From assembly GCA_035532555.1 (NCBI GenBank), contig DATKQS010000002.1:1-64000 (forward strand): a DNA stretch of 64,000 nucleotides, written 5' to 3'. Below the pieces are notes generated by a model. That model was not told the DNA's origin and did not search any database. It was given only the letters and a program-made list of their open reading frames with translations. This DNA comes from Thermoplasmata archaeon (GTDB taxonomy: Archaea; Thermoplasmatota; Thermoplasmata; Lutacidiplasmatales; UBA184). Positions 1 to 64,000 of the stretch are shown piece after piece (position 1 is the first letter of the stretch; the number at the start of each line of letters is the position of its first letter). The position numbers were made by a program, and so were the translations under genes.

Positions 1-2
1 GG

Positions 3-314
3 GCGAGGGAGCTCGGGGTGGGGGAGGAGGTAGAGGGAGGTGCTGGCGGTAACGCAGGGCCTGGGCGCGGGCTCGGGCCCACTGGAGCTGGTCGGGAGTC
101 GGGGCGAGGAGGGGGGTCGGAACTAATTTCCGTACTCCAGAAGCTTCAACGGTTGGTTGCCTTGTGCGTCTCGAACGCACTCGGGATCGGCTCGCTGTTC
201 GGGTACGGTGCGCGCATCGCTCCAGCCACGCACGGGAACCGCTGGGCGTGGGCCGTTGCTCCTGCCGCCGTCGGGATCGGCCTGTTGACCCTTTCCTACC
301 TCACGCACGGGTGA
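3..314 (+). CDS. C-terminal part of a possible membrane protein (partial)
   Basis: The reading frame is open from the window edge to a TGA and has no recognisable family. The first 35 or so residues are Gly/Glu/Arg-rich low complexity. The last 60 hold two hydrophobic stretches, around LVALCVSNALGIGSLFGYG and WAVAPAAVGIGLLTLSYL, that could be two membrane segments. Third codon positions in the second half are GC-rich as in neighbouring genes, which favours coding. The true start lies before the window or at the ATG at 18. It may be a chance ORF. Confidence 0.35.
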   Translation, partial: ARELGVGEEVEGGAGGNAGPGRGLGPTGAGRESGRGGGSELISVLQKLQRLVALCVSNALGIGSLFGYGARIAPATHGNRWAWAVAPAAVGIGLLTLSYLTHG

Positions 315-346
315 GGGCGTCTCGGCGAAAGCGGCCTCGCGCAATG

Positions 347-354
347 CTAAATAC
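347..354 (+). promoter_or_regulatory. TATA box of the aromatic amino acid operon
   Basis: The motif CTAAATAC lies 31 nt upstream of the ATG at 378. That is the same box-to-start spacing seen at about ten other leaderless genes in the window, so transcription should begin at or next to this ATG. Confidence 0.6.
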
Positions 355-377
355 CGGGGTCCCCGTGGGGGGACTTG

Positions 378-449
378 ATGACCGGCCGGCGGAGCGGCGG
401 AGAGCAAGCCGAGGTCCCGACGGGGACGGTCAGTACCTGGCTCTGGTGA
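378..449 (+). CDS. Candidate Trp-rich leader peptide of the aromatic/trp operon (23 aa)
   Basis: This short ORF begins at the predicted transcription start, so its mRNA would be leaderless, and ends ...TVSTWLW-stop. Two of its last three codons are tryptophan codons (438-440 and 444-446). It lies about 100 nt upstream of aroA', the first gene of an operon that ends with all seven trp genes. Trp codons just before a stop, followed by RNA hairpins, resemble bacterial trp leader peptides. Both Trp codons sit in the loop of a hairpin whose 3' arm contains the stop codon. The ORF and spacing are seen directly; the regulatory role is inferred. Confidence 0.55.
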   Translation: MTGRRSGGEQAEVPTGTVSTWLW

Positions 450-452
450 CCG
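414..452 (+). promoter_or_regulatory. Leader RNA hairpins overlapping the Trp codons
   Basis: GTCCC (414-418) pairs with GGGAC (423-427) around a GACG loop. CGGTCA (427-432) pairs with TGACCG (447-452) and encloses the two Trp codons. The arm at 423-427 can instead pair with GTCCC at 472-476, inside the downstream terminator-like hairpin. The leader therefore has mutually exclusive pairings, as expected of an attenuator. The pairing was found by eye; no energies were computed. Confidence 0.45.
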
Positions 453-485
453 GGGAGCGCCCGGACGGCGCGTCCCACTTTTGTT
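453..485 (+). terminator. Terminator-like hairpin and U-tract in the aro/trp leader
   Basis: GGGAGCGCC (453-461) pairs with GGCGC-G-TCCC (467-476) around a CGGAC loop, giving a 9-bp stem with one bulged G. It is followed by TTTTGTT at 479-485. It lies between the leader peptide stop and the first operon gene, where a conditional terminator would be expected. Confidence 0.45.
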
Positions 486-549
486 GAACCCGAGAGTGGT
501 TCGGCCTCCGGAGCTTCCCTCACCACATGAAACGTAGGAGGAGGAAAAA

Positions 550-1302
550 ATGTACGGAAAAACGATCCGGCTGCGCAGGATATTCCCGAACGAACGTCGG
601 CGCTTGTTCTCGGTTCCGCTCGACCATTCGGTCTCGATGGGGCCCATCGATGGGCTGGAGGACGCCCCGACGCTCGTGCGGGAGCTCCAGGACTCGGGTG
701 TCGACATGGTCGTCGTCACCAAGGGAGCCGTAGGACCGCTCGTCCCGGTGCTCGCGCCCACCACCCTTCTCGGCATCCACGTCTCGGCGTCGACGAGCCT
801 CGCGCCGAACTCGAACCTCAAGGTGCTTGTCGGGACCGCCGAAGAGGCGGTAGCGCTCGGGGCGGACCTCCTCTCGATCCAGGTCAATTTCGGGATCGCG
901 GAGGAAGGTGAGATGTTGCGTTCCCTCGGGATCGCCGCCGATCAATGCCGCACGATCGGGCTGCCGTTGATGTGCATGACCTACGTCAAGAAGCCGAACG
1001 GAGGCACGCCGGAGGAGATCCGGCACGCCTGCCGTGCCGCGGCCGACACCGGCGCCGATATCGTCAAGACGGGGTACCCAGGCTCGCTCGAAGAGTACCG
1101 GCGCCTCGTCCGTACGACCCCGGTCCCGCTGCTCCTCGGGGGAGGGGCCCGACTCGACGAGGACTCGGAGTTCTTGCGCCTCGTCCACGAGACCGTGAGC
1201 GCCGGCGCCGCGGGGATCTGCATCGGACGTAACCTCTTCCAGCGGAAGCCGGTCTCCGCGATCGCGCGACCGATCGCCGACATCCTTCACGGTGCGGCCT
1301 AG
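550..1302 (+). CDS. aroA': 2-amino-3,7-dideoxy-D-threo-hept-6-ulosonate (ADH) synthase
   Basis: This DeoC/LacD-type class I aldolase performs the first step of the archaeal shikimate route, joining aspartate semialdehyde to a deoxyketohexose phosphate to give ADH. The 250-aa length matches the family. The Schiff-base lysine is K173 in DIVKTGYPGS. D25/H26 in PLDHSV and Y145 in CMTYVKK are in the expected active-site positions. The start is supported by a strong Shine-Dalgarno (GGAGGAGG) just upstream. It is the first large gene of a fifteen-gene operon that also encodes the two enzymes making its aspartate semialdehyde substrate. Confidence 0.93.
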   Translation: MYGKTIRLRRIFPNERRRLFSVPLDHSVSMGPIDGLEDAPTLVRELQDSGVDMVVVTKGAVGPLVPVLAPTTLLGIHVSASTSLAPNSNLKVLVGTAEEAVALGADLLSIQVNFGIAEEGEMLRSLGIAADQCRTIGLPLMCMTYVKKPNGGTPEEIRHACRAAADTGADIVKTGYPGSLEEYRRLVRTTPVPLLLGGGARLDEDSEFLRLVHETVSAGAAGICIGRNLFQRKPVSAIARPIADILHGAA

Positions 1303-1307
1303 ATCCC

Positions 1308-2339
1308 ATGACGATGGACCGGCTCGTCCTCTGCCCGACGGCGACCGAGGTCGCGGAGATCCGCGCATTCCTCGCGCGGGCCGAGCGACGCGGATTCCAT
1401 CGCTTCCTCGTTCCGGCGACGAGCGTCGCGGAGGAGTCGACCGCCGGTCGGCAACTGTACTCGCGAGTCGGTGATCGGATCGTTGGGCCCGCCCCCAGCC
1501 GGGAGGAGATCCCCGTCGTCTCGGTCTCGGCCCCCGCGGATATGGACACCGTGATCGACCGCCTGCGTCTCGGGCACCGTGTCGCGGTGCGCTGGAGCCA
1601 GGAGCGCGTCATTCCTCTAGAGAACCTCGTGGCCGCTCGTTCCCGACCGGGCACCTTGTGGGTCGTGACCCAGAGGACCGAAGAGATTCCCGGATTCCTA
1701 GGTGCGCTCGAACATGGGGCGGACACCATCGTCATCGAGCTTGGCTCGCCCGATGCCATCGATGCGCTCGAGGCGGTGCTCGAGAGCCAGGCGATCCCGC
1801 TGACTCTCGAGCGCGTCCCCATCCGTAGGATCGTTCCCGTGGGAGGAGGCGATCGTGTGATCGTCGATACGACCTCGCTCCTCCGGCCCGAGGAAGGGCT
1901 CTTGGTGGGGAGCGCAGCCGCCTTCCTACTCCACGTCGCCAGCGAGGCGATCGGGTCCCGTTACACCCGCCCGCGGCCCTTCCGTGTCAACGCCGGCGCG
2001 GCCCATTCCTACACTTTGCTCGCCAACGGCGAGACCCGGTACCTCAGCGAGCTCGTCGCAGGGGATGCGGTGCTCGTCGCAAGCTCGGACGGCTCGTCGC
2101 GCTCGGCCCGCGTCGGCCGCATCAAGATCGAGCGCCGCCCGCTCGTGCTCATCGAGGTCGAGCGCGGCGGCCGCCTGTTCACGGTCTTCCTCCAAGAGGC
2201 AGAGACCGTCCGACTGACCACGCCCGATGGACGGATCGCAACGACCGACCTTCACGCGGGAAACGAGGTATTGGGGGTCTCGCTCGTCGCGGGCCGTCAT
2301 CTCGGCATGGCCGTCGCGGAAACGATCGAGGAACGATGA
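1308..2339 (+). CDS. aroB': 3-dehydroquinate synthase II (archaeal type)
   Basis: It converts ADH to 3-dehydroquinate by NAD-dependent oxidative deamination and cyclisation, replacing bacterial AroB. The 343-aa protein carries the family signature GSRYTRPRPFRVNAGAAHSY in its middle (about 216-235), followed by the C-terminal beta-rich half. It starts five bases after aroA' ends, and its stop overlaps the aroD-aroE start (ATGA). The pairing of aroA' and aroB' is diagnostic of archaea that lack DAHP synthase. Confidence 0.93.
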   Translation: MTMDRLVLCPTATEVAEIRAFLARAERRGFHRFLVPATSVAEESTAGRQLYSRVGDRIVGPAPSREEIPVVSVSAPADMDTVIDRLRLGHRVAVRWSQERVIPLENLVAARSRPGTLWVVTQRTEEIPGFLGALEHGADTIVIELGSPDAIDALEAVLESQAIPLTLERVPIRRIVPVGGGDRVIVDTTSLLRPEEGLLVGSAAAFLLHVASEAIGSRYTRPRPFRVNAGAAHSYTLLANGETRYLSELVAGDAVLVASSDGSSRSARVGRIKIERRPLVLIEVERGGRLFTVFLQEAETVRLTTPDGRIATTDLHAGNEVLGVSLVAGRHLGMAVAETIEER

Positions 2340-3850
2340 CAGAGCACCTTCCGCTCGTGATCGTGACGATCCCCTCCCGCACGCCGGTGGCGACGCGAGC
2401 GGAGGTGGCCGAGCTCCTCCCGCAGGGCGCGGATGCGGTGGAAATCCGCTTCGATCGCTGGGCCCGCGAGGACCTTCCCCGCGCGGCCGAGCTGTTCCCG
2501 AGCCCTCTCCCGATGCTCGCCACGTACCGCTCCACCGCGGAGGGAGGCGCAGGGCTCGATGATCTTCGCGATCGGACGGACATCCTGACCGCGCTCGCCG
2601 ATCTGCCGTTCACCTACCTCGATCTCGAGCTACGACGCGACCGCGCCTTGATCGCGAGCGTTGGGACCCGGGCGCACTGCCCGACCCTGATCCTCTCCTG
2701 CCATCTCCGGGCGAATGACACCGCGGAGAAGATCTCCGAGCTCCTCTCGGGCCACCAGCCTCGCGGTGCGATCGCCAAAGTAGTGCTGCCCTGCGGCGTC
2801 GGCCGATTCTACCGAGAGGTGCGTCCACTGCTCCACCCCGGAGGGAGCCCGCACCCGGAGATCGTCCTTACGACCGGCGCTTCGGGATCTCTCGTGCGAG
2901 CCCTCGCCCCTCGCTTCGGGCTCGCCGCTGTGTTCGCGGCGCCTCCGGCTCGGGGGCTCAGGGCCAGGGGAGAGGCCGCGGTGGAACCGTCCCAACTCCC
3001 CGTGGACCGACTTCGACGGTTCTACGATGCCGGCGAGTTCGGCCGGCTCTTCGCAGTGACCGGTCACCCGATCGACCACTCGCTGTCGCCCGATGTCCAC
3101 ACCTTGTGGATGGCGGAGGAAGGGAAACCCGGCCTCTATCTCGCGCTCGACATCGAATCGGAGGAGGAGCTTGCGCGTGTGCTCCGTCCGCTGGGCGAGG
3201 ACGGGCTTCGGGGGATGAACGTCACCCATCCGTGGAAGGACGCTGCGCTGCGTCTCGCCGACCGATGCGGGCGTGCCGCCGAGCAGGCCGGCTGCGCGAA
3301 CGCTCTCGTTCGCACCGGTCGGGTCTGGCGTGCGGAGAACTTCGATGTGAGCGCCATGCTCCGTCGCCTCAGGGAACTTCGGGAATCCGGCGCCTGGACC
3401 GACGACCGTCTCCTCGTGCTCGGGACGGGAGGTGCGGCCCGTGCCACCCTCGTCGCCGCCTCCGAGCTCCATGCCAGCGCCGAGATTCTCGGGCGATCGG
3501 CCGGCCATGTCGCCCGCATCGCACGGGAGTTCGGGACGGAGGTATCCCGACCGTCGTCGGCTCCTGCGTCGCTCATCGTCCATGCGACGCCTGCCGGCCG
3601 CTCGGACGTTCCTGCGCTCGACATCCCCTGGGCGGGGCGATGCGGACCGGGCACGTACGTCCTCGATTTTGTCTACCGGCCGGATCGGCCCTTCCTGAGG
3701 GACATGACGATCCAGGGCGGAGGTACGTACGAGGACGGCGGCCGGCTCCTCGTCTATCAGGCGGCCGAGAGCTTCGGAGCCTTCTGGGACGCGCGCCCCT
3801 CGCTCGCGCTCGAGCAGAAGGCCCTTCAGGAGGTTCTGTGCGCGGCGTAG
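2336..3850 (+). CDS. aroDE: Bifunctional 3-dehydroquinate dehydratase / shikimate dehydrogenase
   Basis: This 504-aa fusion has a type I dehydroquinase at residues 1-225 and a shikimate dehydrogenase at 235-504. The dehydratase has the Schiff-base lysine K148 (GAIAKVVLPC) and the catalytic histidine H123 (LILSCHLR). The dehydrogenase has the substrate motif SLSP (249-252), the catalytic lysine K301 in NVTHPWK and the nucleotide-binding loop VLGTGGAARA near 361-370. Together they turn dehydroquinate into shikimate. The domain order is the one known from plants; many archaea keep the two as separate genes. The start overlaps the aroB' stop. Confidence 0.93.
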   Translation: MTEHLPLVIVTIPSRTPVATRAEVAELLPQGADAVEIRFDRWAREDLPRAAELFPSPLPMLATYRSTAEGGAGLDDLRDRTDILTALADLPFTYLDLELRRDRALIASVGTRAHCPTLILSCHLRANDTAEKISELLSGHQPRGAIAKVVLPCGVGRFYREVRPLLHPGGSPHPEIVLTTGASGSLVRALAPRFGLAAVFAAPPARGLRARGEAAVEPSQLPVDRLRRFYDAGEFGRLFAVTGHPIDHSLSPDVHTLWMAEEGKPGLYLALDIESEEELARVLRPLGEDGLRGMNVTHPWKDAALRLADRCGRAAEQAGCANALVRTGRVWRAENFDVSAMLRRLRELRESGAWTDDRLLVLGTGGAARATLVAASELHASAEILGRSAGHVARIAREFGTEVSRPSSAPASLIVHATPAGRSDVPALDIPWAGRCGPGTYVLDFVYRPDRPFLRDMTIQGGGTYEDGGRLLVYQAAESFGAFWDARPSLALEQKALQEVLCAA

Positions 3851-4719
3851 CGGCGGCGTCGGGAGCGATCACGTTCGTCAACGCCCTGGCCGCCGGCATC
3901 GGCGCCGCCGCGGCCGTCACGCTGGACGTCAAGGTGGAGGTCGACCTCGATCTCGAGCCGCGCCACGGACCCGGCGCCACCACGATCGCGCCCCCCAGCG
4001 ACACTCCGCTCGTGCGCGCCGCCGTCGAGGCCGGGCTGGAGCGGTTCGCGCCCGGTGGCGCCCCGTCGGTCCAGGTCCGAATCCGCTCTTCGATCCCGTC
4101 CGCGTGCGGGTTGAAGAGTTCCTCCGCCGTGAGCGGTGCGGTCCTCGCGGCCGTGGCTCGAGCCGTCGGCGTGGCCGCCGATGCCACGACCCTCGCACGG
4201 ATATCGGCGGACCTCTCTCAGAGGATCGGCCTGAGCGCGACGGGAGCGTTCGATGACGCGTTCGCGGCGCTCGCCGGAGGCGCGGTCATCACGGACAACG
4301 CGGCGCGCGCCGTGCTCTGGTCCGGGGAGGCTCCCGCGGGGCTCGCCGTTCTCCTCTGGATACCTTCCGCGCACCATCGCCCGTCCACCGAATGGCACGA
4401 TAGGTTCCGTGCGCGTGCTGCGGAGGCTCGGCCGGCGATCGACGCGGCGCTCGGGGGAGATCTGTTGGGAGCGATGGAACGCAACACCGAGCTCGTCGAA
4501 TCTATCCTCGGCTACGACTACGGCGAACTTCGTCGGCAACTCGCCGAGCGCGGCGCCACGGCAAGCGGAGTGAGCGGACTTGGTCCCGCCCTTGCAGTCC
4601 TGGCACCTCCCGAGCGCGCGGATGCGGTGCGGAGCACCCTCGCTTCCCGGGGTGGGGAGGTACGTGCGGTCGACTTCCGACCACGCGCCCGCATCGAGCC
4701 GATCGAGGAGGCCTCATGA
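3838..4719 (+). CDS. aroK: Shikimate kinase, archaeal GHMP type
   Basis: It phosphorylates shikimate at the 3-hydroxyl with ATP. The protein belongs to the GHMP kinase superfamily, unrelated to bacterial AroK. The GHMP phosphate-binding motif is IPSACGLKSSSAVSG at residues 86-100. The GTG start at 3838 overlaps the end of aroD-aroE and has the Shine-Dalgarno AGGAGGT four bases upstream. The frame stays open far upstream, but that part runs inside aroD-aroE and is not coding. The length of 293 aa is normal. Confidence 0.92.
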   Translation: MRGVAAASGAITFVNALAAGIGAAAAVTLDVKVEVDLDLEPRHGPGATTIAPPSDTPLVRAAVEAGLERFAPGGAPSVQVRIRSSIPSACGLKSSSAVSGAVLAAVARAVGVAADATTLARISADLSQRIGLSATGAFDDAFAALAGGAVITDNAARAVLWSGEAPAGLAVLLWIPSAHHRPSTEWHDRFRARAAEARPAIDAALGGDLLGAMERNTELVESILGYDYGELRRQLAERGATASGVSGLGPALAVLAPPERADAVRSTLASRGGEVRAVDFRPRARIEPIEEAS

Positions 4720-5993
4720 TCCGCACGGTGAATCCCGGCGTTGCGCGAGGGCGGCTCACCCCGCCGCCCTCCAAGAGCTACACTCACCGTGCCTTGGTCG
4801 CGGCCCACCTCTCCGGTCGCCGGGCCACCGTCCTTCGGCCGCTGGATTCGAACGACACGCGCGCCACCGCCCGTGGCCTCGCTGCGCTCGGCTCGCGCGT
4901 GCGATTCGCCGCGGACCGGTGGCAGATCCAGCCCGCGCCGGTGGCGACCGACCGCCTTCGGACGATCGATTGCGGCGAGTCGGGAACGACGCTGAGGTTC
5001 CTGACGGCACTCGCGGCACTCTCCGACCGACCGATCCGGATCACGGGACGAGGACGCCTCCCCGCTCGACCGATGTTGGATCTGTACGACGCATTGCGCA
5101 CGCTCGGAGCACGAATCTCTCCCGAACACGAGGACCGGGCCCTTCCGTGCACGATCCGCGGACCGATCTCCGCGGGCCGCATCGACGTGCGGTCCGACGA
5201 GACCTCGCAGTATCTCTCCGCCCTATTGATGGCCCTGCCGCGCGTCGAGGGTCGATCGGAGATCCGACTGCAAGGGCCTTTGGTCTCACGAACGTACGTC
5301 CAGGCGACCTGCGCGGTCCTGAATGCCTATGGGGTCCGGATCGTTGTGCGGCCGCGAGCCTACCGCGTCGACGGGCCGCAGACGTTCCGGGCCACTCCCT
5401 TCACCGTACCCAGCGACGCCTCGTCGGCCGCGTACTTTTGGGCGGCCGCTGCCCTCACAGGCGGGGATGTGACCGTGACGGGGCTCGACCGGCGATGGCC
5501 GCAGGCCGATCTTGCGCTGCTCGATATCCTGCGCCGGATGGGCGCGTCCGTTCGCTGCGGTCGATTCGCGACCGAAGTGACCGGCTCGGTCCGTCGAGGG
5601 ATCTCGGTCGATCTAACGAACTCGCCGGACCTGTACCCGCTCGTGGGAGTCCTCGCCGCAGGAGTCCCGGGCCGCCGGAGCCGTCTTCGAGGGGCGGCGC
5701 ACGTGCGGCTGAAGGAGTCCGATCGGTTCGCCGAGACCGCGCGCATCGTGCGCGCGATGGGTGCACGCGTCGAGACCGCGGGAGGAGAGCTGAGCATCCT
5801 AGGCACCGGCGTTCCCCGGTCGCTCTCGCTCCGGGATCTCGACGATCATCGCCTCGTCATGAGCGCGGCGGTGGGCGCTCTCGCCGCGCGTTCGCCATCC
5901 CACCTGGGGGACGGGCGGGCGGTTCGAAAATCGTTCCCCGGATTCTGGGATGCCCTGTCCCGCGTGGTGCACGAGCGAGGGACCGCATCATGA
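4716..5993 (+). CDS. aroA: 3-phosphoshikimate 1-carboxyvinyltransferase (EPSP synthase)
   Basis: It transfers the enolpyruvyl group of PEP to shikimate-3-phosphate. The 425-aa protein has the expected motifs in order: PPSKSYTHRAL near residue 17, DCGESGTTLRFL near 85, the catalytic aspartate region NSPDLYPLVG, LKESDRFAE, and the C-terminal DDHRLVMSAAV. The ATGA overlap with aroK fixes the start. The stop overlaps the aroC start. Confidence 0.95.
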   Translation: MIRTVNPGVARGRLTPPPSKSYTHRALVAAHLSGRRATVLRPLDSNDTRATARGLAALGSRVRFAADRWQIQPAPVATDRLRTIDCGESGTTLRFLTALAALSDRPIRITGRGRLPARPMLDLYDALRTLGARISPEHEDRALPCTIRGPISAGRIDVRSDETSQYLSALLMALPRVEGRSEIRLQGPLVSRTYVQATCAVLNAYGVRIVVRPRAYRVDGPQTFRATPFTVPSDASSAAYFWAAAALTGGDVTVTGLDRRWPQADLALLDILRRMGASVRCGRFATEVTGSVRRGISVDLTNSPDLYPLVGVLAAGVPGRRSRLRGAAHVRLKESDRFAETARIVRAMGARVETAGGELSILGTGVPRSLSLRDLDDHRLVMSAAVGALAARSPSHLGDGRAVRKSFPGFWDALSRVVHERGTAS

Positions 5994-7075
5994 TGGAGTT
6001 CGGCGAGCGCTATCGGGTCGCGCTGTTCGGGACCAGCCATGGCCCCGAGGTCGGGGTCGAGATCCACGGGATCCCGCCCGGACACGATATCGACGTGGGA
6101 GCGATCCAGCGTGAGCTCGACCGTCGCAGGCCGGTCGGCCGACGCCTCGCCACGAAGCGCCAGGAAGAGGATCGGATGGTCATCGACCGAGGCGTGGTGG
6201 ACGGCCGGACCGACGGGGGATCGTTTCGGGCCCACGTCGCGAACGAGGACGTCCAGCGCGCGGCGTACGACCGGATGCGGGATCTGCCTCGCCCCGGTCA
6301 TGCGGACTACCCGGCGCGGGTCCGGTACGGGCCCGAGGCGGACCTCTCCGGCGGGGGCATCTTCTCCGGCCGCATGACGGTCGGGCTCGTGATCGCCGGA
6401 GCGCTGGCCCGGCAGCTTCTCGCCCCAATCGGCGTGGATCTGGTCGGATTCACGCGGAGCATCGGCGCGGTCGACGCCTTGATCGATCCGTCCCTGACGC
6501 TTGGGGAGACCCGTGGACGGGCGAGCGCCAACGAGGTGGCCTGCCCCGATCCCACCGCAGCCCTGCGGATGGAGGAGGAGATCGCCACCGCCCGACGATC
6601 CGGGGACAGCGTCGGGGGCGTCGTCGAGGTGCACATCCATGGTGTGCCGGTCGGCCTCGGCGAGCCATTCTTCGACTCGATCGAGGGTGAGATCGCGCAC
6701 GCGGTCTTCGCCATCCCCGCGGTCAAAGCGATCGAGTTCGGTGCGGGGTTCCGGGCGGCGCGCATGCGGGGGAGCGAGCACAACGACCCGTTCTGCTACG
6801 AGGACGGCCGGATCCGAACGACCTCGAACCACGCCGGCGGGATCCTGGGAGGCCTCGCCGACGGGATGCCGATTGTCTACCGCGTGGCCGTCAAGCCGAC
6901 GTCCTCCATCGCACGACCGCAGCAGACCGTCAACCTCGCCACCCACGCGCCCGCCGAGCTCGTCGTCACCGGGCGCCACGATCCCTGCATCGTTCCGCGT
7001 GCCGTCGTCGTGGTCGAGAACGTGGGTGCGATGGTCCTCGCCGATCTCGCCTATCGCGGAGGGTTCCTGTCGTGA
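5990..7075 (+). CDS. aroC: Chorismate synthase
   Basis: It converts EPSP to chorismate using reduced FMN. The family signatures are GTSHGPEVGVE near the N-terminus, HADYPARVRYG in the middle and RTTSNHAGGILGG towards the C-terminus. The length of 361 aa is typical. The start is ATGATG; the first ATG overlaps the aroA TGA (ATGA) and was chosen, though the second at 5993 is equally plausible. The long open frame upstream is the shadow of aroA. This completes the chorismate pathway within one operon. Confidence 0.94.
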   Translation: MMEFGERYRVALFGTSHGPEVGVEIHGIPPGHDIDVGAIQRELDRRRPVGRRLATKRQEEDRMVIDRGVVDGRTDGGSFRAHVANEDVQRAAYDRMRDLPRPGHADYPARVRYGPEADLSGGGIFSGRMTVGLVIAGALARQLLAPIGVDLVGFTRSIGAVDALIDPSLTLGETRGRASANEVACPDPTAALRMEEEIATARRSGDSVGGVVEVHIHGVPVGLGEPFFDSIEGEIAHAVFAIPAVKAIEFGAGFRAARMRGSEHNDPFCYEDGRIRTTSNHAGGILGGLADGMPIVYRVAVKPTSSIARPQQTVNLATHAPAELVVTGRHDPCIVPRAVVVVENVGAMVLADLAYRGGFLS

Positions 7076-8157
7076 GCGAAGACTCCCGGCAGATCCCGAG
7101 CGCCATCCTGGGCGCGAGCGGGTACATCGGCCAGCATTTCGCCCGCCTGCTCGGCGATCACCCGTTCTTCGCTCCCCCGATCCTCGTGGGGTCGGACCGC
7201 TCCGCGGGCCGGCCGCTCGAGGAGCTCTGGCAGCTCCCCGAAGATGTCCCCGGCGCGCTCGCCCGGCAACGGCTGCACCCCTTCACCCCTCGCGAGCTGC
7301 GCGCGCGCGGAGTGCGGGTGGTGTTCGGGGCCCTTCCCTCCGGCACCGCCGGGGTACTGGAATCCGAGTGCCGCCGGCGCGGCCTCCACGTCTTCAGCAA
7401 TTCCTCCGACCACCGCATGGACCCCGATGTTCCCCTCCTCGTCCCGGAGGTGAATGCGGCTCATCTTCGGATGCTCACCGCGCGACGGCGCCCCGGCGGG
7501 ATCCTCGTGACGAACCCGAACTGTACGGCGGCCGGCCTGGTGCTCGGACTCGCCCCGATCTGGAAGCTTCTCGCTCCCCGCGAGGTCCACCTCGCGAGCT
7601 ACCAAGCTCTGTCGGGGGCCGGGTTCCCGGGCGTCGCCTCGCTGTCGATCACCGACAACGTCGTGCCGTTCATCCGAGAGGAGGAGGAGAAGGTCGCCGA
7701 GGAGACCCGGCGCATGCTGGGGACCGCTCGCAACGGTCGGATCCATCCGCGGGCCGAACCGGTGCTCGCCCAGTGCGCCCGCGTGGGGGTTCGGGACGGT
7801 CACCTCGAAGCGATCACCGTCATCGCCCGTCGGCGTCCGAGCCGTGCCGAGATCCTGGATGCGTGGCGCCGCTTCGACCCGCTCGCGGGTGCACCTCTTC
7901 CCACGCTCCCCCACCCGCCGATCGTGCTGCGGAGCGAGCCCGACCGGCCCCAGCCCGTTCGCGACCGCTGGGCCGGGAACCCTCATCGCGCTCGAGGGAT
8001 GGCGGTCTCCATCGGCCGGGTGCGCTGGGAAGCGCCGTACCTCCGGTTCTACTTGCTCGTCCACAATGCGGTCCGCGGAGGAGCGGGCGGTTCGGTCTCG
8101 AATGCGGAGCTCGCGCACTCCTACGGACTCCTTGCCCCCTCCGGGAGGTCCCCGTGA
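7072..8157 (+). CDS. asd: Aspartate-semialdehyde dehydrogenase, archaeal type
   Basis: It reduces aspartyl phosphate with NADPH to aspartate semialdehyde. The N-terminal Rossmann motif is AILGASGYIGQ (11-21). The nucleophile is C151 in TNPNCTAAG, and the acid/base histidine is probably H244 in RVGVRDGHLE. The GTG start overlaps the aroC stop. No lysine, threonine or methionine genes accompany it. Its place between aroC and the trp genes makes sense because aspartate semialdehyde is a substrate of ADH synthase at the head of the operon. Confidence 0.92.
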   Translation: MSEDSRQIPSAILGASGYIGQHFARLLGDHPFFAPPILVGSDRSAGRPLEELWQLPEDVPGALARQRLHPFTPRELRARGVRVVFGALPSGTAGVLESECRRRGLHVFSNSSDHRMDPDVPLLVPEVNAAHLRMLTARRRPGGILVTNPNCTAAGLVLGLAPIWKLLAPREVHLASYQALSGAGFPGVASLSITDNVVPFIREEEEKVAEETRRMLGTARNGRIHPRAEPVLAQCARVGVRDGHLEAITVIARRRPSRAEILDAWRRFDPLAGAPLPTLPHPPIVLRSEPDRPQPVRDRWAGNPHRARGMAVSIGRVRWEAPYLRFYLLVHNAVRGGAGGSVSNAELAHSYGLLAPSGRSP

Positions 8158-9476
8158 GCGCACGCCCGCGCCGGCCGCTCGTCGTCAAGTTCGGAGGCGC
8201 ATCGCTCGCCCGGCCCGACGTGGTCGTGACTCGGATCCGGGTGCTTCGGGAGTCCCGCACGCCGGTCGTCCTCATCGTCTCGGCCCGGGAGGGTGTGACC
8301 GACGAGCTTCGGGGCCTGATCGAGCGGCCGCGCGCGACCCGGGCCCATCGGGAAGCTCTCGTCCGCATCGAAGAGCAACATCCCGACCCCTCGGCGATCG
8401 GCCGCGCGCACCTGGCCCGCCTGCGCCGCCTCGTCCATCGGATCGAGCGGCGCGGCCGGTGCGACCCGCCGACCGCGGATCTCATCCTGAGCATCGGGGA
8501 GCGCTTGGCGGTCGATTGGCTCTCTGGCGAGCTGCGGAACGCCGGCCTTCCGGCCGTCGGCATCGAGGCCGACCGCCTCGGGCTCGTTACGGACGATCGG
8601 CACGGATCCGCGAACATCCTCATCGACCGCTCGGCCGCGAATGTTCGCGCCGGGCTCGGAGCCCACCTGCGGAGCGGCCGGATCCCGGTGGTCACGGGAT
8701 TCTTCGGCCGGAGCCTCCACGGGCGCGTCGTCACCCTCGGTCGTGGCGGTTCCGACTATTCGGCGACCGCGATCGGGGCGATCCTCGGTGCGAGCCGCGT
8801 CGAGCTCATCAAACGCGGCGTTTCGGTACTGACGGCCGACCCGCGACTCGTGCCCCGGGCCCGCACGATCCGACGCCTCTCCTACGAAGAGGCCGAGGAG
8901 CTCGCTCAGTTCGGCGCGAAGGTCCTCCATCCGTTGACGGTGGAGCCGGCGCGCACGGCGAACCTGGAGATCGCGGTCCGCTCGCTCGACGACCCGCATG
9001 AGGTGACCATCATCGGCCCTCCCCGGGGCCCGAACGGGATGCGGGCGCTCACCCTGCTCGAACCCCTCGGGCTGGTCCGGATTCGCGTGCCGGGAGGTCG
9101 CCAGCGACCGGGGGTCGTCGCGGAGGCATCCCACCGGCTCGCGGACGCGCGCGTGAACATCGTGACCCTCTTCACGTCCTCCTCGCTGCTGAGCGTCGTG
9201 GTGGAGCGCACGAAGGCCCGGGCAGCCGCCCGCGCGCTCGCGGGCCTCTCCCGAGGAGGGGGCGCCAGCATCGAAGGTCCGTTCCCCGTCGGCCTGCTCA
9301 CGGCGATCGGAGATGGCGTGCTCGACGATCTCGGCCGCATCCCGCCGGCGATCCTCGCCGAGGGGGAGGGATTGAGCGCCACGCCCCGATCGCTCTCCTT
9401 CGCCGTGCCGATCCCAAAGGCTCGCGCCGCGCTCCGCGCGCTTCACCGCGCGCTCGTCGAGGAGGTGGGCCGATGA
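8154..9476 (+). CDS. lysC: Aspartate kinase with C-terminal ACT-like region
   Basis: It phosphorylates aspartate, committing it to aspartate semialdehyde. The kinase part has VVKFGGASL at residues 9-17, a serine-rich catalytic segment GRGGSDYSATAIG and KRGVSVLTADPR. The last 140 residues (from about 300) look like two ACT domains, with VRIRVPG...RPGVVAEASHRLADARVNIV as the clearest unit, so allosteric feedback is possible. The GTG start overlaps the asd stop. The 440-aa length is normal for a monofunctional enzyme. Confidence 0.9.
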   Translation: MSARPRRPLVVKFGGASLARPDVVVTRIRVLRESRTPVVLIVSAREGVTDELRGLIERPRATRAHREALVRIEEQHPDPSAIGRAHLARLRRLVHRIERRGRCDPPTADLILSIGERLAVDWLSGELRNAGLPAVGIEADRLGLVTDDRHGSANILIDRSAANVRAGLGAHLRSGRIPVVTGFFGRSLHGRVVTLGRGGSDYSATAIGAILGASRVELIKRGVSVLTADPRLVPRARTIRRLSYEEAEELAQFGAKVLHPLTVEPARTANLEIAVRSLDDPHEVTIIGPPRGPNGMRALTLLEPLGLVRIRVPGGRQRPGVVAEASHRLADARVNIVTLFTSSSLLSVVVERTKARAAARALAGLSRGGGASIEGPFPVGLLTAIGDGVLDDLGRIPPAILAEGEGLSATPRSLSFAVPIPKARAALRALHRALVEEVGR

Positions 9477-10675
9477 GCGATCCGTGGGAGGAGTTCGTCC
9501 ACCGCTCCCGGGACGCCGCCTGCGCGGGCTACATCGAGCGCGGCGACGCGCCGGGGATTCCCGGGCGATGGGCAACGTCCTTCGTAGACCCACGAGCGCG
9601 CTTCGCGATCGGGCCGAGCGACACCACCGCCTCGCTGGAGGAGCGGACGGTGAGCGCGTTGCGCGGCCGTCGGGACCGGGCGTTGCTCGGCTACGTCGGA
9701 TTCGACGCGGTCTCGGCGTTCGAGCCGCTGTTGAGGAAGTTCCCTCCGGGCGCGCCCTTCCCCCTCGGAGAGTTCGCGGTCATCGAGCGTCTGCGTCTCG
9801 AGCGCGTGCCACACCTGCCAGTGCGCCCGCCGGCCTCCCGAGAGATCCGTAGCCCCGGCCGACCGCTGCGGGAGACGCTCCCCCAGCGAGCGTTCGAACG
9901 GGCCGTCCGGCGCGCACGCGCTGCGGTCGGGGATGGCGAGGTATTCCAGGTCGTGGTCGCCACCCGGCGGAGCTGGCCCCGGCCGGCGAACCTGGTCGAA
10001 CGCGCCGGCTGGCTGCGTGCGGTCGAGCGATTCGCCTACTTCTACTATCTAAAGTTCGACGATCGAGAGATCGTCGGTGCGAGCCCGGAGTCCGTCCTCG
10101 AGGTCCGGAGGGGCCGCGCCTACGTCAGCCCGATCGCGGGGACCCTTCCGCACGGACGGGCCCGACGGGGGCGTCGCGCGCTCCAGGAGGATCCCAAGGA
10201 GCTCGCGGAGCACCGGATGCTCGTCGATCTCGCCCGGAACGATCTCGGGCGCATCTCCCAGGCTGGGACCGTCCGCGTCCTCTCGAAGGAGCGCCGCGAG
10301 CGCTTCGCGCGCCTCGAGCATCTCATCAGCCGGGTGGGTGGCCGCCTGCGTGCCGGGGTCGGCCCTTGGGAGGCTCTCGCCGCCGCATTCCCGGCGGGAA
10401 CCGTGAGCGGCGCGCCCAAGATCCGCGCGACCCAGGTCCTGCGCCAGCAGGAGCGAACGTGGAGGGGCCCGTATGGGGGAGCGGTCGGCCTCCTGCGCGG
10501 GAACGGCGATGCCGCGTGGGCGCTCTCCATCCGGACGGCGTTCGCGGCTGGACGAGCGCTGCACACGGCCGCGGGCGCCGGGATCGTCTGGCAGTCCCAA
10601 CCTCGGCGTGAGTACCGCGAGGTGCTCGCGAAGCTGGCGCAGGTAGAGTCGACGCTGGTCGGAGGTGCGCGATGA
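9473..10675 (+). CDS. trpE: Anthranilate synthase component I
   Basis: It converts chorismate, with ammonia from TrpG, to anthranilate. Conserved C-terminal motifs are present: VSPIAGTLPHGRARRG, DLARNDLGRIS and FPAGTVSGAPKIRA. At 400 aa it is shorter than most homologues because the N-terminal subdomain is reduced. I could not find the usual LLES tryptophan-binding motif there; the matching region reads roughly CAGYIERGDAPG. Feedback by tryptophan may therefore be altered. The ATGA overlaps with aspartokinase and trpG place it inside the operon. Confidence 0.92.
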   Translation: MSDPWEEFVHRSRDAACAGYIERGDAPGIPGRWATSFVDPRARFAIGPSDTTASLEERTVSALRGRRDRALLGYVGFDAVSAFEPLLRKFPPGAPFPLGEFAVIERLRLERVPHLPVRPPASREIRSPGRPLRETLPQRAFERAVRRARAAVGDGEVFQVVVATRRSWPRPANLVERAGWLRAVERFAYFYYLKFDDREIVGASPESVLEVRRGRAYVSPIAGTLPHGRARRGRRALQEDPKELAEHRMLVDLARNDLGRISQAGTVRVLSKERRERFARLEHLISRVGGRLRAGVGPWEALAAAFPAGTVSGAPKIRATQVLRQQERTWRGPYGGAVGLLRGNGDAAWALSIRTAFAAGRALHTAAGAGIVWQSQPRREYREVLAKLAQVESTLVGGAR

Positions 10676-11253
10676 AGGTCCTCCTCATCGACCACGAGGA
10701 CTCCTTCGTCTACAACGTGGATCAGGCGCTCCGCACGGCGGGCGCCGACGTACGTACGATCCGCTACACGGCTCCCTGGTCGGAGGTCACCGAGTACGAC
10801 CCTGACGGCTTCGTGTTCTCTCCGGGTCCGGGCCATCCCCGGGACCGGCGCGTGACGGGCCTCGCACGCCGGGTACTGACCGAGTTTAGCCGCGAGCGCC
10901 CCGTGCTCGGGGTCTGCCTCGGCCACCAGCTGATCGGCGAATACTTCGGGGGCCGAGTCGTCCACGCTTCCTCGCCCGTGCACGGAGCTACGGCGGCGGT
11001 CCGACATGGCGCCGACCCGCTCTTCCGGGGAGTGCCCTCTCCGTTCGACGCGGCCCGGTACCACTCGCTCGTACTCGACGCACGCCACGTCCCCCGCGTC
11101 TTGGAAGTGACCGCCTCCACCGCGCGCGGGACCGTCATGGCGGTGCGGCACCGACACCGCCCCGTCACGGGGGTCCAGTTCCATCCGGAGTCCTACCTCA
11201 CGACGCGGGGGCCCACGATCCTCAGGAACTTCCTCGGGGAGGTCCACCGATGA
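10672..11253 (+). CDS. trpG: Anthranilate synthase component II (glutamine amidotransferase)
   Basis: This class I glutamine amidotransferase supplies ammonia to TrpE. The catalytic triad is visible: C82 in LGVCLGHQL, with H171 and E173 in VQFHPES. The N-terminal LLIDHEDSFVYN and the FSPGPGHP loop near 49-56 are family hallmarks. It is not fused to trpE or trpD. It overlaps trpE upstream and trpD downstream by 4 bp each. The length of 193 aa is normal. Confidence 0.95.
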   Translation: MKVLLIDHEDSFVYNVDQALRTAGADVRTIRYTAPWSEVTEYDPDGFVFSPGPGHPRDRRVTGLARRVLTEFSRERPVLGVCLGHQLIGEYFGGRVVHASSPVHGATAAVRHGADPLFRGVPSPFDAARYHSLVLDARHVPRVLEVTASTARGTVMAVRHRHRPVTGVQFHPESYLTTRGPTILRNFLGEVHR

Positions 11254-12296
11254 TCGGTTCGCTGCTGGAGAGGGCGGCTGACGGCCGGCCGCTGCGCCCC
11301 GTGGAGGTCCGCTCCGCGGTCGATCTCTTGGTTCGTGATTCGACCTCCGACGTCGAACGCGCGGCGCTCCTCGCCGCGCTCGCGACGCGCGGCGAGACGT
11401 CCGCCGAGATCGCGGCCTTCGCGCGCGAGCTCCAGCGCCGTTCGATCCCGTTCCCCGGCCCGCGCGCAAATCGGGCGATCGATCTCTGTGGATCGGGCGG
11501 AGCGCGACGCCCCGCGTTCAACGTGGGCACCGTATCTTCTTTCGTGGTCCGCGCGGCGGGCGTGCCCGTGGCGAAGCATGGAAACCGGAGCTTGCGCGGA
11601 GCCCGCCTCGGCTACGCCGGATCGAGCGATCTGATCGAGGCGCTCGGCCTTCCCTACCTCACGTCGCGGGCGTTCGCCCGGGAGAGCTACCGTCGCGAGG
11701 GGATCACGTTCCTGCACGCGCCGCTCTTCCATCCCGCGATCGACGCGGTGGGACCCGTGCGCCGCGCCCTCGGGATCCGCACCCTGTTCAACCAGCTCGG
11801 TCCGCTCACGAACCCGGCACGAGTCTCCTACCAGGTCGTCGGGACTCCCGATCGCGCCACGGCCCGGTCCGTGGCATCGATCCTTCCCCGGCTCGGCGTC
11901 CACGACGGGGCCACGATCGTTGCCTCGGACGCGACGGATGAGTTCTCCCCCACGAGGCCCTCCGAACTGTTCCTGTGGAGCGGTACCCGCCGGCATCGGC
12001 TCCGAGTGGACCCCCACCGCTACCTCGATCCGGACGACCGCCGGGGCTCGAACGGTCCGCTTCCGGCCCGGGAGTCGGCCGCCGAGACCGAGCGGATCCT
12101 CGCGGGAGGGGGCGGTGCCCGCCGGGGGAGCATCCTCCTCACGAGCGCCCTCGGGCTGTGGGTGCGGGGCGCCGCTCCGACGCTGCGAGCCGGCGTCGCC
12201 CGCGCTACCGACGCGCTCGATTCCGGCAACGCCGAAGCGCTGCTCGGCCGGCTCCGTGAGCTCGGCGCTTCGCGCATCTGGGCGGGGGAGGAGTAG
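11250..12296 (+). CDS. trpD: Anthranilate phosphoribosyltransferase
   Basis: It joins anthranilate and PRPP. The glycine-rich PRPP loop is DLCGSGGARRPAFNVGT (78-94); the usual GTGGD reads GSGGA here, a mild deviation. VAKHGNRSL (108-116) and the later ATDEFSPTRPSELF region are typical. The 348-aa length is normal. It starts within the trpG stop (ATGA) and is followed two bases later by trpC. Confidence 0.93.
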   Translation: MIGSLLERAADGRPLRPVEVRSAVDLLVRDSTSDVERAALLAALATRGETSAEIAAFARELQRRSIPFPGPRANRAIDLCGSGGARRPAFNVGTVSSFVVRAAGVPVAKHGNRSLRGARLGYAGSSDLIEALGLPYLTSRAFARESYRREGITFLHAPLFHPAIDAVGPVRRALGIRTLFNQLGPLTNPARVSYQVVGTPDRATARSVASILPRLGVHDGATIVASDATDEFSPTRPSELFLWSGTRRHRLRVDPHRYLDPDDRRGSNGPLPARESAAETERILAGGGGARRGSILLTSALGLWVRGAAPTLRAGVARATDALDSGNAEALLGRLRELGASRIWAGEE

Positions 12297-12298
12297 CG

Positions 12299-13105
12299 AT
12301 GGCCTTTCTGGACGACCTGCTTCCCGAGATCCGGCGCATGATCGCCTCCCCCGCGTACGCAATCGGCTTGCCGTCCTCTGCGCGACGATCTCCTCCGAGC
12401 CTCCGTGCATCGATCGACTCCGCGGCCCACGGTTGGGGGGTGCTGCTCGAGCACAAGCACCGGTCCCCAGGATCCCGCGAGCCGACGCTGCCGCGCACCG
12501 GGATCGATTCGTTCGTGCGCGTCGCCGAAGCCGGAGGGGCGGCCGGCCTCTCCTGCCTCGCGACGACCCCGGAGTTCGCGGGGGCGCCGGAGGAGGTCGC
12601 GGCCGTCGCCGCACGCAGCCGCCTCCCGGTACTGTTCAAGGACTTCGTGATCGACCCGATCCAGGTCGATGCCGCCCGGAGGGCGGGCGCCGCGGCGATC
12701 CTCCTCCTCGCCCGGCTCGAAACCGAACGCCGTCTCTCGCACTCGCTCGCCCAGCTCGCCGAGCGGGCCCACGAAGGCGGGCTCGAGGTTCTCCTCGAGT
12801 TCCACGGCCCCGACGAGCTCGAGGTGGCGGACCACGTGCCCGCCGACGTCTACGGCATCAACCTGCGGGACCTGGACACCCTGAGGTTCCGCCCCGAGAT
12901 CGCGGCGCAGACGTTTGTCCATGCGCAGGGACTCCGACCGCTGATCGGGATGAGCGGCATCGAAGGCCCCGAGGACGCCGCGCGCCTCCGCACCTGGGGA
13001 GCGGATGGAATCCTCGTCGGTTCGGCGCTCGCTCGCGCGCGAGACCCCGAGGGGTTCGTGGCCGGCCTCTGCCGGGTGGGAAGCATGCGCCGAGGTGGAT
13101 CGTGA
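12299..13105 (+). CDS. trpC: Indole-3-glycerol phosphate synthase
   Basis: This TIM-barrel enzyme closes the indole ring. Motifs are LLEHKHRSPGSR (the usual EIKRRSPS strand, carrying an active-site lysine), PVLFKDFVIDPIQV with the catalytic lysine, AAAILLLARL and YGINLRDLDT. The start follows a Shine-Dalgarno GGGGAGGAG directly before the trpD stop. The 268-aa single-domain protein is not fused to TrpF. Confidence 0.94.
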   Translation: MAFLDDLLPEIRRMIASPAYAIGLPSSARRSPPSLRASIDSAAHGWGVLLEHKHRSPGSREPTLPRTGIDSFVRVAEAGGAAGLSCLATTPEFAGAPEEVAAVAARSRLPVLFKDFVIDPIQVDAARRAGAAAILLLARLETERRLSHSLAQLAERAHEGGLEVLLEFHGPDELEVADHVPADVYGINLRDLDTLRFRPEIAAQTFVHAQGLRPLIGMSGIEGPEDAARLRTWGADGILVGSALARARDPEGFVAGLCRVGSMRRGGS

Positions 13106-13749
13106 CGACCTTCGTGAAGTTCTGCGGATTGAGCGATGCCGCGACGATCGCGCTCGTGCCCGAAGGCGGGGCCGCGGGGTTCGTGATTGACGTGCCCGGC
13201 TCCCCGCGCGCGATCCCTCTGGAGCGGGCGGCGAAGCTCGCCGAGGTCGTGCCGAGCGACCGCGAGATCTGGGCGGTGACGGTCGATCCGAGCGTCGAAC
13301 TGATCCTACGGATCTTCGAAGAGATGGGAACGGACCGGGTGCAAGTGCACGGTCGGATCCCCGACGGGCTCGATACGGTCCTTCGGCGTCACATCGTCCC
13401 GTCACTGGCGATTCCCCGGCCGGGGAGCGGCGATCCCACTCCCGAGCTTCCTGGGACCGATCTCGCCTCCCTCGTCCACTTGGACGCCGCGGGCGGCGCC
13501 CTGCCGGGAGGAGGCGGCGTAGTTCCGGACTGGGAGATCTGCGCCCGGATCATCGCGAGCGCCCCCGGCCGAAAGATCGTGCTCGGTGGGGGACTCACCC
13601 CCGAGAACGTGGAGAGCGCGCTCTCGACCGTAGCCCCGTGGGGAGTGGACGTCTCGAGTGGGATCGAATCCGCTCCCGGGAGGAAAGATCCGACGCGCAT
13701 GCTCGCGTTCTTGGGGGCCGTGCGACGCTGGGAGGCCCATCATGCCTAG
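13102..13749 (+). CDS. trpF: Phosphoribosylanthranilate isomerase
   Basis: This TIM-barrel isomerase converts phosphoribosylanthranilate to CdRP. The N-terminal strand is VKFCGL, with the catalytic base C8 (usually KICG). The general-acid aspartate is in [14 protein letters not shown]. The C-terminal phosphate site reads [12 protein letters not shown] and [15 protein letters not shown]. The GTG start at 13102 overlaps the trpC stop. The C-terminus runs 8 bp into trpB. Confidence 0.93.
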
Positions 13750-14905
13750 GCGGTTCGGCCCCTACGGGGGAGCCTTTGTCCCCGAGACCCTGGTCCCGGC
13801 GCTGTCCGAGCTCGAACACGAGTGGCGCGCCGCGCGGCGAGATCCGAGGTTCCGCGCCGAGCTTCGCCGCCTCTCCCGCACGCTCGCCGGCCGACCCACA
13901 CCTCTGTACTTCGCCCGCCGGCTCACCGAGCGGGCCCGAGGCGCGGAGATCTGGCTCAAGCGGGAGGATCTCGTGCACGGCGGCGCGCACAAGTTCAACA
14001 ACGCGCTCGGCCAGGGCCTGCTCGCGAAGCGGATGGGCAAGCCGCGCCTGATCGCCGAGACCGGTGCGGGGCAGCACGGGGTAGCGACCGCGATGATCGG
14101 AGCCGCGCTCGGGCTCGAGACCGAGGTGTACATGGGCGAGGTCGACATGGAGCGCCAACGGCCCAACGTCCTCCGGATGGAGCTGCTCGGCGCGAAGGTC
14201 CGGCCCGTAACGACGGGCCAGCGGACCCTCAAGGACGCGATCAACGCCGCGCTCCGGGACTGGATCTCGAGCGTTCGGACGACCCACTACCTACTGGGTT
14301 CCGCCGTAGGGCCGCATCCGTTCCCATCGATCGTCGCGGAGTTCCAGAGCGTGATCGGACGGGAGATCGCGGTGCAATCCCGCGCGGCGTTCGGCCGGCT
14401 CCCCGACCTCGCGGTCGCGTGCGTCGGCGGCGGATCCAACGCGATCGGCACGTTCCATCCGTTGCGACGCACGGACGTCGAGTTCCTGGGCGTAGAGGCC
14501 GGAGGATCTCGCCACCACGGGGCCGGCGCGGCGTCCCTCGCCCACGGACGGCCCGGGATCTTGCACGGGGCCTACTCCTACGTCCTGCAAGACCGGGAGG
14601 GACAGATCTCCGAGACGGAGAGCATCAGCGCCGGGCTCGACTACGCCGGCGTCGGCCCCGAGCACGCATGGCTGAAGGACAGCGGGCGGGCCCGGTACAT
14701 CGCGGTCCACGACGACGAAGCCCTGCGCGCATTCCATTGGCTCGCCGAGGACGAAGGGATCCTGCCCGCCCTGGAACCCTCGCATGCCCTGTTCGCCGCG
14801 GTCGCGGAGGCGCGACGGCGTCCCGCCCGGCAGAAGATCGTCGTCACGCTCTCCGGCCGCGGCGACAAGGACCTGGAGGTGGTCGGGCGTGCCGCGAGTC
14901 GCTGA
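13742..14905 (+). CDS. trpB: Tryptophan synthase beta chain
   Basis: It condenses indole with serine using PLP. The cofactor lysine is K84 in [14 protein letters not shown] (HKFNN rather than the common HKINN). [13 protein letters not shown] and [13 protein letters not shown], the phosphate-binding loop, are intact. The compact 387-aa form is TrpB1, which partners TrpA. The ATG at 13742 was chosen because it begins the family-typical [15 protein letters not shown]. Confidence 0.95.
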
Positions 14906-15686
14906 CGCGCTCTCCCTCGCTCGTTCGCAGGGACGCGCGGCCCTGGTCCCGTACGTCATGGTCGACCGGGCCCGCACGCGTCGGCTCCGCTCGGTCGTCG
15001 AGGCCGCGCTCGAGGCGGGGGCTTCGACGCTCGAGCTGGGATTCCCGTTCTCCGATCCGATCGCGGATGGGCCGATCCTGCAGGCGACCGCGGACCGGGC
15101 CCTCTCGAATGGCACCGACTGGAGCGATCTCGTCGAGTCGCTCGAGATCGCGAGCGCGCTCCTCCCGACCGCGGTCATGAGCTACGCGAACCCATTTTGG
15201 CGGCACGGGCTCGACCACTCGCTCCCGAGCATCGCGCGCGCGGGTGCGTCGGGCCTCATCGTTCCGGACCTGTCGCTGGAAGAAGCGCCGCCCTGGATCG
15301 ACGCGGCCGGCCGCCATTCGATCGATCTCGTCCTCCTGGCGGCGCCGGGGGTCTCGGAGAGGCGCACGGTCCGTCTCGCGCGAGCGACCCGCGGATTCCT
15401 GTACCTCGTGGCGCGCTACGGGACCACGGGGACGGCACGCTCGGCCGAGCGGATCGACCTGACCCCGATCGTTCGGACGGCCCACCGGGCCGCGCCGAGG
15501 ACCCCGGTCCTGATCGGGTTCGGGATCAAGGATCCCGCGACGACCGCGCAGGCGCTCGCGTACGGGGCCGACGGGGTCATCGTCGCGAGCGCGCTCGAGG
15601 AGCGCTTCGTCCGATCCTTCGGAGCGGCGACGGTCCGGCGCGTGCTCGGGCCGATCGCACGTACGCTTCGCGCGCACGGCGCGTGA
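14889..15686 (+). CDS. trpA: Tryptophan synthase alpha chain
   Basis: It cleaves indole-3-glycerol phosphate to indole for TrpB. The catalytic residues E49 and D60 are in the signature [15 protein letters not shown]. The phosphate loop is near [13 protein letters not shown] and GVIVASALE. The GTG start at 14889 follows the Shine-Dalgarno-like GGAGGTGG inside the end of trpB. It is the last gene of the operon. About 20 bases after its stop, the TATA box of the next gene begins. Confidence 0.94.
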
Positions 15687-15705
15687 GCCCGCCGCCGCGG
15701 CCCCT

Positions 15706-15712
15706 CTTATAT
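15706..15712 (+). promoter_or_regulatory. TATA box for the M20 amidohydrolase operon
   Basis: CTTATAT lies 29 nt before the ATG at 15735, predicting a leaderless transcript. Confidence 0.65.
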
Positions 15713-15734
15713 CGCACGCGCCGCTAGCGGCCCA

Positions 15735-16934
15735 ATGGCTCCGGTCGCCGGCCGGTGGACGCGCTCCACCCGACGCGTGCTACCCCAGATGCGGGCGTGG
15801 CGGATCGCCTTTCACGAGGACCCCGAACTCTCCGACCAAGAGACCCACACGCGCGATCGGGTCGTCTCAGCGCTCCGGGCCTTGAGCCTCGATCCGATCA
15901 CGTACGGCGACGGTTTCAACGGGGTCCTCGCGATGATCGTCGGGGATCGACCGGGTTCCGTGGTGGCCCTGCGGGCGGACATGGACGCCCTGCCGGTGAG
16001 CGAAGAGACCGGCCTTGCCTTCCGTTCGCGCAACCCCGGCCGGATGCATGCGTGCGGGCACGATGTTCACATGTCGGCGCTGCTCGGAGCCGCTGCCGTC
16101 CTCGCGAGGCACCGCTCGGAGCTCCGGGGTGCCGTGAAGCTGCTGTTCCAACCGGCCGAGGAGGAGGGAGAGAAGGGGGGCGCACTGCCGTTCCTCGAAC
16201 GAGGCTGCTTCGAGCGGCCGAAGGTCGATTACGTCGTGGGCCAGCACGTCGACCCCGCCGTGCCGCTCGGGTCGATCGGCACCCGCGTAGGGCCGGCGAT
16301 GGCCGCGGCCGACCGCTTCCGGATTCGGATCCGGGGCCATGGGGGCCACGCGGCCGCGCCGCACCTCGGGCCCGACGCCGTGCTCGTCGCCTCGGAGATC
16401 GTGGTCGGACTCCAGGCGCTCGTGAGCCGGGTACGCAGCCCGGTCGACCCGGTGGTCGTGAGCGTCGGGCAGATCCACGGCGGCACCCGGCACAACATTC
16501 TTCCGGACGAGGTCGTCCTCGACGGCACCGTGCGGACGTTTCGGCCCGCGACCCGCGAACGGATGGAGGTCGCGCTCCGCCGTCGCGTGCGCTCGATCGC
16601 CGCCAGCCTGGAGGCCAAGGTGCGGATCGAGTACTACCGAGGGTACCCGGCCCTGTGGAACCCCGCCGGGCCGACGCGGGTGATCACGGGGGCTCTGCGC
16701 TCGGAGTTCGGCGTCGGCCGCGTCATCGAGCTCGAGGAGCCGGTGATGGGCGCCGAGGACTTCGCCCGGTACCTAGAGCGTGTGCCCGGGACGTTCTTCC
16801 AGCTCGGCGTGGGGGTCGCGGGCCGTTCGGCGGGACTGCACAGCGCCCAGTTCGCTCCGCCCGAGGCCGCTCTCGTTTACGGCGCCGCCGCCCTCTTGGC
16901 CGCGACCGAGGCCCTGCAGAGGAACCCCCCGTGA
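15735..16934 (+). CDS. M20-family amidohydrolase / carboxypeptidase
   Basis: This is a zinc-dependent hydrolase of the N-acyl-amino-acid amidohydrolase (CPSA/HipO) type, 399 aa. Metal ligands are visible in GRMHACGHDVHMSALLG (C107, H109) and in the AEEEGEKGG glutamates (E142/E143). A histidine in GQHVDPAVP follows, and the dimerisation lid (RIRGHGGHAAAPHLG) is present. It may deacylate amino acids or act as an aminoacylase or carboxypeptidase; the substrate cannot be told. It is co-directional with, and overlaps, the desulfurase gene. Confidence 0.88.
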   Translation: MAPVAGRWTRSTRRVLPQMRAWRIAFHEDPELSDQETHTRDRVVSALRALSLDPITYGDGFNGVLAMIVGDRPGSVVALRADMDALPVSEETGLAFRSRNPGRMHACGHDVHMSALLGAAAVLARHRSELRGAVKLLFQPAEEEGEKGGALPFLERGCFERPKVDYVVGQHVDPAVPLGSIGTRVGPAMAAADRFRIRIRGHGGHAAAPHLGPDAVLVASEIVVGLQALVSRVRSPVDPVVVSVGQIHGGTRHNILPDEVVLDGTVRTFRPATRERMEVALRRRVRSIAASLEAKVRIEYYRGYPALWNPAGPTRVITGALRSEFGVGRVIELEEPVMGAEDFARYLERVPGTFFQLGVGVAGRSAGLHSAQFAPPEAALVYGAAALLAATEALQRNPP

Positions 16935-18211
16935 ACGTCGCACGCGCGCGCACCGACTTCCCCGCCCTGCGCCCACACCCGGGGCGATCTCGCGTTGCGT
17001 ACCTCGACTCCGCGTGCATGTCGCTCGTACCCGATCCGGTCCTGCGCGCGATGGAGGAGTACTACTCCGACTACCCCGGCTGCGCCGGGCGCAGCCTGCA
17101 CCGCTTTTCCGAGGAGGTCTCACGGCGCTACGACGCCGCGCGGGACGCCTTCGCCGAGTTCGTCGGCACGAGCGCGTCGGAACATGTCGTCTTCCTGCGG
17201 AACGCGACCGAGGCGATCAACCTGGTCGCGAGCGGCCTCGACTGGAAGAAGGGCGACCGGGTGCTCGTCTCCGATCAGGAGCACAACTCGAACCTCGTCG
17301 TCTGGCAGCGGCTCCAGCGCGAGCGCGGGATCCGGCTCGATATCCTCCCGCTGAGCGCGGACGGGTCGTGGGATGCGGAGGTGCTCGAGCGCGCCCTCTC
17401 CCGGAGGATCCGGCTCGTCAGCCTCTTCCACACCTCCAATCTCGACGGTCGCTCGCTTCCGATCCGCGAGATCGCGGAGCGCGCGCACGATCGGGGAGCT
17501 CAGACGCTGTTCGACGGCTGCCAGGCGGCCCCGCACCGCGCGGTGAACTTCGATCGCCTCGGCACGGACTTCTACGCCCTCTCGGCCCACAAGATGCTCG
17601 GACCCACCGGAACGGGAATCCTCGTGGGCACCCCGCAGGCGCTCTCGGGATTGCGTCCGCTCGTGATCGGGGGGGAGACGGTGCAGTGGACCACGCTCAC
17701 GGACCACGAACTGCGTCCCCCTCCCTACCGGTTCGAGGCGGGGCTGCAGAACTACGCTGGCATCATCGGAGCCCACGCCGGACTTCGGTACCTCGAGCGG
17801 ATCGGCCTCGAGGCCATCGAGAGCGCTCAGCGCGAGCTCAACCGCGAGGTGACCGAAGCGCTCTCCGGGCTCGCACGGGTCCACGTCCTCGGACCGGAGA
17901 ACGTTCGGGACCGCCCCAGCATCTTCGGCTTCACGATCGATGGGATCGATCCCCACGACGCGGCGTTGTTCCTAGACGAGGGCTGGGGAGTGCTCGTCCG
18001 CTCCGGCATGCACTGCGTGCACTCCTGGTACGAGCGCCGGGGCCTTACGGGGAGCATTCGCGCATCGTTCTATCTCTACAACAACCGAGGCGACATCGCC
18101 GCGCTCGTCCACGGCGTCCGGGAACTGCTCGAGCGCCTGCCCTCGCGGCCGGACGGGGCGCGACCGACGCCGCCACGCGGCCGACGGGCGCCGAAGGCAC
18201 GTGTCGCATGA
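16931..18211 (+). CDS. sufS: SufS/CsdA-like cysteine desulfurase (class V aminotransferase)
   Basis: This PLP enzyme mobilises sulfur from cysteine. The PLP lysine is K221 in ALSAHKMLGPTGTG. D195 and Q198 in LFDGCQAAPH match the cofactor site. The persulfide cysteine is C362 in RSGMHCVHSWY, within the short loop typical of SufS-type enzymes. The GTG start overlaps the previous stop. The C-terminal 25 residues are a basic Pro/Arg-rich tail. No SufB/C/D genes lie nearby, so a selenocysteine lyase-like role cannot be excluded. Confidence 0.87.
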   Translation: MNVARARTDFPALRPHPGRSRVAYLDSACMSLVPDPVLRAMEEYYSDYPGCAGRSLHRFSEEVSRRYDAARDAFAEFVGTSASEHVVFLRNATEAINLVASGLDWKKGDRVLVSDQEHNSNLVVWQRLQRERGIRLDILPLSADGSWDAEVLERALSRRIRLVSLFHTSNLDGRSLPIREIAERAHDRGAQTLFDGCQAAPHRAVNFDRLGTDFYALSAHKMLGPTGTGILVGTPQALSGLRPLVIGGETVQWTTLTDHELRPPPYRFEAGLQNYAGIIGAHAGLRYLERIGLEAIESAQRELNREVTEALSGLARVHVLGPENVRDRPSIFGFTIDGIDPHDAALFLDEGWGVLVRSGMHCVHSWYERRGLTGSIRASFYLYNNRGDIAALVHGVRELLERLPSRPDGARPTPPRGRRAPKARVA

Positions 18212-18594
18212 AGGGGATGTACATCGACTACACAGGAATCCGAGTCACCGATCTCGAGCGCGCGCACCGGTTCTTCACGGGCGCACTCGGACTGCGGGAG
18301 GTCCGCCGTGGAACCATGCACCATGGAGGCATCTGGGTCCTTCTGCGCGATCCGCGATCGAAGCAGCACCTCGAGCTGAACTGGTACCCGCCGGGCTCGG
18401 AGTTCGCGACCCGCTTCGTCGCGGGTGAGGGTCTCGACCACATCGGTGTTCGGGTCCGGGCCCTGCCCGACGCCGCCCGCCGATTGCGCCGCTACGGAGG
18501 GCGGCTCCAGACCCAGTTCCGGGAGGGTCGGCGCGTCGTGGTGGCGTACTATCGCGGGCCGGACGATATCTGGATCGAGCTCATCCAGCAGTAG
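18208..18594 (+). CDS. VOC (glyoxalase/bleomycin-resistance) superfamily protein, copy 1
   Basis: The 128-aa protein has two beta-alpha-beta-beta-beta modules. Possible metal ligands are E in HLELNWYPPG, H in GLDHIGVRV and E in WIELIQQ. It is clearly paralogous to the protein at 54748-55143: IRVTDL, a GLDH-[IL]-GV core and LELNWYPPG are shared. Methylmalonyl-CoA epimerase and glyoxalase I are family functions, but neither can be assigned. ATGA overlap with the desulfurase gene. Confidence 0.82.
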   Translation: MKGMYIDYTGIRVTDLERAHRFFTGALGLREVRRGTMHHGGIWVLLRDPRSKQHLELNWYPPGSEFATRFVAGEGLDHIGVRVRALPDAARRLRRYGGRLQTQFREGRRVVVAYYRGPDDIWIELIQQ

Positions 18595-18605
18595 CCGTCT
18601 ACGGA

Positions 18606-18965
18606 TCAGAGCGACTGCTCGACGATGCCGCCGAGCTCGCGGGTCAGGAGCTTGGCGATGTCCTCGCGCAGCTTCCTTCGCACCGACTCGGGGAGGGTCG
18701 ACAGGCCGAGCCGGGCGGTACACGTCCCGACCTGGAGCAGGGCGGCGTACTCGAGCGCGCGCGCTTCGAGCAACTGGCGGACCGATTCTCGCAGATCCCG
18801 GGCCAGTTCCGGATCCGCCTTGAGTGATTTTTCGATGTGGCGGCGGATCTCGTCCTTGATGATGTCGCGGGTCGCATCGCGAACGATCTCCTCAGGCCGC
18901 AACAGGTCCCGGGTGCCCGCCAAGAGGACATCGATCGGCTCGCCGGACGAGGAGCCTTCTGCCAT
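18606..18965 (-). CDS. Conserved-looking helical protein of unknown function
   Basis: I do not recognise the family. The 119-aa protein is charged and predicted mostly helical, with the segment RDIIKDEIRRHIEKSLKADP and no membrane segment. The ATG at 18965 is 30 nt downstream of a CTTAT box (18991-18995 on this strand), so it would be leaderless. A longer open frame upstream is rejected on that ground. It converges with the VOC gene with an 11-bp gap. Confidence 0.7.
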   Translation of the reverse strand: MAEGSSSGEPIDVLLAGTRDLLRPEEIVRDATRDIIKDEIRRHIEKSLKADPELARDLRESVRQLLEARALEYAALLQVGTCTARLGLSTLPESVRRKLREDIAKLLTRELGGIVEQSL

Positions 18966-18990
18966 CGAATGGATGAACGGGGGTCGGCCC

Positions 18991-18996
18991 ATAAGC
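18991..18996 (-). promoter_or_regulatory. TATA-like box for the helical protein
   Basis: GCTTAT on the minus strand, 30 nt before the ATG at 18965. Confidence 0.45.
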
Positions 18997-19099
18997 GTTG
19001 TTGTGGACCGTGGCCGCGTGCCCCGGTGCGGCTCGACCTCGACCCAGGCCCGGTGGGGGTCCCCAAGCGAGCATGGAGGGGGAGGGAGGCCCCGGGGCA

Positions 19100-20323
19100 T
19101 CAGCGGAGCGTTCGCGGGGAGACCGTGGCTTCGGGGAGGAGCTGGGCGATGCGATCGGAGGCGGCCAATGCGAGCAGGCTCTCGTCGCGATGGGCGCCGG
19201 CGATCACCCCGATCCCGATCGGGCATCCTCCGACCTCCGCGAGAGGGAGCGCCACCTCGGGCAGCCCGGAGTGACCCGCGACCGAGTTGAGCGCGAGGGC
19301 GCGAGGATAGAAGGACGCCCGTTCGGCGAGCGAGCGCCGGCGCGACAGTGCGATGCACGGGCTGGCCGGGAGCACCAGGGCCCGCCCGTTCCGGACGAGC
19401 GCCCGGACCCGACGCGCCACCCGGCGACGGAATCGCGCCTGCTTCGTAACCTCGGCTCGGGTGATCCGGCGGGCGGCCGCGAGCCGCTCGGCCGTTCGGG
19501 GCCCGAAGCGGGGGTGGGCCCGGCGGATCCAGTCGGCGTGCTCCGACCAGATCTGGGCGCCTTGGAGCACGCGGTAGGCTTCGTACCATGCCGCGGGGAG
19601 GTCATCGTAGATCCGAACCTCGTCGGTGATCCCCAGCTTCTCGGCCGCCGCCCGAAGGGTTCGCGCGGATCGCCGTTCCACGAGATCCCACGCATCCGAC
19701 ACGAGCACGTACTGACGGGGAGGTTCCCCCCTCCCGATGGACAGCGCGCGGCCGAATCGCTGGAGGGTGGGGCCGTCGCCCGCGAACCAGCCGACCGTGT
19801 CGTAACTCGGGGCGAGCGGAGTCATGCCTCGGACGGGAACCCGTCCGTGGGTGGGACGGAAGCCGAAGATACCGCAGAAGCTCGCGGGGTTCCGGACCGA
19901 GCCGCCCGTATCGGAACCGAGCGCTCCGTCCACCAGGCCTGCCGCGACGGCGGCCGCGGATCCGCTCGACGACCCTCCAGGCAGCCGATTCGGGCAGCGA
20001 GAATTGATGGGCGTTCCATAGTGGACGTTCGCTCCCTCCAGGCTGAACGCAAGTTCGTCGCAGATCGTCTTGCCCACCATGCGGGCTCCCTGCTCCAGCC
20101 ATCGCTCGACGGCCGGCGCAGTGGAGCGCGCGGGAGCGTGCGTGGTCCGCCAATCCGGGTTCCCGCTACCGGTCCGCTCACCGCGAATGTCCAGCACGTC
20201 CTTGACGGCGAACGTCCGTCCGTTCAGCACTCCGCGTCCCGTCGGGGCACGGAGGACGCGCGGTCCCGGAACAAAGGCCCCGATCGGATCCACGCGGCGG
20301 TCGGGGCGGTTCGGATAGCGCAT
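19100..20323 (-). CDS. Amidase-signature family hydrolase
   Basis: It is an amidase-signature enzyme with the Ser-cisSer-Lys triad: K41 in FAVKDVLDI, the cis-serine in LPGGSSSGSAAAVAAG (S118/S119), and the nucleophile S142 in GALGSDTGGSVRNP. At 407 aa it is shorter than typical GatA (about 480). No gatB or gatC is nearby, so a stand-alone amidase is favoured. The start at 20323 lies about 30 nt after a TTAATT box; the ORF extends 17 codons further upstream, but those would be untranscribed. About 120 bp separate it from the gene at 18606-18965. Confidence 0.85.
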   Translation of the reverse strand: MRYPNRPDRRVDPIGAFVPGPRVLRAPTGRGVLNGRTFAVKDVLDIRGERTGSGNPDWRTTHAPARSTAPAVERWLEQGARMVGKTICDELAFSLEGANVHYGTPINSRCPNRLPGGSSSGSAAAVAAGLVDGALGSDTGGSVRNPASFCGIFGFRPTHGRVPVRGMTPLAPSYDTVGWFAGDGPTLQRFGRALSIGRGEPPRQYVLVSDAWDLVERRSARTLRAAAEKLGITDEVRIYDDLPAAWYEAYRVLQGAQIWSEHADWIRRAHPRFGPRTAERLAAARRITRAEVTKQARFRRRVARRVRALVRNGRALVLPASPCIALSRRRSLAERASFYPRALALNSVAGHSGLPEVALPLAEVGGCPIGIGVIAGAHRDESLLALAASDRIAQLLPEATVSPRTLR

Positions 20324-20348
20324 GGACCGGGGAAGGTCTGACGGAGGA

Positions 20349-20354
20349 ATTAAC
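20349..20354 (-). promoter_or_regulatory. TATA-like box for the amidase gene
   Basis: TTAATT on the minus strand, 26-31 nt before the ATG at 20323. Confidence 0.5.
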
Positions 20355-20458
20355 CCTCCTTCCGGAGCGCACAACTCCGAGACCGCGGACCCTAGGGCCC
20401 GCGGGCTCCTCCCCCCGGCAGGTGGACCCGCTCGACGGAGACGGGGAGGCGAAAGGTC

Positions 20459-20464
20459 ATTATT
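20459..20464 (+). promoter_or_regulatory. TATA-like box for the first MMPL gene
   Basis: ATTATT, 32 nt before the ATG at 20491; a C-rich run lies in between. Confidence 0.45.
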
Positions 20465-20490
20465 CCAGGGCCCCCCCCCGTGTGCGCAAG

Positions 20491-23178
20491 ATGGGAGCCG
20501 AAGACCCTGCAGGCAACGGTCACGGCTTGTCTCGCCTCCTCTTCAAGAACCGTCGACGTCGGCTCGTTCTGGTGGTGTGGATCATCATCCTGCTCGCCAT
20601 CGTTCCGATGGCGGCGTTCTCCTCTCAGTACATCAACTACTCCTCCTCGGGCAACGGCGTCTCGGGGAGCCAGTCGCAGCAGGCGCAGAACCTCCTCGCT
20701 CAGGGCCACCCCCAGAACTCGACGCTGTTCGCCGTGGTCGCGAACTCGAGCGCGCAGTACCCGACCCCCCAGGCGTTCTGTTCGCAGGCCCAATCGTTCG
20801 CCGCGGCGCTCGCCCAGAAGAACTACTCCCACTACGACTATACGGGCTCGATCTGCTACTCGGAAGCGACGCTCCTCAATGAGATCTACGGATCCCATCG
20901 GAGCACGATCGTCGCGGCGCACTCCTCGTTTGTGAACTACTCCGCGGAAGTGTACGCGTTCCCCCAGAAGTTCTACGCCGAGTGGGGGAACCAGAGCTAC
21001 ACCTACGCCGGAATCAACACCGCGTACACGAAGGTGGGCGGGCCGTACTCGAACTACACTGCGGCATTCAAGGCCAACCTCCTTCAGAACTACTCGACCT
21101 CGGTCGCCCCGCTCTCCCAGGTCAATACGGCAATCTTCTGGTCGGCACCGCCGAGCATCCCTTCCAGCGGCGAGGTGAGCATCATCGTCCTGGTCTCCAA
21201 CCTGCAGAACTACACGAGCGCCTACGATCTCGAGACCTCGATCGGGCTCGTGCTGAACCCGGCGGGACCCATCGTGATCGCGCCGAGCGTGGTCGCCTCC
21301 TTCCTCCTCCCCGGGAACGGAGGCTGGAACTACGTCCTCGACAACGGCTGGACGGACATTCCGTTCCCCTTCGAGGACCTCTTCACCGCCCTGCGCACCC
21401 AGTACGTCAGCCCCGACGGGACCACCCAGATCCTGCTCGTCATCTTCAACGTCCCGGATTCCTACCGCAGTTCCGACAACACCTACCCGGCGCAGATCGC
21501 GACCCCGGGCGTCCGCAACCTCGCGACCGAGTACTTCGGCCCCAGCGCGGGGGTCACGGGGAGCGGAGCGATCAGCTACGATACCCAGGCGCTGACCGCC
21601 TCCTCCGACTTCCTCTTCGCGCTGACGTTCGTCTTCCTCGCGATCGCCGTTCTCATCACGCTGAGATCCTGGGTCGCGCCGCTCCTCACAATCCTGTTCG
21701 TGCTAATCGGCACGCTCTTCGGCGATGTGGCGATCTTCACGACGGGCCTCCTCTTCGGCCCGGTCGACTATCTTGTGACGTACACCCTCGAGGCGGTGAC
21801 CCTCGGGATCGTCACCGACTATCTGGTGTTCCTCCTGTACCGCTACCGTGAGGAGGTGCACCAGGGCGTCGACCCGCAGCTCGCGATCGAGCGGGCGACG
21901 GACACGGCGGGATTCGCCGTGCTCACGAGCGCCATCATCGTCGCGGTCGGCCTCGGCGTCCTCAGTTTCATTCCCGGTCTGCCGAGCTGGGGCCCGGTGC
22001 TGTTCATCGCCGTCATGCTGATCGGCATCTGCGAAGCGACCTTGCTCCCCGTCCTGACGAGCTACATCGGGCCCCGGATCTTCCTGAAGAAGGCCCGGAT
22101 CCCCGGCCCGATGAAGCCCATCGAAACCACCGGGTTCTACCGTGCCTCCAACTTCTCCGTCCGCCGACGCTACCTCGTGATCGCGCTCGTGGCCGTCCTC
22201 GCGATCCCCGCCATCGCGGTGGCGCTCACGGTCCCGACGACGTACGACGTGACCCAAGGCTTACCGTCCAGCCTGCCGAGCGTGCAGGCCCAGCAGCAGC
22301 TCGACTCCGCGTTCGGGTCGAACCAGCTCTACCCGACGTACGTGCTCGTGCAGGATCCCTCCGGGTACCTCCTCCCCGACGGCCGGATCTCTCCCGCGGG
22401 CGCTGCGCAGTTAAACGCGACCGCGACGCACATCCTCAGCTTCTCGGGGGTCAAGTCGGCGATCGGCCCGTACGTCTCCGGGAATCGAACGACCTCCGCC
22501 ACGAAGTCGGCCGCCACGACGTTCATCTTCGACAATGGCACCTGGGCGTACTGGGCCGTCTTCACGAACTACAATCCGTTCACCAACCAGGCGATGGACC
22601 TCGTCGGCCAGATGCGATCGAACTCGAGCTGGGTCGTGGGAGGGATCAGCGCGGCGTCGCTCGACCAGAAGAACCAGAACAACATCGTCTACCCCGAAAT
22701 CGAGATCCTGATTGTCCTGCTGATCGGGGTCGTTCTTGGCTTCGCCTTCCGCTCGCTGTCCTACCCCATCATCTCCCTCACCGGGGTCTACATCAGCATC
22801 TCGGTGACGATCGTGCTCCTGTACTGGATCAGTACGTACCTCCTCGGTCAATCGCTGATCTACCTCATCCCGCTGATCCTGTTCGTGATCCTCCTGTCGC
22901 TCGGGAACGATTACACCGTGTTCATCCTCAGCCGGGTCGTGGAGGAGCGAAAGCTGGCGGAGAAGAAGATCGCGATCCCGCGGGCCATCGCCCACTCCGG
23001 GGTCGTCGTCACGTCCCTCGGATTGATCCTCGCCGTCTCGCTCGGCTCGCTCGGACTTCAGCCCATCAGCTTCCTCGAGCAACTCGGGATCGCGTTCGCA
23101 ATCTCGCTCGTCATCGACACGTTCATCATCCGCCTGTTCTACTTCCCGGCGATGCTGGCGGTCTTCGGCCGCAAGTGA
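20491..23178 (+). CDS. MMPL/RND-family transporter, copy 1
   Basis: This large integral membrane protein of 895 aa has two repeats, each a membrane segment followed by an extracytoplasmic domain and a cluster of about five helices. The first helix is near residues 25-43. The external domains are rich in Asn-X-Ser/Thr, as is common for archaeal surface proteins. Typical MMPL turns are TDYLVFLLYRYREE and GNDYTVFILSRVVEER, each with an acidic residue for proton coupling. The substrate is unknown; lipids or hydrophobic compounds are usual. The start was chosen from TATA spacing; the frame opens 23 codons earlier. Confidence 0.87.
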   Translation: MGAEDPAGNGHGLSRLLFKNRRRRLVLVVWIIILLAIVPMAAFSSQYINYSSSGNGVSGSQSQQAQNLLAQGHPQNSTLFAVVANSSAQYPTPQAFCSQAQSFAAALAQKNYSHYDYTGSICYSEATLLNEIYGSHRSTIVAAHSSFVNYSAEVYAFPQKFYAEWGNQSYTYAGINTAYTKVGGPYSNYTAAFKANLLQNYSTSVAPLSQVNTAIFWSAPPSIPSSGEVSIIVLVSNLQNYTSAYDLETSIGLVLNPAGPIVIAPSVVASFLLPGNGGWNYVLDNGWTDIPFPFEDLFTALRTQYVSPDGTTQILLVIFNVPDSYRSSDNTYPAQIATPGVRNLATEYFGPSAGVTGSGAISYDTQALTASSDFLFALTFVFLAIAVLITLRSWVAPLLTILFVLIGTLFGDVAIFTTGLLFGPVDYLVTYTLEAVTLGIVTDYLVFLLYRYREEVHQGVDPQLAIERATDTAGFAVLTSAIIVAVGLGVLSFIPGLPSWGPVLFIAVMLIGICEATLLPVLTSYIGPRIFLKKARIPGPMKPIETTGFYRASNFSVRRRYLVIALVAVLAIPAIAVALTVPTTYDVTQGLPSSLPSVQAQQQLDSAFGSNQLYPTYVLVQDPSGYLLPDGRISPAGAAQLNATATHILSFSGVKSAIGPYVSGNRTTSATKSAATTFIFDNGTWAYWAVFTNYNPFTNQAMDLVGQMRSNSSWVVGGISAASLDQKNQNNIVYPEIEILIVLLIGVVLGFAFRSLSYPIISLTGVYISISVTIVLLYWISTYLLGQSLIYLIPLILFVILLSLGNDYTVFILSRVVEERKLAEKKIAIPRAIAHSGVVVTSLGLILAVSLGSLGLQPISFLEQLGIAFAISLVIDTFIIRLFYFPAMLAVFGRK

Positions 23179-23210
23179 GCCCGCGCGCGCCCGGCGCGAG
23201 CGGGAAAGGG

Positions 23211-23217
23211 CTTATGG
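23211..23217 (+). promoter_or_regulatory. TATA-like box for tRNA-Ala
   Basis: CTTATGG, 32 nt upstream of the tRNA 5' end. Confidence 0.5.
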
Positions 23218-23242
23218 CGCGCTCCGCTTCGGCGGGGCCCGT

Positions 23243-23345
23243 GGGCCGGTAGATCAGCGGAAGATCGCTACCTTGGCAAGGTAGAGGCCGCGAGTTCAAA
23301 GGGAGCGGGAAGGAGCGCCCGTTCCGGAAACTCTCGCCCGGTCCA
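23243..23345 (+). tRNA. tRNA-Ala (GGC) with a 31-nt intron in the T-loop (position 59/60)
   Basis: Exon 1 is 23243-23300, the intron 23301-23331 and exon 2 23332-23345. The mature 72-nt tRNA has acceptor GGGCCGG/CCGGTCC with the G3-U70 wobble that marks alanine tRNA. The D-arm is GATC/GATC. The anticodon stem CTACC/GGTAG encloses TTGGCAA (anticodon GGC), and the T-stem is GCGAG/CTCGC. Removing the intron restores the canonical T-loop TTCAAAT. The precursor folds as bulge-helix-bulge: T-stem, TTCA against GGAA, 3-nt bulges AAG and ACT, then an 8-bp helix GGAGCGGG/CCCGTTCC. CCA is not encoded. Confidence 0.92.
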
Positions 23346-23412
23346 CTTCCCCGACCGGCTCCTCAGCACGTTCGACATATGACGATAGCATGGACGACAG
23401 CAGAGCTACCGA

Positions 23413-23420
23413 TTTATACC
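23413..23420 (+). promoter_or_regulatory. TATA box for the mevalonate regulator operon
   Basis: TTTATACC, 29 nt before the ATG at 23442. It lies inside the longer frame that begins at 23379, arguing against that upstream start. Confidence 0.55.
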
Positions 23421-23441
23421 CCGCCCGAGGTGGACCGGGGA

Positions 23442-24119
23442 ATGGACGCCGAGATCCGCGAGAAGATCGCTGGCGAGGTCGTCCTCTCCGCCCACCCCGG
23501 CCGCACCTTGCGCAAATGGCGGGAGGATTTCGAGATCAGCCAGCGGGACCTCGCACGCCATCTCGAAACCGTGCCCTCGGTGATCAGCGACTACGAGTCC
23601 GAACGCCGGGCGAGCCCCGGGGCGGGGTTCATCCGGCGGTACGTCCAGGGGCTGGTCGATCTGGACACCCTGCACGGCAGCCGGGTCGGCCAACGCCTCG
23701 GAGCCCGGCCCCATTCGGAAGGCATCCTCGGGATGCGGGAGTTCTCCGTCGCCGTGCCGCTGAAAGCCTTCGCCGAACGGCTGGACGCGAAGGCCGTGGG
23801 ACGGGTCGGCCTCTCGCGCGACATCCATGGCTACACCCTGCTCGACGCGCCCCGCGCGATCCTCTCGATCGACGCGGCGCATTACGTCGAGGTCTACGGC
23901 TGGACGACCCAGCGCGCCCTCATCTTCGCGAACGTCCGCTATGGGCGATCGCCGATGGTCGCCATCCGGGCCCACCCGCTCAAACCGGCCGCGGTCGTGT
24001 TCGCCAACCCGGGCCGCATCGACCCGCTCGCGATCCGCCTGAGCGAGGTCGAGAACATCCCTCTCCTCACCACCGCGCTCCCGGCGTCCACGATCCTGGA
24101 GCGGCTCGAGGAGCTGTAA
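23442..24119 (+). CDS. HTH (XRE-like) transcriptional regulator next to HMG-CoA synthase
   Basis: The N-terminal helix-turn-helix spans roughly residues 24-60 ([20 protein letters not shown], then [17 protein letters not shown]). A C-terminal domain of about 130 residues follows that may bind a ligand. Regulators of this kind are often found directly upstream of archaeal HMG-CoA synthase, so control of mevalonate/isoprenoid synthesis is likely but inferred. The 225-aa start at 23442 is preferred on TATA spacing; the alternative ATG is at 23379. It ends 19 bp before the synthase gene. Confidence 0.82.
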
Positions 24120-24138
24120 CGCACGGAGATCGAACCAC

Positions 24139-25191
24139 ATGGAAGCAGGCATAGTGAGCTATGGGGTGTATGTGCCCCGGTACCGGATCACGCCGACCGA
24201 GATCGGGAAGGTATGGGGGGTCGACGGCGCGAGCATGGGCCAGGGGCTCAACGTCCACCGCAAGAGCGTACCGGCGCCGGACGAGGACACGATCACGATC
24301 TCGACGGAGGCCCTGCGCACGGCGCTGATCCGCGGGGCGATCGATCCCCAGGAGATCGGGGCCCTCTACGTGGGATCGGAATCCCACCCGTACGCGGTCA
24401 AGCCGACCGCCACGGTCGTCGCGCAAGCGGTCGGGGCCACTCCGAACCTCACCGCGGCCGACTTCGAGTTCGCGTGCAAGGCCGGGACCGCGGCGATCCA
24501 GACCTGCCTCGGCCTCGTCGAGTCGCGGATGGTCCGATACGGCGTCGCGATCGGCTCGGACACCTCGCAGGGGGCCCCCGGCGACGCGCTCGAGTACAGC
24601 GCGAGCGCGGGCGGCGCCGCGTTCGTGATCGGGCGCGAACGGGTCATCTGCTCCTTGCGCAAGACGCTCTCCTACACGACCGATACTCCGGACTTCTGGC
24701 GCCGAGAGGGCGAGCGGTACCCGAGCCACGGGGGCCGATTCACCGGCGAGCCCGCCTACTTCCGCCACGTCACCGAGTGCGGGCGTCGCCTGATGGAGGA
24801 GGTCGGGAGCACGCCGCGGGACTACGCGCACGTCGTCTTCCACCAGCCCAACGGGAAGTTCCCGCAGCGGGTCGGCAAACAGATGGGGTTCACCGAGGAG
24901 CAGATGCGCCACGGGCTCGTCACGCCCTACATCGGCAACACGTACTCCGGCGCGGCCCTGATCGGGCTCGCCAACGTCCTCGATTATGCCCAGCCCCACG
25001 AGCGGATCCTCATGGTCGGGTACGGTTCCGGCGCGGGAAGCGACGCCTTCGATCTCGAGACGACGGAGGAGATCGCCCGCTTCGACCGGGGCTACGGCCG
25101 TCCCGTCCAGGACTACCTCGATCACGGGATCGAGATTCCGTACGCGGTCTACGCGAAGTTCCGCGGAAAGATCCACATGGGAGGCGAGTAA
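24139..25191 (+). CDS. mvaS: Hydroxymethylglutaryl-CoA synthase
   Basis: It condenses acetyl-CoA with acetoacetyl-CoA to HMG-CoA, the precursor of archaeal isoprenoid lipids. The active site is intact: nucleophile C113 in [11 protein letters not shown], acid/base E82 in [12 protein letters not shown], and H235 in [11 protein letters not shown]. The 350-aa length is typical of the archaeal type. It heads the conserved trio with thiolase and DUF35, whose products form a channelling complex in methanogens. Confidence 0.95.
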
Positions 25192-25193
25192 CG

Positions 25194-26363
25194 ATGCGCG
25201 AGGTCGCCGTTCTCGGCGCCGGACAGACGAAGTTCGGCGAGCTGTGGGACCGGTCCTTCCGGGAGATCGGCATCGAGGCCGGCCTCCAGGCGCTGGTGGA
25301 TGCGAAGCTCGAGTCGGCCCAGCTCCAAGGCCTCTTCCTCGGCAACATGGCCGCCGGCCGCCTGATCGATCAGGAACAGATCGCGCCCCTGATCCTCGAC
25401 TACGCCGGGCTCGGGAATCGCAACCTCCCCGCCGTTCGGGTCGAAGGCGGAGGAGCCTCGGGCGCGCTCGCGCTGCACGCGGGATACCTCGCGGTGGCGA
25501 GCGGGCAGTACGACTTCGTGGTCGTCGGAGGGGCCGAGAAGCTGACGGACGTGCCGGACATCACCGGCAACCAGATCACCGATTCGGCCGCCGATCACGA
25601 GTGGGAGGTTGTCTTCGGCGCCACCCTTCCCGGCCTCTGGGCGCTCATCGCCCGACGCCACATGCACGAGTACGGGACCAAGCGCGAGGAGTTCGCGGCG
25701 GTCCCCGTCCAGGACCACGAGATGGCGGCCAAGAACCCCAACGCGCACTACCGCAACAAGATCACGCTGGAGCAGGTCCTCGGGGCCACGCCGGTCGCGC
25801 AGCCCCTCGGCATGCTCGACTGCGCCCCGCTTTCGGACGGAGCCGCCGCGGTTGTGCTCGGCCCGATGGAGGTCGCGCGCAAGTACACGGACACTCCGAT
25901 CCACATCTCGGCGAGCCAGGTCGCCTGCGACACGATGTCGGTCCACCACCGACGCGACATTACGACGCTCGATTCGACCGCCGTCGCCGCGCGGCGCGCC
26001 TTTCAGCAAGCCCGGCGGACGCCGAAGGACGTGCAGATCGCCGAGATCTTCGATGGTTATTCGATCGGAGCGCTCGTGGCGCTCGAGGACATCGGGTTTG
26101 TGGCGAAGGGCGCTGCGGGCGCCGCCTTCGCGGCCGGCGAGTTCGGCCGCGGCGGCCGCGTGGTGGTGAATTCCTCGGGAGGGCTGAAGGCCCAGGGGCG
26201 CCCGTTTGGAGCGGTGGGGGTCGCGCAGGTCGTCGAGCTGGTCCGCCAGCTCCGCGGCGACGCGAAGGACCGGCAGGTCGCCGGAGCGAACCTTGGACTC
26301 GCGCACGATGTGGGTGGGACGGGAGCTACGAGCGTGGTCCACCTGCTGGAGAGGACCAACTAG
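25194..26363 (+). CDS. Thiolase homologue of the archaeal HMG-CoA synthase complex, catalytic residues replaced
   Basis: Position and overall similarity mark it as the acetoacetyl-CoA thiolase partner of HMG-CoA synthase (389 aa, start VAVLGAGQTKFGELW). The expected active-site motifs are changed. The nucleophile motif normally reading CASG is VEGGGASGA. The HDCF histidine motif reads IFDGY. The final GHPxGATG histidine motif reads GRPFGAVG. The fold and the LLDC/LDCAP-SDGAAAV region are kept. It may be a structural subunit or have altered chemistry. A Shine-Dalgarno GGAGG precedes the ATG. Confidence 0.88.
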   Translation: MREVAVLGAGQTKFGELWDRSFREIGIEAGLQALVDAKLESAQLQGLFLGNMAAGRLIDQEQIAPLILDYAGLGNRNLPAVRVEGGGASGALALHAGYLAVASGQYDFVVVGGAEKLTDVPDITGNQITDSAADHEWEVVFGATLPGLWALIARRHMHEYGTKREEFAAVPVQDHEMAAKNPNAHYRNKITLEQVLGATPVAQPLGMLDCAPLSDGAAAVVLGPMEVARKYTDTPIHISASQVACDTMSVHHRRDITTLDSTAVAARRAFQQARRTPKDVQIAEIFDGYSIGALVALEDIGFVAKGAAGAAFAAGEFGRGGRVVVNSSGGLKAQGRPFGAVGVAQVVELVRQLRGDAKDRQVAGANLGLAHDVGGTGATSVVHLLERTN

Positions 26364-26372
26364 GTGGGTACG

Positions 26373-26864
26373 ATGTCGATCGCACGATTCTGGCGCGAAA
26401 CGCCTCGCCGGTACAACCTCGGCGGATCGAAGTGCTCGATCTGCAGCACCGTGTACTTCCCGCCCCGCTCCGTATGCCCCACCTGTACTCACCACCGCCA
26501 CTCGATCGGCAAGATGCAGCCGCTCCAGCTCTGCGGGGACGGCGAGATCTTCTCGTTCTCCATCGTCCATGACGCGGCCGAGGGGTTCGAGATGCAGGTG
26601 CCCTACGTGCTCGCGCTCGTGAAGACGGTGGAGGGGCCGATGCTCACCGGGCAGATCGTCGACGTCGACCCGGTGGAGGTCGAGATCGGAATGCCCGTCC
26701 ACGCGATGTTCCGCAAGCTCCGCGAGGAGGGACGCGCGGGCGTCATTCACTACGGCTACAAGTTCGCCCCGTCGACCGCCGAGGACCGCCGGCCTCACCG
26801 CGGCGGCTCCAACGAGCCGTCCCCGGTGGCGGAGCCCCCCGGGCGGAGCCGGGCCTCGGCGTGA
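26373..26864 (+). CDS. DUF35 / OB-fold acyl-CoA-associated zinc-ribbon protein
   Basis: This third member of the archaeal HMG-CoA synthase complex acts as scaffold between thiolase and synthase. The N-terminal zinc ribbon is CSICSTVYFPPRSVCPTC (residues about 21-38), followed by an OB-fold. The C-terminal 25 residues are a Pro/Arg-rich tail. ATG 26373 was chosen to match the family start (SIARFWRETPRRYNL); a GTG at 26364 is in frame. Confidence 0.9.
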   Translation: MSIARFWRETPRRYNLGGSKCSICSTVYFPPRSVCPTCTHHRHSIGKMQPLQLCGDGEIFSFSIVHDAAEGFEMQVPYVLALVKTVEGPMLTGQIVDVDPVEVEIGMPVHAMFRKLREEGRAGVIHYGYKFAPSTAEDRRPHRGGSNEPSPVAEPPGRSRASA

Positions 26865-27619
26865 CGGATCGGACGACCTCCGTGGACGCGCGCGAGAACG
26901 ACGAGCCGCCGGCGGACGAGGAACGGGCCCGGACGTATGCCGAGGGGTTCGGTGCGGGGATCCGCACCGCGCTCAAGGACATCCTCCAGCACGTCTCCCA
27001 AGGCTACACCGCCTCCGAGCTTCGCCTCCTCGTGCAGGGCCGGCTCGCGCGACTCGGAGACGAGGTCGAGCTCAAACGACGGAGCATGCTCGGACCCCTC
27101 CGAACGCGCGCGGACGTCCTCTTCGCGAACGGGCCGCCGCCCCCGCGTCGCTGGTCGCCCGGTGGAGGGGCCATCCGCGTCGTCCCTCGCCAGAGCTACC
27201 TCGTCAACGAACCGCAGCCCTCCCGCGCCCTCGCGCTGGTCGCGGCGGCCATGGCGGACTTCCCCCGGACGATCCTGCTCTCCTTGCACCCTCCCGCGCT
27301 GCCCGGACTCCCCGCCGCGCGTCGCGTCGAACTCAACCTGACCTCGGTGGGCGCGCCGGGCGAGGCCGCCCGCCCGATCCCGCTGGGCCAGATCGGCGGC
27401 CGGCTGCGCGAGGCGATGGCGGGAGGAGCCCTCGTCTATACCGACGCGCTCGACTTCCTGCTCGCCGAAGAGCCCACCGACACGATGGTGCAGTTCGCGG
27501 CCTGGCTCGCCGACGAGGCGCGCAGCACCGACTCCGCGGTCGTCGTGTCGATCGACGCCGCGGCGCTCGACCTCAAGCAGTTCACCCGCATCCAGCGAAC
27601 GTTCTCGACGCAGGCGTGA
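26861..27619 (+). CDS. Protein with a DUF835-like C-terminal domain
   Basis: The 252-aa soluble protein has an acidic N-terminal helix. Its C-terminal segment (about 180-250: GGALVYTDALDFLLAEEP...AVVVSIDAAALDLKQF) resembles the archaeal DUF835 domain, which is linked to signalling proteins. No kinase or receiver domain is present. The GTG start overlaps the DUF35 stop, so it is in the mevalonate operon, but nothing shows a direct role there. The domain match is from memory and uncertain. Confidence 0.7.
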   Translation: MTDRTTSVDARENDEPPADEERARTYAEGFGAGIRTALKDILQHVSQGYTASELRLLVQGRLARLGDEVELKRRSMLGPLRTRADVLFANGPPPPRRWSPGGGAIRVVPRQSYLVNEPQPSRALALVAAAMADFPRTILLSLHPPALPGLPAARRVELNLTSVGAPGEAARPIPLGQIGGRLREAMAGGALVYTDALDFLLAEEPTDTMVQFAAWLADEARSTDSAVVVSIDAAALDLKQFTRIQRTFSTQA

Positions 27620-27638
27620 GCCGGAGGAGATCGCACCG

Positions 27639-28859
27639 ATGGACATCGCCTTCTTCACCGATTCCTACCTCCCGACGCGCGACGGCGTCGCCGTGACCGT
27701 CGACGGGCTCGCGCGATCGCTCACCCGGCAGGGCCACCAGGTCCACGTCTACGCGCCGCACGCGGTCCGTGGAGAGCCGACCCGGGAGTCGGTGGAGGGC
27801 GGGGTCCGGGTCGTGCGTTTCCGTTCGGTACCGGTGCCGCTGTACACCCAGTACTCCCAGCCCCTGTTCTCCTCCGTCCTTCCGCTCTGGGCGCGCTCGG
27901 CCGAGCGGGTGCTATCGCAAGCCGATGTCGTCCACGTTCACTCCCCGGGGTTCATCGGCAGCATCGGCTTCCTGCTCGCCCGCCATCTCCGCGCCCCGCT
28001 TGTCGGGACGTTTCATACCAACCTCGGCGCGATGCAGGACAGCGTTCCTTCGAAGTGGCTGATCCCCACGTTCTTCCGCCTCGCGTGGTGGTACAACGTC
28101 GGCCTGTACTGGCGATGCAACATCACGACCGCGCCGACCGAAGCGGCGCGCTCGGCGCTGCTCGCGCATGCCTCCAAGCCGTTCCGCCGGCCCGTCGAGG
28201 TCATCCCGAACGGCATCGACCTCGACAACTTTCACCCCGGCCTGAACGTACCCGACTGGAGGACGCGGTGCGGCCTTCCGCCCCACCCCCTCGTCACCTA
28301 CCTCGGTCGGTTGACGGTGGACAAGGGCGTCCACCGCTTCCTGGACGCGATCGCGAACGCCGCCGATCTCACGGACATGGTGGCGATCGTCGGCGGGACC
28401 GGGCCCGAAGAGGCGGCGGTGCGCGAGCGGATCGCACGCGATAACCGTCTCTCCGGCCGCGTACGCTACGTCGGGCCGGTCGTGGAAGCCGAGAAAGGGG
28501 CGCTGCTCGCCCAATCGTCGATCTTCGTGCTTCCGTCGACGAGCGATACCGCCAGCATCGGGATGCTCGAGGCCATGGCATGTGGAACCCCCTGCATCGG
28601 CCCGGATGTCGGCGGACCGGCGGAGATCGTCCAGGACGGGGTCACGGGCCGGCGGGTCGCCGTTCAGGACCCCGCGGCGCTCGCGCGCGCGATCGTCGCC
28701 TTGGTCGATCGTCCCCAGGAGCGGCGTCGCATGGGAGAGAACGCCCGCACGTTCGTTCGAACGACGGCCTCGATCGACGCGATGGCATCGCGCATATCCG
28801 AGCTCTACCGGCGACTGATCGACCAAGGAGCCTCGCCGGGGCGATCCGGGTCCGGTTAG
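27639..28859 (+). CDS. Glycosyltransferase family 4 protein
   Basis: This GT-B fold transferase of 406 aa begins MDIAFFTDSYLPTRDGVAV, the donor-independent N-terminal motif of GT4. It has a middle HSPGFIGSIGFLLAR and the donor-site EAMACGTPCIGPDVGGPAEIV, with the E-x7-E type motif. YLGRLTVDKGVHRFLDA is typical of the C-terminal domain. It probably glycosylates lipid or glycan intermediates at the membrane; the acceptor is unknown. A strong Shine-Dalgarno GGAGGAG lies in the 19-bp gap after the DUF835-like gene. Confidence 0.87.
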   Translation: MDIAFFTDSYLPTRDGVAVTVDGLARSLTRQGHQVHVYAPHAVRGEPTRESVEGGVRVVRFRSVPVPLYTQYSQPLFSSVLPLWARSAERVLSQADVVHVHSPGFIGSIGFLLARHLRAPLVGTFHTNLGAMQDSVPSKWLIPTFFRLAWWYNVGLYWRCNITTAPTEAARSALLAHASKPFRRPVEVIPNGIDLDNFHPGLNVPDWRTRCGLPPHPLVTYLGRLTVDKGVHRFLDAIANAADLTDMVAIVGGTGPEEAAVRERIARDNRLSGRVRYVGPVVEAEKGALLAQSSIFVLPSTSDTASIGMLEAMACGTPCIGPDVGGPAEIVQDGVTGRRVAVQDPAALARAIVALVDRPQERRRMGENARTFVRTTASIDAMASRISELYRRLIDQGASPGRSGSG

Positions 28860-28884
28860 CCCGCGGACGAGGCTCGGGGTGGGG

Positions 28885-28992
28885 CGGGCCTGTCGGGAGC
28901 TTCCGTCCCGGGCGGCCGTCGCCACGGGACCTTTGAACCCGAGTTTGCTGGCTTAGAAGGCCAGTGCTTCATCCAAGCTAAGCTACAGGCCC
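28885..28992 (-). tRNA. tRNA-Arg (TCT) with a 33-nt intron in the T-loop (position 59/60)
   Basis: On the minus strand exon 1 is 28992-28932, the intron 28931-28899 and exon 2 28898-28885. The 75-nt mature form has acceptor GGGCCTG/CAGGCCC, D-stem GCTT/AAGC and anticodon stem CTGGC/GCCAG enclosing CTTCTAA (anticodon TCT). The T-stem is TCGGG/CCCGA. Splicing restores TTCAAAT. The bulge-helix-bulge is T-stem, TTCA against GGAA, bulges AAG and GCT, and an inner helix GTCCCG/CGGGAC. The discriminator is G and CCA is not encoded. Confidence 0.92.
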
Positions 28993-29017
28993 GGACGGTC
29001 GGTACGAGCCCTCGCCC

Positions 29018-29023
29018 CTTAAT
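29018..29023 (-). promoter_or_regulatory. TATA-like box for tRNA-Arg
   Basis: ATTAAG on the minus strand, 31 nt before the tRNA 5' end. It contains the TAA stop codon of the DUF99 gene. Confidence 0.45.
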
Positions 29024-29591
29024 CCTTGGCTCGCGCTCGGCCGCTTCCGGCCGAGGCGATCAGGTGGGCGAGGCGCAACGGTTCCGGCCAAAAGCCCCGT
29101 ACCGTGGTTCGCCGGATCAACGCGAGCGCGTCGACCCGGCGGCAGCCCACGACGCTCGCGAAGATCGGTCGCCCGGAGGTGGGCACCCGGAACAGGCGAT
29201 GGGCCGTGAGGAGCGCGTAGCGACGTCGCGCGTCCCGCGGGAACCACTTCACGAGGGCGGCCCGTATCCGCGCGAGGTCCGGGGCCCGGCGCGTCAGGCT
29301 AACGACCGGTAGACGGAGCTCGCTCGCGAGCCGGTCGAGATCGACCACGTTGAATCCTCCGAGCACGATCCCGTCCACTAGCACCGCCCGGAGATCGGCG
29401 AGGTGTCCGGTCCGGCGCACGAGCTCGACCGCGCGCTCGGTCGCGTCGCGGCCGTCGACCTCGACCGAGCCCACCTCGACCGCCTCGACATACTCCGGCG
29501 CGGAGACCGTGACCGCGGCGATGGGAGCTCGACGATCCATGCGCCGGAAGGCACCGTCATCGATGCCGACGACCCGGACATGCGGTTTCAC
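29019..29591 (-). CDS. DUF99 family protein (endonuclease dU-like, UPF0215)
   Basis: The 190-aa protein starts KPHVRVVGIDDGAFRR, the DUF99 hallmark, and continues with AVLVDGIVLGGFNVVDLDRL. The family has been linked to cleavage of deoxyuridine-containing DNA in archaea; that function is from family knowledge. The GTG at 29591 was chosen: it lies about 22-26 nt after a divergent TATA-like box and gives the usual family length. The longer frame overlaps the neighbouring gene. Confidence 0.82.
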   Translation of the reverse strand: MKPHVRVVGIDDGAFRRMDRRAPIAAVTVSAPEYVEAVEVGSVEVDGRDATERAVELVRRTGHLADLRAVLVDGIVLGGFNVVDLDRLASELRLPVVSLTRRAPDLARIRAALVKWFPRDARRRYALLTAHRLFRVPTSGRPIFASVVGCRRVDALALIRRTTVRGFWPEPLRLAHLIASAGSGRARAKD

Positions 29592-29607
29592 GAGCGCCCG
29601 ACGCAAC

Positions 29608-29616
29608 GATATGACC
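29608..29616. promoter_or_regulatory. Shared divergent TATA-like region
   Basis: CGATATGAC reads TATA-like on both strands and lies about 20-30 nt from the DUF99 GTG on one side and the ATG at 29640 on the other. Confidence 0.4.
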
Positions 29617-29639
29617 CTGCGCGGGGTCGTTGCCGCCGG

Positions 29640-30554
29640 ATGTCGTCGGACGTGCTCGCGGTCCGGTGTCCGCACTGCGGCACGACTTTCGGCGTCCTCC
29701 CCGGCTCGGGTCCCGCGACGCAGTGGCTTCCGTGCCCCCAATGCCGTACCCCGGTGCCGGTCGTGCTTCCGCGCGACCATCCGCCCCTCTTCAGCTGGGA
29801 GATCTATCCCGGCCTATATCCCAGCTACATTCCCCCGCGGCCGCCTCGGGTGCGTCGCCGGCCGGCCACGATCTACGTCCTCCTCGCGTCGCTCGTGATC
29901 TGCGCGGGGCTCGTCGGCGCGTTCGGCTACATCGCGGTCCTCGCCCAGCAGCCGTCGACCTACACGGTGAACGGAACGGTCATCGCTCCGAACGGCTCGC
30001 CGCTCGCGGGGGCTCAGGTCGAACTGACGACGGAGGCGAACCAGTCCTCGAGCGTCATCACGGGGCTCGGGGGGACGTTCTCCTTTGCGAACGTGCCCCT
30101 CGGCGGGGTCCTGGTCAATACGACGAAGACCGGCTACGCCTACACCGCGGTCTACCTCTTCCTCTCGACGGTGTATGTATCGGGGGGATCGTCGACCGGG
30201 ATCTCCCTGACCCTGAATCCATCTCCGGCGAACAACACGACGCTCTACGTCACTCCGTTCCCGACGCTCGAGTCGTTCGTGACGGACCTGGGGGCGGCCG
30301 CCGGATTGCTCGCCCTCGTCGCGGTCGTCGATGGGTTCGCGATACTCCGCACGCGTCGATCCTCGCGCCCGATCTTCGGTGTCGCGGCCGGGTTCGGATC
30401 CCTCCTCGCCCCTCTACCCATCGCGCTCCTCAGCATCGAGGTGGCCGCGCCGATCCCGTCCCTGATGACGATCCCGGTGGCTGTGCTCGGCGGCTTCGCG
30501 GCAGGGATCGGGCTGGTCGAGATGGCCCTCGCCGGACAGCCTTCGGAGGCTTAG
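29640..30554 (+). CDS. Zinc-ribbon membrane protein with a carboxypeptidase-regulatory-like domain
   Basis: The 304-aa protein has an N-terminal zinc ribbon (CPHC and CPQC, about 9-39). A Tyr/Pro-rich linker and a membrane helix near 78-100 follow. Next comes an external beta domain, roughly 107-195, beginning YTVNGTVIAPNGSPLAGAQV, typical of CarboxypepD_reg/CnaB-like folds. Three further membrane helices end the protein. Topology suggests a cytoplasmic zinc ribbon and an exposed beta domain. Function unknown. It converges on DUF2203; the two stops share TTAG. Confidence 0.75.
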   Translation: MSSDVLAVRCPHCGTTFGVLPGSGPATQWLPCPQCRTPVPVVLPRDHPPLFSWEIYPGLYPSYIPPRPPRVRRRPATIYVLLASLVICAGLVGAFGYIAVLAQQPSTYTVNGTVIAPNGSPLAGAQVELTTEANQSSSVITGLGGTFSFANVPLGGVLVNTTKTGYAYTAVYLFLSTVYVSGGSSTGISLTLNPSPANNTTLYVTPFPTLESFVTDLGAAAGLLALVAVVDGFAILRTRRSSRPIFGVAAGFGSLLAPLPIALLSIEVAAPIPSLMTIPVAVLGGFAAGIGLVEMALAGQPSEA

Positions 30555-31033
30555 TGCGAACCCCGGGGATCCAGCGTCGCGCGCCGCTCGTTCTTCTCGA
30601 TCGGGCGTCGGGTCCGATAGCCCCCCGAGAGCGGGTGGTAGTACGCCACCCGGTCCTCCCCGCGCTGCCAACATAGGAACACGAGCTCCCCGTCGACCGT
30701 ACCGTAGAAGTCGATCAGACCGCTGTCGAGGTCCTTGATCTCGATCCCTTCCTCGCGCAAGGCCCCGACCCGGTCTTCGATGCGCTGCGTGAGCCGACGC
30801 CATTCCTGATCCAAGCGGTCCTTGTGCTCGCGATCGGGTAGATCCGGCGAATCGATCTCCGGCCCCCAGAACGACGCGAGCCGGTGGACCTCCTCGTGCA
30901 CCGCGCGCAGGCGGTCGACCATGACCCGGAGCTGAGGCAGCACCTCGTCGAGCTGGGGCAGGCGAGCGTTGGCTTCCTCGACCGTCCACCGCCGAGCGAT
31001 GGCCGGACGCGGCTCGGGAGTTTCGCGCGCCAT
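30551..31033 (-). CDS. DUF2203 family protein
   Basis: The mostly helical protein of 160 aa has family motifs RRWTVEEANARLPQLDEVLPQL near the N-terminus, GIEIKDLDSGLIDFYG in the middle and LVFLCWQRGEDRVAYYHPL near the end. The molecular function is unknown. A TATA-like GGTATTTA (31063-31070, read on this strand as TAAATACC) lies upstream. The ATG at 31033 was chosen; an in-frame GTG at 31045 is the alternative. Confidence 0.8.
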   Translation of the reverse strand: MARETPEPRPAIARRWTVEEANARLPQLDEVLPQLRVMVDRLRAVHEEVHRLASFWGPEIDSPDLPDREHKDRLDQEWRRLTQRIEDRVGALREEGIEIKDLDSGLIDFYGTVDGELVFLCWQRGEDRVAYYHPLSGGYRTRRPIEKNERRATLDPRGSH

Positions 31034-31062
31034 GGTTCCCCTCACCCAACGATGCGACTACC

Positions 31063-31070
31063 GGTATTTA
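31063..31070 (-). promoter_or_regulatory. TATA box for DUF2203
   Basis: TAAATACC on the minus strand, 37 nt before the ATG at 31033 and 25 nt before the alternative GTG at 31045. Confidence 0.45.
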
Positions 31071-31148
31071 CGCATGTCAATTGCACACGCTTCCGATGGT
31101 AACCTCGGGAGGGAACGGACCCGAGTGCCCTGCCGGACGTGGGGTCGT

Positions 31149-32399
31149 TCAGGCGGCGTGGATCGGGAGCCGCTCGACCGGCCAGTGGGCGTCCCGGTAC
31201 GCGCGCTCAACCTCGAGGCCGTGCGGTCCGTCCCGGACCTCGAGTTCAATCTCGACGGTCACCCGGCCCGGCGGAAGGTCGGGCGACTCCCGCTCGTGGT
31301 TAAGATGGCGGACGTTGGCGCCGGAGTCGGCGGCGACCTTCAAGAACGCTGCGAGCTGGCCGGGAACGTCGCGCATGGCGGAGCGCAGCCGAAGCAGCCG
31401 GCCCTCCGCCGCGAGCCCGATGAAGAGCACGTGATCGAGCACGAACGGGTCGAGGTTGCCCCCGCTGACGACGACGACCACGGGACCATCGCGCGCGAGC
31501 TCGGGGTGCTCGAGAAGGCCGGCGAGCGCGGCCGCCCCGGCGCCTTCGGCGAGCACCTTCGCGAGCTCGAGGAGCAGGAAGGAAGCTCGCGCGATCGCGC
31601 GGTCGTCGACCACGAAGGCTCGGGCGTGCACCGCGCGGAGGATCTCGAGCGGCAACCGACCGATGTGGCGCGTCGCGAGACCATCGGCGAAGGTGTTCGG
31701 AGTCGCTCCCTCGATGACCTTGCCCGCGGCGAGCGACGCCCGCAGCGTGTCCGCGCCGGACGGCTGGATCCCGATCACCTCGGCGGAACTGCCCTGCGAA
31801 TGGAGGCCGGCCGCGATTCCCGACAGAAGGCCCCCACCCCCCACCCCCGCGATCACCCGGCGTACCATCGGTAGGTCCTCGAGGATCTCGAGGCCGACGG
31901 TGCCTTGGCCGGAGATGACGTCGGGATCGTCGTAGGGATGCACGTATGTCAGCCGCTCTCGGGCGGCGAGCTGGAGGGCGTACTCGTGCGCTTCATCGTA
32001 GTTCGCGCCGTGTAGCAGGACCCGCGCCCCCAGCGACCGGGTCCGGGTGATCTTGAGCGGGGACGCGGTCTCGGGCATCACGATCGTCGCGGGAATCCCC
32101 CGCTCGCGGGCCGCCCAGGCCACGCCTTGCGCATGGTTACCCGCCGAAGCAGCGGCGACGCCCCGACGAGCATCGTCCTCCGGGATCTGCGCGATCCGGT
32201 TGATAGCCCCTCGGATCTTGAAGGCGCCGGTCGTCTGGAAGTTCTCGAGTTTGAGATACACCGCGGCGTCGCCGAGTCCGGGAAACGGAGGAGCTCGTAT
32301 GAGCGGGGTGCGGACGATGTGCCCGCGCAGCCGGGCGGCCGCGGCGAGGACATCGACGGGGCGTCCCGCGTCTCCAAACACGATCGGGGAGTTCCCCAC
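31149..32399 (-). CDS. ilvA: Threonine dehydratase (threonine ammonia-lyase) with ACT domain
   Basis: This PLP enzyme deaminates threonine to 2-oxobutyrate, the entry to isoleucine synthesis or a catabolic route. The PLP lysine is K61 in TTGAFKIRGA. SAGNHAQGVAWAA and GVGGGGLLSGIAAGL are the asparagine and glycine-loop motifs. The last 85 residues form an ACT-like domain, as in biodegradative/short IlvA forms. The GTG at 32399 is 31 nt after a CCATTATGG box. The open frame upstream has no plausible start. Confidence 0.88.
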   Translation of the reverse strand: MGNSPIVFGDAGRPVDVLAAAARLRGHIVRTPLIRAPPFPGLGDAAVYLKLENFQTTGAFKIRGAINRIAQIPEDDARRGVAAASAGNHAQGVAWAARERGIPATIVMPETASPLKITRTRSLGARVLLHGANYDEAHEYALQLAARERLTYVHPYDDPDVISGQGTVGLEILEDLPMVRRVIAGVGGGGLLSGIAAGLHSQGSSAEVIGIQPSGADTLRASLAAGKVIEGATPNTFADGLATRHIGRLPLEILRAVHARAFVVDDRAIARASFLLLELAKVLAEGAGAAALAGLLEHPELARDGPVVVVVSGGNLDPFVLDHVLFIGLAAEGRLLRLRSAMRDVPGQLAAFLKVAADSGANVRHLNHERESPDLPPGRVTVEIELEVRDGPHGLEVERAYRDAHWPVERLPIHAA

Positions 32400-32421
32400 G
32401 TCGCACCGATTCGGCCGCGGA

Positions 32422-32430
32422 CCATAATGG
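32422..32430 (-). promoter_or_regulatory. TATA-like box for threonine dehydratase
   Basis: CCATTATGG on the minus strand, 31 nt before the GTG at 32399. Confidence 0.45.
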
Positions 32431-32542
32431 TTGAGGCTCCCCCCGCTTCGAATCCGGCGCCGCTCGGGGGTCGGAATCCGGTCCGGGGCGGTGGAAAGTC
32501 TCCGTTGGTCGCGTGAGGTGACCCGCCACGTTTGCGTCGAAA

Positions 32543-32551
32543 CTCTTAACG
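32543..32551 (+). promoter_or_regulatory. TATA-like box for DUF1801
   Basis: CTCTTAACG, about 30 nt before the GTG at 32575. Confidence 0.4.
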
Positions 32552-32574
32552 ACCCTCGCACCGATTCCAGGGGA

Positions 32575-32952
32575 GTGGCGCCGGCTCGAACGCCCGCATC
32601 GCCGCAAGTGGACGAATACCTTGCGCAGCTCCCTCCCAAGTTCCGGGCCGCGCTCCAAAATTTGCGCCGAACGATCCGATCCGCGGCTCCGGACGCTGAG
32701 GAGGTCATCAGCTACCGAATCCCGGCCTTCCGTCGGAACGGAATGCCGGTCTATTTCGCGGCGTTCAAGGACCACTGTAGCTTCTTTGTGGGGAGCGTTC
32801 GCGTCCGACGCCGGTTCTCGGCCGCGTTGAAGCCATTCGAGAGCGGGAAAGGTACCCTTCGCTTCACTCCGGAGCACCCCCTGCCCACGGATCTAGTCAC
32901 GCGCATCGTGAAGGCACGCGTGGCCGAGAACCTAGCCCGAAGGACTCGGTGA
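32575..32952 (+). CDS. DUF1801 (YdhG/YjbR-like) protein
   Basis: The 125-aa protein has the family's order of motifs: VDEYLAQLPPKFRAALQNLR, AEEVISYRIPAFRRNG, VYFAAFKDHCSFFVG and KGTLRFTPEHPLP. Relatives adopt the CyaY/YjbR-like fold; their role is unknown. GTG at 32575 fits both the TATA spacing and the usual N-terminus. The earlier ATG at 32431 would add 48 residues unlike the family. Confidence 0.8.
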   Translation: MAPARTPASPQVDEYLAQLPPKFRAALQNLRRTIRSAAPDAEEVISYRIPAFRRNGMPVYFAAFKDHCSFFVGSVRVRRRFSAALKPFESGKGTLRFTPEHPLPTDLVTRIVKARVAENLARRTR

Positions 32953-33034
32953 TTCCGCGCCGCACGCTCGGGCGGGCAACGCTCCGGCGCTATGGTTCGG
33001 TCCATCCCAGCAAAAATTCGATTTTCTCTCGTAA

Positions 33035-33048
33035 GAAATCGCGATTTC
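33035..33048. repeat. 14-bp perfect palindrome upstream of the ribosomal operon
   Basis: GAAATCGCGATTTC is self-complementary and ends 10 bp before the TATA box of rpl3. A looser inverted repeat AAAAT-TCG-ATTTT lies just upstream (33012-33024). The 60-bp block is AT-rich in an otherwise GC-rich region. It could be an operator or an extended upstream promoter element. Confidence 0.5.
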
Positions 33049-33058
33049 GGATAAGGCG

Positions 33059-33065
33059 TTATATA
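33059..33065 (+). promoter_or_regulatory. TATA box of the S10/spc ribosomal operon
   Basis: TTATATA, 57 nt before the rpl3 ATG. It predicts a 5' leader of about 25-30 nt, within which GGAGG (33091-33095) can serve as Shine-Dalgarno. Confidence 0.7.
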
Positions 33066-33115
33066 GGGTACCTTTCTCCCCCGTCCCCACCGGAGGCAGG
33101 ACCCCCTATCGACCT

Positions 33116-34120
33116 ATGGCCCGACGTCATAAACCACGCCGAGGGTCTCTTGGCTTTTCACCCCGCAAGCGCTCCGCCCGGGCGCTCCCCCGGGTCCGCT
33201 CCTGGGCCCTCGCTCCCACGAAGGCTCCGGCGATCGAAGGGTTTGCCGGATTCAAAGTCGGGATGACCCATGCATTCCTCGTAGACTATCGAAAGCGATC
33301 CACCACTGCCGGCCAGGAACTGTCCGTCCCGGTCACGGTCGTAGAGGTACCCCCCATGCGAGCGGTCGGGGCCCGCATCTACGCTCGGAACCCCTACGGT
33401 AAGCGGGTCGTCGCCGAGGTATGGGGAGAGAACCCGGTTCAGGAGATCGGCCGGCGGATCTCCCCGCACCCGCCGAGCTCGCCCGAGGCCCGCCTCGCGT
33501 TCGGGCACGCTGCGGGTGAGGACGTCCGCCTGATCGTCCACACGCAACCCCACCTCATCACGGGAGTTTCATCGAAGACCCCGGAGATCTTCGAGGTCCG
33601 CGTCGCGGGAGACCAGTTCGAGGACCGTCGCGCCTTCGCGCTCACCGCCGTGGGGACCGAGGTCTCCGTCGATCAGCTGACGGCCGAGGGCCAGTTCTTG
33701 GATGTCATCGGTGTCACCAAAGGCTTCGGTTTCCAGGGCCATATCCAGCGCTGGGGGGTCAAGCTCCAGCCGCGCAAGAATTCCAAGCACCGCCGCATGA
33801 TCGGGACCCTTGGCCCCCACAATCCGAGCTTCGTCACCTATCGGGTCCCTCAAGCCGGGCAAACCGGGTACCATCGGCGTACCCAGCTCAACATGCGGGT
33901 CCTCAAGGTCGTCCGCGATCCACGGACGGACCCGATCACTCCCGCCGGCGGCTTTCCGCACTACGGCGAGGTCCGTAGCGCGTGCATCGTTCTTCACGGG
34001 TCGCTACCGGGCCCGGCGAAGCGCCTCCTGCGCTTCCGCACCCCGATGCGGGCCCGCGTGAGCACCGTCGAGAAGGTCGACCTACGCTACTTCAGTACCC
34101 GGTCGAAGCAGGGCGCATGA
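33116..34120 (+). CDS. rpl3: Ribosomal protein uL3
   Basis: First gene of the ribosomal cluster. The 334-aa archaeal/eukaryotic-type L3 opens ARRHKPRRGSLGFSPRKR and has the conserved VTKGFGFQGHIQRWGVK segment reaching the peptidyl transferase centre, and QTGYHRRTQLN. It initiates assembly of the 50S subunit. The stop overlaps the rpl4 start. Confidence 0.96.
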   Translation: MARRHKPRRGSLGFSPRKRSARALPRVRSWALAPTKAPAIEGFAGFKVGMTHAFLVDYRKRSTTAGQELSVPVTVVEVPPMRAVGARIYARNPYGKRVVAEVWGENPVQEIGRRISPHPPSSPEARLAFGHAAGEDVRLIVHTQPHLITGVSSKTPEIFEVRVAGDQFEDRRAFALTAVGTEVSVDQLTAEGQFLDVIGVTKGFGFQGHIQRWGVKLQPRKNSKHRRMIGTLGPHNPSFVTYRVPQAGQTGYHRRTQLNMRVLKVVRDPRTDPITPAGGFPHYGEVRSACIVLHGSLPGPAKRLLRFRTPMRARVSTVEKVDLRYFSTRSKQGA

Positions 34121-34956
34121 CGGCTCCCGAGCCGCCGGTGCGCTCCCCGGCTCCCTCCGCGCCTCATGTTCCCCAGCATCGGGTCCACCTGCTCGGACTG
34201 GACGGCACTCCGAAGGAGAAGGCGACGGTCCACCTCCCGCTCGCCTTCTCGGTCCCGGTTCGGGTCGACCTGATCCGCCGCGCCGTGCTCGCGGCCCGCT
34301 CCCACCGGCGCCAGCCGTACGGGACGGGACTCACCTCGGGCCGGCGACACTCGGTGCGTTGGTCGGGTAAAGGCAAGGGGGTTTCGCGCTCCCCTCGACT
34401 CATGGATTCGATGACCGGGGCGCAGGCGCCGAACACCGTCGGGGGCGGCCGCGCTCACCCACCCAAGGTCGAACGGATCTGGGCCCAGAAGATCAACGTC
34501 AAGGAGCGCAAGCTCGCGTTCGCGTCCGCGCTCGCCGCCACCCGGGTCGTCCCGCTCGCAGAAGCCAGGGGCCACACCGTCCCGAAGGACACCCACCTCC
34601 CGTTCGTCCTCGAGGACCCGGTCGAGGAGATCATGACCGCAGCCGCCGCACGCGACGTGTTGGAGAAGCTGCATCTGTGGGACGACATTGAGCGCGCACG
34701 GGATCACTCCCATCTTCGCGCGGGGCGCGGCAAGCTCCGCGGACGCGTCCGCCGGACCCCCCGCAGCGTCCTTGTGGTCACAAGCGGCCCGGACCAGGCC
34801 CGCGGCTTCCGCAACCTCGCGGGCGTCGAGGTCGTCTCGGTCCACCAGCTCGCGACGGAGGACCTCGCTCCGGGCGGTGATCCGGGCCGGATGACGCTCT
34901 TCTCTCACGCGGCGCTCGAGGGGCTCCGCACTCGACTCGGGGAGGTGGCCGCATGA
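34117..34956 (+). CDS. rpl4: Ribosomal protein uL4
   Basis: The 279-aa L4e-type protein has a basic internal loop (SGRRHSVRWSGKGKGVSRSP) that enters the exit tunnel, and the conserved VGGGRAHPPKVERIWAQKIN. The ATGA overlap with rpl3 fixes the start. The extra N-terminal 20 residues are Pro-rich. Confidence 0.95.
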   Translation: MTAPEPPVRSPAPSAPHVPQHRVHLLGLDGTPKEKATVHLPLAFSVPVRVDLIRRAVLAARSHRRQPYGTGLTSGRRHSVRWSGKGKGVSRSPRLMDSMTGAQAPNTVGGGRAHPPKVERIWAQKINVKERKLAFASALAATRVVPLAEARGHTVPKDTHLPFVLEDPVEEIMTAAAARDVLEKLHLWDDIERARDHSHLRAGRGKLRGRVRRTPRSVLVVTSGPDQARGFRNLAGVEVVSVHQLATEDLAPGGDPGRMTLFSHAALEGLRTRLGEVAA

Positions 34957-35216
34957 GCGATCTGCGCCACCGCATCCTACTGCACGCCTACGTGACCGAA
35001 AAATCGATGGACGAGATGGAACGCCAGAACAAGCTCGAGTTCAAGGTCGACCAGCGCGCCACGCGCGCCGAGGTCAAGCGCGCGGTCGAGCAGATCTACC
35101 AGTGCAAGGTGGACAAGGTCAACGTCAAGATCGTGAAGGCCGGCAAGATCGCCACCGTCCGGTTCAAGAAGGAGTACTCGGCGGAGGACATCGGCAGCCG
35201 AGCGGGAGTGTTCTGA
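34953..35216 (+). CDS. rpl23: Ribosomal protein uL23
   Basis: The 87-aa protein is near the tunnel exit, where SRP docks. Motifs are YVTEKSMDEMERQNKLEFKV, KRAVEQIYQCKVDKVNV and GKIATVRFKKEYSAEDIGSR. Overlaps rpl4 (ATGA) and rpl2 (TGATG). Confidence 0.95.
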   Translation: MSDLRHRILLHAYVTEKSMDEMERQNKLEFKVDQRATRAEVKRAVEQIYQCKVDKVNVKIVKAGKIATVRFKKEYSAEDIGSRAGVF

Positions 35217-35950
35217 TGGGGAAGCGGATCATCTCCCGACGCCGCGGCGCCGGCACGCCCACGTACCGATCCCCGAGCCATCGGCACCACGGGCCGATCT
35301 ACCATCCCTCCCCCTCCGTCGTGGGTGAGGGAACGGTCGTAGGGATCGTTCACGCTCCCGGCCGCACCGCTCCCGTCGCCGAGATCTCCACGCCGAGCGG
35401 GGACGTCATCCGCACGATCGCGAGCGCGGGGATCGCCACGGGCGACGCGATCTCTCTCCATCGCGGTCCGGTGACCCACGGAGCGCTGCTCTCCCTCGGG
35501 GAAATCCCCGACGGCACGCTCGTGTGCAACCTCGAGGTCAAACCGTTCGACGGAGGCCGGCTTGTACGGGCCGCCGGGACGAGCGCCCTCGTCACGGCCC
35601 ATGCCGGCAAGCTCGTGACCGTGCAGCTCCCGTCGGGAGCGTTCAAGCAGTTCCTCATCACCTGCCGCGCCCAGGTCGGAGCCGTGGCCGGAGGCGGTCG
35701 ACTCGAGCGCCCCATTATCAAGGCCGGTAAGAAGTTCCACGCGACGCGCTCGCTCGCACGCGCACCCCTGAAGGTCCGTGGGGTCGCGATGAACCCGGTC
35801 AACCACCCGTTCGGAGGCGGCGCCCACCAGCACGTCGGGCGGCCGAGCACGGTATCGAGCGGCACATGGCCCGGCGCGAAGGTCGGTCGGTTCAGCCGCT
35901 CCCAGCGCAAGAAGCGCCGGGTGCGCGGACGCGATACAGGGACGGTGTAA
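35216..35950 (+). CDS. rpl2: Ribosomal protein uL2
   Basis: The 244-aa protein shows the C-terminal VRGVAMNPVNHPFGGGAHQH, whose histidine lies near the peptidyl transferase centre, and the N-terminal basic RIISRRRGAGTPTYRSPSHR. It starts in the rpl23 stop. Confidence 0.96.
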   Translation: MGKRIISRRRGAGTPTYRSPSHRHHGPIYHPSPSVVGEGTVVGIVHAPGRTAPVAEISTPSGDVIRTIASAGIATGDAISLHRGPVTHGALLSLGEIPDGTLVCNLEVKPFDGGRLVRAAGTSALVTAHAGKLVTVQLPSGAFKQFLITCRAQVGAVAGGGRLERPIIKAGKKFHATRSLARAPLKVRGVAMNPVNHPFGGGAHQHVGRPSTVSSGTWPGAKVGRFSRSQRKKRRVRGRDTGTV

Positions 35951-35956
35951 TGCATC

Positions 35957-36382
35957 ATGGCACGATCGAAGAAGATCAAGAAGGTGGAGACGCGCCGCAA
36001 GCGCGAGTTCACGTACCGTGGGTACACCCTGCCGCGCCTGAAGGAGATGAACCTCGAGGAGCTCGCGAAGGTCCTCCCGGCCCGCGCGCGCCGGTCGATT
36101 CGCCGCGGGTTCAACGTGGAGACGACACGCTTCTTCGGCCGGATGCGCGAAACGCCCCCCGACAAGGTGCTCAAGACCCATTGCCGGGACGCCCTCGTGC
36201 TCCCCGAGCACATCGGCCGACGGGTCGCGATCTACAACGGCAAAGAGTTCAAGGAAGTCGAACTGCGCCCGGAGATGATCGGGCACTACTTCGGGGAGTT
36301 CTCTCTGACCCGCCGGTTCGAGAAGCACTCCGGACCCGGAGTCGGCGCGACGCGTTCGTCGAAGTTCATGCCGCTGAAGTGA
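35957..36382 (+). CDS. rps19: Ribosomal protein uS19
   Basis: The 141-aa S19 of the S15e type has FTYRGYTLPRLKEMNLEEL, RVAIYNGKEFKEVEL and the C-terminal HSGPGVGATRSSKFMPLK, in the head of the 30S subunit. It follows rpl2 after six bases. Confidence 0.95.
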   Translation: MARSKKIKKVETRRKREFTYRGYTLPRLKEMNLEELAKVLPARARRSIRRGFNVETTRFFGRMRETPPDKVLKTHCRDALVLPEHIGRRVAIYNGKEFKEVELRPEMIGHYFGEFSLTRRFEKHSGPGVGATRSSKFMPLK

Positions 36383-36398
36383 AGGAGGGAACGGAACG

Positions 36399-36854
36399 AT
36401 GCGAGGATACACCTATCGCGACGAGGCCGGCACGAGCGTCGCTCGTGCCCGCGGCGTCGAGCTCCCGATCTCTCCGAAGAAGACCTACGAGGTCCTCAAC
36501 GCGATCCGCGGGCTCCCGCTCGAGCGCGCGCGCACCGTCCTCGAGGATGCCGTCGAGCTCCGCCGCGCGATCCCGTTCCGGCGCTACAATCAGGAGACGT
36601 CCCACAAGCGCGGCGTGGGACCGGGCCGGTTCCCGAAGAAGGTCGCGAAGAACGTGCTGCAGATCCTGCGCAACGCGGAATCGAACGCGGAGTACGAGAG
36701 CCTCGACACCGACCGGCTCTACGTCAAGGTCGCCGCCTCGAGCCGGGGCCGAATTCTGAAGGCGTCGATGCCCCGCGCCCACGGTCGCGCGACGCCGTGG
36801 AACGAGCAGACCACCCACATCGAGATCGTCCTCGCCGAGCGGAAGGAGGCCTAG
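36399..36854 (+). CDS. rpl22: Ribosomal protein uL22
   Basis: The 151-aa L17e-type L22 has SPKKTYEVLNAIRGLPLERA, the tunnel-lining hairpin region (IPFRRYNQETSHKRGVGPGR) and the C-terminal THIEIVLAER. Shine-Dalgarno GGAGGG precedes the ATG. Confidence 0.95.
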   Translation: MRGYTYRDEAGTSVARARGVELPISPKKTYEVLNAIRGLPLERARTVLEDAVELRRAIPFRRYNQETSHKRGVGPGRFPKKVAKNVLQILRNAESNAEYESLDTDRLYVKVAASSRGRILKASMPRAHGRATPWNEQTTHIEIVLAERKEA

Positions 36855-36855
36855 A

Positions 36856-37566
36856 GTGAGCGCCGAACGCAAGGTCATCGAGGAGGCGACACGGCGGGTC
36901 CTGCTCAAGGACTATCTCGTCGGCGAGAGCGCGCGGGCCGGCTTCGGCGGGCTCGACATCCAACGCACCCCGATGGGCACACGCGTCACGCTGATCTGCG
37001 AACGCCCCGGGATTCTGATCGGTCGGCGCGGCGAGCTCATCAAGCGGCTGACGGAGGACATCCAGGCCCGGTTCAAGCTCGACAACCCTCAGATCGAGGT
37101 CCAGGAGGAACGCAACCCGTCCCTCAACGCCCAGCTCATGGCCGAGAAGCTCGCCTCGACCCTCGAACGCGGCTGGCACTTCCGTCGCGCGGGGCACTCG
37201 ACCGTCCGCCGCATCATGGAATCCGGCGCGCGCGGCTGCCAGGTCATCCTCTCGGGGAAGCTGACCGGCGAGCGGCACCGCACCGAACGGTTCAAGGCGG
37301 GGACGATCAAGTACTGCGGCGAAGCCGTGCACCTGTGGATGGGCAAGGGATTCTACCAGGCCCGTCTCAAGCCCGGGGTCATCGGCGTCAACGTCTGGAT
37401 CATGCGCCCGAACGCGAAGCTCCCCGACGAGATCAAGGTCAAGGGCGTGGAGGCCCGACCGGCCCCCGCGCCGATCGATCTCCCGCCCGTCGAAGGCGCC
37501 GAGCTACCGCCCGGACCCGGCCCCGCGATCGCGGCGGCCGTGGCCGGGCCGGAGGCCCCCGCGTGA
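36856..37566 (+). CDS. rps3: Ribosomal protein uS3
   Basis: It has an N-terminal KH domain (RVTLICERPGILIGRRGELI region near residues 36-55, with the GRRGE loop) and a C-terminal domain with GVIGVNVWIMRPNAKLP. The last 35 residues are a Pro/Ala-rich tail not needed for the fold. GTG start. 236 aa. Confidence 0.94.
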   Translation: MSAERKVIEEATRRVLLKDYLVGESARAGFGGLDIQRTPMGTRVTLICERPGILIGRRGELIKRLTEDIQARFKLDNPQIEVQEERNPSLNAQLMAEKLASTLERGWHFRRAGHSTVRRIMESGARGCQVILSGKLTGERHRTERFKAGTIKYCGEAVHLWMGKGFYQARLKPGVIGVNVWIMRPNAKLPDEIKVKGVEARPAPAPIDLPPVEGAELPPGPGPAIAAAVAGPEAPA

Positions 37567-37796
37567 CGCTGCTGAGAATGAAGGACCTGCGGGCGCTCAG
37601 CGACGACGAGCTGCGCCGCCGCATCTCCGACGCCGAAGGCGATCTCTTGCGCGAGCGCGGCATCGCCGCCATGGGAGGCGCGCCCCCGAGCCCCGGGAAG
37701 ATGCGCGCGCTGCGCACCAACGTTGCCCGGGCCCTGACCGTGCTCCAGGAGCGCCACCTCGCTCCCACTTCCGCCGAACCGAACGCGAGCGCCTAG
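37563..37796 (+). CDS. rpl29: Ribosomal protein uL29
   Basis: The 77-aa two-helix protein begins TLLRMKDLRALSDDELRRRI and has GGAPPSPGKMRALRTNVARAL. The GTG overlapping the rps3 stop matches the family start; an in-frame ATG is at 37578. Confidence 0.92.
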   Translation: MTLLRMKDLRALSDDELRRRISDAEGDLLRERGIAAMGGAPPSPGKMRALRTNVARALTVLQERHLAPTSAEPNASA

Positions 37797-37802
37797 AGTG
37801 GA

Positions 37803-38126
37803 ATGACGATGGTCGGCAAGGGAGAGCTCACGGGTGCCGACCGCGCCGCGCTCGCCGGCGAGATCCTCGGGGCCGCCATCTCGGTCGACCGCGCTCCGGG
37901 GATCCGGACGCTGCCTCTGCGCGGCACGATCGTCGATGAGTCCATGAACATCTTCACGGTCCGACTGGCCGACCATGGCCGCGTCGTGCGCGTGCCCAAG
38001 TCCGGGATGCTCGGGACGCTTCTCCTCGGCGAACGCGAGTTACCGTTAATAGGCGAAAGTCTTCGCGTTCGACCCCAGGACCGCACCAAGCGCATCCTCG
38101 CCGGCGGTTCCCGGAGGATCCGATGA
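37803..38126 (+). CDS. rnp1: RNase P protein component 1 (Rpp29/p29)
   Basis: This archaeal RNase P subunit supports 5' maturation of tRNA. The Sm-like beta-barrel motifs are LPLRGTIVDESMNIFTVRL, VVRVPKSGM and GESLRVRPQDRTKRI. Its place between rpl29 and rps17 is the classic archaeal position; the SUI1/aIF1 gene often found here is absent. 107 aa. Confidence 0.9.
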   Translation: MTMVGKGELTGADRAALAGEILGAAISVDRAPGIRTLPLRGTIVDESMNIFTVRLADHGRVVRVPKSGMLGTLLLGERELPLIGESLRVRPQDRTKRILAGGSRRIR

Positions 38127-38548
38127 GTCCCGCTCCAGTATCTCGCACCCGACGCGCCCGGGACATAGGTCTCGACGTTCGCGCGCCGAAGCAGAACTGC
38201 GACGATCAGCACTGCCCCTTCCACGGGCGCCTGTCCATCCGCGGCCAGGTGCTCGAAGGGACGGTCGTCTCCACCGCGATGCAGCGTACCGCGGTCGTCG
38301 AGCGCACGCTACTCACGCGGGTGCCGAAGTACGAGCGGTATGAGAAGCGCCGCCGCCGCTACCTTGCTCACTCCCCGCCCTGCCTCGGGGTCATGGTCGG
38401 ACACAAGGTCCGCATCGCCGAGACTCGACCGCTGTCGAAGCTCGTCAGCTTCTGCATTGTCGAGGACCTGGGCGAGGCCGCCCAGCAGGTGAAGGGCGAG
38501 GAAGCCATTGCGCCCGAGCCGAGCCCTCCGGTCAAGGAGGAAGCATGA
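38123..38548 (+). CDS. rps17: Ribosomal protein uS17
   Basis: The 141-aa OB-fold protein has [40 protein letters not shown] and [19 protein letters not shown]. The last 30 residues are an acidic Pro/Glu tail beyond the usual archaeal length (about 110 aa). Confidence 0.94.
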
Positions 38549-38943
38549 AGGGCGTCGCCGGTCGTCGAGGACGCGGCCTCCCGAAGGGTGCCCGTCTGGA
38601 CTGCGCCGACAACACCGGCGCGAAGATCGTAGAGATCATCGCCGTGCACAACTGGCACGGCACTCACCGCCGCTACCCGCGGGCGGGGATCGCCGACCTC
38701 GTGATCGTCTCCGTCAAGAAGGGAACGCCCGAGATGCGGCGCCAAGTACTGTACGCCGTCATCGTGCGCTCGCGCTCCCCGATCCGGCGGGCCGACGGGA
38801 CCCGAGTGCAGTTCGAGGACAACGCCGCCGTGATCACGACCGAGACCGGCGAGCTGAAGGGATCCCAGATCAAGGGACCGGTGGCAAAGGAGGCCGCCGA
38901 GCGGTGGTCGCGCGTGGCCGCGGCCTCGTCGATCATCGTGTAG
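38545..38943 (+). CDS. rpl14: Ribosomal protein uL14
   Basis: The 132-aa protein has [37 protein letters not shown] and [20 protein letters not shown]. Starts in the rps17 stop. Confidence 0.96.
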
Positions 38944-38952
38944 GAGGGGTTC

Positions 38953-39783
38953 ATGGCACGTCAATCTTCCAGCGCACCCCGCCGACAGCGCAAGGCGCTG
39001 TACAACGCAGACTCCTTTCACCGGCGCCGACGGATGTCGGTCCCGCTCTCCCGCGAGTTGCGCGCGCGCTTCCACTGCCGCTCGGTCCCGGTCCGCAAGG
39101 GCGACACCGTGCGCATCCTATCGGGAAGCTACGTCGGGAGCGAGGAGCGTGTGGCCCGGGTCGATCGCCGCAGCTACTCCGTCATCCTCAACAACATCAC
39201 GCTGAAGACCGGGGAGCAGAAGCAGAAGCCGCTCCCGATCCGGACCGGCCAGCTCCTGTTGACCAAGCTCAACCTCTCGGATGCCTGGCGACGCCGCATC
39301 CTGAGCGTTCGCGAGGAGGAGTTGACCCCCGAAGAGCTCGGTACTGCCCCCGAAGCACCGACCGCGGCGGCGACGGAGACCCCCGCGGCGTCGCCCGATG
39401 CGGCCGCCGTACTCCCTGGACCCGAAGGGGATATGCACCTCACCGAGGCGGAGCGCGAGTTCCTCGAGGATGCTGGGACCGAGGAAGAGGCGCCGATGGG
39501 GAAGGCCCCCAAGAAGGGAGCACCCGAAGAGGCGGGATCGAAGGCCCCCAGCGGCGAGATGAAGCTCACACCGAAGGAGACCGCATTCTTCGAGTCGGCC
39601 GAGAAGGAGGAGTACGGACCCGACGCTAAAGCGGTCCGCACGCACAAGAACGCCCCTCATACCGCCGAAGAGGAGGAGATCGCCGGCGAGGCGGAAGAAA
39701 CACCGGAGCCCGCGGTAGCGAAGCCGCATCCCTCCGCGAAGCCCCGAGGTAAGTCCCGCCCACCGAAGGAGGGCGACGCATGA
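38953..39783 (+). CDS. rpl24: Ribosomal protein uL24 with a long acidic C-terminal extension
   Basis: Residues 1-125 are a normal archaeal L24 with the KOW motif (VRKGDTVRILSGSYVGSEER, 47-66). Residues 126-276 are an extension rich in Glu, Ala, Pro and Lys, not expected in the family (usual length 115-150 aa). The extension holds two copies of a short motif, DMHLTEAEREFLE (160-172) and EMKLTPKETAFFE (202-214). It is in frame with no interruption and runs to the rps4e start (ATGA), so it is probably genuine. Confidence 0.92.
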   Translation: MARQSSSAPRRQRKALYNADSFHRRRRMSVPLSRELRARFHCRSVPVRKGDTVRILSGSYVGSEERVARVDRRSYSVILNNITLKTGEQKQKPLPIRTGQLLLTKLNLSDAWRRRILSVREEELTPEELGTAPEAPTAAATETPAASPDAAAVLPGPEGDMHLTEAEREFLEDAGTEEEAPMGKAPKKGAPEEAGSKAPSGEMKLTPKETAFFESAEKEEYGPDAKAVRTHKNAPHTAEEEEIAGEAEETPEPAVAKPHPSAKPRGKSRPPKEGDA

Positions 39784-40496
39784 CGCGCCGGATGAAGCGT
39801 CGGGCCGCCCCGAGGACCTGGCCGGTTCCCCGCAAAGGAACGAAGTGGATCCGGCGGCCGGCTCCCGGGCCTCATGCTCAGGACCAATCGATCCCCCTCG
39901 TGATCGTGCTGCGCGACCTGCGCCACCTCGTCCGGAACGAGCGCGAAGCTCGGCTGCTCGTGAACTCGGGCACGGTCAAGGTCGACGGGAAGGTCGTTCG
40001 CGATCTCTCGCGCGGTCTGGGTCTCATGGACGTACTCTCCCTCGCGGCGCCGCTCGATGCGCACGCCCGCGTCGTGAAGGACCGCCGGGGCAAGCTCACC
40101 CTCGTGACCATCCCTCCCACCGAGGCGTCCGTCAAGCTCGGGCGCATACGGTTCAAGCACGCGATCCGCACGGGCAAGGTCGGCATGACCCTGCACGATG
40201 GCCGCACCCTCGTGGTCCCCGCCAACTCCCCCTACCGCGTCGGCGACTCGCTCCAGATCGAGGTGCCGAGCCAGACGATCGTCCGCCACCTCCCCCTCGC
40301 CCCCGGCCAGCTCGCGTTCCTCGCGGGCGGCAGCCACGTCGGCGAAACCGCACGCGTTGAGCGGGTCGAGGTCCGCAACTCCTCCCAGCCGAACCTCGTG
40401 CACTTCAAGGAGGGATTCTCGACCATCAAGGAGTACGTGTTCATCGTGGGCGAGACCTCGCCCCAGGTGACGATCGCGGAGGGTCTCGACCGATGA
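39780..40496 (+). CDS. rps4e: Ribosomal protein eS4
   Basis: The 238-aa archaeal/eukaryotic S4e has an S4-like RNA-binding motif ([20 protein letters not shown]), a central domain and a C-terminal KOW-like [16 protein letters not shown]. Overlaps rpl24 and rpl5. Confidence 0.95.
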
Positions 40497-41038
40497 ACGC
40501 ATCCTCCCCCGCCCAGGCCCCGACGACGGAGAACGTCAACCGGGCCGTGCGGATCATCAAGGTCGTGGTCAACGCGGGTGTCGGTCAATCCGGCGAACCG
40601 CGCCAGAAGGCCGAGCGCGTCCTCCAGATGATCACCCACCAGAAACCGATCGCGACCCGCTCGCACTCGACGAACCGCGATTTCGGCATCCGGGCCGGCC
40701 AGGAGATCGGAGCGAAGGTGACGCTCCGGGGTCCCTCGGCCGTCGACTTCCTGAACCGAGCCTTCGAGGCTCGCGACCGTCAGCTCGATCCGGACTCGAT
40801 CGACCGCAACGGCAACTTCTCCTTCGGGATCGGGGACTACACCGATTTCACGGGAATGAAGTACGATCCCGAGATCGGCATCCACGGCATGGACATCGCG
40901 GTCGAGCTCGGCCGCTCCGGCTATGGGGTGCGCGAACGGCAGGTCTCCGCCCGCCCGATCCCCAAGCGCCTGCGATCGACCAAGGCCGATACCCGCGCGT
41001 ACCTCGCGGCGACCTTCCAAGTGACGTTCGTGGAGTGA
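40493..41038 (+). CDS. rpl5: Ribosomal protein uL5
   Basis: The 181-aa L11e-type protein binds 5S rRNA. Motifs are [37 protein letters not shown] and [14 protein letters not shown]. Overlaps rps4e. Confidence 0.95.
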
Positions 41039-41043
41039 GAGCG

Positions 41044-41193
41044 ATGTCGAAACCCAAGAAGGAATTCGGGCGGAAGGAAGGCTGCCTGCGGTGCGACCGC
41101 AAGCGCGGCATCGTCCGGCGCTACGGACTGCACGTCTGCCGGCAGTGCTTCCGCGAGGTCGCGGTCGACCTGGGGTTCCGGAAGTACCAGTGA
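41044..41193 (+). CDS. rps14: Ribosomal protein uS14 (zinc-binding type)
   Basis: This 49-aa protein has four zinc cysteines in [16 protein letters not shown] and [16 protein letters not shown], matching the short S29e-like archaeal S14. It sits five bases after rpl5 and before rps8, the conserved position. Confidence 0.94.
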
Positions 41194-41204
41194 GGTAAGG
41201 GAAC

Positions 41205-41594
41205 ATGCGTCACGATCTACTCAACGATGCGCTCCTCACCCTGCGCCACGCGGACCAGCATGGCCAGGGCGAGGTCGCGCTCGCGCCGGCGTCCCACCTC
41301 ATCGGCGAGGTGCTGCGGATCCTGCGCGAACACCACTACGTGGAGGAGTTCACGTTCGTCCCCACCGGTCGCGGAGGGAAGTACGATGTCAAGCTCTCCC
41401 GGCGCATCAACTCCTGCGGCGTCATCAAGCCGCGGATCGCGGTCCCGCATCGCGAGCTCGAGCGCTACGAATCCCGATTCCTCCCGGCCCAGGACTTCGG
41501 GCTCCTCGTTCTCTCCACGAACCGCGGAGTGATCACCCACCAACAGGCCCGGGAGCTCAAGCTCGGGGGGAGGCTCATCGCGTATGTCTACTGA
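41205..41594 (+). CDS. rps8: Ribosomal protein uS8
   Basis: The 129-aa S15Ae-type S8 has RHDLLNDALLTLRHADQHGQ, VLRILREHHYVEEFTF and the C-terminal FGLLVLSTNRGVITHQQARE. Its last 11 bases overlap rpl6. Confidence 0.95.
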   Translation: MRHDLLNDALLTLRHADQHGQGEVALAPASHLIGEVLRILREHHYVEEFTFVPTGRGGKYDVKLSRRINSCGVIKPRIAVPHRELERYESRFLPAQDFGLLVLSTNRGVITHQQARELKLGGRLIAYVY

Positions 41595-42141
41595 GACAAC
41601 GGAGGCCGTGATCGCAGTGCCCGCCGGGGTCCGGCTCGAGGTGCACCCCGGTCTCATCCAGGCGAAGGGCCCGCTCGGTCAGATCGTACGGCCGTTCCCG
41701 AGCGACGCGCTCGATCTCGTGGTCGCCGACGGCAAGGCCACCCTCACGCTCAAGCTGCCTCCCGGACGCAAGCAATCCCGCTCGCTCCTCGCAACGTGGG
41801 CGGCGCACCTGAAGAACCTCGTCGGTGGACTCACGCTCGGGGTCGAGGCGAAGATGAAGGTCGTCGCCGCGCACTTCCCGATGAAGGTCGCGGTGAAGGG
41901 TGAGGAACTCATCATCGAGAACTTCCTCGGCGAGAAGTACCCTCGGACCGCTCCGCTGCGCCCCGGAACCAAGGCGGCGGTCGAGGGGGACATCGTGGTC
42001 CTTTCCGGCTACGACGTCGAGCAGGTCGGGCAAAGCGCGGCCAACATCGAGCGCGCAACGCACATCCGCAACTATGATCCCCGCGTCTTCCAGGACGGCA
42101 TCTACCTCACCGAGCACGCCCACCTCAAGGGAGCCGACTGA
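41584..42141 (+). CDS. rpl6: Ribosomal protein uL6
   Basis: The 185-aa L9e-type protein has VHPGLIQAKGPLGQIVR, LATWAAHLKNLVGGLTLGVE and KGEELIIENFLGEKYPR. The start lies inside the end of rps8. Confidence 0.95.
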   Translation: MSTETTEAVIAVPAGVRLEVHPGLIQAKGPLGQIVRPFPSDALDLVVADGKATLTLKLPPGRKQSRSLLATWAAHLKNLVGGLTLGVEAKMKVVAAHFPMKVAVKGEELIIENFLGEKYPRTAPLRPGTKAAVEGDIVVLSGYDVEQVGQSAANIERATHIRNYDPRVFQDGIYLTEHAHLKGAD

Positions 42142-42725
42142 TGTCGCCGGATCCCGTGACCGCGCCCGAGCCGGAAGAGACGCCGGCACCGAAGCCCGCC
42201 CGGCGCCGCGTCCGCGCCGCGCCGCCGGCCGAGGAGAAGAAGGAGATCGTGCCCGCGGACGCGACGGTCGTCACGACCGAAGAACCCGCGACGCCGCGCG
42301 CTCCGAAGCGGGCATCGCTCGACCCGGAGTCGGCGAAGCTGTTGCGCCTGCGACGCGAGCTCGATCGGCACCGACCGCTCTTCGTTCGCCAGGCCGCGCA
42401 TCGCTACTACCGGATCGGCCGCGACGAGAGCTGGCGCCGGCCCCGGGGCCTACAGTCCAAGCAGCGACGGCACTACGGCTACCGCTCCGTCATCGTCCGG
42501 GTCGGCTACCGGTCCCCCGCCAAGGTCCGCGACCTCGTTCCCAGCGGCTTCCGCCCGATCATCATCCGGACGACCGGCGAGCTCGAGAAGCTCGACGCGA
42601 CGAAGGAGGCCGCGATCATCGCGCGCACCGTCGGCACCCGCCGGCGCCTGACCCTCGAGGAGACGGCCCGCCGCCTCGGAATCCATGTGCTCAATCCGAT
42701 TGCCACCCCCGAAGGGGAGGAGTAG
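42141..42725 (+). CDS. rpl32e: Ribosomal protein eL32
   Basis: The conserved L32e domain is at about residues 75-170 (FVRQAAHRYYRIGRDESWRR, QSKQRRHYGYRSVIVRVGYR, VRDLVPSGF). It is preceded by a 60-residue Ala/Pro/Glu/Arg-rich extension. 194 aa. Starts on the last base of rpl6. Confidence 0.94.
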   Translation: MSPDPVTAPEPEETPAPKPARRRVRAAPPAEEKKEIVPADATVVTTEEPATPRAPKRASLDPESAKLLRLRRELDRHRPLFVRQAAHRYYRIGRDESWRRPRGLQSKQRRHYGYRSVIVRVGYRSPAKVRDLVPSGFRPIIIRTTGELEKLDATKEAAIIARTVGTRRRLTLEETARRLGIHVLNPIATPEGEE

Positions 42726-42729
42726 AGAC

Positions 42730-43194
42730 GTGCCCGATCTTTCGAACCAGCGCCGACTCGCCTCCATCCTGCTCAAGTGCGGCAGCGGGCGCGTGTGGAT
42801 CGACCCGGCGCGTGAGCAAGAGGTCTCCGACTCGGTCACGCGCCAGGATATCCGTACCGCGATCAAGTCCGGGGCGATCCGTCGCAAGGCGATCCAGGGC
42901 ACGTCCCGGGCCCGGGCGCGCCGCTACGCGGCCGAGGTCGCGAAGGGACGCCACCAGGGCCCCGGCTCGCGCCGCGGCAGCCCGCTCTCCCGGTCGAGCA
43001 AGAAGGAGCGCTGGATGCGCCGGATCCGGCCCCAACGCGAGCTTCTTGCCACCCTCCGGACGGAGAAACGCATCACCCCGGCGATCTACCGCAGGTACTA
43101 CCGGCAGGCGAAGGGCGGTATGTACCGTAGCCGCGCCCATCTCCTGTTGAACCTGCAGCTCGCCGGCCACCTCGCCGCGGAGGCAAAGTCATGA
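42730..43194 (+). CDS. rpl19e: Ribosomal protein eL19
   Basis: The 154-aa protein has LSNQRRLASILLKCGSGRVW, DIRTAIKSGAIRRKAIQGTS, and a basic C-terminal helix with YYRQAKGGMYRSRAHLLLN. The GTG at 42730 follows GGAGGAG; the ORF reading from 42685 lies inside rpl32e. Confidence 0.95.
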   Translation: MPDLSNQRRLASILLKCGSGRVWIDPAREQEVSDSVTRQDIRTAIKSGAIRRKAIQGTSRARARRYAAEVAKGRHQGPGSRRGSPLSRSSKKERWMRRIRPQRELLATLRTEKRITPAIYRRYYRQAKGGMYRSRAHLLLNLQLAGHLAAEAKS

Positions 43195-43718
43195 GTACGG
43201 GTCCCCGCTACCGGGTCCGCTTCCGGCGCCGCCGGGAGGGCCGCACCGACTATCGCACGCGGCTCAAGCTCTTGCGCTCGGGCCGCCCGCGGGCGGTCGT
43301 ACGCATTACGGCCCAGCGCGTCTACGTCACGATCACCACCTACGACCCGACAGGCGATCGCGTGGTCGCCTCGGCCGATAGCCGGGAGCTCGGCGGGGTC
43401 GGATTCCCCGGTGGCAGCCTCGCGTCGACCCCCGCCGCGTATCTGACGGGCTATCTCGCCGGCCTTCGATCGAAGGCGGCGGGGACGGACGGGGCGATCC
43501 TCGATGCGGGACTTCGGCACCCGACGGCCGGGGGACGAGTGCTCGCGGCGCTCAAGGGCCTGCTCGACGCAGGCGTTCAGGTGCCCCATGGAGAGACGGT
43601 CTTCCCCGGGAACGACCGGCTCAACGGCTCGCACCTGCCGAAGCCGCTCCCGGAACCCCTCGAGTCCTACAAGGGCAAGTTGCCGACAATCACCGAGCGC
43701 AAGGAGGCGACCGCATGA
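43191..43718 (+). CDS. rpl18: Ribosomal protein uL18
   Basis: The 175-aa L5e-type protein of the 5S RNP has YRVRFRRRREGRTDYRTRLK, SRELGGVGFPGG and GLLDAGVQVPHGETVFPGND. Overlaps rpl19e and rps5. Confidence 0.95.
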   Translation: MSTGPRYRVRFRRRREGRTDYRTRLKLLRSGRPRAVVRITAQRVYVTITTYDPTGDRVVASADSRELGGVGFPGGSLASTPAAYLTGYLAGLRSKAAGTDGAILDAGLRHPTAGGRVLAALKGLLDAGVQVPHGETVFPGNDRLNGSHLPKPLPEPLESYKGKLPTITERKEATA

Positions 43719-44608
43719 GCGGAGCGTCCACCTTCCCGCCCTCCGGCGGCTCCTCCCAGGGCTCTCGGTACGGAGGAGGCGGACCGTCCGGTCCCGCCCC
43801 ACCGCCCCCCTGGGTACCGAAGACCGAGCTCGGTCGCAAGGTCCACTCCGGGGAGATCACGACGATGAGCGACGCGCTGCGAAGCGGGCTCCCGCTGCGC
43901 GAGCCGCAGATCGTGGACAAGTTGCTTCCGGGTCTCCACGACGAGGTCCTCGACGTGAACATGGTCCAGCGCATGACCGATTCCGGTCGGCGCCTGAAGT
44001 TCGCCGTCACCGTCGTCGTGGGGAACGGCGACGGGTTCGTCGGTCTCGGACGCTCCAAGGGCCGGGAGGTCGGACCCACGATCCGGCGCGCGATCGACCG
44101 CGCGAAGCTCAAGCTCATCGAGATCCAGCGCGGCTGTGGTAGCTGGGAATGCGGCTGCGGGCGCTCCCACACGGTTCCCTTCCAGGTCCGAGGCCGCTCG
44201 GGCTCGGTCGTCGTCACGTTCAAGCCGGCACCGCGGGGCGTCGGGCTCGCAGTGGGCGATGTCGCGAAGCCGATCCTTCGGTTCGCGGGACTCACCGACA
44301 CCTGGGGATACACCGACGGTCACACGAAGACGACCGTCAATTACGCTCAGGCCGCGTTCATCGCGCTCGCGGCGCTGTCGAGCCTGAAGATCCGTCCGGA
44401 GGATGCCGCTCGCCTGAAGATCGTGCGCGGACCGATCGGCACGTCCATCCTCCCCCCGAAGGAGGAGGGCGCCCGCCCGATGGGCGGCCGTGGCGGTCGG
44501 CGCCGCGGCGGACCGCCGCCCCGGGGCGGAGGCGGACGGCCTCCGGGACCCGGCGGCGCCGGGGGTCCCGGCCGGCGGCCCGGCGGACCGCCTCGGGGAG
44601 GTCGCTGA
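43715..44608 (+). CDS. rps5: Ribosomal protein uS5 with a Gly/Arg/Pro-rich tail
   Basis: The S2e-type core runs from about 35 to 252, with the double-stranded-RNA-binding-like part LKFAVTVVVGNGDGFVGLGR and GCGSWECGCGRSH. An N-terminal Gly/Ser/Pro segment (1-34) and a C-terminal tail (253-297) with repeated RGG/GGR units flank it. Usual archaeal length is about 210-220 aa; this is 297. RGG tails bind RNA and are often arginine-methylated in eukaryotes, but here the role is unknown. Confidence 0.94.
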   Translation: MSGASTFPPSGGSSQGSRYGGGGPSGPAPPPPWVPKTELGRKVHSGEITTMSDALRSGLPLREPQIVDKLLPGLHDEVLDVNMVQRMTDSGRRLKFAVTVVVGNGDGFVGLGRSKGREVGPTIRRAIDRAKLKLIEIQRGCGSWECGCGRSHTVPFQVRGRSGSVVVTFKPAPRGVGLAVGDVAKPILRFAGLTDTWGYTDGHTKTTVNYAQAAFIALAALSSLKIRPEDAARLKIVRGPIGTSILPPKEEGARPMGGRGGRRRGGPPPRGGGGRPPGPGGAGGPGRRPGGPPRGGR

Positions 44609-44610
44609 AC

Positions 44611-45075
44611 ATGGCGTGGATGATCATCCGCGTCCGTGGCACGATCCACGCGCGGCACGATATCGTCGAGACGCTCAAGTTCCTGCATCTCAACCGGCCG
44701 CAGCACGTGACCGTGGTGCCCGAGAAGCCTGAGTTCCGCGGAATGCTCACGAAGATCCAAGGGTACGTCACCTGGGGCGAGGCCGAGCCGGAGACCGTGG
44801 GTCTGCTGCTCAAGTCCCGCGGGGAGACAGCCGGGGGAGAACGCCTGACGGACGCGAACGTCGCCGAATCGACCCGCACGAAGGACCTCGCCGAGCTCAC
44901 GCAGCGCGTGGTCGTCGAAGGATTGCCGAGCGTCCCGGGGGTCCGCCCGCTCTTCCGACTCGGAGCTCCGAGCGGAGGGTGGAAGTCCACGAAGAAGCCG
45001 TACGCGCTCGGAGGCGCGCTCGGCTACCGGGGCCGCGCGATCAACGAGCTCGCCCGCCGCATGATCCGGGAGTGA
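44611..45075 (+). CDS. rpl30: Ribosomal protein uL30
   Basis: The 154-aa L7e-type protein has MIIRVRGTIHARHDIVETLK, LHLNRPQHVTVVPE and a C-terminal KKPYALGGALGYRGRAINEL. Two bases after rps5. Confidence 0.94.
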   Translation: MAWMIIRVRGTIHARHDIVETLKFLHLNRPQHVTVVPEKPEFRGMLTKIQGYVTWGEAEPETVGLLLKSRGETAGGERLTDANVAESTRTKDLAELTQRVVVEGLPSVPGVRPLFRLGAPSGGWKSTKKPYALGGALGYRGRAINELARRMIRE

Positions 45076-45080
45076 ATAAG

Positions 45081-45506
45081 ATGCCGAGTCGAACGAAGAA
45101 GTTCCGAGGATCGCGCACCCACGGTCGAGGGATCAAGGCCGGCCGCGGGGCCGGTAAGCAGGGGGGACGCGGCAACGCGGGGCTGCACAAGTACAAGTTC
45201 AAGTCGATGCTCATCTACGCGCCGGACCACTTCGGACGGCACGGCTTCAAGCGCCCCGCCCAGATCGTCGCGCAGCCGACCTCGATCAACGTGGGAGAGC
45301 TGGAGAGCTTCGTGCCCTTGCTCCGGATCGCGCAAGCGTTCCGCCAGGACGGAGAGACGTGCATCGCCAATCTATCGAAGGCCGGGATCGACCGCCTGCT
45401 CGGCGGTGGCCGCACCGCCCGGACCTGGAAGGTCTACGTCGAACATGCGACGAAGCACGCCCAGGAGAAGGTCACGCTCCTGAAAGAACCCCCTCAAGGA
45501 GCATAG
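45081..45506 (+). CDS. rpl15: Ribosomal protein uL15
   Basis: The 141-aa L27Ae-type protein has TKKFRGSRTHGRGIKAGRGA and GRHGFKRPAQIVAQP. ATG 45081 gives the usual N-terminus; an in-frame GTG at 45072 overlaps the rpl30 stop. Last ribosomal gene of the cluster. Confidence 0.94.
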   Translation: MPSRTKKFRGSRTHGRGIKAGRGAGKQGGRGNAGLHKYKFKSMLIYAPDHFGRHGFKRPAQIVAQPTSINVGELESFVPLLRIAQAFRQDGETCIANLSKAGIDRLLGGGRTARTWKVYVEHATKHAQEKVTLLKEPPQGA

Positions 45507-45522
45507 GATTGCGCCCCCTAGA

Positions 45523-45529
45523 TTATATA
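45523..45529 (+). promoter_or_regulatory. Internal TATA box for secY
   Basis: TTATATA, 35 nt before the secY ATG, in the only sizeable gap of the cluster. It suggests secY and the genes after it have their own promoter. Confidence 0.6.
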
Positions 45530-45557
45530 GCGAGAACACCCGCTCTGAGCGTTTCGA

Positions 45558-47324
45558 ATGGCCGATGAGGAGATCCCGCGCGACCCGCGCTGGGCCCTCC
45601 CCCTCGCGGCGATCGGCGTCGCCATCGTAGCGATCTTTTGGTACTGGGATTCCCCGACGCTCCTCGCGGTCGGCATGCTCTCGGCGGGCATGTTCGGCAT
45701 CTTCGGACTGATGTACCTCGGCCTTTCCTACACGGGGCCGAAGTCGCGCCTCTACGGCCTCAAGCCGCTCACGACCCGGCTCCCGGCGATCTCCCAGCCG
45801 AAGGGCCACGTCCACTTCCGAACGAAGATGTTCTGGACGATCATCATCGTCCTGCTCTACTTCCTGATGACGAACATCTACCTCTTTGGGGTAGATCAGG
45901 CGACCGTCATCGATCTGTTCGCGAGCTACCGCGCGATCCTCGCCGGCGCCCAGGGGACCCTGATGCACCTCGGCATCGGGCCCATCGTCACCGCGTCGAT
46001 CATCATGCAGTTGTTTGTCGGGGCGAAGATCATCAACCTCGACCTCACGGACGACGAGGACAAGGGGACCTACCAGGGCTCGCAAAAGGTGCTGGTCCTC
46101 GTCATGATCTTCGTCGAGGCGATCCCCCAGGTCTTCGGGTACCTGACCCCGTCCGCCTCGCTCGTCACGAGTCTCGGTCAATTCTCTCCCGGCAACGGCA
46201 TGCTGCTCGCCGACACGATCATCGTGGCCCAGCTCGTCTTCGGCTGCTACCTCGTGTTCCTGATGGACGAGGTCGTCTCGAAGTGGGGGATCGGGAGCGG
46301 GATCTCCCTGTTCATCGCGGCCGGCGTGAGCCAGCAGATCGTCCAGGGGACCCTGAACTGGTTACCGTCGGCCGCGGGGCCGATCAACGCCGGGAACCCC
46401 CCGAGCGGAACGATCCCGAAGACGATCTGGTTCCTGACGCACCTCAACGCCTCCCAGATGGCCTCGGGGGGTTGGGAGCAAGTGCTCCTGCACGCGCCGA
46501 ATCCCGTCATCGCGCTGGTCGGGACGGCCGTCATCTTCTTCATCGTGGCCTGGACCGAATCGACCCGCATCGAACTGCCGCTCTCCCACGCGGAGGCGCG
46601 AGGGGCGCGGGGTCGCTACCCGCTCCGCCTGATCTACGCATCGAACATCCCGGTGATCCTGATGTCGGCGCTGCTCGCCAACATCTCGGTCGTCACGATC
46701 CTGTTATGGACGAATCCCACGCTCGCGCACTTTCCGCTGATCGGCCATCAGTGGTGGATCGGATCGTATCCCGCGAGCTCGGCCGCCGCGCAGCTGTTAG
46801 GGGTGGGCGCTACGACCCCATTAACGGGAGGCGCGTGGTACCTCGCCACACCGAACGGGCTCGAGTCCTGGTTCCTACCGCTGCTCAACTCGCAGACGTA
46901 TGGGGCATTCCTCTTGGGCCATGCGTGGTGGCAATCGCTCGTCCACGTCGCGCTGTACTTCGGGGTCCTAGTCGGAGGCTCGATCCTGTTCGCGAAGTTC
47001 TGGATCCAGACGACGAACATGGGCCCCGAGGCCGTCGCGCGACAGATTGAAGCGTCCGGCATGCAGATCCCCGGATTCCGTCGAGAGCCGCGGGTACTGC
47101 GCCGCGTGCTGGAACGTTACATCCCCGTCATCACCGTCATTAGCGGCGCTACGGTCGGGGCCCTGGCCGCCGGAGCGGACCTCATTGGTACCGTCGGGAA
47201 CGCGAGCGGTACGGGCGTGCTGCTGATGGTGGGCATCATCATTAATCTGTACGAGGCCATGGGCCGCGAACAGCTCATGGAGATGAACCCGCTATTGCGT
47301 CGGTTCATCGCGGGAGAGGAGTGA
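45558..47324 (+). CDS. secY: Preprotein translocase subunit SecY with an N-terminal membrane extension
   Basis: This is the channel of the Sec translocon. The normal N-terminal amphipathic helix and first membrane segment are at 68-110 (LKPLTTRLPAISQPKGHVHF and following), with later motifs GIGSGISLFIAAGV and the final LYEAMGREQLMEMNPLLRRF. Before them are 65 residues with two additional predicted membrane helices (12-30 and 33-55). The protein has 588 aa against 430-490 usual. Long external loops also add length. ATG chosen by TATA spacing. Confidence 0.93.
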   Translation: MADEEIPRDPRWALPLAAIGVAIVAIFWYWDSPTLLAVGMLSAGMFGIFGLMYLGLSYTGPKSRLYGLKPLTTRLPAISQPKGHVHFRTKMFWTIIIVLLYFLMTNIYLFGVDQATVIDLFASYRAILAGAQGTLMHLGIGPIVTASIIMQLFVGAKIINLDLTDDEDKGTYQGSQKVLVLVMIFVEAIPQVFGYLTPSASLVTSLGQFSPGNGMLLADTIIVAQLVFGCYLVFLMDEVVSKWGIGSGISLFIAAGVSQQIVQGTLNWLPSAAGPINAGNPPSGTIPKTIWFLTHLNASQMASGGWEQVLLHAPNPVIALVGTAVIFFIVAWTESTRIELPLSHAEARGARGRYPLRLIYASNIPVILMSALLANISVVTILLWTNPTLAHFPLIGHQWWIGSYPASSAAAQLLGVGATTPLTGGAWYLATPNGLESWFLPLLNSQTYGAFLLGHAWWQSLVHVALYFGVLVGGSILFAKFWIQTTNMGPEAVARQIEASGMQIPGFRREPRVLRRVLERYIPVITVISGATVGALAAGADLIGTVGNASGTGVLLMVGIIINLYEAMGREQLMEMNPLLRRFIAGEE

Positions 47325-48112
47325 TGGCCGCAGGGTCCGACGCTCCCCTCGCGAGCAGCACGGCGATCGATTCCGCCCCGGCGCCACCCACAGCCCCACC
47401 GGCGACGGCCCCGCCTCCGCCCCGGCGCGGCGGAGGGTTCCGGCTCTCGACGTTCATCCTCGTCTTCCTGGGCCTTCTCGGTCTGTGGATGGTCATCGAC
47501 ACCGCCTTCCGCAACTCGCTCGCGGGTGCCATGGGGACCGGGCCGAGCAGCCCGGGATTCCTCTACACGGCCATCGGGTTCAACAGCCAGTACCTCCTCC
47601 TCACGATGGCCATCGCCGGCGCGCTCGAGATGGCGATCACGGCGATCGCCTACAACTTCGTCACCGACTGGATCAAGGCCGCCAAGGTCCAGAAGTGGTC
47701 GAGCGCGTTCCGCAAGGTCCAGATGGCGGCGATGCGCTCCGGCAAGAAGGACCGGATCGACTCGCTCAAGCCCTACCAGCAGAAGCTCACGCGACTGTCC
47801 TCCGAGGTCTCGATAGCGCAACTGAAGGGGATGGCGGTCACCTGGTTCCTCCTGATCCTCATCTACACATGGGTCGGGCTCGTCATTCAGACCGCGTACA
47901 ACGCGAACCCCCTCAATGCGAACGTGAACCTCGGCGGGTCGGTGATCGGGCTGCTCAACCCGGTGGTCGGGCCGATCCCGTACTGGTTCCTGATCTTCAG
48001 CCTGTACACGGTCCCGCTGTCGTTCATCTTCCGGCGGCTGCTCAAGGACGTCTGGCTCGCCCGCTACGAGCGGAACCACAATGTCCCCCCTCTCCCGACC
48101 CCGGCGAGCTAA
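47324..48112 (+). CDS. DUF106 membrane protein (EMC3/TMCO1/YidC-like insertase)
   Basis: This archaeal Oxa1-superfamily protein probably helps membrane-protein insertion alongside SecY. It has a Pro/Ala-rich 40-residue N-terminus and a membrane helix near 42-62. A coiled-coil hairpin follows about residues 110-165 (KVQKWSSAFRKVQMAAMRSG, KKDRIDSLKPYQQKLTRLSS), then two more membrane helices at the C-terminal end. The ATG overlaps the secY stop (TGATG). 262 aa. Confidence 0.87.
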   Translation: MAAGSDAPLASSTAIDSAPAPPTAPPATAPPPPRRGGGFRLSTFILVFLGLLGLWMVIDTAFRNSLAGAMGTGPSSPGFLYTAIGFNSQYLLLTMAIAGALEMAITAIAYNFVTDWIKAAKVQKWSSAFRKVQMAAMRSGKKDRIDSLKPYQQKLTRLSSEVSIAQLKGMAVTWFLLILIYTWVGLVIQTAYNANPLNANVNLGGSVIGLLNPVVGPIPYWFLIFSLYTVPLSFIFRRLLKDVWLARYERNHNVPPLPTPAS

Positions 48113-48128
48113 GCCCGGGGGTCGGGCC

Positions 48129-48671
48129 GTGATCGACGTCGTGGTCTGCATCGGAGGTCCGCCCGGGAGCGGCAAATCCACGGCCGGCCGCAAGATCGCT
48201 GAGCGTTTCGGCCTCGAGTACCGATCCGCCGGCGAGATCTTCCGGACCGAGGCGTCGCAGCACGGGCTCGATCTGGAAGCGTTCGGGAGATACGCAGAGA
48301 CCCACCCCGAGGTCGATCGGGCCCTTGACCGCGCGATGCAGGCGCTCGCGAAGCCGGGTCGGGTACTGGATGGGCGAATCCAAGGCCCGCTATGCCGACG
48401 CCACGGGATCGCCGCCGTCTCGATCGTGATCACCGCCCGCCCGGAGGTGCGCGCGGGGCGCGTCGCCGGACGCGACGCTGAGTCGCTCGACCGCGCGACA
48501 CGGGAGATCGCGGAACGCGAGGCGAGCGAGCATCGCCGCTACCGCACGCTCTACGAGATCGATCTCGATGCGGAGCCCGCCGACCTCACGATCGACTCGT
48601 CCGAACGGTCTCCGAACGAGGTGGTGGAGGAGATCGTGCGGTTCCTCGAGCGGCGGGGGAAGGACTCGTGA
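48129..48671 (+). CDS. cmk: Cytidylate kinase, archaeal type
   Basis: It phosphorylates CMP/dCMP. The P-loop is CIGGPPGSGKST at about residues 8-19, followed by AERFGLEYRSAGEIFR and RVLDGRIQGPL. The GTG at 48129 avoids overlap with DUF106; an in-frame ATG at 48081 lies inside that gene. 180 aa. In related archaea L34e and L14e genes flank cmk; they are missing here. Confidence 0.9.
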   Translation: MIDVVVCIGGPPGSGKSTAGRKIAERFGLEYRSAGEIFRTEASQHGLDLEAFGRYAETHPEVDRALDRAMQALAKPGRVLDGRIQGPLCRRHGIAAVSIVITARPEVRAGRVAGRDAESLDRATREIAEREASEHRRYRTLYEIDLDAEPADLTIDSSERSPNEVVEEIVRFLERRGKDS

Positions 48672-49645
48672 GCGGCGACCCCGTGCCCTCGGCGCTCTCC
48701 CCCCGCCTCGCCACGGGCGCCTTCCTGCTCGTGGACAAGCCTCGCGGCCCGTCCTCGCACCAGGTCACCGCGTGGGTCCGGGACCTCCTCGGCATCGAGC
48801 GGGCGGGCCACGCCGGGACCCTCGATCCCAACGTCTCGGGCCTTCTATGGATCGGCGTGGGCCCGGCCCTCAAGCTCATCCCGCTCGTCCTCGAGTTCCC
48901 GAAGCGGTACGTCGGAGCCATGGTCCTCCACGGCGCTCCACCTCCGAAGGAGCTCGCTCGAGTGCTCGCGGAGTTCGAGAGCCCGATCTACCAGACCCCT
49001 CCGGTCCGGTCCGCCGTGAAGAGGGAGCGCCGCGTCCGGACGATCCATCACCTTCGGCTGCTCGAAACCGATGGACCCCGGCTGCTCCTGGATGTGACCG
49101 CGGACTCGGGCACGTACATTCGCTCGCTCGCGGTCGATATCGGGGAAGCCCTCGGTCTCGGGGGCAACCTGGTGGAGCTTCGGCGCATCGGCACGGGCCC
49201 GTTCGACGAGCGCCATTCGATCACCCTCACCACGCTCGCGGACGCCGTCCAGACGGCGCGCGCCGGTGCTCCGGGGGCCCTGGAAGCCGCCCTCCACCCG
49301 ATGGAGGAGGTCTGGGAGGAATTCCCGCGCCTCGTGCTGAAGGACAGCGCGGCGAGCGCGGTCGCCCACGGCTCCAACCTTGCGGCCGGAGGGATCCTCG
49401 GAGCGCCGTCCCGCGCGTTCTTCAAGGACGCCCGGGTGGTGCTCGTCACTCGTTCCGGAGAACTCGTCGCGACCGGAACGGCCCTGTTCGACTCGAGGGA
49501 GTTCACGAACGTGCGCCACGGCTGGGTCGTCGACTCCGATCGCGTCTTCGCCGATGCAGAGAAGTTCCCCGTACTTTGGCAGACCCCCCGCTCCCGTCCG
49601 AGACCCGCCGATGCGCGCGGCCCCGGCGGCGCTGACGTTATCTGA
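48668..49645 (+). CDS. cbf5: tRNA/rRNA pseudouridine synthase TruB/Cbf5 family
   Basis: The catalytic aspartate is D53 in GHAGTLDPNVSGLL. Other motifs are LLVDKPRGPSSHQVT, GTYIRSLAVDIGEALG and a C-terminal PUA domain (about 225-305, VAHGSNLAAGGILG). It is either the box H/ACA guide-dependent Cbf5 or a stand-alone tRNA U55 enzyme; archaeal Cbf5 is favoured. GTG start overlaps the cmk stop. 325 aa. Confidence 0.92.
   Translation: MSGDPVPSALSPRLATGAFLLVDKPRGPSSHQVTAWVRDLLGIERAGHAGTLDPNVSGLLWIGVGPALKLIPLVLEFPKRYVGAMVLHGAPPPKELARVLAEFESPIYQTPPVRSAVKRERRVRTIHHLRLLETDGPRLLLDVTADSGTYIRSLAVDIGEALGLGGNLVELRRIGTGPFDERHSITLTTLADAVQTARAGAPGALEAALHPMEEVWEEFPRLVLKDSAASAVAHGSNLAAGGILGAPSRAFFKDARVVLVTRSGELVATGTALFDSREFTNVRHGWVVDSDRVFADAEKFPVLWQTPRSRPRPADARGPGGADVI
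49637..49642 (+). promoter_or_regulatory. TATA-like box for the second MMPL gene
   Basis: GTTATC, 30 nt before the GTG at 49667, overlapping the cbf5 stop codon. Confidence 0.45.
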
Positions 49646-49666
49646 CGCCCCCGCTCGAACCGGCCC

Positions 49667-52600
49667 GTGGCGGACCCGACGCTCCATGGCCGGGGGCCGA
49701 GGATCTTCGCAGCCCTCGGTCGCTGGGTCGTCCGTCATCCGTGGTACCCGATCGCCTTCTGGGTCGTGCTGTTGATCGTGGCGGTGCCGTTCCTCCCACT
49801 CCTTGGATCGGTCACCACGAACTCGACCACCTCGCTACCCTCGAGCGCCCCGAGCTCGATGGCCAACCAGGAGCTCGCCCAGCTCTTCCCGAACCAATCC
49901 GGAGGCGCCTCCACGTACCTCCTGTTCACCGCCGGGAACATGACCGATACCAACGCCCAGACCTCGATCCTCGCCGTGAGCGAATCGCTCGGGGCGGATC
50001 CGAAATTGACGTACGTTTCCGAGATCTCCAACGTCTACAGCGCGTACGCGACCTACCTCGGCGGGCAGGCCCAGATCGCAAGCGGGGTGGTCCAGAGCTC
50101 GATCCCGACGCTGCTGCCCGCCGTCAACCTCTCCTCCGCGCTCCTGTGGGGCCCGCCCGCCCTCTTCCTCGGGACGTGGGAGGGGCTGGTCGCGAACCGC
50201 ACTCCGCCCGCATCGGCCAACCCGATCGCCTACCGCGAGACGAGCGCCGCGCTCGTGAACCAGACCGCCGCTCTCGAGGTTCTCCGCGCGTTCTACGAGG
50301 GGTACGGAAGTTCCGTTGCCGGGTTCAACGGAACCGCGAACTGTGCCCGGGATCCGCCGACGGTCGAAGCGTGCACCGACCGGACCGTTCGTTCGAACGT
50401 CGCTCCGCTCATCGTTCCGCTCTTCCCCGGTAATCCCGCGGCCCAGAATCTGGCGAACGTCACGCTCGGATCGCTCGGCGTGGAGAACTACACCGCCTAC
50501 GCGAGCGTGCGAACGACCGCCGCGAACGTCCTCAGTCCCTCGCTCGGACTGCCTCCGAAGTGGGTCGTCATCGTCTGGACGGAGTTCCCTCGGGGGATCT
50601 CGTCGCCGGCGGTCGCGACGGCGTGGGCGAACGCGACGGTCGCGAACTCCTCGTACTACGCGGAGCCGCTCCCGATCCCCCATTCGATCTCGGCCGAGTT
50701 CGTCAATCCGGCGGGGACCGCGGGCCTGATCGTCGTCTTCTTCTCCGTCGACGACGGCTTCACCGTCGGCGGGGCCAAGCCCGTCTACGACGATATCAAC
50801 GAGATCAACCGTATCGTGCCCGGGGCCCTCGCCGCGGCCGATCCTTCGCGGGCGATCTCCTTCGAGCAGACGGGCACCTCCGCCCTCGATCTCGCCCAGC
50901 AGACCATCCTGAACGAGTCGCTCGGCCTCGTGCTCCCGATCACCGTAATCCTGTTGATGGGGATCACGGCGCTGTACTTTCGCGCCCCGATCACGCCCCT
51001 CACGGCGTTCGTGGGGCTCGCGATCGCGCTCGTGCTCAGTCTCGGCAGCACGGTGCTCATCGGCACGTTCATCACGCACGTCGATACCTCGGCCCTGACG
51101 CTCGAGGAGGTCTTCGTCCTCGGGGTCGGGACCGATTACTCGATCTTCCTCATCGCCCGGTACCGAGAGGAGCTCGTCGCCGGCCGCGCGTCCAAGGACG
51201 CGGTGGTCACGGCGCTGACGTGGGCGGGCCAGAGCGTGGCCACCAGTGGCTCGACCGCGATCATCGCCACGCTCGCCCTCGCCTTCAGCGGGGTCGCCCT
51301 CCTGAGCCAGTGGGGTTCCGTGCTCTCGGTCGCGATCCTCATCACGATGATGGCGTCGCTCACGCTGACGCCCGCGCTGCTCGTGCTGGTCGGACCGAGG
51401 GTTTTCTGGCCGGCGACGGGGAACCGCTTCCGCACGCAGGCGGCCACGCAGAACGCCCGCATCGCCGGGGAGCGGACGTACTTCTACCGCGCCGCTCGGC
51501 TCACCCAACGCCGGCCGTGGACGATCGTGGGGGTCATCCTGCTGCTGTCGATCCCCCTCATCCTGGTCGCGCTGGCCGTGCCGTTGTCGTACGACTACTA
51601 CGACCAGCTTCCGTCGAGCCAACCGGCCGTGCAGGGGCTCCAGACACTGGGCGCCCACTATGGACCCGGGTTCGCGTTCCCGTCGTACACCCTCGTGTCG
51701 TTCTCCGCCCCGCTGATCGTAGGGAACCACACGAACGCCCGAGAATTCTCCGAGATCGCTTCGTTAACGGCCATCGCGCAGTCGACCGGCGGGATCGCTC
51801 AAGTGCAATCCCCGGTGGGTCCCTGGGGAGCTCCTCTCTCCACGTGGGAGAACTACTCGACCGCTCCGATTGCTACGCAGCAGAACCTGCACGCCCTGCT
51901 CGGCGCGTACGTGGGCGCCGACGGACGGACCGTGCTGCTCACGCTTCAGACCGGCGTGAGCGGCTTGTCGGCGAACGCCATCTCGGCGATCCAGTCGGTC
52001 GAGTCGTCGTTCTCGACGTACCAGATCGCCCACTCCGATGTTACAGAGGTCGCCTTTGGCGGAGCGGCCCCCACGACGAGCGATCTCGCCTCCCAGACGG
52101 CGCTCGCGACCGAGCGCATGGTCATCGCGGTGGCGATCGGGCTGATCGTTGTGCTGTTCGTCGTGCTGAGGTCCTGGATCATCCCGATCATGGCCGTGGC
52201 GACGATCGGTCTGTCGATCATCTGGTCGTGGGCGATCACCTACCTCGTGCTGGGGCGGATCTTCGGCATCGCATTGTTCTTCTTCGTGCCCACGGTCCTG
52301 TTCATCCTAATCTTGGGCCTCGGAATCGACTACAACATCTTCCTGTTGACGCGCGTGCGCGAGGAGCGCTTGCGGGGACGTTCTTCGACCAACGCGGCGG
52401 TGGAGGGTGTGGCGCGCACGGGCGGGATCATCACGGCCGCCGCCATCATCCTCGCGAGCGCGTTCGCGACCCTGATGTTCGGGAGCTTCGCGCTGCTCGT
52501 GGCGATCGGGTTCTCGGTAGCGGTCGCCGTCGTGCTCGACGCGATGGTGATCCGGACCTACCTCGTCCCGGCGGCGCTCCACCTCCTCGGGGACCGCGTT

Positions 52601-52687
52601 TGGGAGATCCGCCGCCGCGGGCCCGAGCCGGTGGCGGCGTCGAGGACTTCGGACATCGGCCGGGCGACCGAGCCGCCGACGAACTAG
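49667..52687 (+). CDS. MMPL/RND-family transporter, copy 2
   Basis: The 1006-aa homologue of the protein at 20491-23178 has the same two-repeat layout. The first helix is near 24-46 (WYPIAFWVVLLIVAVPF). Two large external domains, rich in Asn glycosylation-type sites, are followed by helix clusters. Proton-relay turns are GVGTDYSIFLIARYREE and LGIDYNIFLLTRVREE. N-terminal hydrophobic helix preceded by RFS-free basic residues agrees with an inner-membrane anchor. Substrate unknown. Ends sharing CTAG with the peroxiredoxin stop. Confidence 0.87.
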   Translation: MADPTLHGRGPRIFAALGRWVVRHPWYPIAFWVVLLIVAVPFLPLLGSVTTNSTTSLPSSAPSSMANQELAQLFPNQSGGASTYLLFTAGNMTDTNAQTSILAVSESLGADPKLTYVSEISNVYSAYATYLGGQAQIASGVVQSSIPTLLPAVNLSSALLWGPPALFLGTWEGLVANRTPPASANPIAYRETSAALVNQTAALEVLRAFYEGYGSSVAGFNGTANCARDPPTVEACTDRTVRSNVAPLIVPLFPGNPAAQNLANVTLGSLGVENYTAYASVRTTAANVLSPSLGLPPKWVVIVWTEFPRGISSPAVATAWANATVANSSYYAEPLPIPHSISAEFVNPAGTAGLIVVFFSVDDGFTVGGAKPVYDDINEINRIVPGALAAADPSRAISFEQTGTSALDLAQQTILNESLGLVLPITVILLMGITALYFRAPITPLTAFVGLAIALVLSLGSTVLIGTFITHVDTSALTLEEVFVLGVGTDYSIFLIARYREELVAGRASKDAVVTALTWAGQSVATSGSTAIIATLALAFSGVALLSQWGSVLSVAILITMMASLTLTPALLVLVGPRVFWPATGNRFRTQAATQNARIAGERTYFYRAARLTQRRPWTIVGVILLLSIPLILVALAVPLSYDYYDQLPSSQPAVQGLQTLGAHYGPGFAFPSYTLVSFSAPLIVGNHTNAREFSEIASLTAIAQSTGGIAQVQSPVGPWGAPLSTWENYSTAPIATQQNLHALLGAYVGADGRTVLLTLQTGVSGLSANAISAIQSVESSFSTYQIAHSDVTEVAFGGAAPTTSDLASQTALATERMVIAVAIGLIVVLFVVLRSWIIPIMAVATIGLSIIWSWAITYLVLGRIFGIALFFFVPTVLFILILGLGIDYNIFLLTRVREERLRGRSSTNAAVEGVARTGGIITAAAIILASAFATLMFGSFALLVAIGFSVAVAVVLDAMVIRTYLVPAALHLLGDRVWEIRRRGPEPVAASRTSDIGRATEPPTN

Positions 52688-53118
52688 AGGTAGCGGGCGC
52701 GCGCGCGCTCGACGTGCTGCTCGGCGCCCGAGACGTCCACGACCTCCGCGATCGCACCGTCCGGGTTGATGAAGAACGTCACGCGCTTCGCGGTCCCGAT
52801 GGGCCGGAGCACCCCGTAGGCTTTCGCCACCCTCTTCCCGTAATCGGCCACCAGCGGGAACGGCAGGCTGTACTTCGTCGCGAACGCCTGCTGATCCGGG
52901 CAGTCATCGGTGCTGACGCCCACGATCTGGACCCCCGCCTTCTGGAACTCGGCGTAGTGGTCGCGGAACCCCTTCGCCTCGATCGTGCATCCGGGGGTGT
53001 CGGCCTTCGGATAGAAGTAGAGCACCACCGGCTTCCCTCGGAGCGAGGAGAGGCGGAAGGACGAGCCGTCCTGAAGTTTCTCTTGGAAGTCCGGCGCGGG
53101 CTGACCTGCTTCGACCAT
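52684..53118 (-). CDS. bcp: Peroxiredoxin of the BCP/PrxQ type
   Basis: This thiol peroxidase reduces hydroperoxides. The peroxidatic cysteine is C44 in YPKADTPGCTIEA. The usual second cysteine five residues later is absent (KG instead); C73 in STDDCPDQQ could be the resolving residue. The N-terminal QPAPDFQEK and LRGKPVVLYFYP motifs are typical. The ATG at 53118 lies 35 nt after an AAATATCC box; the GTG at 53142 is too close to it. 144 aa. Confidence 0.9.
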   Translation of the reverse strand: MVEAGQPAPDFQEKLQDGSSFRLSSLRGKPVVLYFYPKADTPGCTIEAKGFRDHYAEFQKAGVQIVGVSTDDCPDQQAFATKYSLPFPLVADYGKRVAKAYGVLRPIGTAKRVTFFINPDGAIAEVVDVSGAEQHVERARARYL

Positions 53119-53144
53119 GGTACCGACCCTCGGAGCGCCCACCG

Positions 53145-53153
53145 GATATTTAG
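53145..53153 (-). promoter_or_regulatory. TATA box for the peroxiredoxin gene
   Basis: TAAATATCC on the minus strand, 35 nt before the ATG at 53118. Confidence 0.55.
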
Positions 53154-53172
53154 GAGGGAGGGGCCGCGCCGC

Positions 53173-53409
53173 TCACCCGGCGGATACCGTCACCAGCGTC
53201 TCGGTGCCTTTGATGCCCGGGATCCGACGGATCTTCCCGATGACGACGTCCAGCGCCTCGTTGATGTGCTCGGCCTGGACCTTGGCGATCAGGTCGAACG
53301 GGCCCGTGACGGCCTGCACTTCCACCACGTGGGGGATCGCCCGGAGCCGCGCGAGGACCTCGTCCAGACGTCCGACCTCGATCTCGATGAGCAGGTAGAG
53401 CGTTTCCAT
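53173..53409 (-). CDS. Stand-alone Lrp/AsnC ligand-binding (RAM) domain protein
   Basis: The 78-aa alpha/beta protein corresponds to the effector-binding half of Lrp/AsnC regulators, without the DNA-binding helix-turn-helix. It begins ETLYLLIEIEVGRLDEVLAR and has VQAVTGPFDLIAKVQAEH and the C-terminal IPGIKGTETLVTVS. It probably forms oligomers that bind amino acids or partner regulators. The ATG is 31 nt after a GGTATCG box; the longer frame is rejected. Confidence 0.83.
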   Translation of the reverse strand: METLYLLIEIEVGRLDEVLARLRAIPHVVEVQAVTGPFDLIAKVQAEHINEALDVVIGKIRRIPGIKGTETLVTVSAG

Positions 53410-53435
53410 GGGGCGGTCGACCGTAGCCGTAGGTT

Positions 53436-53443
53436 CGATACCG
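53436..53443 (-). promoter_or_regulatory. TATA-like box for the RAM-domain gene
   Basis: GGTATCG on the minus strand, about 31 nt before the ATG at 53409. Confidence 0.4.
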
Positions 53444-53490
53444 CTCTTCAAGCTAACGAGCCGACCGCTACGGTACGGTCCGTCCCAAAG

Positions 53491-53500
53491 CGCTATCTTC
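53491..53500 (+). promoter_or_regulatory. TATA-like box for cysS
   Basis: CGCTATCTTC, about 32 nt before the ATG at 53525. Confidence 0.4.
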
Positions 53501-53524
53501 CCGCTCACGCCGCTCGCCTCGCGC

Positions 53525-54751
53525 ATGGCGTTCGAGTACCTCGACACCCTTACCGAGCGGAGCGTTCGGCTCCGGCCGCACGGGCGGCCGTACGTCGCCG
53601 CGTACGTCTGCGGCCCGACCGTCTACGCCCCCGCCCACGTCGGCCACGGCCGTACCTACCTCGCGTTCGACATCGTCCGCCGGTACCTGCGCGACGCCGG
53701 GGTCCGGACGCGTCACGTGATGAACGTCACGGACGTGGAAGACAAGATCGACGAGCGCGCCCGCGAGCTCGGGATGACCCCCATGGGACTGGCGCGCCAG
53801 GAAGAGCGTCGGTTTTTTCGCGAGCTCGATGCCCTCCACATCCTTCCTCCGACCTTCGCCCCCCGGGCGAGCGCGTGGGTGCCTCGGATGGTCCGTATCG
53901 GCCGGCAGCTCGAGCGACGCGGCTACGTCGAGCGTCGCGGCGACAGCTGGTGGTACTCGCCACCGGCGAGCCATACCCGACGCAATTTCAAGCTGGCCGC
54001 GGACGTGGCGCGCCACGCGGTCCGGGAGCCAAACGGAGGGGACCGCGGCACGCGCCCCGATCCTAGGGATTTCATGATCTGGAGACGTCAGGAGGCTCCC
54101 GTACCGACCTGGTCGAGTCCCTGGGGGCGGGGAGTGCCGGGCTGGCACCTCGAGTGCTACGCGATGGCCCTACACCACCTGGGTGTCCCGGTGGACTACC
54201 AAGGCGGCGGGAAGGACCTCGTCTTTCCCCATCACTACGCGCAGAACGAGATCGCCCTCGCGCTCGAGGGCACTCCGTTCGCGCGCGGGTTCATGCACTT
54301 CGGTTTCGTGCGCGACGGGGGCTCGAAGATGTCGAAGTCGGTCGGGAACCTCGTCTCCCTCGGGCCTGCGACGCGCGAATACGGCGCGTCCGCGCTCCGA
54401 TGGTACCTGCTTAGCCGGCCCTATGCCGATCCGCTCGACTGGTCCGATCGCGATGCGGGACGGGCCCGGGCGGCATACCGGGAGATACGCCGCAGGATCG
54501 GACGCTCCGTCGCCGGCGGTGCGAGCGGCACCGTATCGGCGGCGCAGGCGTCGCGCTTCGCGAGCGAAGTGGCGCGGTCGATCGAGACGAACCTGGGAGT
54601 CGACCGCGCCTTCGAGCGGATCCGCCGATGGACCGATGCCCTCGGCCGAGCGCCTCGGCCGTACGCGCGTGCGGGCGATCGTTCAGCGGTGCGCGCGGCC
54701 TACGAGCGGGTGGAGCGCCTGACGGGCCTTGAGCTATTGGGTACCCGATGA
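53525..54751 (+). CDS. cysS: Cysteinyl-tRNA synthetase
   Basis: This class I aminoacyl-tRNA synthetase has HVGH at 38-41 (HIGH motif) and KMSKS at 268-272. Zinc/cysteine-binding residues C29 (VCGPTVY), C211 (HLECYAMA) and H236 (FPHHYAQNE) are present. At 408 aa it is compact; the C-terminal anticodon-recognition part is short against about 460 aa usual. ATG 53525 fits TATA spacing and the family N-terminus. Its presence means Cys-tRNA need not come from the SepRS/SepCysS route. Confidence 0.93.
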   Translation: MAFEYLDTLTERSVRLRPHGRPYVAAYVCGPTVYAPAHVGHGRTYLAFDIVRRYLRDAGVRTRHVMNVTDVEDKIDERARELGMTPMGLARQEERRFFRELDALHILPPTFAPRASAWVPRMVRIGRQLERRGYVERRGDSWWYSPPASHTRRNFKLAADVARHAVREPNGGDRGTRPDPRDFMIWRRQEAPVPTWSSPWGRGVPGWHLECYAMALHHLGVPVDYQGGGKDLVFPHHYAQNEIALALEGTPFARGFMHFGFVRDGGSKMSKSVGNLVSLGPATREYGASALRWYLLSRPYADPLDWSDRDAGRARAAYREIRRRIGRSVAGGASGTVSAAQASRFASEVARSIETNLGVDRAFERIRRWTDALGRAPRPYARAGDRSAVRAAYERVERLTGLELLGTR

Positions 54752-55143
54752 CGCTACGCTACGTGGGCATTCGGGTGACCGATCTCGATCGCTCGGTAAC
54801 GTTCTACCGGGAGGGCCTTGGCCTCGTCGAGACGGGCCGCGGATCGATGAACCACGGCGGGCGGTTCGTGCAGCTCGAGGACCCAGAAAGCCGGCAGGCG
54901 CTCGAACTGAACTGGTATCCTCCCGGCAACCGCTATGCCACGCCCTTCGTCCCCGGTGAAGGGCTGGATCACCTCGGAGTTGAGGTCCCGGATCTCCGGG
55001 CCGTGTGGGATCGGCTTCTGCGACTAGGCGCCCAGGTCGCGATCGCTCCGTGGATCGAGGTCCCGTACCTGATCGGGTTCGTGACGGACCCGGACGGCAA
55101 CTGGATCGAGGTCCAGAGTCCGCTCCCCGCTCTTCCGGGTTAG
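54748..55143 (+). CDS. VOC superfamily protein, copy 2
   Basis: The 131-aa paralogue of the protein at 18208-18594 shares IRVTDL, LELNWYPPG and GEGLDHLGV. Possible metal ligands are E in ALELNWYPPG, H in LDHLGVEV and E in GNWIEVQSP. Here DPDGNWIEVQSP ends the second module as in classic glyoxalase/dioxygenase folds. Substrate unknown. ATGA overlap with cysS; convergent with the thiolase gene, sharing TTAG stops. Confidence 0.84.
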   Translation: MTLRYVGIRVTDLDRSVTFYREGLGLVETGRGSMNHGGRFVQLEDPESRQALELNWYPPGNRYATPFVPGEGLDHLGVEVPDLRAVWDRLLRLGAQVAIAPWIEVPYLIGFVTDPDGNWIEVQSPLPALPG

Positions 55144-56345
55144 AGCCCGCGCCGATCGACGATCACACTGAGGCCGTTCCCGCCGCCCATGCACAGGGTG
55201 GCGAGGCCGAGCGAGGTGTTCGAGCGGACCATCTCGTGGACGAGCGTGATCACGATTCGGGCGCCGCTCATGCCGATCGGGTGCCCGAGCGCGATGGCGC
55301 CTCCGTGGACGTTGAACTGACGCTCGGTGAACCCGAACGCGCGCATCACGGCGATCGACGCCGACGCGAATGCCTCGTTGTGCTCGACCCGATCGAATTC
55401 CTCCGGCGCGAACCCGGTCGCCGCGAGGTGCTTGCCTACGGTGGGGATCGGGGACTCCATCACGTCCGATGGGTCGACGCCCGAGACGCAGATCGAATGG
55501 ATCCACGCGAGCGGTTTCAGCCTGCGGTGCTCCACCTCGTGCGCGCTCGCGAGCACGAGCGCGGCACCGCCGTCCGCGAGTGAGGAGGAGCTCCCCGCCG
55601 TGAGGACCCCGTCGGGGCGGAACGCGGGCTTGAGCCGAGAGAGCGCAACCATCGACGTGTCCGCCCGGGGACCTTCGTCGTGGTCGAGTCCGGGTGACCG
55701 AGGTGTGATCCCCGGTGGCACGGCAACGATCTCCGATGCGAAGGTGCCGTCGCGGGTGGCGCGCAGCGCCCGTTCGTGGCTTCTCAGCCCGAAAGCGTCG
55801 ATCTCGACGCGCGAGAGACCGAGCTTGCGGGCGATCCGCTCACCGGTCAGTCCCATCTCTTCGTGCTCGCCGTAGGCGTCGGTGAGCGCGTCGTTGCGCA
55901 TCGCGTCGACGAACGGTCGGTTTCCGTACTTGATCCCCCAACGGACCTCACCGTCGACGAGGAACGGAGCGCGCGACATGCTTTCCATCCCGCCCACCAG
56001 GACCCGGCCGGCCGCCCCGGACCGGATCTCCGAGTACCCGAGATGCAGCGCTTTCATGCCCGAGCCGCAGACCATGTTGATCGTGCTGGCGCCGGAACTA
56101 TCGGGGATACCCGCTCCCCGCAGGACCTGCCGCGCCGGGTTCTGGCCGGCACCGGCCTGGATGCAGTGCCCATAGAGTACCTCCTCGATGTCGGCGGGCG
56201 GGATGCCGCTCTTTCCGATCGCCGAACGGGCCGCCACGGTGCCGAGCTGGACCGCCGAGAGCTCGCGGAGCGAGCCGCCGTATCTCCCGATCGGGGTGCG
56301 GATCGCGCCGACGATCGCGACCGTCCGATCTACCGCGCTCGACAT
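55140..56345 (-). CDS. Acetyl-CoA acetyltransferase (thiolase II), catalytically intact
   Basis: The 401-aa biosynthetic-type thiolase has the nucleophile C93 in NMVCGSGMKALHLG, the VEHNEAFASA motif, GGAIALGHPIGMSGAR with the catalytic histidine, and CMGGGNGLSVIV with the second cysteine. It makes or splits acetoacetyl-CoA. It could supply HMG-CoA synthase, whose own operon thiolase lacks these residues, or serve fatty-acid/polyhydroxyalkanoate routes. The ATG at 56345 is 32 nt after a GTTAAG box; the GTG at 56366 is too near it. Confidence 0.9.
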   Translation of the reverse strand: MSSAVDRTVAIVGAIRTPIGRYGGSLRELSAVQLGTVAARSAIGKSGIPPADIEEVLYGHCIQAGAGQNPARQVLRGAGIPDSSGASTINMVCGSGMKALHLGYSEIRSGAAGRVLVGGMESMSRAPFLVDGEVRWGIKYGNRPFVDAMRNDALTDAYGEHEEMGLTGERIARKLGLSRVEIDAFGLRSHERALRATRDGTFASEIVAVPPGITPRSPGLDHDEGPRADTSMVALSRLKPAFRPDGVLTAGSSSSLADGGAALVLASAHEVEHRRLKPLAWIHSICVSGVDPSDVMESPIPTVGKHLAATGFAPEEFDRVEHNEAFASASIAVMRAFGFTERQFNVHGGAIALGHPIGMSGARIVITLVHEMVRSNTSLGLATLCMGGGNGLSVIVDRRGL

Positions 56346-56369
56346 GGGACCTCCGCCATTCGACACGCG

Positions 56370-56378
56370 GCTTAACGC
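56370..56378 (-). promoter_or_regulatory. TATA-like box for the thiolase gene
   Basis: GCGTTAAGC on the minus strand, about 32 nt before the ATG at 56345. A Shine-Dalgarno-like GGAGG also precedes that ATG. Confidence 0.4.
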
Positions 56379-56405
56379 CGTCGCGTGACGGCGCTGAATT
56401 CGGGC

Positions 56406-57149
56406 CTAGTCTTCCTCGACCCGCGGAGCAAGCAGGAACCGGCCGGAGCCCTTGCCGCCCGCGACGGTGAATTCGATCTTGAGCGGGTACTCGTTCCCAA
56501 CGTGGAGGGTGACCTCCTCGGCAGAGGTGATGGACTTCATCATCGAACTGAAGAAATCGAGCGGGTACATGCTCTTCACTGGCTCCTTGACCTCGAGTCG
56601 GGACAGCCCCGGACCGCCCTTGACCAGATCGAGATCGACCCGGTCGGTCTCCGCTTCCGAGTAGAGGCTGAACTTCTCCGGGTCAACGGCGATGGTGACG
56701 TGATCGGAGATGCTCTCGCTTCCCCGGATCCCCTGGCGGATCTCCTCCATACGGACCACCGCGACCGCCGGCGGGCTCACGTTCGGCACCTTGGGGTCGG
56801 CGATCCCAGCGGGATCGATCACGGACATGTGCCGGGTGACCTTCCCGACCTTGACGACGAGGCGGCTCTTGCCCCCGTCGTACTGGAGGTCGAGGATGTC
56901 GTTCGGCTTGGAGAGCCGGAGCACATCCTTCAGTTTCTCGATGTCGACGCCAATCTCGGTAGGCTCGCCGGTGAACTCCTCGAAGGCGCCCTTGTCGAGC
57001 TTGAGCACTAGCATGGCGACGTGGGACGGATCGACCGCCTTGACCTCGAGACCGTCCTTGGAGATCGTGAGCTTGACCTCCGAGACGAGGGTCGAAACGA
57101 CCTCGACGAGCTCGCGGAGGACCTCGGTGCGGATGCGCGCCTTGAACAT
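56406..57149 (-). CDS. pcn: DNA polymerase sliding clamp (PCNA)
   Basis: The 247-aa ring-forming processivity factor has two similar domains. N-terminal FKARIRTEVLRELVEVVSTL, the KAVDPSHVAMLVLKLDKGAF segment, GVDIEKLKDVLRLSKPND and the C-terminal FLLAPRVEED are characteristic. The start MFKARI is chosen; the 11 extra codons upstream would reach back into the TATA region. 1-base spacing after a TATA box about 43 nt upstream implies a short leader. Confidence 0.93.
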   Translation of the reverse strand: MFKARIRTEVLRELVEVVSTLVSEVKLTISKDGLEVKAVDPSHVAMLVLKLDKGAFEEFTGEPTEIGVDIEKLKDVLRLSKPNDILDLQYDGGKSRLVVKVGKVTRHMSVIDPAGIADPKVPNVSPPAVAVVRMEEIRQGIRGSESISDHVTIAVDPEKFSLYSEAETDRVDLDLVKGGPGLSRLEVKEPVKSMYPLDFFSSMMKSITSAEEVTLHVGNEYPLKIEFTVAGGKGSGRFLLAPRVEED

Positions 57150-57184
57150 GGGAAAACCCTGGGCCGCGACTACGTGTATCACCT

Positions 57185-57192
57185 CTTTATAG
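57185..57192 (-). promoter_or_regulatory. TATA box for PCNA
   Basis: CTATAAAG on the minus strand, about 43 nt before the ATG at 57149, giving a 5' leader of roughly 13 nt. Confidence 0.55.
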
Positions 57193-57249
57193 GTTGCCCA
57201 CCGGCGAGGCGGCCGACGTGGTTTTTGCGCTCGCGCGCGTGCGAGCGGC

Positions 57250-58002
57250 GTGACCGAGCTCGCCTATCTCGACAGCAGCGACGCCGCCTACGTACGCACG
57301 TTCCGCGCGCGGATCCAAGCGCGTCCCCCCGGAGCGGTCGTGCTCGACCGCACGTACTTCTACGCGGTCGGGGGCGGTCAGCCCGCGGACCGCGGCCTCC
57401 TCCGCGCCCCGTCCGGGCGCACCGTGGATGTGGTGGACGTCACCAAGAGCGGATCCGCCGTGGTCCACAGGGTGCGGGGTACTCCCGAGGCGTTCGCCGA
57501 TCTCGCCGTCGGCACCAAGGTGGAGGGGGTCCTCGACTTCGACCGGCGCTATCGCCACATGCGCCTGCACACCGCTCAGCACTTCCTCAGCGCCCGGATC
57601 TTCGCCCGGGCCAACATTCGAACCCAGAAGGCGAAGCTCGGGGGCCGAGAAGGGATCCTCGATCTGGAGGGAACGGTAACGGCGGACCTACTTCCGGAGC
57701 TCGCGGAGGACGCGGCCGAAGCGCTCTCGCACCCCCGGTCCGTACGGATCCGCCACGTGCCGAGGGCCGAGTGGGACCTGCACCCCTCCGCCCGATCCGG
57801 CCTCGTGCGTCTCGCCGCGCACATCGATCCCGTGCGCGTGATCGAGATCGACGGAATCGACGCCTGTCCGTGTGGGGGCACCCATGTTCGATCGACCGGC
57901 GAGATCGGCCGGATCGCGATCCGCGACCCGGTTCCCCTCGCCGGAGGGGGCTGCCGCCTCACGTTCACGCTTTTGGAGGAGACGGCCACTCCGAGCGCGT
58001 GA
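57250..58002 (+). CDS. alaX: AlaX-type alanyl-tRNA editing protein
   Basis: It hydrolyses mischarged Ser- or Gly-tRNA-Ala. It has zinc motifs HTAQH (H107, H111) and CGGTH (C208, H212), plus the glycine-rich VGGGQPADRG near 41-49, placing it in the AlaX-M group. 250 aa. The GTG at 57250 is about 31 nt after a T-rich stretch (GTTTTTGCG), which is a weak promoter call. Its 3' end overlaps the convergent GNAT gene by 38 bp. Confidence 0.9.
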   Translation: MTELAYLDSSDAAYVRTFRARIQARPPGAVVLDRTYFYAVGGGQPADRGLLRAPSGRTVDVVDVTKSGSAVVHRVRGTPEAFADLAVGTKVEGVLDFDRRYRHMRLHTAQHFLSARIFARANIRTQKAKLGGREGILDLEGTVTADLLPELAEDAAEALSHPRSVRIRHVPRAEWDLHPSARSGLVRLAAHIDPVRVIEIDGIDACPCGGTHVRSTGEIGRIAIRDPVPLAGGGCRLTFTLLEETATPSA

Positions 58003-58507
58003 CGCCGTAGACGTAGACATCGTGCCACCGCGCGTGGTGGAATAGTGCGCCCCGCAGCGATCCCTCCCGCCGGAACCCGATCCGCTCCAGGAGTCGGGCC
58101 GAGGGAACGTTCTCCACGTCACAGGTCGCCCCGATCCTCTGGACGGTCTGGGTTCGGAACAGCTCGGTCACCAGGATCTGCACGGCCTCGCGCCCAACTC
58201 CCTTTCCGCGTTGGGCAGGGTCTCCGAGCAGGTACCACACGTCGATGTACTCCAGGACCGGATGCGCCCGGTACCAGCCGACACACCCCACGATGGTCCC
58301 CGTCGCCCGGAGTTCCACGGCGTACCGCGGATAGAGCGAGCCGGGGTCTCCGGCCGCGCCGGCGAGTCCGGCCGCGAACGCGTCGACCGTGTCGGGCTCG
58401 TACCGGTCGAACGGCGCGACGAGCTCCGGATCCTGGTACCATTCGAATAGGAGCGCTGCGTCCTGGGCGGTCGGTGGACGCAAGCGGACCTGAGACCCTT
58501 CGAGCAC
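57965..58507 (-). CDS. GNAT-family acetyltransferase
   Basis: The 180-aa RimJ/RimL-like protein begins QVRLRPPTAQDAALLFEWYQ. The acetyl-CoA loop lies in DPAQRGKGVGREAVQILV (the R/Q-x2-G-x-G/A motif). NVPSARLLERIGFRREG is the typical final motif. Substrates may be ribosomal proteins, sugars or small amines. The GTG at 58507 follows GAGGGAAGG; no ATG in frame is available. It shares a divergent promoter region with the epimerase gene. Confidence 0.84.
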   Translation of the reverse strand: MLEGSQVRLRPPTAQDAALLFEWYQDPELVAPFDRYEPDTVDAFAAGLAGAAGDPGSLYPRYAVELRATGTIVGCVGWYRAHPVLEYIDVWYLLGDPAQRGKGVGREAVQILVTELFRTQTVQRIGATCDVENVPSARLLERIGFRREGSLRGALFHHARWHDVYVYGVTRSEWPSPPKA

Positions 58508-58566
58508 CCTTCCCTCGGTCCGGTCGGAACGGCGGCCGGCGCCGGCCGGGCTCTCATCTGCGGCCC

Positions 58567-58575
58567 TCTTATATG
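58567..58575. promoter_or_regulatory. Divergent TATA box between GNAT and epimerase genes
   Basis: CTTATATGT reads as a TATA box on both strands. On the plus strand it lies 23-32 nt before the two candidate epimerase starts at 58592 and 58601. Confidence 0.5.
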
Positions 58576-58591
58576 TACACCCTCCTCGCCG

Positions 58592-59569
58592 ATGAGTGCC
58601 ATGGGGCCGTCGGCGTCTCGAGGTCCGGTCGTCGTAACGGGCGGCGCCGGTGCGATCGGCCAAGTGCTCGTCCGCGCCCTGCTTCACCGCGGCCACGAGG
58701 TCCGGGTCATCGACAACCTCTCTTCCGGACAGAGAAGTGATCTGCCGGATCCCGCGTCGGAGCCTCGCCTCTCCATCCTCCAGGCGGACCTGAGGGAACC
58801 GAAGACCTGGGAGTCGCAGTTCGATGGGGCCGAAGCCGTCTGGCACCTGGCTGCGAACCGGGACATCCGGTTGGGCACGAGCCGGCCGGAGATCGATCTG
58901 GAGCAGGGCACCATTGCGTCGTTCCACGTGATCGACGCCGCTCGCCGCCACGCGGTCCCGCGGGCGTACCTCACCTCCTCGTGCGTGATCTACGGCTTGC
59001 CGACCGTCTTTCCCACGCCGGAGAGCTACGGCCCGCTGGAACCGCAGTCGCTCTACGGCGCCTCCAAGCTGGCGGCGGAAGGACTGTTCAGCGCGTACGC
59101 CCACTCCTACGGTCTGCAATCGTACATCTTCCGTCTCGCGAACATCATCGACGCCCGGATGAACCACGGCGTGATCTTCGATTTCTTCGAGAAGCTGAAG
59201 AAGGACCCCCGTCGCCTGGAGGTCCTCGGCGATGGACGTCAGGCAAAGAGCTACCTGCGCACCGAGGACTGCGTGGCCGGAATGCTCCTCGTCGCCGACC
59301 GCGCGGACGCGAAGGTGAACATCTACAACCTCGGGACCCTCGATCGCATTTCGGTGCGGGAGATCGCGGAAAAGGTGGTGCGCGCCCACGGCGAGAAGGC
59401 CCGGATCGAGTTCACCGGAGGGTCCCAGGGCTGGGCCGGCGACGTTCCCCAGTTGCTCCTGAGCATCGACCGTGCGAGTGCCCTCGGCTGGCACCCCTCG
59501 TACACCAGCGCCACCGCGGTCGATCGGACGATCGCCGAGGTTGCGCTCGCCCGGGGGCTCGGGCGCTAA
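58592..59569 (+). CDS. NAD-dependent sugar epimerase/dehydratase (extended SDR)
   Basis: The 325-aa protein is UDP-glucose 4-epimerase-like. The NAD loop is VVTGGAGAIGQVL, the catalytic serine is in TSSCVIYG and the Tyr-Lys pair is in LYGASK. It probably interconverts nucleotide sugars for surface glycans. The TATA spacing fits a start at ATG 58592 or, slightly better, ATG 58601. It is followed after ten bases by a glycosyltransferase gene. Confidence 0.9.
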   Translation: MSAMGPSASRGPVVVTGGAGAIGQVLVRALLHRGHEVRVIDNLSSGQRSDLPDPASEPRLSILQADLREPKTWESQFDGAEAVWHLAANRDIRLGTSRPEIDLEQGTIASFHVIDAARRHAVPRAYLTSSCVIYGLPTVFPTPESYGPLEPQSLYGASKLAAEGLFSAYAHSYGLQSYIFRLANIIDARMNHGVIFDFFEKLKKDPRRLEVLGDGRQAKSYLRTEDCVAGMLLVADRADAKVNIYNLGTLDRISVREIAEKVVRAHGEKARIEFTGGSQGWAGDVPQLLLSIDRASALGWHPSYTSATAVDRTIAEVALARGLGR

Positions 59570-59579
59570 GGACTCGCCG

Positions 59580-60647
59580 ATGGCCGGACGCCCTCGCGCT
59601 CCCGGGGAAGTGACGGTCATCGTCACGGTCCTGAACGATCCTCGCGTCCGGAGAGCGATCGAGAGCCTACGATCGCAGCATCATGCGATCGCCACGATCG
59701 TCATCGACGACGGAGGCGGCCCCTCCGGCGGAATCCGGCGGGTCGTCGAGGAGATCGCCCGCTCCGATCCGCGCGTCCAGTGGCTGGATGCCCCGGGTTC
59801 GGTCGCACAGAGCCGGAACACCGCGCTCGCCCGGGTCGATTCGGAGTTCGTGGCCTTCCTGGACGCCGACGAGATCGCCCCCGCCGACTGGCTCGCGCAT
59901 CTGCTCGCGCCGTTCTCCGACCCTGCGGTCGGCTTCACAGGGGGCCCGACGCCCGCTCTCGCAGGTTCGGCCCGTGGCCCCGGGGTCCGGTACTACGACG
60001 GGTACCTGCGCCGCTTCTACGATGTGGTCGCCCGTCGCCACCCCCACGCTCTCCCGATGGGAAACTCGGCGTGGCGCATGGCGGTCTTCGATCGGTGCGG
60101 TCCGCTCGACACGACCCTCTCTCTCGGCGCGGGCAACGAGGACCACGACATGGCCGTTCGGACCCTCGAGGCCGGCTGGACGGCCGCGTACGTCCCAGAA
60201 GCGTACGTCGAGCACGACTTTTCGGACCTGACCTCCTGGAGGCTCTTGCGCAAGCAATCGCGCTACGCGTTCGGCGGGTTCGCCCTGTGGCGACGGCGGA
60301 GCAGCACCTACGAAGCGTCGGGATTGCGCCTCGCGCCGTATGTGGTTCTGCCCGGGCTCACCGTTCTCGGGGCGATCCTCCTCGTACCGGGGCCGACTCG
60401 ACCGATGGGGGAGATCCTGCTCGGCATCGGTGCGATCGGACTGGGCCTCCTCGCGCTCGGGCTCACGGCCCAGGGGTTCGCTTGGGATCGGACCTATCCC
60501 GGGATGCGATATCGGGCGTTCGAGATCCTCCGCCGATGGGCGACCCTATGGGGAGCGGCCCGGGGCTGGCTCCGATTCGGTTGGAGCGGACGACGGCCGG
60601 GCGCCGGGGCGACCGCGGCCGACCCTCCGGCGTCGGGCAAACCTTAA
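59580..60647 (+). CDS. Glycosyltransferase family 2 protein with C-terminal membrane segments
   Basis: It has the GT-A fold: EVTVIVTVLNDPRVRRAIES at the N-terminus, the metal-binding DAD in AFLDADEIAP, and NEDHDMAVRTLEAGW (the ED motif). Two hydrophobic helices follow at about 265-310 (VLPGLTVLGAILLVPG and LLGIGAIGLGLLALGL), then a basic Pro/Ala tail. It likely transfers sugars to a membrane lipid. It forms an operon with the epimerase. 355 aa. Confidence 0.87.
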   Translation: MAGRPRAPGEVTVIVTVLNDPRVRRAIESLRSQHHAIATIVIDDGGGPSGGIRRVVEEIARSDPRVQWLDAPGSVAQSRNTALARVDSEFVAFLDADEIAPADWLAHLLAPFSDPAVGFTGGPTPALAGSARGPGVRYYDGYLRRFYDVVARRHPHALPMGNSAWRMAVFDRCGPLDTTLSLGAGNEDHDMAVRTLEAGWTAAYVPEAYVEHDFSDLTSWRLLRKQSRYAFGGFALWRRRSSTYEASGLRLAPYVVLPGLTVLGAILLVPGPTRPMGEILLGIGAIGLGLLALGLTAQGFAWDRTYPGMRYRAFEILRRWATLWGAARGWLRFGWSGRRPGAGATAADPPASGKP

Positions 60648-60650
60648 ACG
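60641..60650 (+). promoter_or_regulatory. TATA-like box for the FKBP gene
   Basis: CCTTAAACGG, 30 nt before the ATG at 60672, overlapping the end of the glycosyltransferase gene. Confidence 0.5.
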
Positions 60651-60671
60651 GCATGCGCCCTCGGCGCGGAG

Positions 60672-61514
60672 ATGTCCCCCCACGCATCGGAATCGTCGGC
60701 GCCTATCAAGTCCGGAGAGCTCGTGCAACTCGAGTACGAGCTTTGGGCCGAGGGCGGTGGCCGCACCGATCTCATCGATGCGACGAGCGAGGAGGTCGTG
60801 CAGAAGGCGACCGGGACCCTGCCGAGCGGCCGAACATTCGGCCCGCGGCCGCACCTCATCGGGGGAGAATACTTCCCTGCGGGAATCGAGAAGGTCCTCG
60901 AGAACGCCCAGATCGGCGAGGAGTTCGAGCGGGAGTTCGCTCCCGCGGACGCCTTCGGCGAGCGGGACCCGAACCTCATCGAACTGTTCTCGATGGGCGA
61001 GGTCCAACGCCTCCCCGAGATGCGGCGCGAGGACGCCGAGCTCGACATCGGCACCGTCCTCACCATCCGCGGCCGTCGGGGACGGGTCGTTACGCTCACG
61101 CAGGCCCGGGTCCGGGTCGATTTCAACCCACCGTTCGCCGGACGCAAGGTCCGCGCGAAGTTCAGAATCGTCGGCCGCATCGAGGGAGCTGTCGAGCAGG
61201 TCCGCGCGCTAATCGAGCTGGAATACGGACACTCCAAGGAGTTCCAGGTCGAGGTTCACGGCAAGTCGATCGTCCTCACGATCCCCGATCGCACCAAGTT
61301 CGATGTGGCCTGGTTCGGTGCGAAGCCTCGCGTCGTCGACCATCTCCGCACACAGCTCGAAGCCCATTCCGTCAAGCTCATCGAGGAGTACGTGACCCCG
61401 AAAGCGGCGTCCACCGAGACGCCGGTTCCGGCGGCAGCGATCGAACCCACGGCCGAGGCCCCGGAAAAGGGGACCCCGGCGCACTCCCACACGCACTCGC
61501 CGAAGTCCGCGTAG
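60672..61514 (+). CDS. FKBP-type peptidyl-prolyl isomerase with an extra C-terminal domain
   Basis: The FKBP/SlyD-like part is at about 12-165 (LVQLEYELWAEGG, PHLIGGEYFPAGIEKVLENA, EFAPADAFGERDPNLIEL, PFAGRKVRAKFRIV), including an inserted chaperone flap. It is followed by a beta-rich domain of about 85 residues and a low-complexity tail ending HSHTHSPK, which might bind metal. It folds proteins in the cytoplasm. 280 aa; leaderless start. Confidence 0.88.
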   Translation: MSPHASESSAPIKSGELVQLEYELWAEGGGRTDLIDATSEEVVQKATGTLPSGRTFGPRPHLIGGEYFPAGIEKVLENAQIGEEFEREFAPADAFGERDPNLIELFSMGEVQRLPEMRREDAELDIGTVLTIRGRRGRVVTLTQARVRVDFNPPFAGRKVRAKFRIVGRIEGAVEQVRALIELEYGHSKEFQVEVHGKSIVLTIPDRTKFDVAWFGAKPRVVDHLRTQLEAHSVKLIEEYVTPKAASTETPVPAAAIEPTAEAPEKGTPAHSHTHSPKSA

Positions 61515-61548
61515 AGCCCGGCCCGAGTACGGCCTCGGGGCCCGATGG

Positions 61549-61558
61549 CGGGATATAG
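61549..61558 (+). promoter_or_regulatory. TATA box for the catalase gene
   Basis: GGATATAGCG, about 57 nt before the ATG at 61607, implying a leader of about 25-30 nt. Confidence 0.5.
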
Positions 61559-61606
61559 CGTCCGACCCTGACGAGGGCAACGCCCAGCGGGCGTGCGAGG
61601 TCGAGG

Positions 61607-63064
61607 ATGGCACAGAAGCGCAAGACGATGACCACCGCTGCGGGGATTCCCGTAGCCGACAACGAGAACAGCCTCACGGCCGGCCCGCGGGGCCCCGTGC
61701 TGATGAGCGATCACGAGCTGTTCGAGCGAATGGCCCACTTCAACCGGGAGCGCGTCCCGGAGCGGGTGGTCCACGCGAAGGGGGGTGGCGCCCACGGCAC
61801 GCTCACGGTCACACGTTCCCTCGCGAGGTACACGCGGGCGAAGCTGTTCCAGAAGGCCGGCAACTCCTGCCCGGCGTTCGTGCGCTTCAGCACCGTCGCG
61901 GGAGAACAGGGCTCGGCGGATACGGCGCGGGATCCGCGGGGCTTCGCGATGAAGTTCTACACGGAAGAGGGGAACTGGGACCTCGTGGGAAACAACACCC
62001 CGGTATTCTTCGTTCGCGACCCGCTGAAGTTCCAGGATTTCATCCACAGCCAGAAACGTCACCCCGAGACCGGACGGCGCGATCCCACGATGCAGTGGGA
62101 CTTCTGGTCGCTCTCCCCGGAGTCGCTCCACCAGGTGACGATCCTGATGGGCGACCGGGGGATCCCCGCCACGTGGCGGAACATGAACGGCTACTCCTCC
62201 CACACCTACAGCCTGTGGAACGAGAAGGGCGAGCGGTTCTGGGTGAAGTGGCATTTCAAGACGATGCAGGGAAACCGCATCCTGACGGACGCGCAGGGCG
62301 TCGAGCTCGCGGGCTCGGCCCCGGACTTCCACCGGGCGGACCTCTACGACGCGATCGAGCGTAAGGAGTACCCGAAGTGGAAGGTCCAGATCCAGATCAT
62401 GCCCGAGAAGGGGGCGGAGACGTACCCCATCCACCCGTTCGACCTGACGAAGGTCTGGCCGCACAGGGACTACCCCGTCCAGGAGGTGGGGATCCTCGAG
62501 CTCAACCGGAACCCAGCGAACTACTTCGCCGAAGTGGAGCAGGCGGCCTTCGAGCCGGCGAACCTTATCCCCGGGATGGGCGCCTCTCCAGACAAGATGC
62601 TCCAGGCGCGACTATTGTCCTACGCCGACGCGCATCGCTATCGGATCGGGATCAACTACGTGGCCCTCCCCATCAACCGGCCGCTGGCTCCGGTGAACTC
62701 CTACCACCGGGACGGCCAGACCCGCTTCGACGAGAACGGAGGCGGATCGCCCAACTACGAGCCCAATAGCTTCGGCGGCCCCGTGGGCGACCCGACGCTC
62801 AAGGAACCCCCGCTGCGGATCTCGGGCGATGCTGATCGCTACGATCACCACGTGGGCAACGAGGACTACTCTCAGGCGGGGGATCTGTTTCGGCTGATGG
62901 GCCCGGAGGAGCGCGAGCGCTTGATCGGGACCATCGCACGATCGATGGCCACGGTACCGAAGGAGATCCAGCTGCGGCAGATCGCGCAGTTCACGCGCGC
63001 CGACCCGGACTACGGCCTCGGCGTGGCTCGCGCCCTGGGTCTCGAGAAACCCGCGAAGCGCTAG
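61607..63064 (+). CDS. katA: Heme catalase (KatA-type, small subunit clade)
   Basis: It dismutates hydrogen peroxide. The catalytic histidine is H56 in [12 protein letters not shown], the asparagine N129/N130 in [12 protein letters not shown], and the proximal heme tyrosine lies in [34 protein letters not shown] is also canonical. The 485-aa length is that of clade 3 catalases. Similarity to bacterial enzymes is high, so lateral acquisition is plausible, though base composition does not stand out. A strong terminator follows. Confidence 0.95.
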
Positions 63065-63090
63065 ATCCCGGACTCCCGGGGAGCGGAACG

Positions 63091-63118
63091 AACCGAGGGG
63101 GGAAAAACCCCCTCGGTT
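63091..63118 (+). terminator. Strong hairpin after katA
   Basis: AACCGAGGGGG (63091-63101) and CCCCCTCGGTT (63108-63118) form a perfect 11-bp stem with a six-base loop. Only a short T-run follows (TTTGATT). It is the best hairpin in the intergenic regions. Confidence 0.6.
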
Positions 63119-63128
63119 TGATTGCGTC

Positions 63129-63269
63129 GTGGCCGAACCGGGCGAGACGCACCAGATCTCTCGTCCGTTCCTTTATGGGACGTTCGCGGCGGGGATCATC
63201 GTCGCAGCCCTGCTCATTTATCTTGGCTCCAAGGGCTACATCGGGACGTGGATCCCGGGGAGCCCGTAG
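63129..63269 (+). CDS. Small single-span membrane protein A (46 aa)
   Basis: GTG-initiated ORF with one central hydrophobic helix (TFAAGIIVAALLIYLG) between a polar N-terminus and YIGTWIPGSP. No family is recognised. It sits 65 bp after katA and 8 bp before a second tiny membrane ORF, which suggests a transcriptional unit. A GTG at this place without a clear promoter leaves the start uncertain. Confidence 0.5.
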   Translation: MAEPGETHQISRPFLYGTFAAGIIVAALLIYLGSKGYIGTWIPGSP

Positions 63270-63277
63270 GGGTGCGG

Positions 63278-63409
63278 ATGGGCGAGACGACCGAACCGGG
63301 TCCCGAGGACGACTACAACCCGAACATGGGTTGGATCGTCGCAGGCATCATCGTCGCGGCGATCTTCGCGGTAGGCGCGGCCTTCTGGTTCACCTTTCAC
63401 CCGTTCTGA
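63278..63409 (+). CDS. Small single-span membrane protein B (43 aa)
   Basis: The ATG starts an acidic N-terminus (GETTEPGPEDDYNPN) followed by one membrane helix (MGWIVAGIIVAAIFAVGAAF) and ends HPF. This N-acidic, C-helix form is like small subunits of respiratory complexes, but no family is recognised. An in-frame GTG at 63272 is an alternative. The 3' end overlaps the methyltransferase gene by 13 bp on the other strand. Confidence 0.55.
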   Translation: MGETTEPGPEDDYNPNMGWIVAGIIVAAIFAVGAAFWFTFHPF

Positions 63410-63960
63410 GCGGGCGCGGGGCACCCGGCTCGCTCTGGGATGCGGTAGAGATAGATCCGGTGCTCCAGGTCCACCGCGTCCGGTATCCAACCGATGAGCG
63501 GGTGATAGTGAGTAACGATCCGGCTCCCCGGTGCGAGCTCGCGTTCGAGCCGGGGGCTCAGACGGGTCATCGCCGAGGGCCAGAGGAAGGTGGTGACGAC
63601 CGTCGCGCCGGTGAGATCCGTGCGGAAGAGGTTCTCGCGGCGCACCGTGATCCGCCGGCGCGCGGGGCTCCGCATGCGTCGGAGGGCCAGAATCCCGGCG
63701 CGCAGCGGATCGATCTCGATCGCCACGACCCGCGCCCCGCGCTCTTCCGCGGCGCGCATCGCGATCGCCCCGGTGCCCGCCCCGAGCTCGTAGACGGTGT
63801 CCGTGGGGCCGATCTCGGCGAGTTCGAGGAGCGCGCCGACCCGCGCCCGGCCGGTGGGCTCATATCCCGCCCCGAACAGGAAGGAACCCAGGAAGAAGTA
63901 GATCACCGCGCCCGCTCCGATCGCCACGAAGATCGCGGCCCACGGTAACGCGTCGGCCAT
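63397..63960 (-). CDS. Membrane-anchored class I SAM-dependent methyltransferase
   Basis: The N-terminal 30 residues form a membrane helix (WAAIFVAIGAGAVIYFFLG), followed by a Rossmann-type methyltransferase domain. Motif I is VYELGAGTGAIAMRAAEE and motif II VVAIEIDPLRAG. Absence of clear motif III/IV substrate residues leaves the target open; lipid, quinone or protein substrates are possible. 187 aa. Convergent with the small membrane ORFs. Confidence 0.8.
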   Translation of the reverse strand: MADALPWAAIFVAIGAGAVIYFFLGSFLFGAGYEPTGRARVGALLELAEIGPTDTVYELGAGTGAIAMRAAEERGARVVAIEIDPLRAGILALRRMRSPARRRITVRRENLFRTDLTGATVVTTFLWPSAMTRLSPRLERELAPGSRIVTHYHPLIGWIPDAVDLEHRIYLYRIPERAGCPAPAQNG

Positions 63961-64000
63961 CTCGGCGACCGCTAGCGGGACGGGAAGCGCTCGGCGTACA

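Follow-up and report, generated by a model that had tools for sequence, protein, structure and literature searches.

A candidate ribosome-mediated tryptophan attenuator at the head of an archaeal aro-trp operon

Amino-acid attenuation by the translating ribosome is textbook bacterial regulation. In the trp operon of Escherichia coli, a ribosome that stalls at the Trp codons of the leader leads to 2:3 pairing, whereas one that reaches the stop codon leads to 3:4 pairing. The trp attenuators of E. coli and the Actinobacteria (trpL, Yanofsky) join a short ORF with clustered Trp codons, placed ahead of the trp genes, to mutually exclusive pairings between which the position of the ribosome selects, with a stall at Trp as the ON state and arrival at the stop as the OFF state. 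Translational attenuators of the ermC type use an antibiotic-stalled leader peptide, and there the leader ribosome governs whether a hairpin masks the ribosome-binding site of the gene that follows. The LEU element of actinobacterial leuA, also bacterial, has a leader ORF rich in codons for the amino acid, alternative structures, and a pairing with the Shine-Dalgarno sequence, which is made by the run of Leu codons itself in a pseudoknot (PMC1262725). In Archaea, trp and aro control has been described for TrpY of Methanothermobacter and Tar of Thermococcus, DNA-binding regulators that act at the promoter with no leader peptide or RNA switch; otherwise, according to the same 2019 paper, little is known (PMC6737238). 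Our search of the open-access PMC literature found no report of archaeal leader-peptide attenuation.

The locus described here appears to combine features of several of these systems in an archaeal host. Like the E. coli attenuator, it has two competing pairings and a short ORF in which Trp codons are clustered, placed before trp genes, but the ORF is predicted to be leaderless, its Trp codons lie at the very end beside the stop, no terminator or U-tract is conserved, and the predicted output is sequestration of the Shine-Dalgarno sequence of the first gene. It differs from the ermC type in using Trp codons, in having an unconserved peptide body, and in preceding a biosynthetic operon, and from the LEU element in that a separate arm, C, pairs with the Shine-Dalgarno region. 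Leader-peptide attenuation as such is well known in bacteria; what would be new is its occurrence in Archaea, the use of a leaderless ORF as the sensor, and an output at the level of translation.

We analyzed a 64-kb stretch of DNA (the window) from a 1.6-Mb metagenome-assembled genome (MAG), together with uncultured relatives, of which those with names are Thermoplasmata MAGs, including Candidatus Lutacidiplasma. Positions 340 to 560 hold a TATA box, the leader ORF, a GC hairpin, the sequence TTTTGTT, a Shine-Dalgarno sequence, and the ATG of aroA'. The features are as follows.

347-354, + strand: TATA box CTAAATAC, with TAAATA at 348-353, 30 nt before the leader ATG
378-449, + strand: leader ORF, ATG at 378-380, 23 codons, MTGRRSGGEQAEVPTGTVSTWLW-stop, predicted leaderless
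438-440, + strand: first Trp codon, putatively regulatory; in 59 of 62 leaders it lies 9 nt ahead of the stop
444-446, + strand: second Trp codon, adjoining the TGA stop (447-449)
452-469, + strand: arm A, beginning 2 nt after the stop; its partner is arm C or, locally, A2
467-476, + strand: arm A2, local partner of 452-461 (the hairpin originally read as a terminator)
479-485, + strand: U-tract TTTTGTT, not conserved beyond the two closest relatives
504-521, + strand: arm C, GCCTCCGGAGCTTCCCTC, predicted antisequestor when paired with A and sequestor when paired with the Shine-Dalgarno region
537-544, + strand: Shine-Dalgarno sequence of aroA' (arm D), GGAGGAGG
550-1302, + strand: aroA', ATG at 550, first gene of the putatively controlled operon
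1308-15686, + strand: remainder of the operon, aroB', aroDE, aroK, aroA, aroC, asd, lysC, trpE, trpG, trpD, trpC, trpF, trpB, trpA

The product of aroA' is a DeoC/LacD-type aldolase of the archaeal dehydroquinate route, and it is followed by the gene for DHQ synthase II, the remaining shikimate genes, asd, lysC, and trpE-G-D-C-F-B-A. These genes are tightly packed, and several overlap by 4 nt. The presence of asd and lysC inside the operon (7072-9476) is plausible because the archaeal dehydroquinate route begins at aspartate semialdehyde. 

The original prediction, a Trp leader peptide with alternative pairings in parallel to bacterial trp attenuation, placed a TATA box at 347-354 and a 23-codon ORF ending Trp-Leu-Trp-stop from ATG 378, all of which we find as described; the ORF closes Thr-Trp-Leu-Trp-TGA (STWLW-stop), with the two Trp codons at 438 and 444, Leu at 441, and TGA at 447. 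Among 79 distinct regions upstream of aroA' in relatives, 54 carry at this place an ATG ORF of 22-24 codons with W-x-W or WW before a TGA stop (54/54 for both length and stop); GSW is the sole variant end, and the other regions of the 79 lack the leader ORF, although one of them (L081), which is truncated 163 nt upstream, still displays the W-x-W-stop end. Eight more leaders, from other genera or deep branches and with the W-x-W ORF again at the same place, bring the total to 62 distinct leaders, almost all of 22-24 codons, that span several genera of one Thermoplasmatota family. None of the 62 has an in-frame stop, whereas about 12 sequences would be expected to have one after shuffling. Although pairwise identity over the peptide body is near random, at about 0.1 per position, it is 0.92 at the first Trp and 1.0 at the last. 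Between the two Trp residues stands L, S, P, A, or G, or a third W where the end is SWWW, and one genus has the ends WWW, WSWW, and PWW, so it is the Trp codons that are kept and not a nucleotide motif. This pattern of conservation, peculiar to leader peptides, marks a conserved and probably translated ORF and not a chance one.

Its promoter spacing is equally regular. A TATA box 28-31 nt ahead is the archaeal spacing to the transcription start, and in all 54 relatives the TATA box starts at -28 to -31 relative to the leader ATG. Because this spacing is fixed, the transcript most likely begins at or beside the ATG, and the ORF would be read as a leaderless mRNA, a type common in several archaea (PMC4983044). 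Few other ORFs share the arrangement: over both strands of the window, an ORF of 8-40 codons starts at a TATA-spaced ATG in only two places, the second being MLSSYVERAEEPVGEVDRARVSGTGAPSRSL at 23391 on the - strand. In a close relative whose aroA' is 97% identical, 799 kb read in stretches contained seven TATA-spaced ATG ORFs of 8-45 codons, of which only the leader ends in Trp codons; no leader of the same architecture for another amino acid was found there. In most relatives (L050, L070, L075, L083, and L087 among them), the DNA immediately ahead of the leader or of aroA' encodes a conserved protein end (MWDAMLRGFALHRLLVDGVL...); it was not found upstream of the leader in the window.

The distribution of the leader follows that of the trp genes. 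Using a DNA pattern and a sequence model, we found it ahead of aroA' where the operon runs on into trpEGDCFBA. Of 25 genomes of the genus that are nearly complete, 17 carry both the leader and trpD, seven have neither, one has trpD only, and none has the leader only (Fisher p = 1.7e-5); the single trpD-only genome carries a distant trpD elsewhere and no leader. Relatives that lack the trp genes also lack the leader. One genome (G023) keeps trpD without a leader, and trpE, trpG, trpC, and trpB were not found in the stretches of it that were examined. In another (G081) the aro and trp operons are separate, and there a 23-codon leader ending ...CAWGW precedes trpE, while aroA' has its own promoter and no leader. 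Three genomes (G082-G084) are a real exception, with trpE present and no detectable leader. Beyond the family, the regions upstream of aro or trp genes in about 40 class-level stretches contained no such ORF; these cover other Thermoplasmata families, one of them with the same aro-asd-lysC-trp order. The leader thus looks like an invention of one Thermoplasmatota family, a group of soil archaea.

Several further observations concern individual genomes. Second copies of the leader occur at contig ends in two cases (L112 in G048 C126 and L113 in G058 C122) and are probably strain variants of the same locus. Of the additional weak matches to the leader model, the one examined (G090 C83) was rejected, as no leader and no aro or trp gene lies there. 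Loci of the same genus (L114-L123, in G001, G003, G010, G027, G028, G030, G036, G038, G039, and others) have an otherwise intact aro-asd-lysC operon with no trpE, trpG, trpC, or trpB in it, and their genomes have no trpD; these relatives are probable Trp auxotrophs, and most of them keep near the aro operon an ORF 46-59% identical to TrpF.

Downstream of the leader, the alternative pairings that had been proposed are supported by covarying arms. Arm A starts 2 nt past the stop in all 62 leaders, with arm C 40-60 nt downstream of it. The A:C duplex has a mean z of -3.3 against dinucleotide shuffles (below -2 in 49 of 54), and in 5000 permutations of partners none was as good as the true pairs, a result that also holds with one group per distinct A arm. 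In two divergent genomes (G006 and G040), arm A changes from GGCGCC to GGCACC, A2 reads GGTGCC, and C reads GTGCCTCCC; these matched changes keep both A:A2 and A:C pairing. The outer part of C (YYTCCCTC) can pair instead with the Shine-Dalgarno region of aroA'. Here the plain comparison of duplexes with shuffles is weak (mean z -0.5), since a purine-rich stretch will pair with a pyrimidine-rich one in any case. A sharper test swaps halves between species, and in it the native halves beat 4999 of 5000 permutations, with 0-3 of 2000 permutations as good for each of four choices of segment. The window's own C:Shine-Dalgarno hairpin is weak, at -7.5 kcal/mol. Since the distance of arm C from the stop varies, the consensus of the whole leader from MAFFT and RNAalifold is poor, and the permutation and half-swap tests were therefore made arm by arm. 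Rfam covariance models, T-box included, gave no match at E up to 1 in positions 300-700. Taken together, the covariation supports two mutually exclusive predicted pairings, A:C and C:Shine-Dalgarno.

The original prediction had noted that a ribosome on the Trp codons would cover the pairing arms in a manner unlike E. coli, and folding with the ribosome in place resolves this doubt. We forced the RNA under the ribosome to be single-stranded and computed energies at 37 °C, taking the leading edge from other ribosomes. A ribosome whose A site holds the first Trp codon ends just short of arm A, which stays free, and C pairs with A (mean P 0.69, 62 leaders). A ribosome that has advanced to place the stop codon there overlies the first nucleotides of A, and the partner of C is then D (P 0.71; above 0.5 in 53 of 62 leaders). 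The mean cost of opening the Shine-Dalgarno sequence accordingly rises from 3.5 kcal/mol at the first Trp to 7.1 at the stop, compared with 4.1 to 4.5 kcal/mol when the intervening RNA is shuffled, a difference of 3.6 versus 0.4 (p = 4e-13). The trend is the same for three assumed leading edges, P+11, P+13, and P+15. A wrong polarity of the A:C model proved to be only apparent: in a scan of ribosome positions, the second Trp and stop positions cover A and the first Trp position does not. The 9-nt distance from first Trp to stop and the 2-nt spacer before A are explained by this geometry, because a ribosome at the first Trp clears A and one at the stop does not. A stall at the second Trp codon would partly cover A and favor the OFF state, as an intermediate; that codon may simply make the requirement for Trp-tRNA twofold, or delay the ribosome on its way to the stop. 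Without a ribosome, the equilibrium fold is nearer ON than OFF.

These computed features, namely a conserved ORF with its promoter spacing and Trp codons, covarying pairings, a footprint-dependent switch of fold, and co-occurrence with trp genes, are best accounted for by a ribosome-mediated attenuator that would sense charged tRNA-Trp and control the aro-trp operon through initiation of aroA' translation, a reading to which we give a probability of roughly 0.7. Under Trp scarcity, the ribosome would pause while its A site holds the first Trp codon and its leading edge lies just before arm A, so that A:C forms and the exposed Shine-Dalgarno sequence allows translation of aroA'. With Trp in good supply, ribosomes would run on to the stop codon and lie over arm A or, alternatively, A would fold on A2 after ribosome release; with A unavailable, C would pair with the Shine-Dalgarno region and shut aroA'. 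Through the overlaps between genes, the effect would spread to the rest of the operon. This spread, like leaderless translation, stalling, polarity, and the response to Trp, is predicted from the sequence.

The output might instead be transcriptional, with the leader ribosome choosing between terminator and antiterminator; termination would then occur at a U-tract or, on RNA left untranslated, through a factor of the FttA/aCPSF1 kind. Transcription attenuation is how the closest bacterial case operates, and loss of aroA' translation could also trigger polarity. The window does contain the terminator-like hairpin at 453-476 with the U-tract at 479-485 that the original prediction pointed to, but a T-run directly behind the local hairpin occurs only here and in the two nearest relatives, each with TTTTGTT. 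T-runs of four are present in six of the 62 leaders and a T-run of five in one; we therefore rejected an intrinsic terminator as the general output, given that 61 of 62 leaders have no run of at least five. The U-tract is thus not conserved, and what covaries with arm C as its other partner is the Shine-Dalgarno region, which makes translation initiation the likelier output; we regard transcription attenuation as unlikely. Factor-dependent termination following failed aroA' translation is possible as a secondary effect. Of the parallel first drawn with trp attenuation ahead of a chorismate/trp operon, the leader peptide and the alternative pairings are supported, and the intrinsic terminator is not.

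Sensing could also run in the opposite direction, by an arrest like that of TnaC, in which high free Trp halts the ribosome near the stop, A is covered, the Shine-Dalgarno sequence closes, and feedback repression follows. The Trp codons do abut the stop, and the predicted OFF state is the one that folding yields for a ribosome standing there. Arrest peptides, however, need conserved residues in the exit tunnel, and we found no conserved tunnel-interacting residues of the TnaC-like kind in the 62 leaders: identity in the peptide body is at the level given above, and the residue between the Trp codons is free (L, S, P, A, G, or a third W). Such an arrest seems improbable. More doubtful still is a constitutive role without any sensing of Trp, in which translation of aroA' is coupled to that of the leader or ribosomes reinitiate there, and the hairpin is a fixed structure. 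It fits the 90-115 nt from leader stop to aroA' start, joined by a stable stem, but leaves unexplained the strict Trp codons, their fixed distance to arm A, and the co-occurrence with trp genes. That the released peptide acts in trans, as proposed for peTrpL of Sinorhizobium, is hardly credible, for although leader peptides can have second functions (PMC7298713), the sequence is random except at its end and the conserved part is the RNA arms.

It is fairly likely that this is the first ribosome-mediated attenuator in Archaea: a leaderless Trp-x-Trp ORF on which the position of the ribosome would switch a Shine-Dalgarno sequestor, an invention of the family that converged on the design of the bacterial trp attenuator and that stays with the trp genes where the operon is divided. 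The system lends itself to sharp tests, since the model places the sensor, both pairings, and the expected ribosome positions at single-nucleotide resolution. A conserved archaeal Trp leader would show that the logic of attenuation arose again with archaeal ribosomes, with leaderless initiation as the sensor and closure of a ribosome-binding site as the output if our reading is true.
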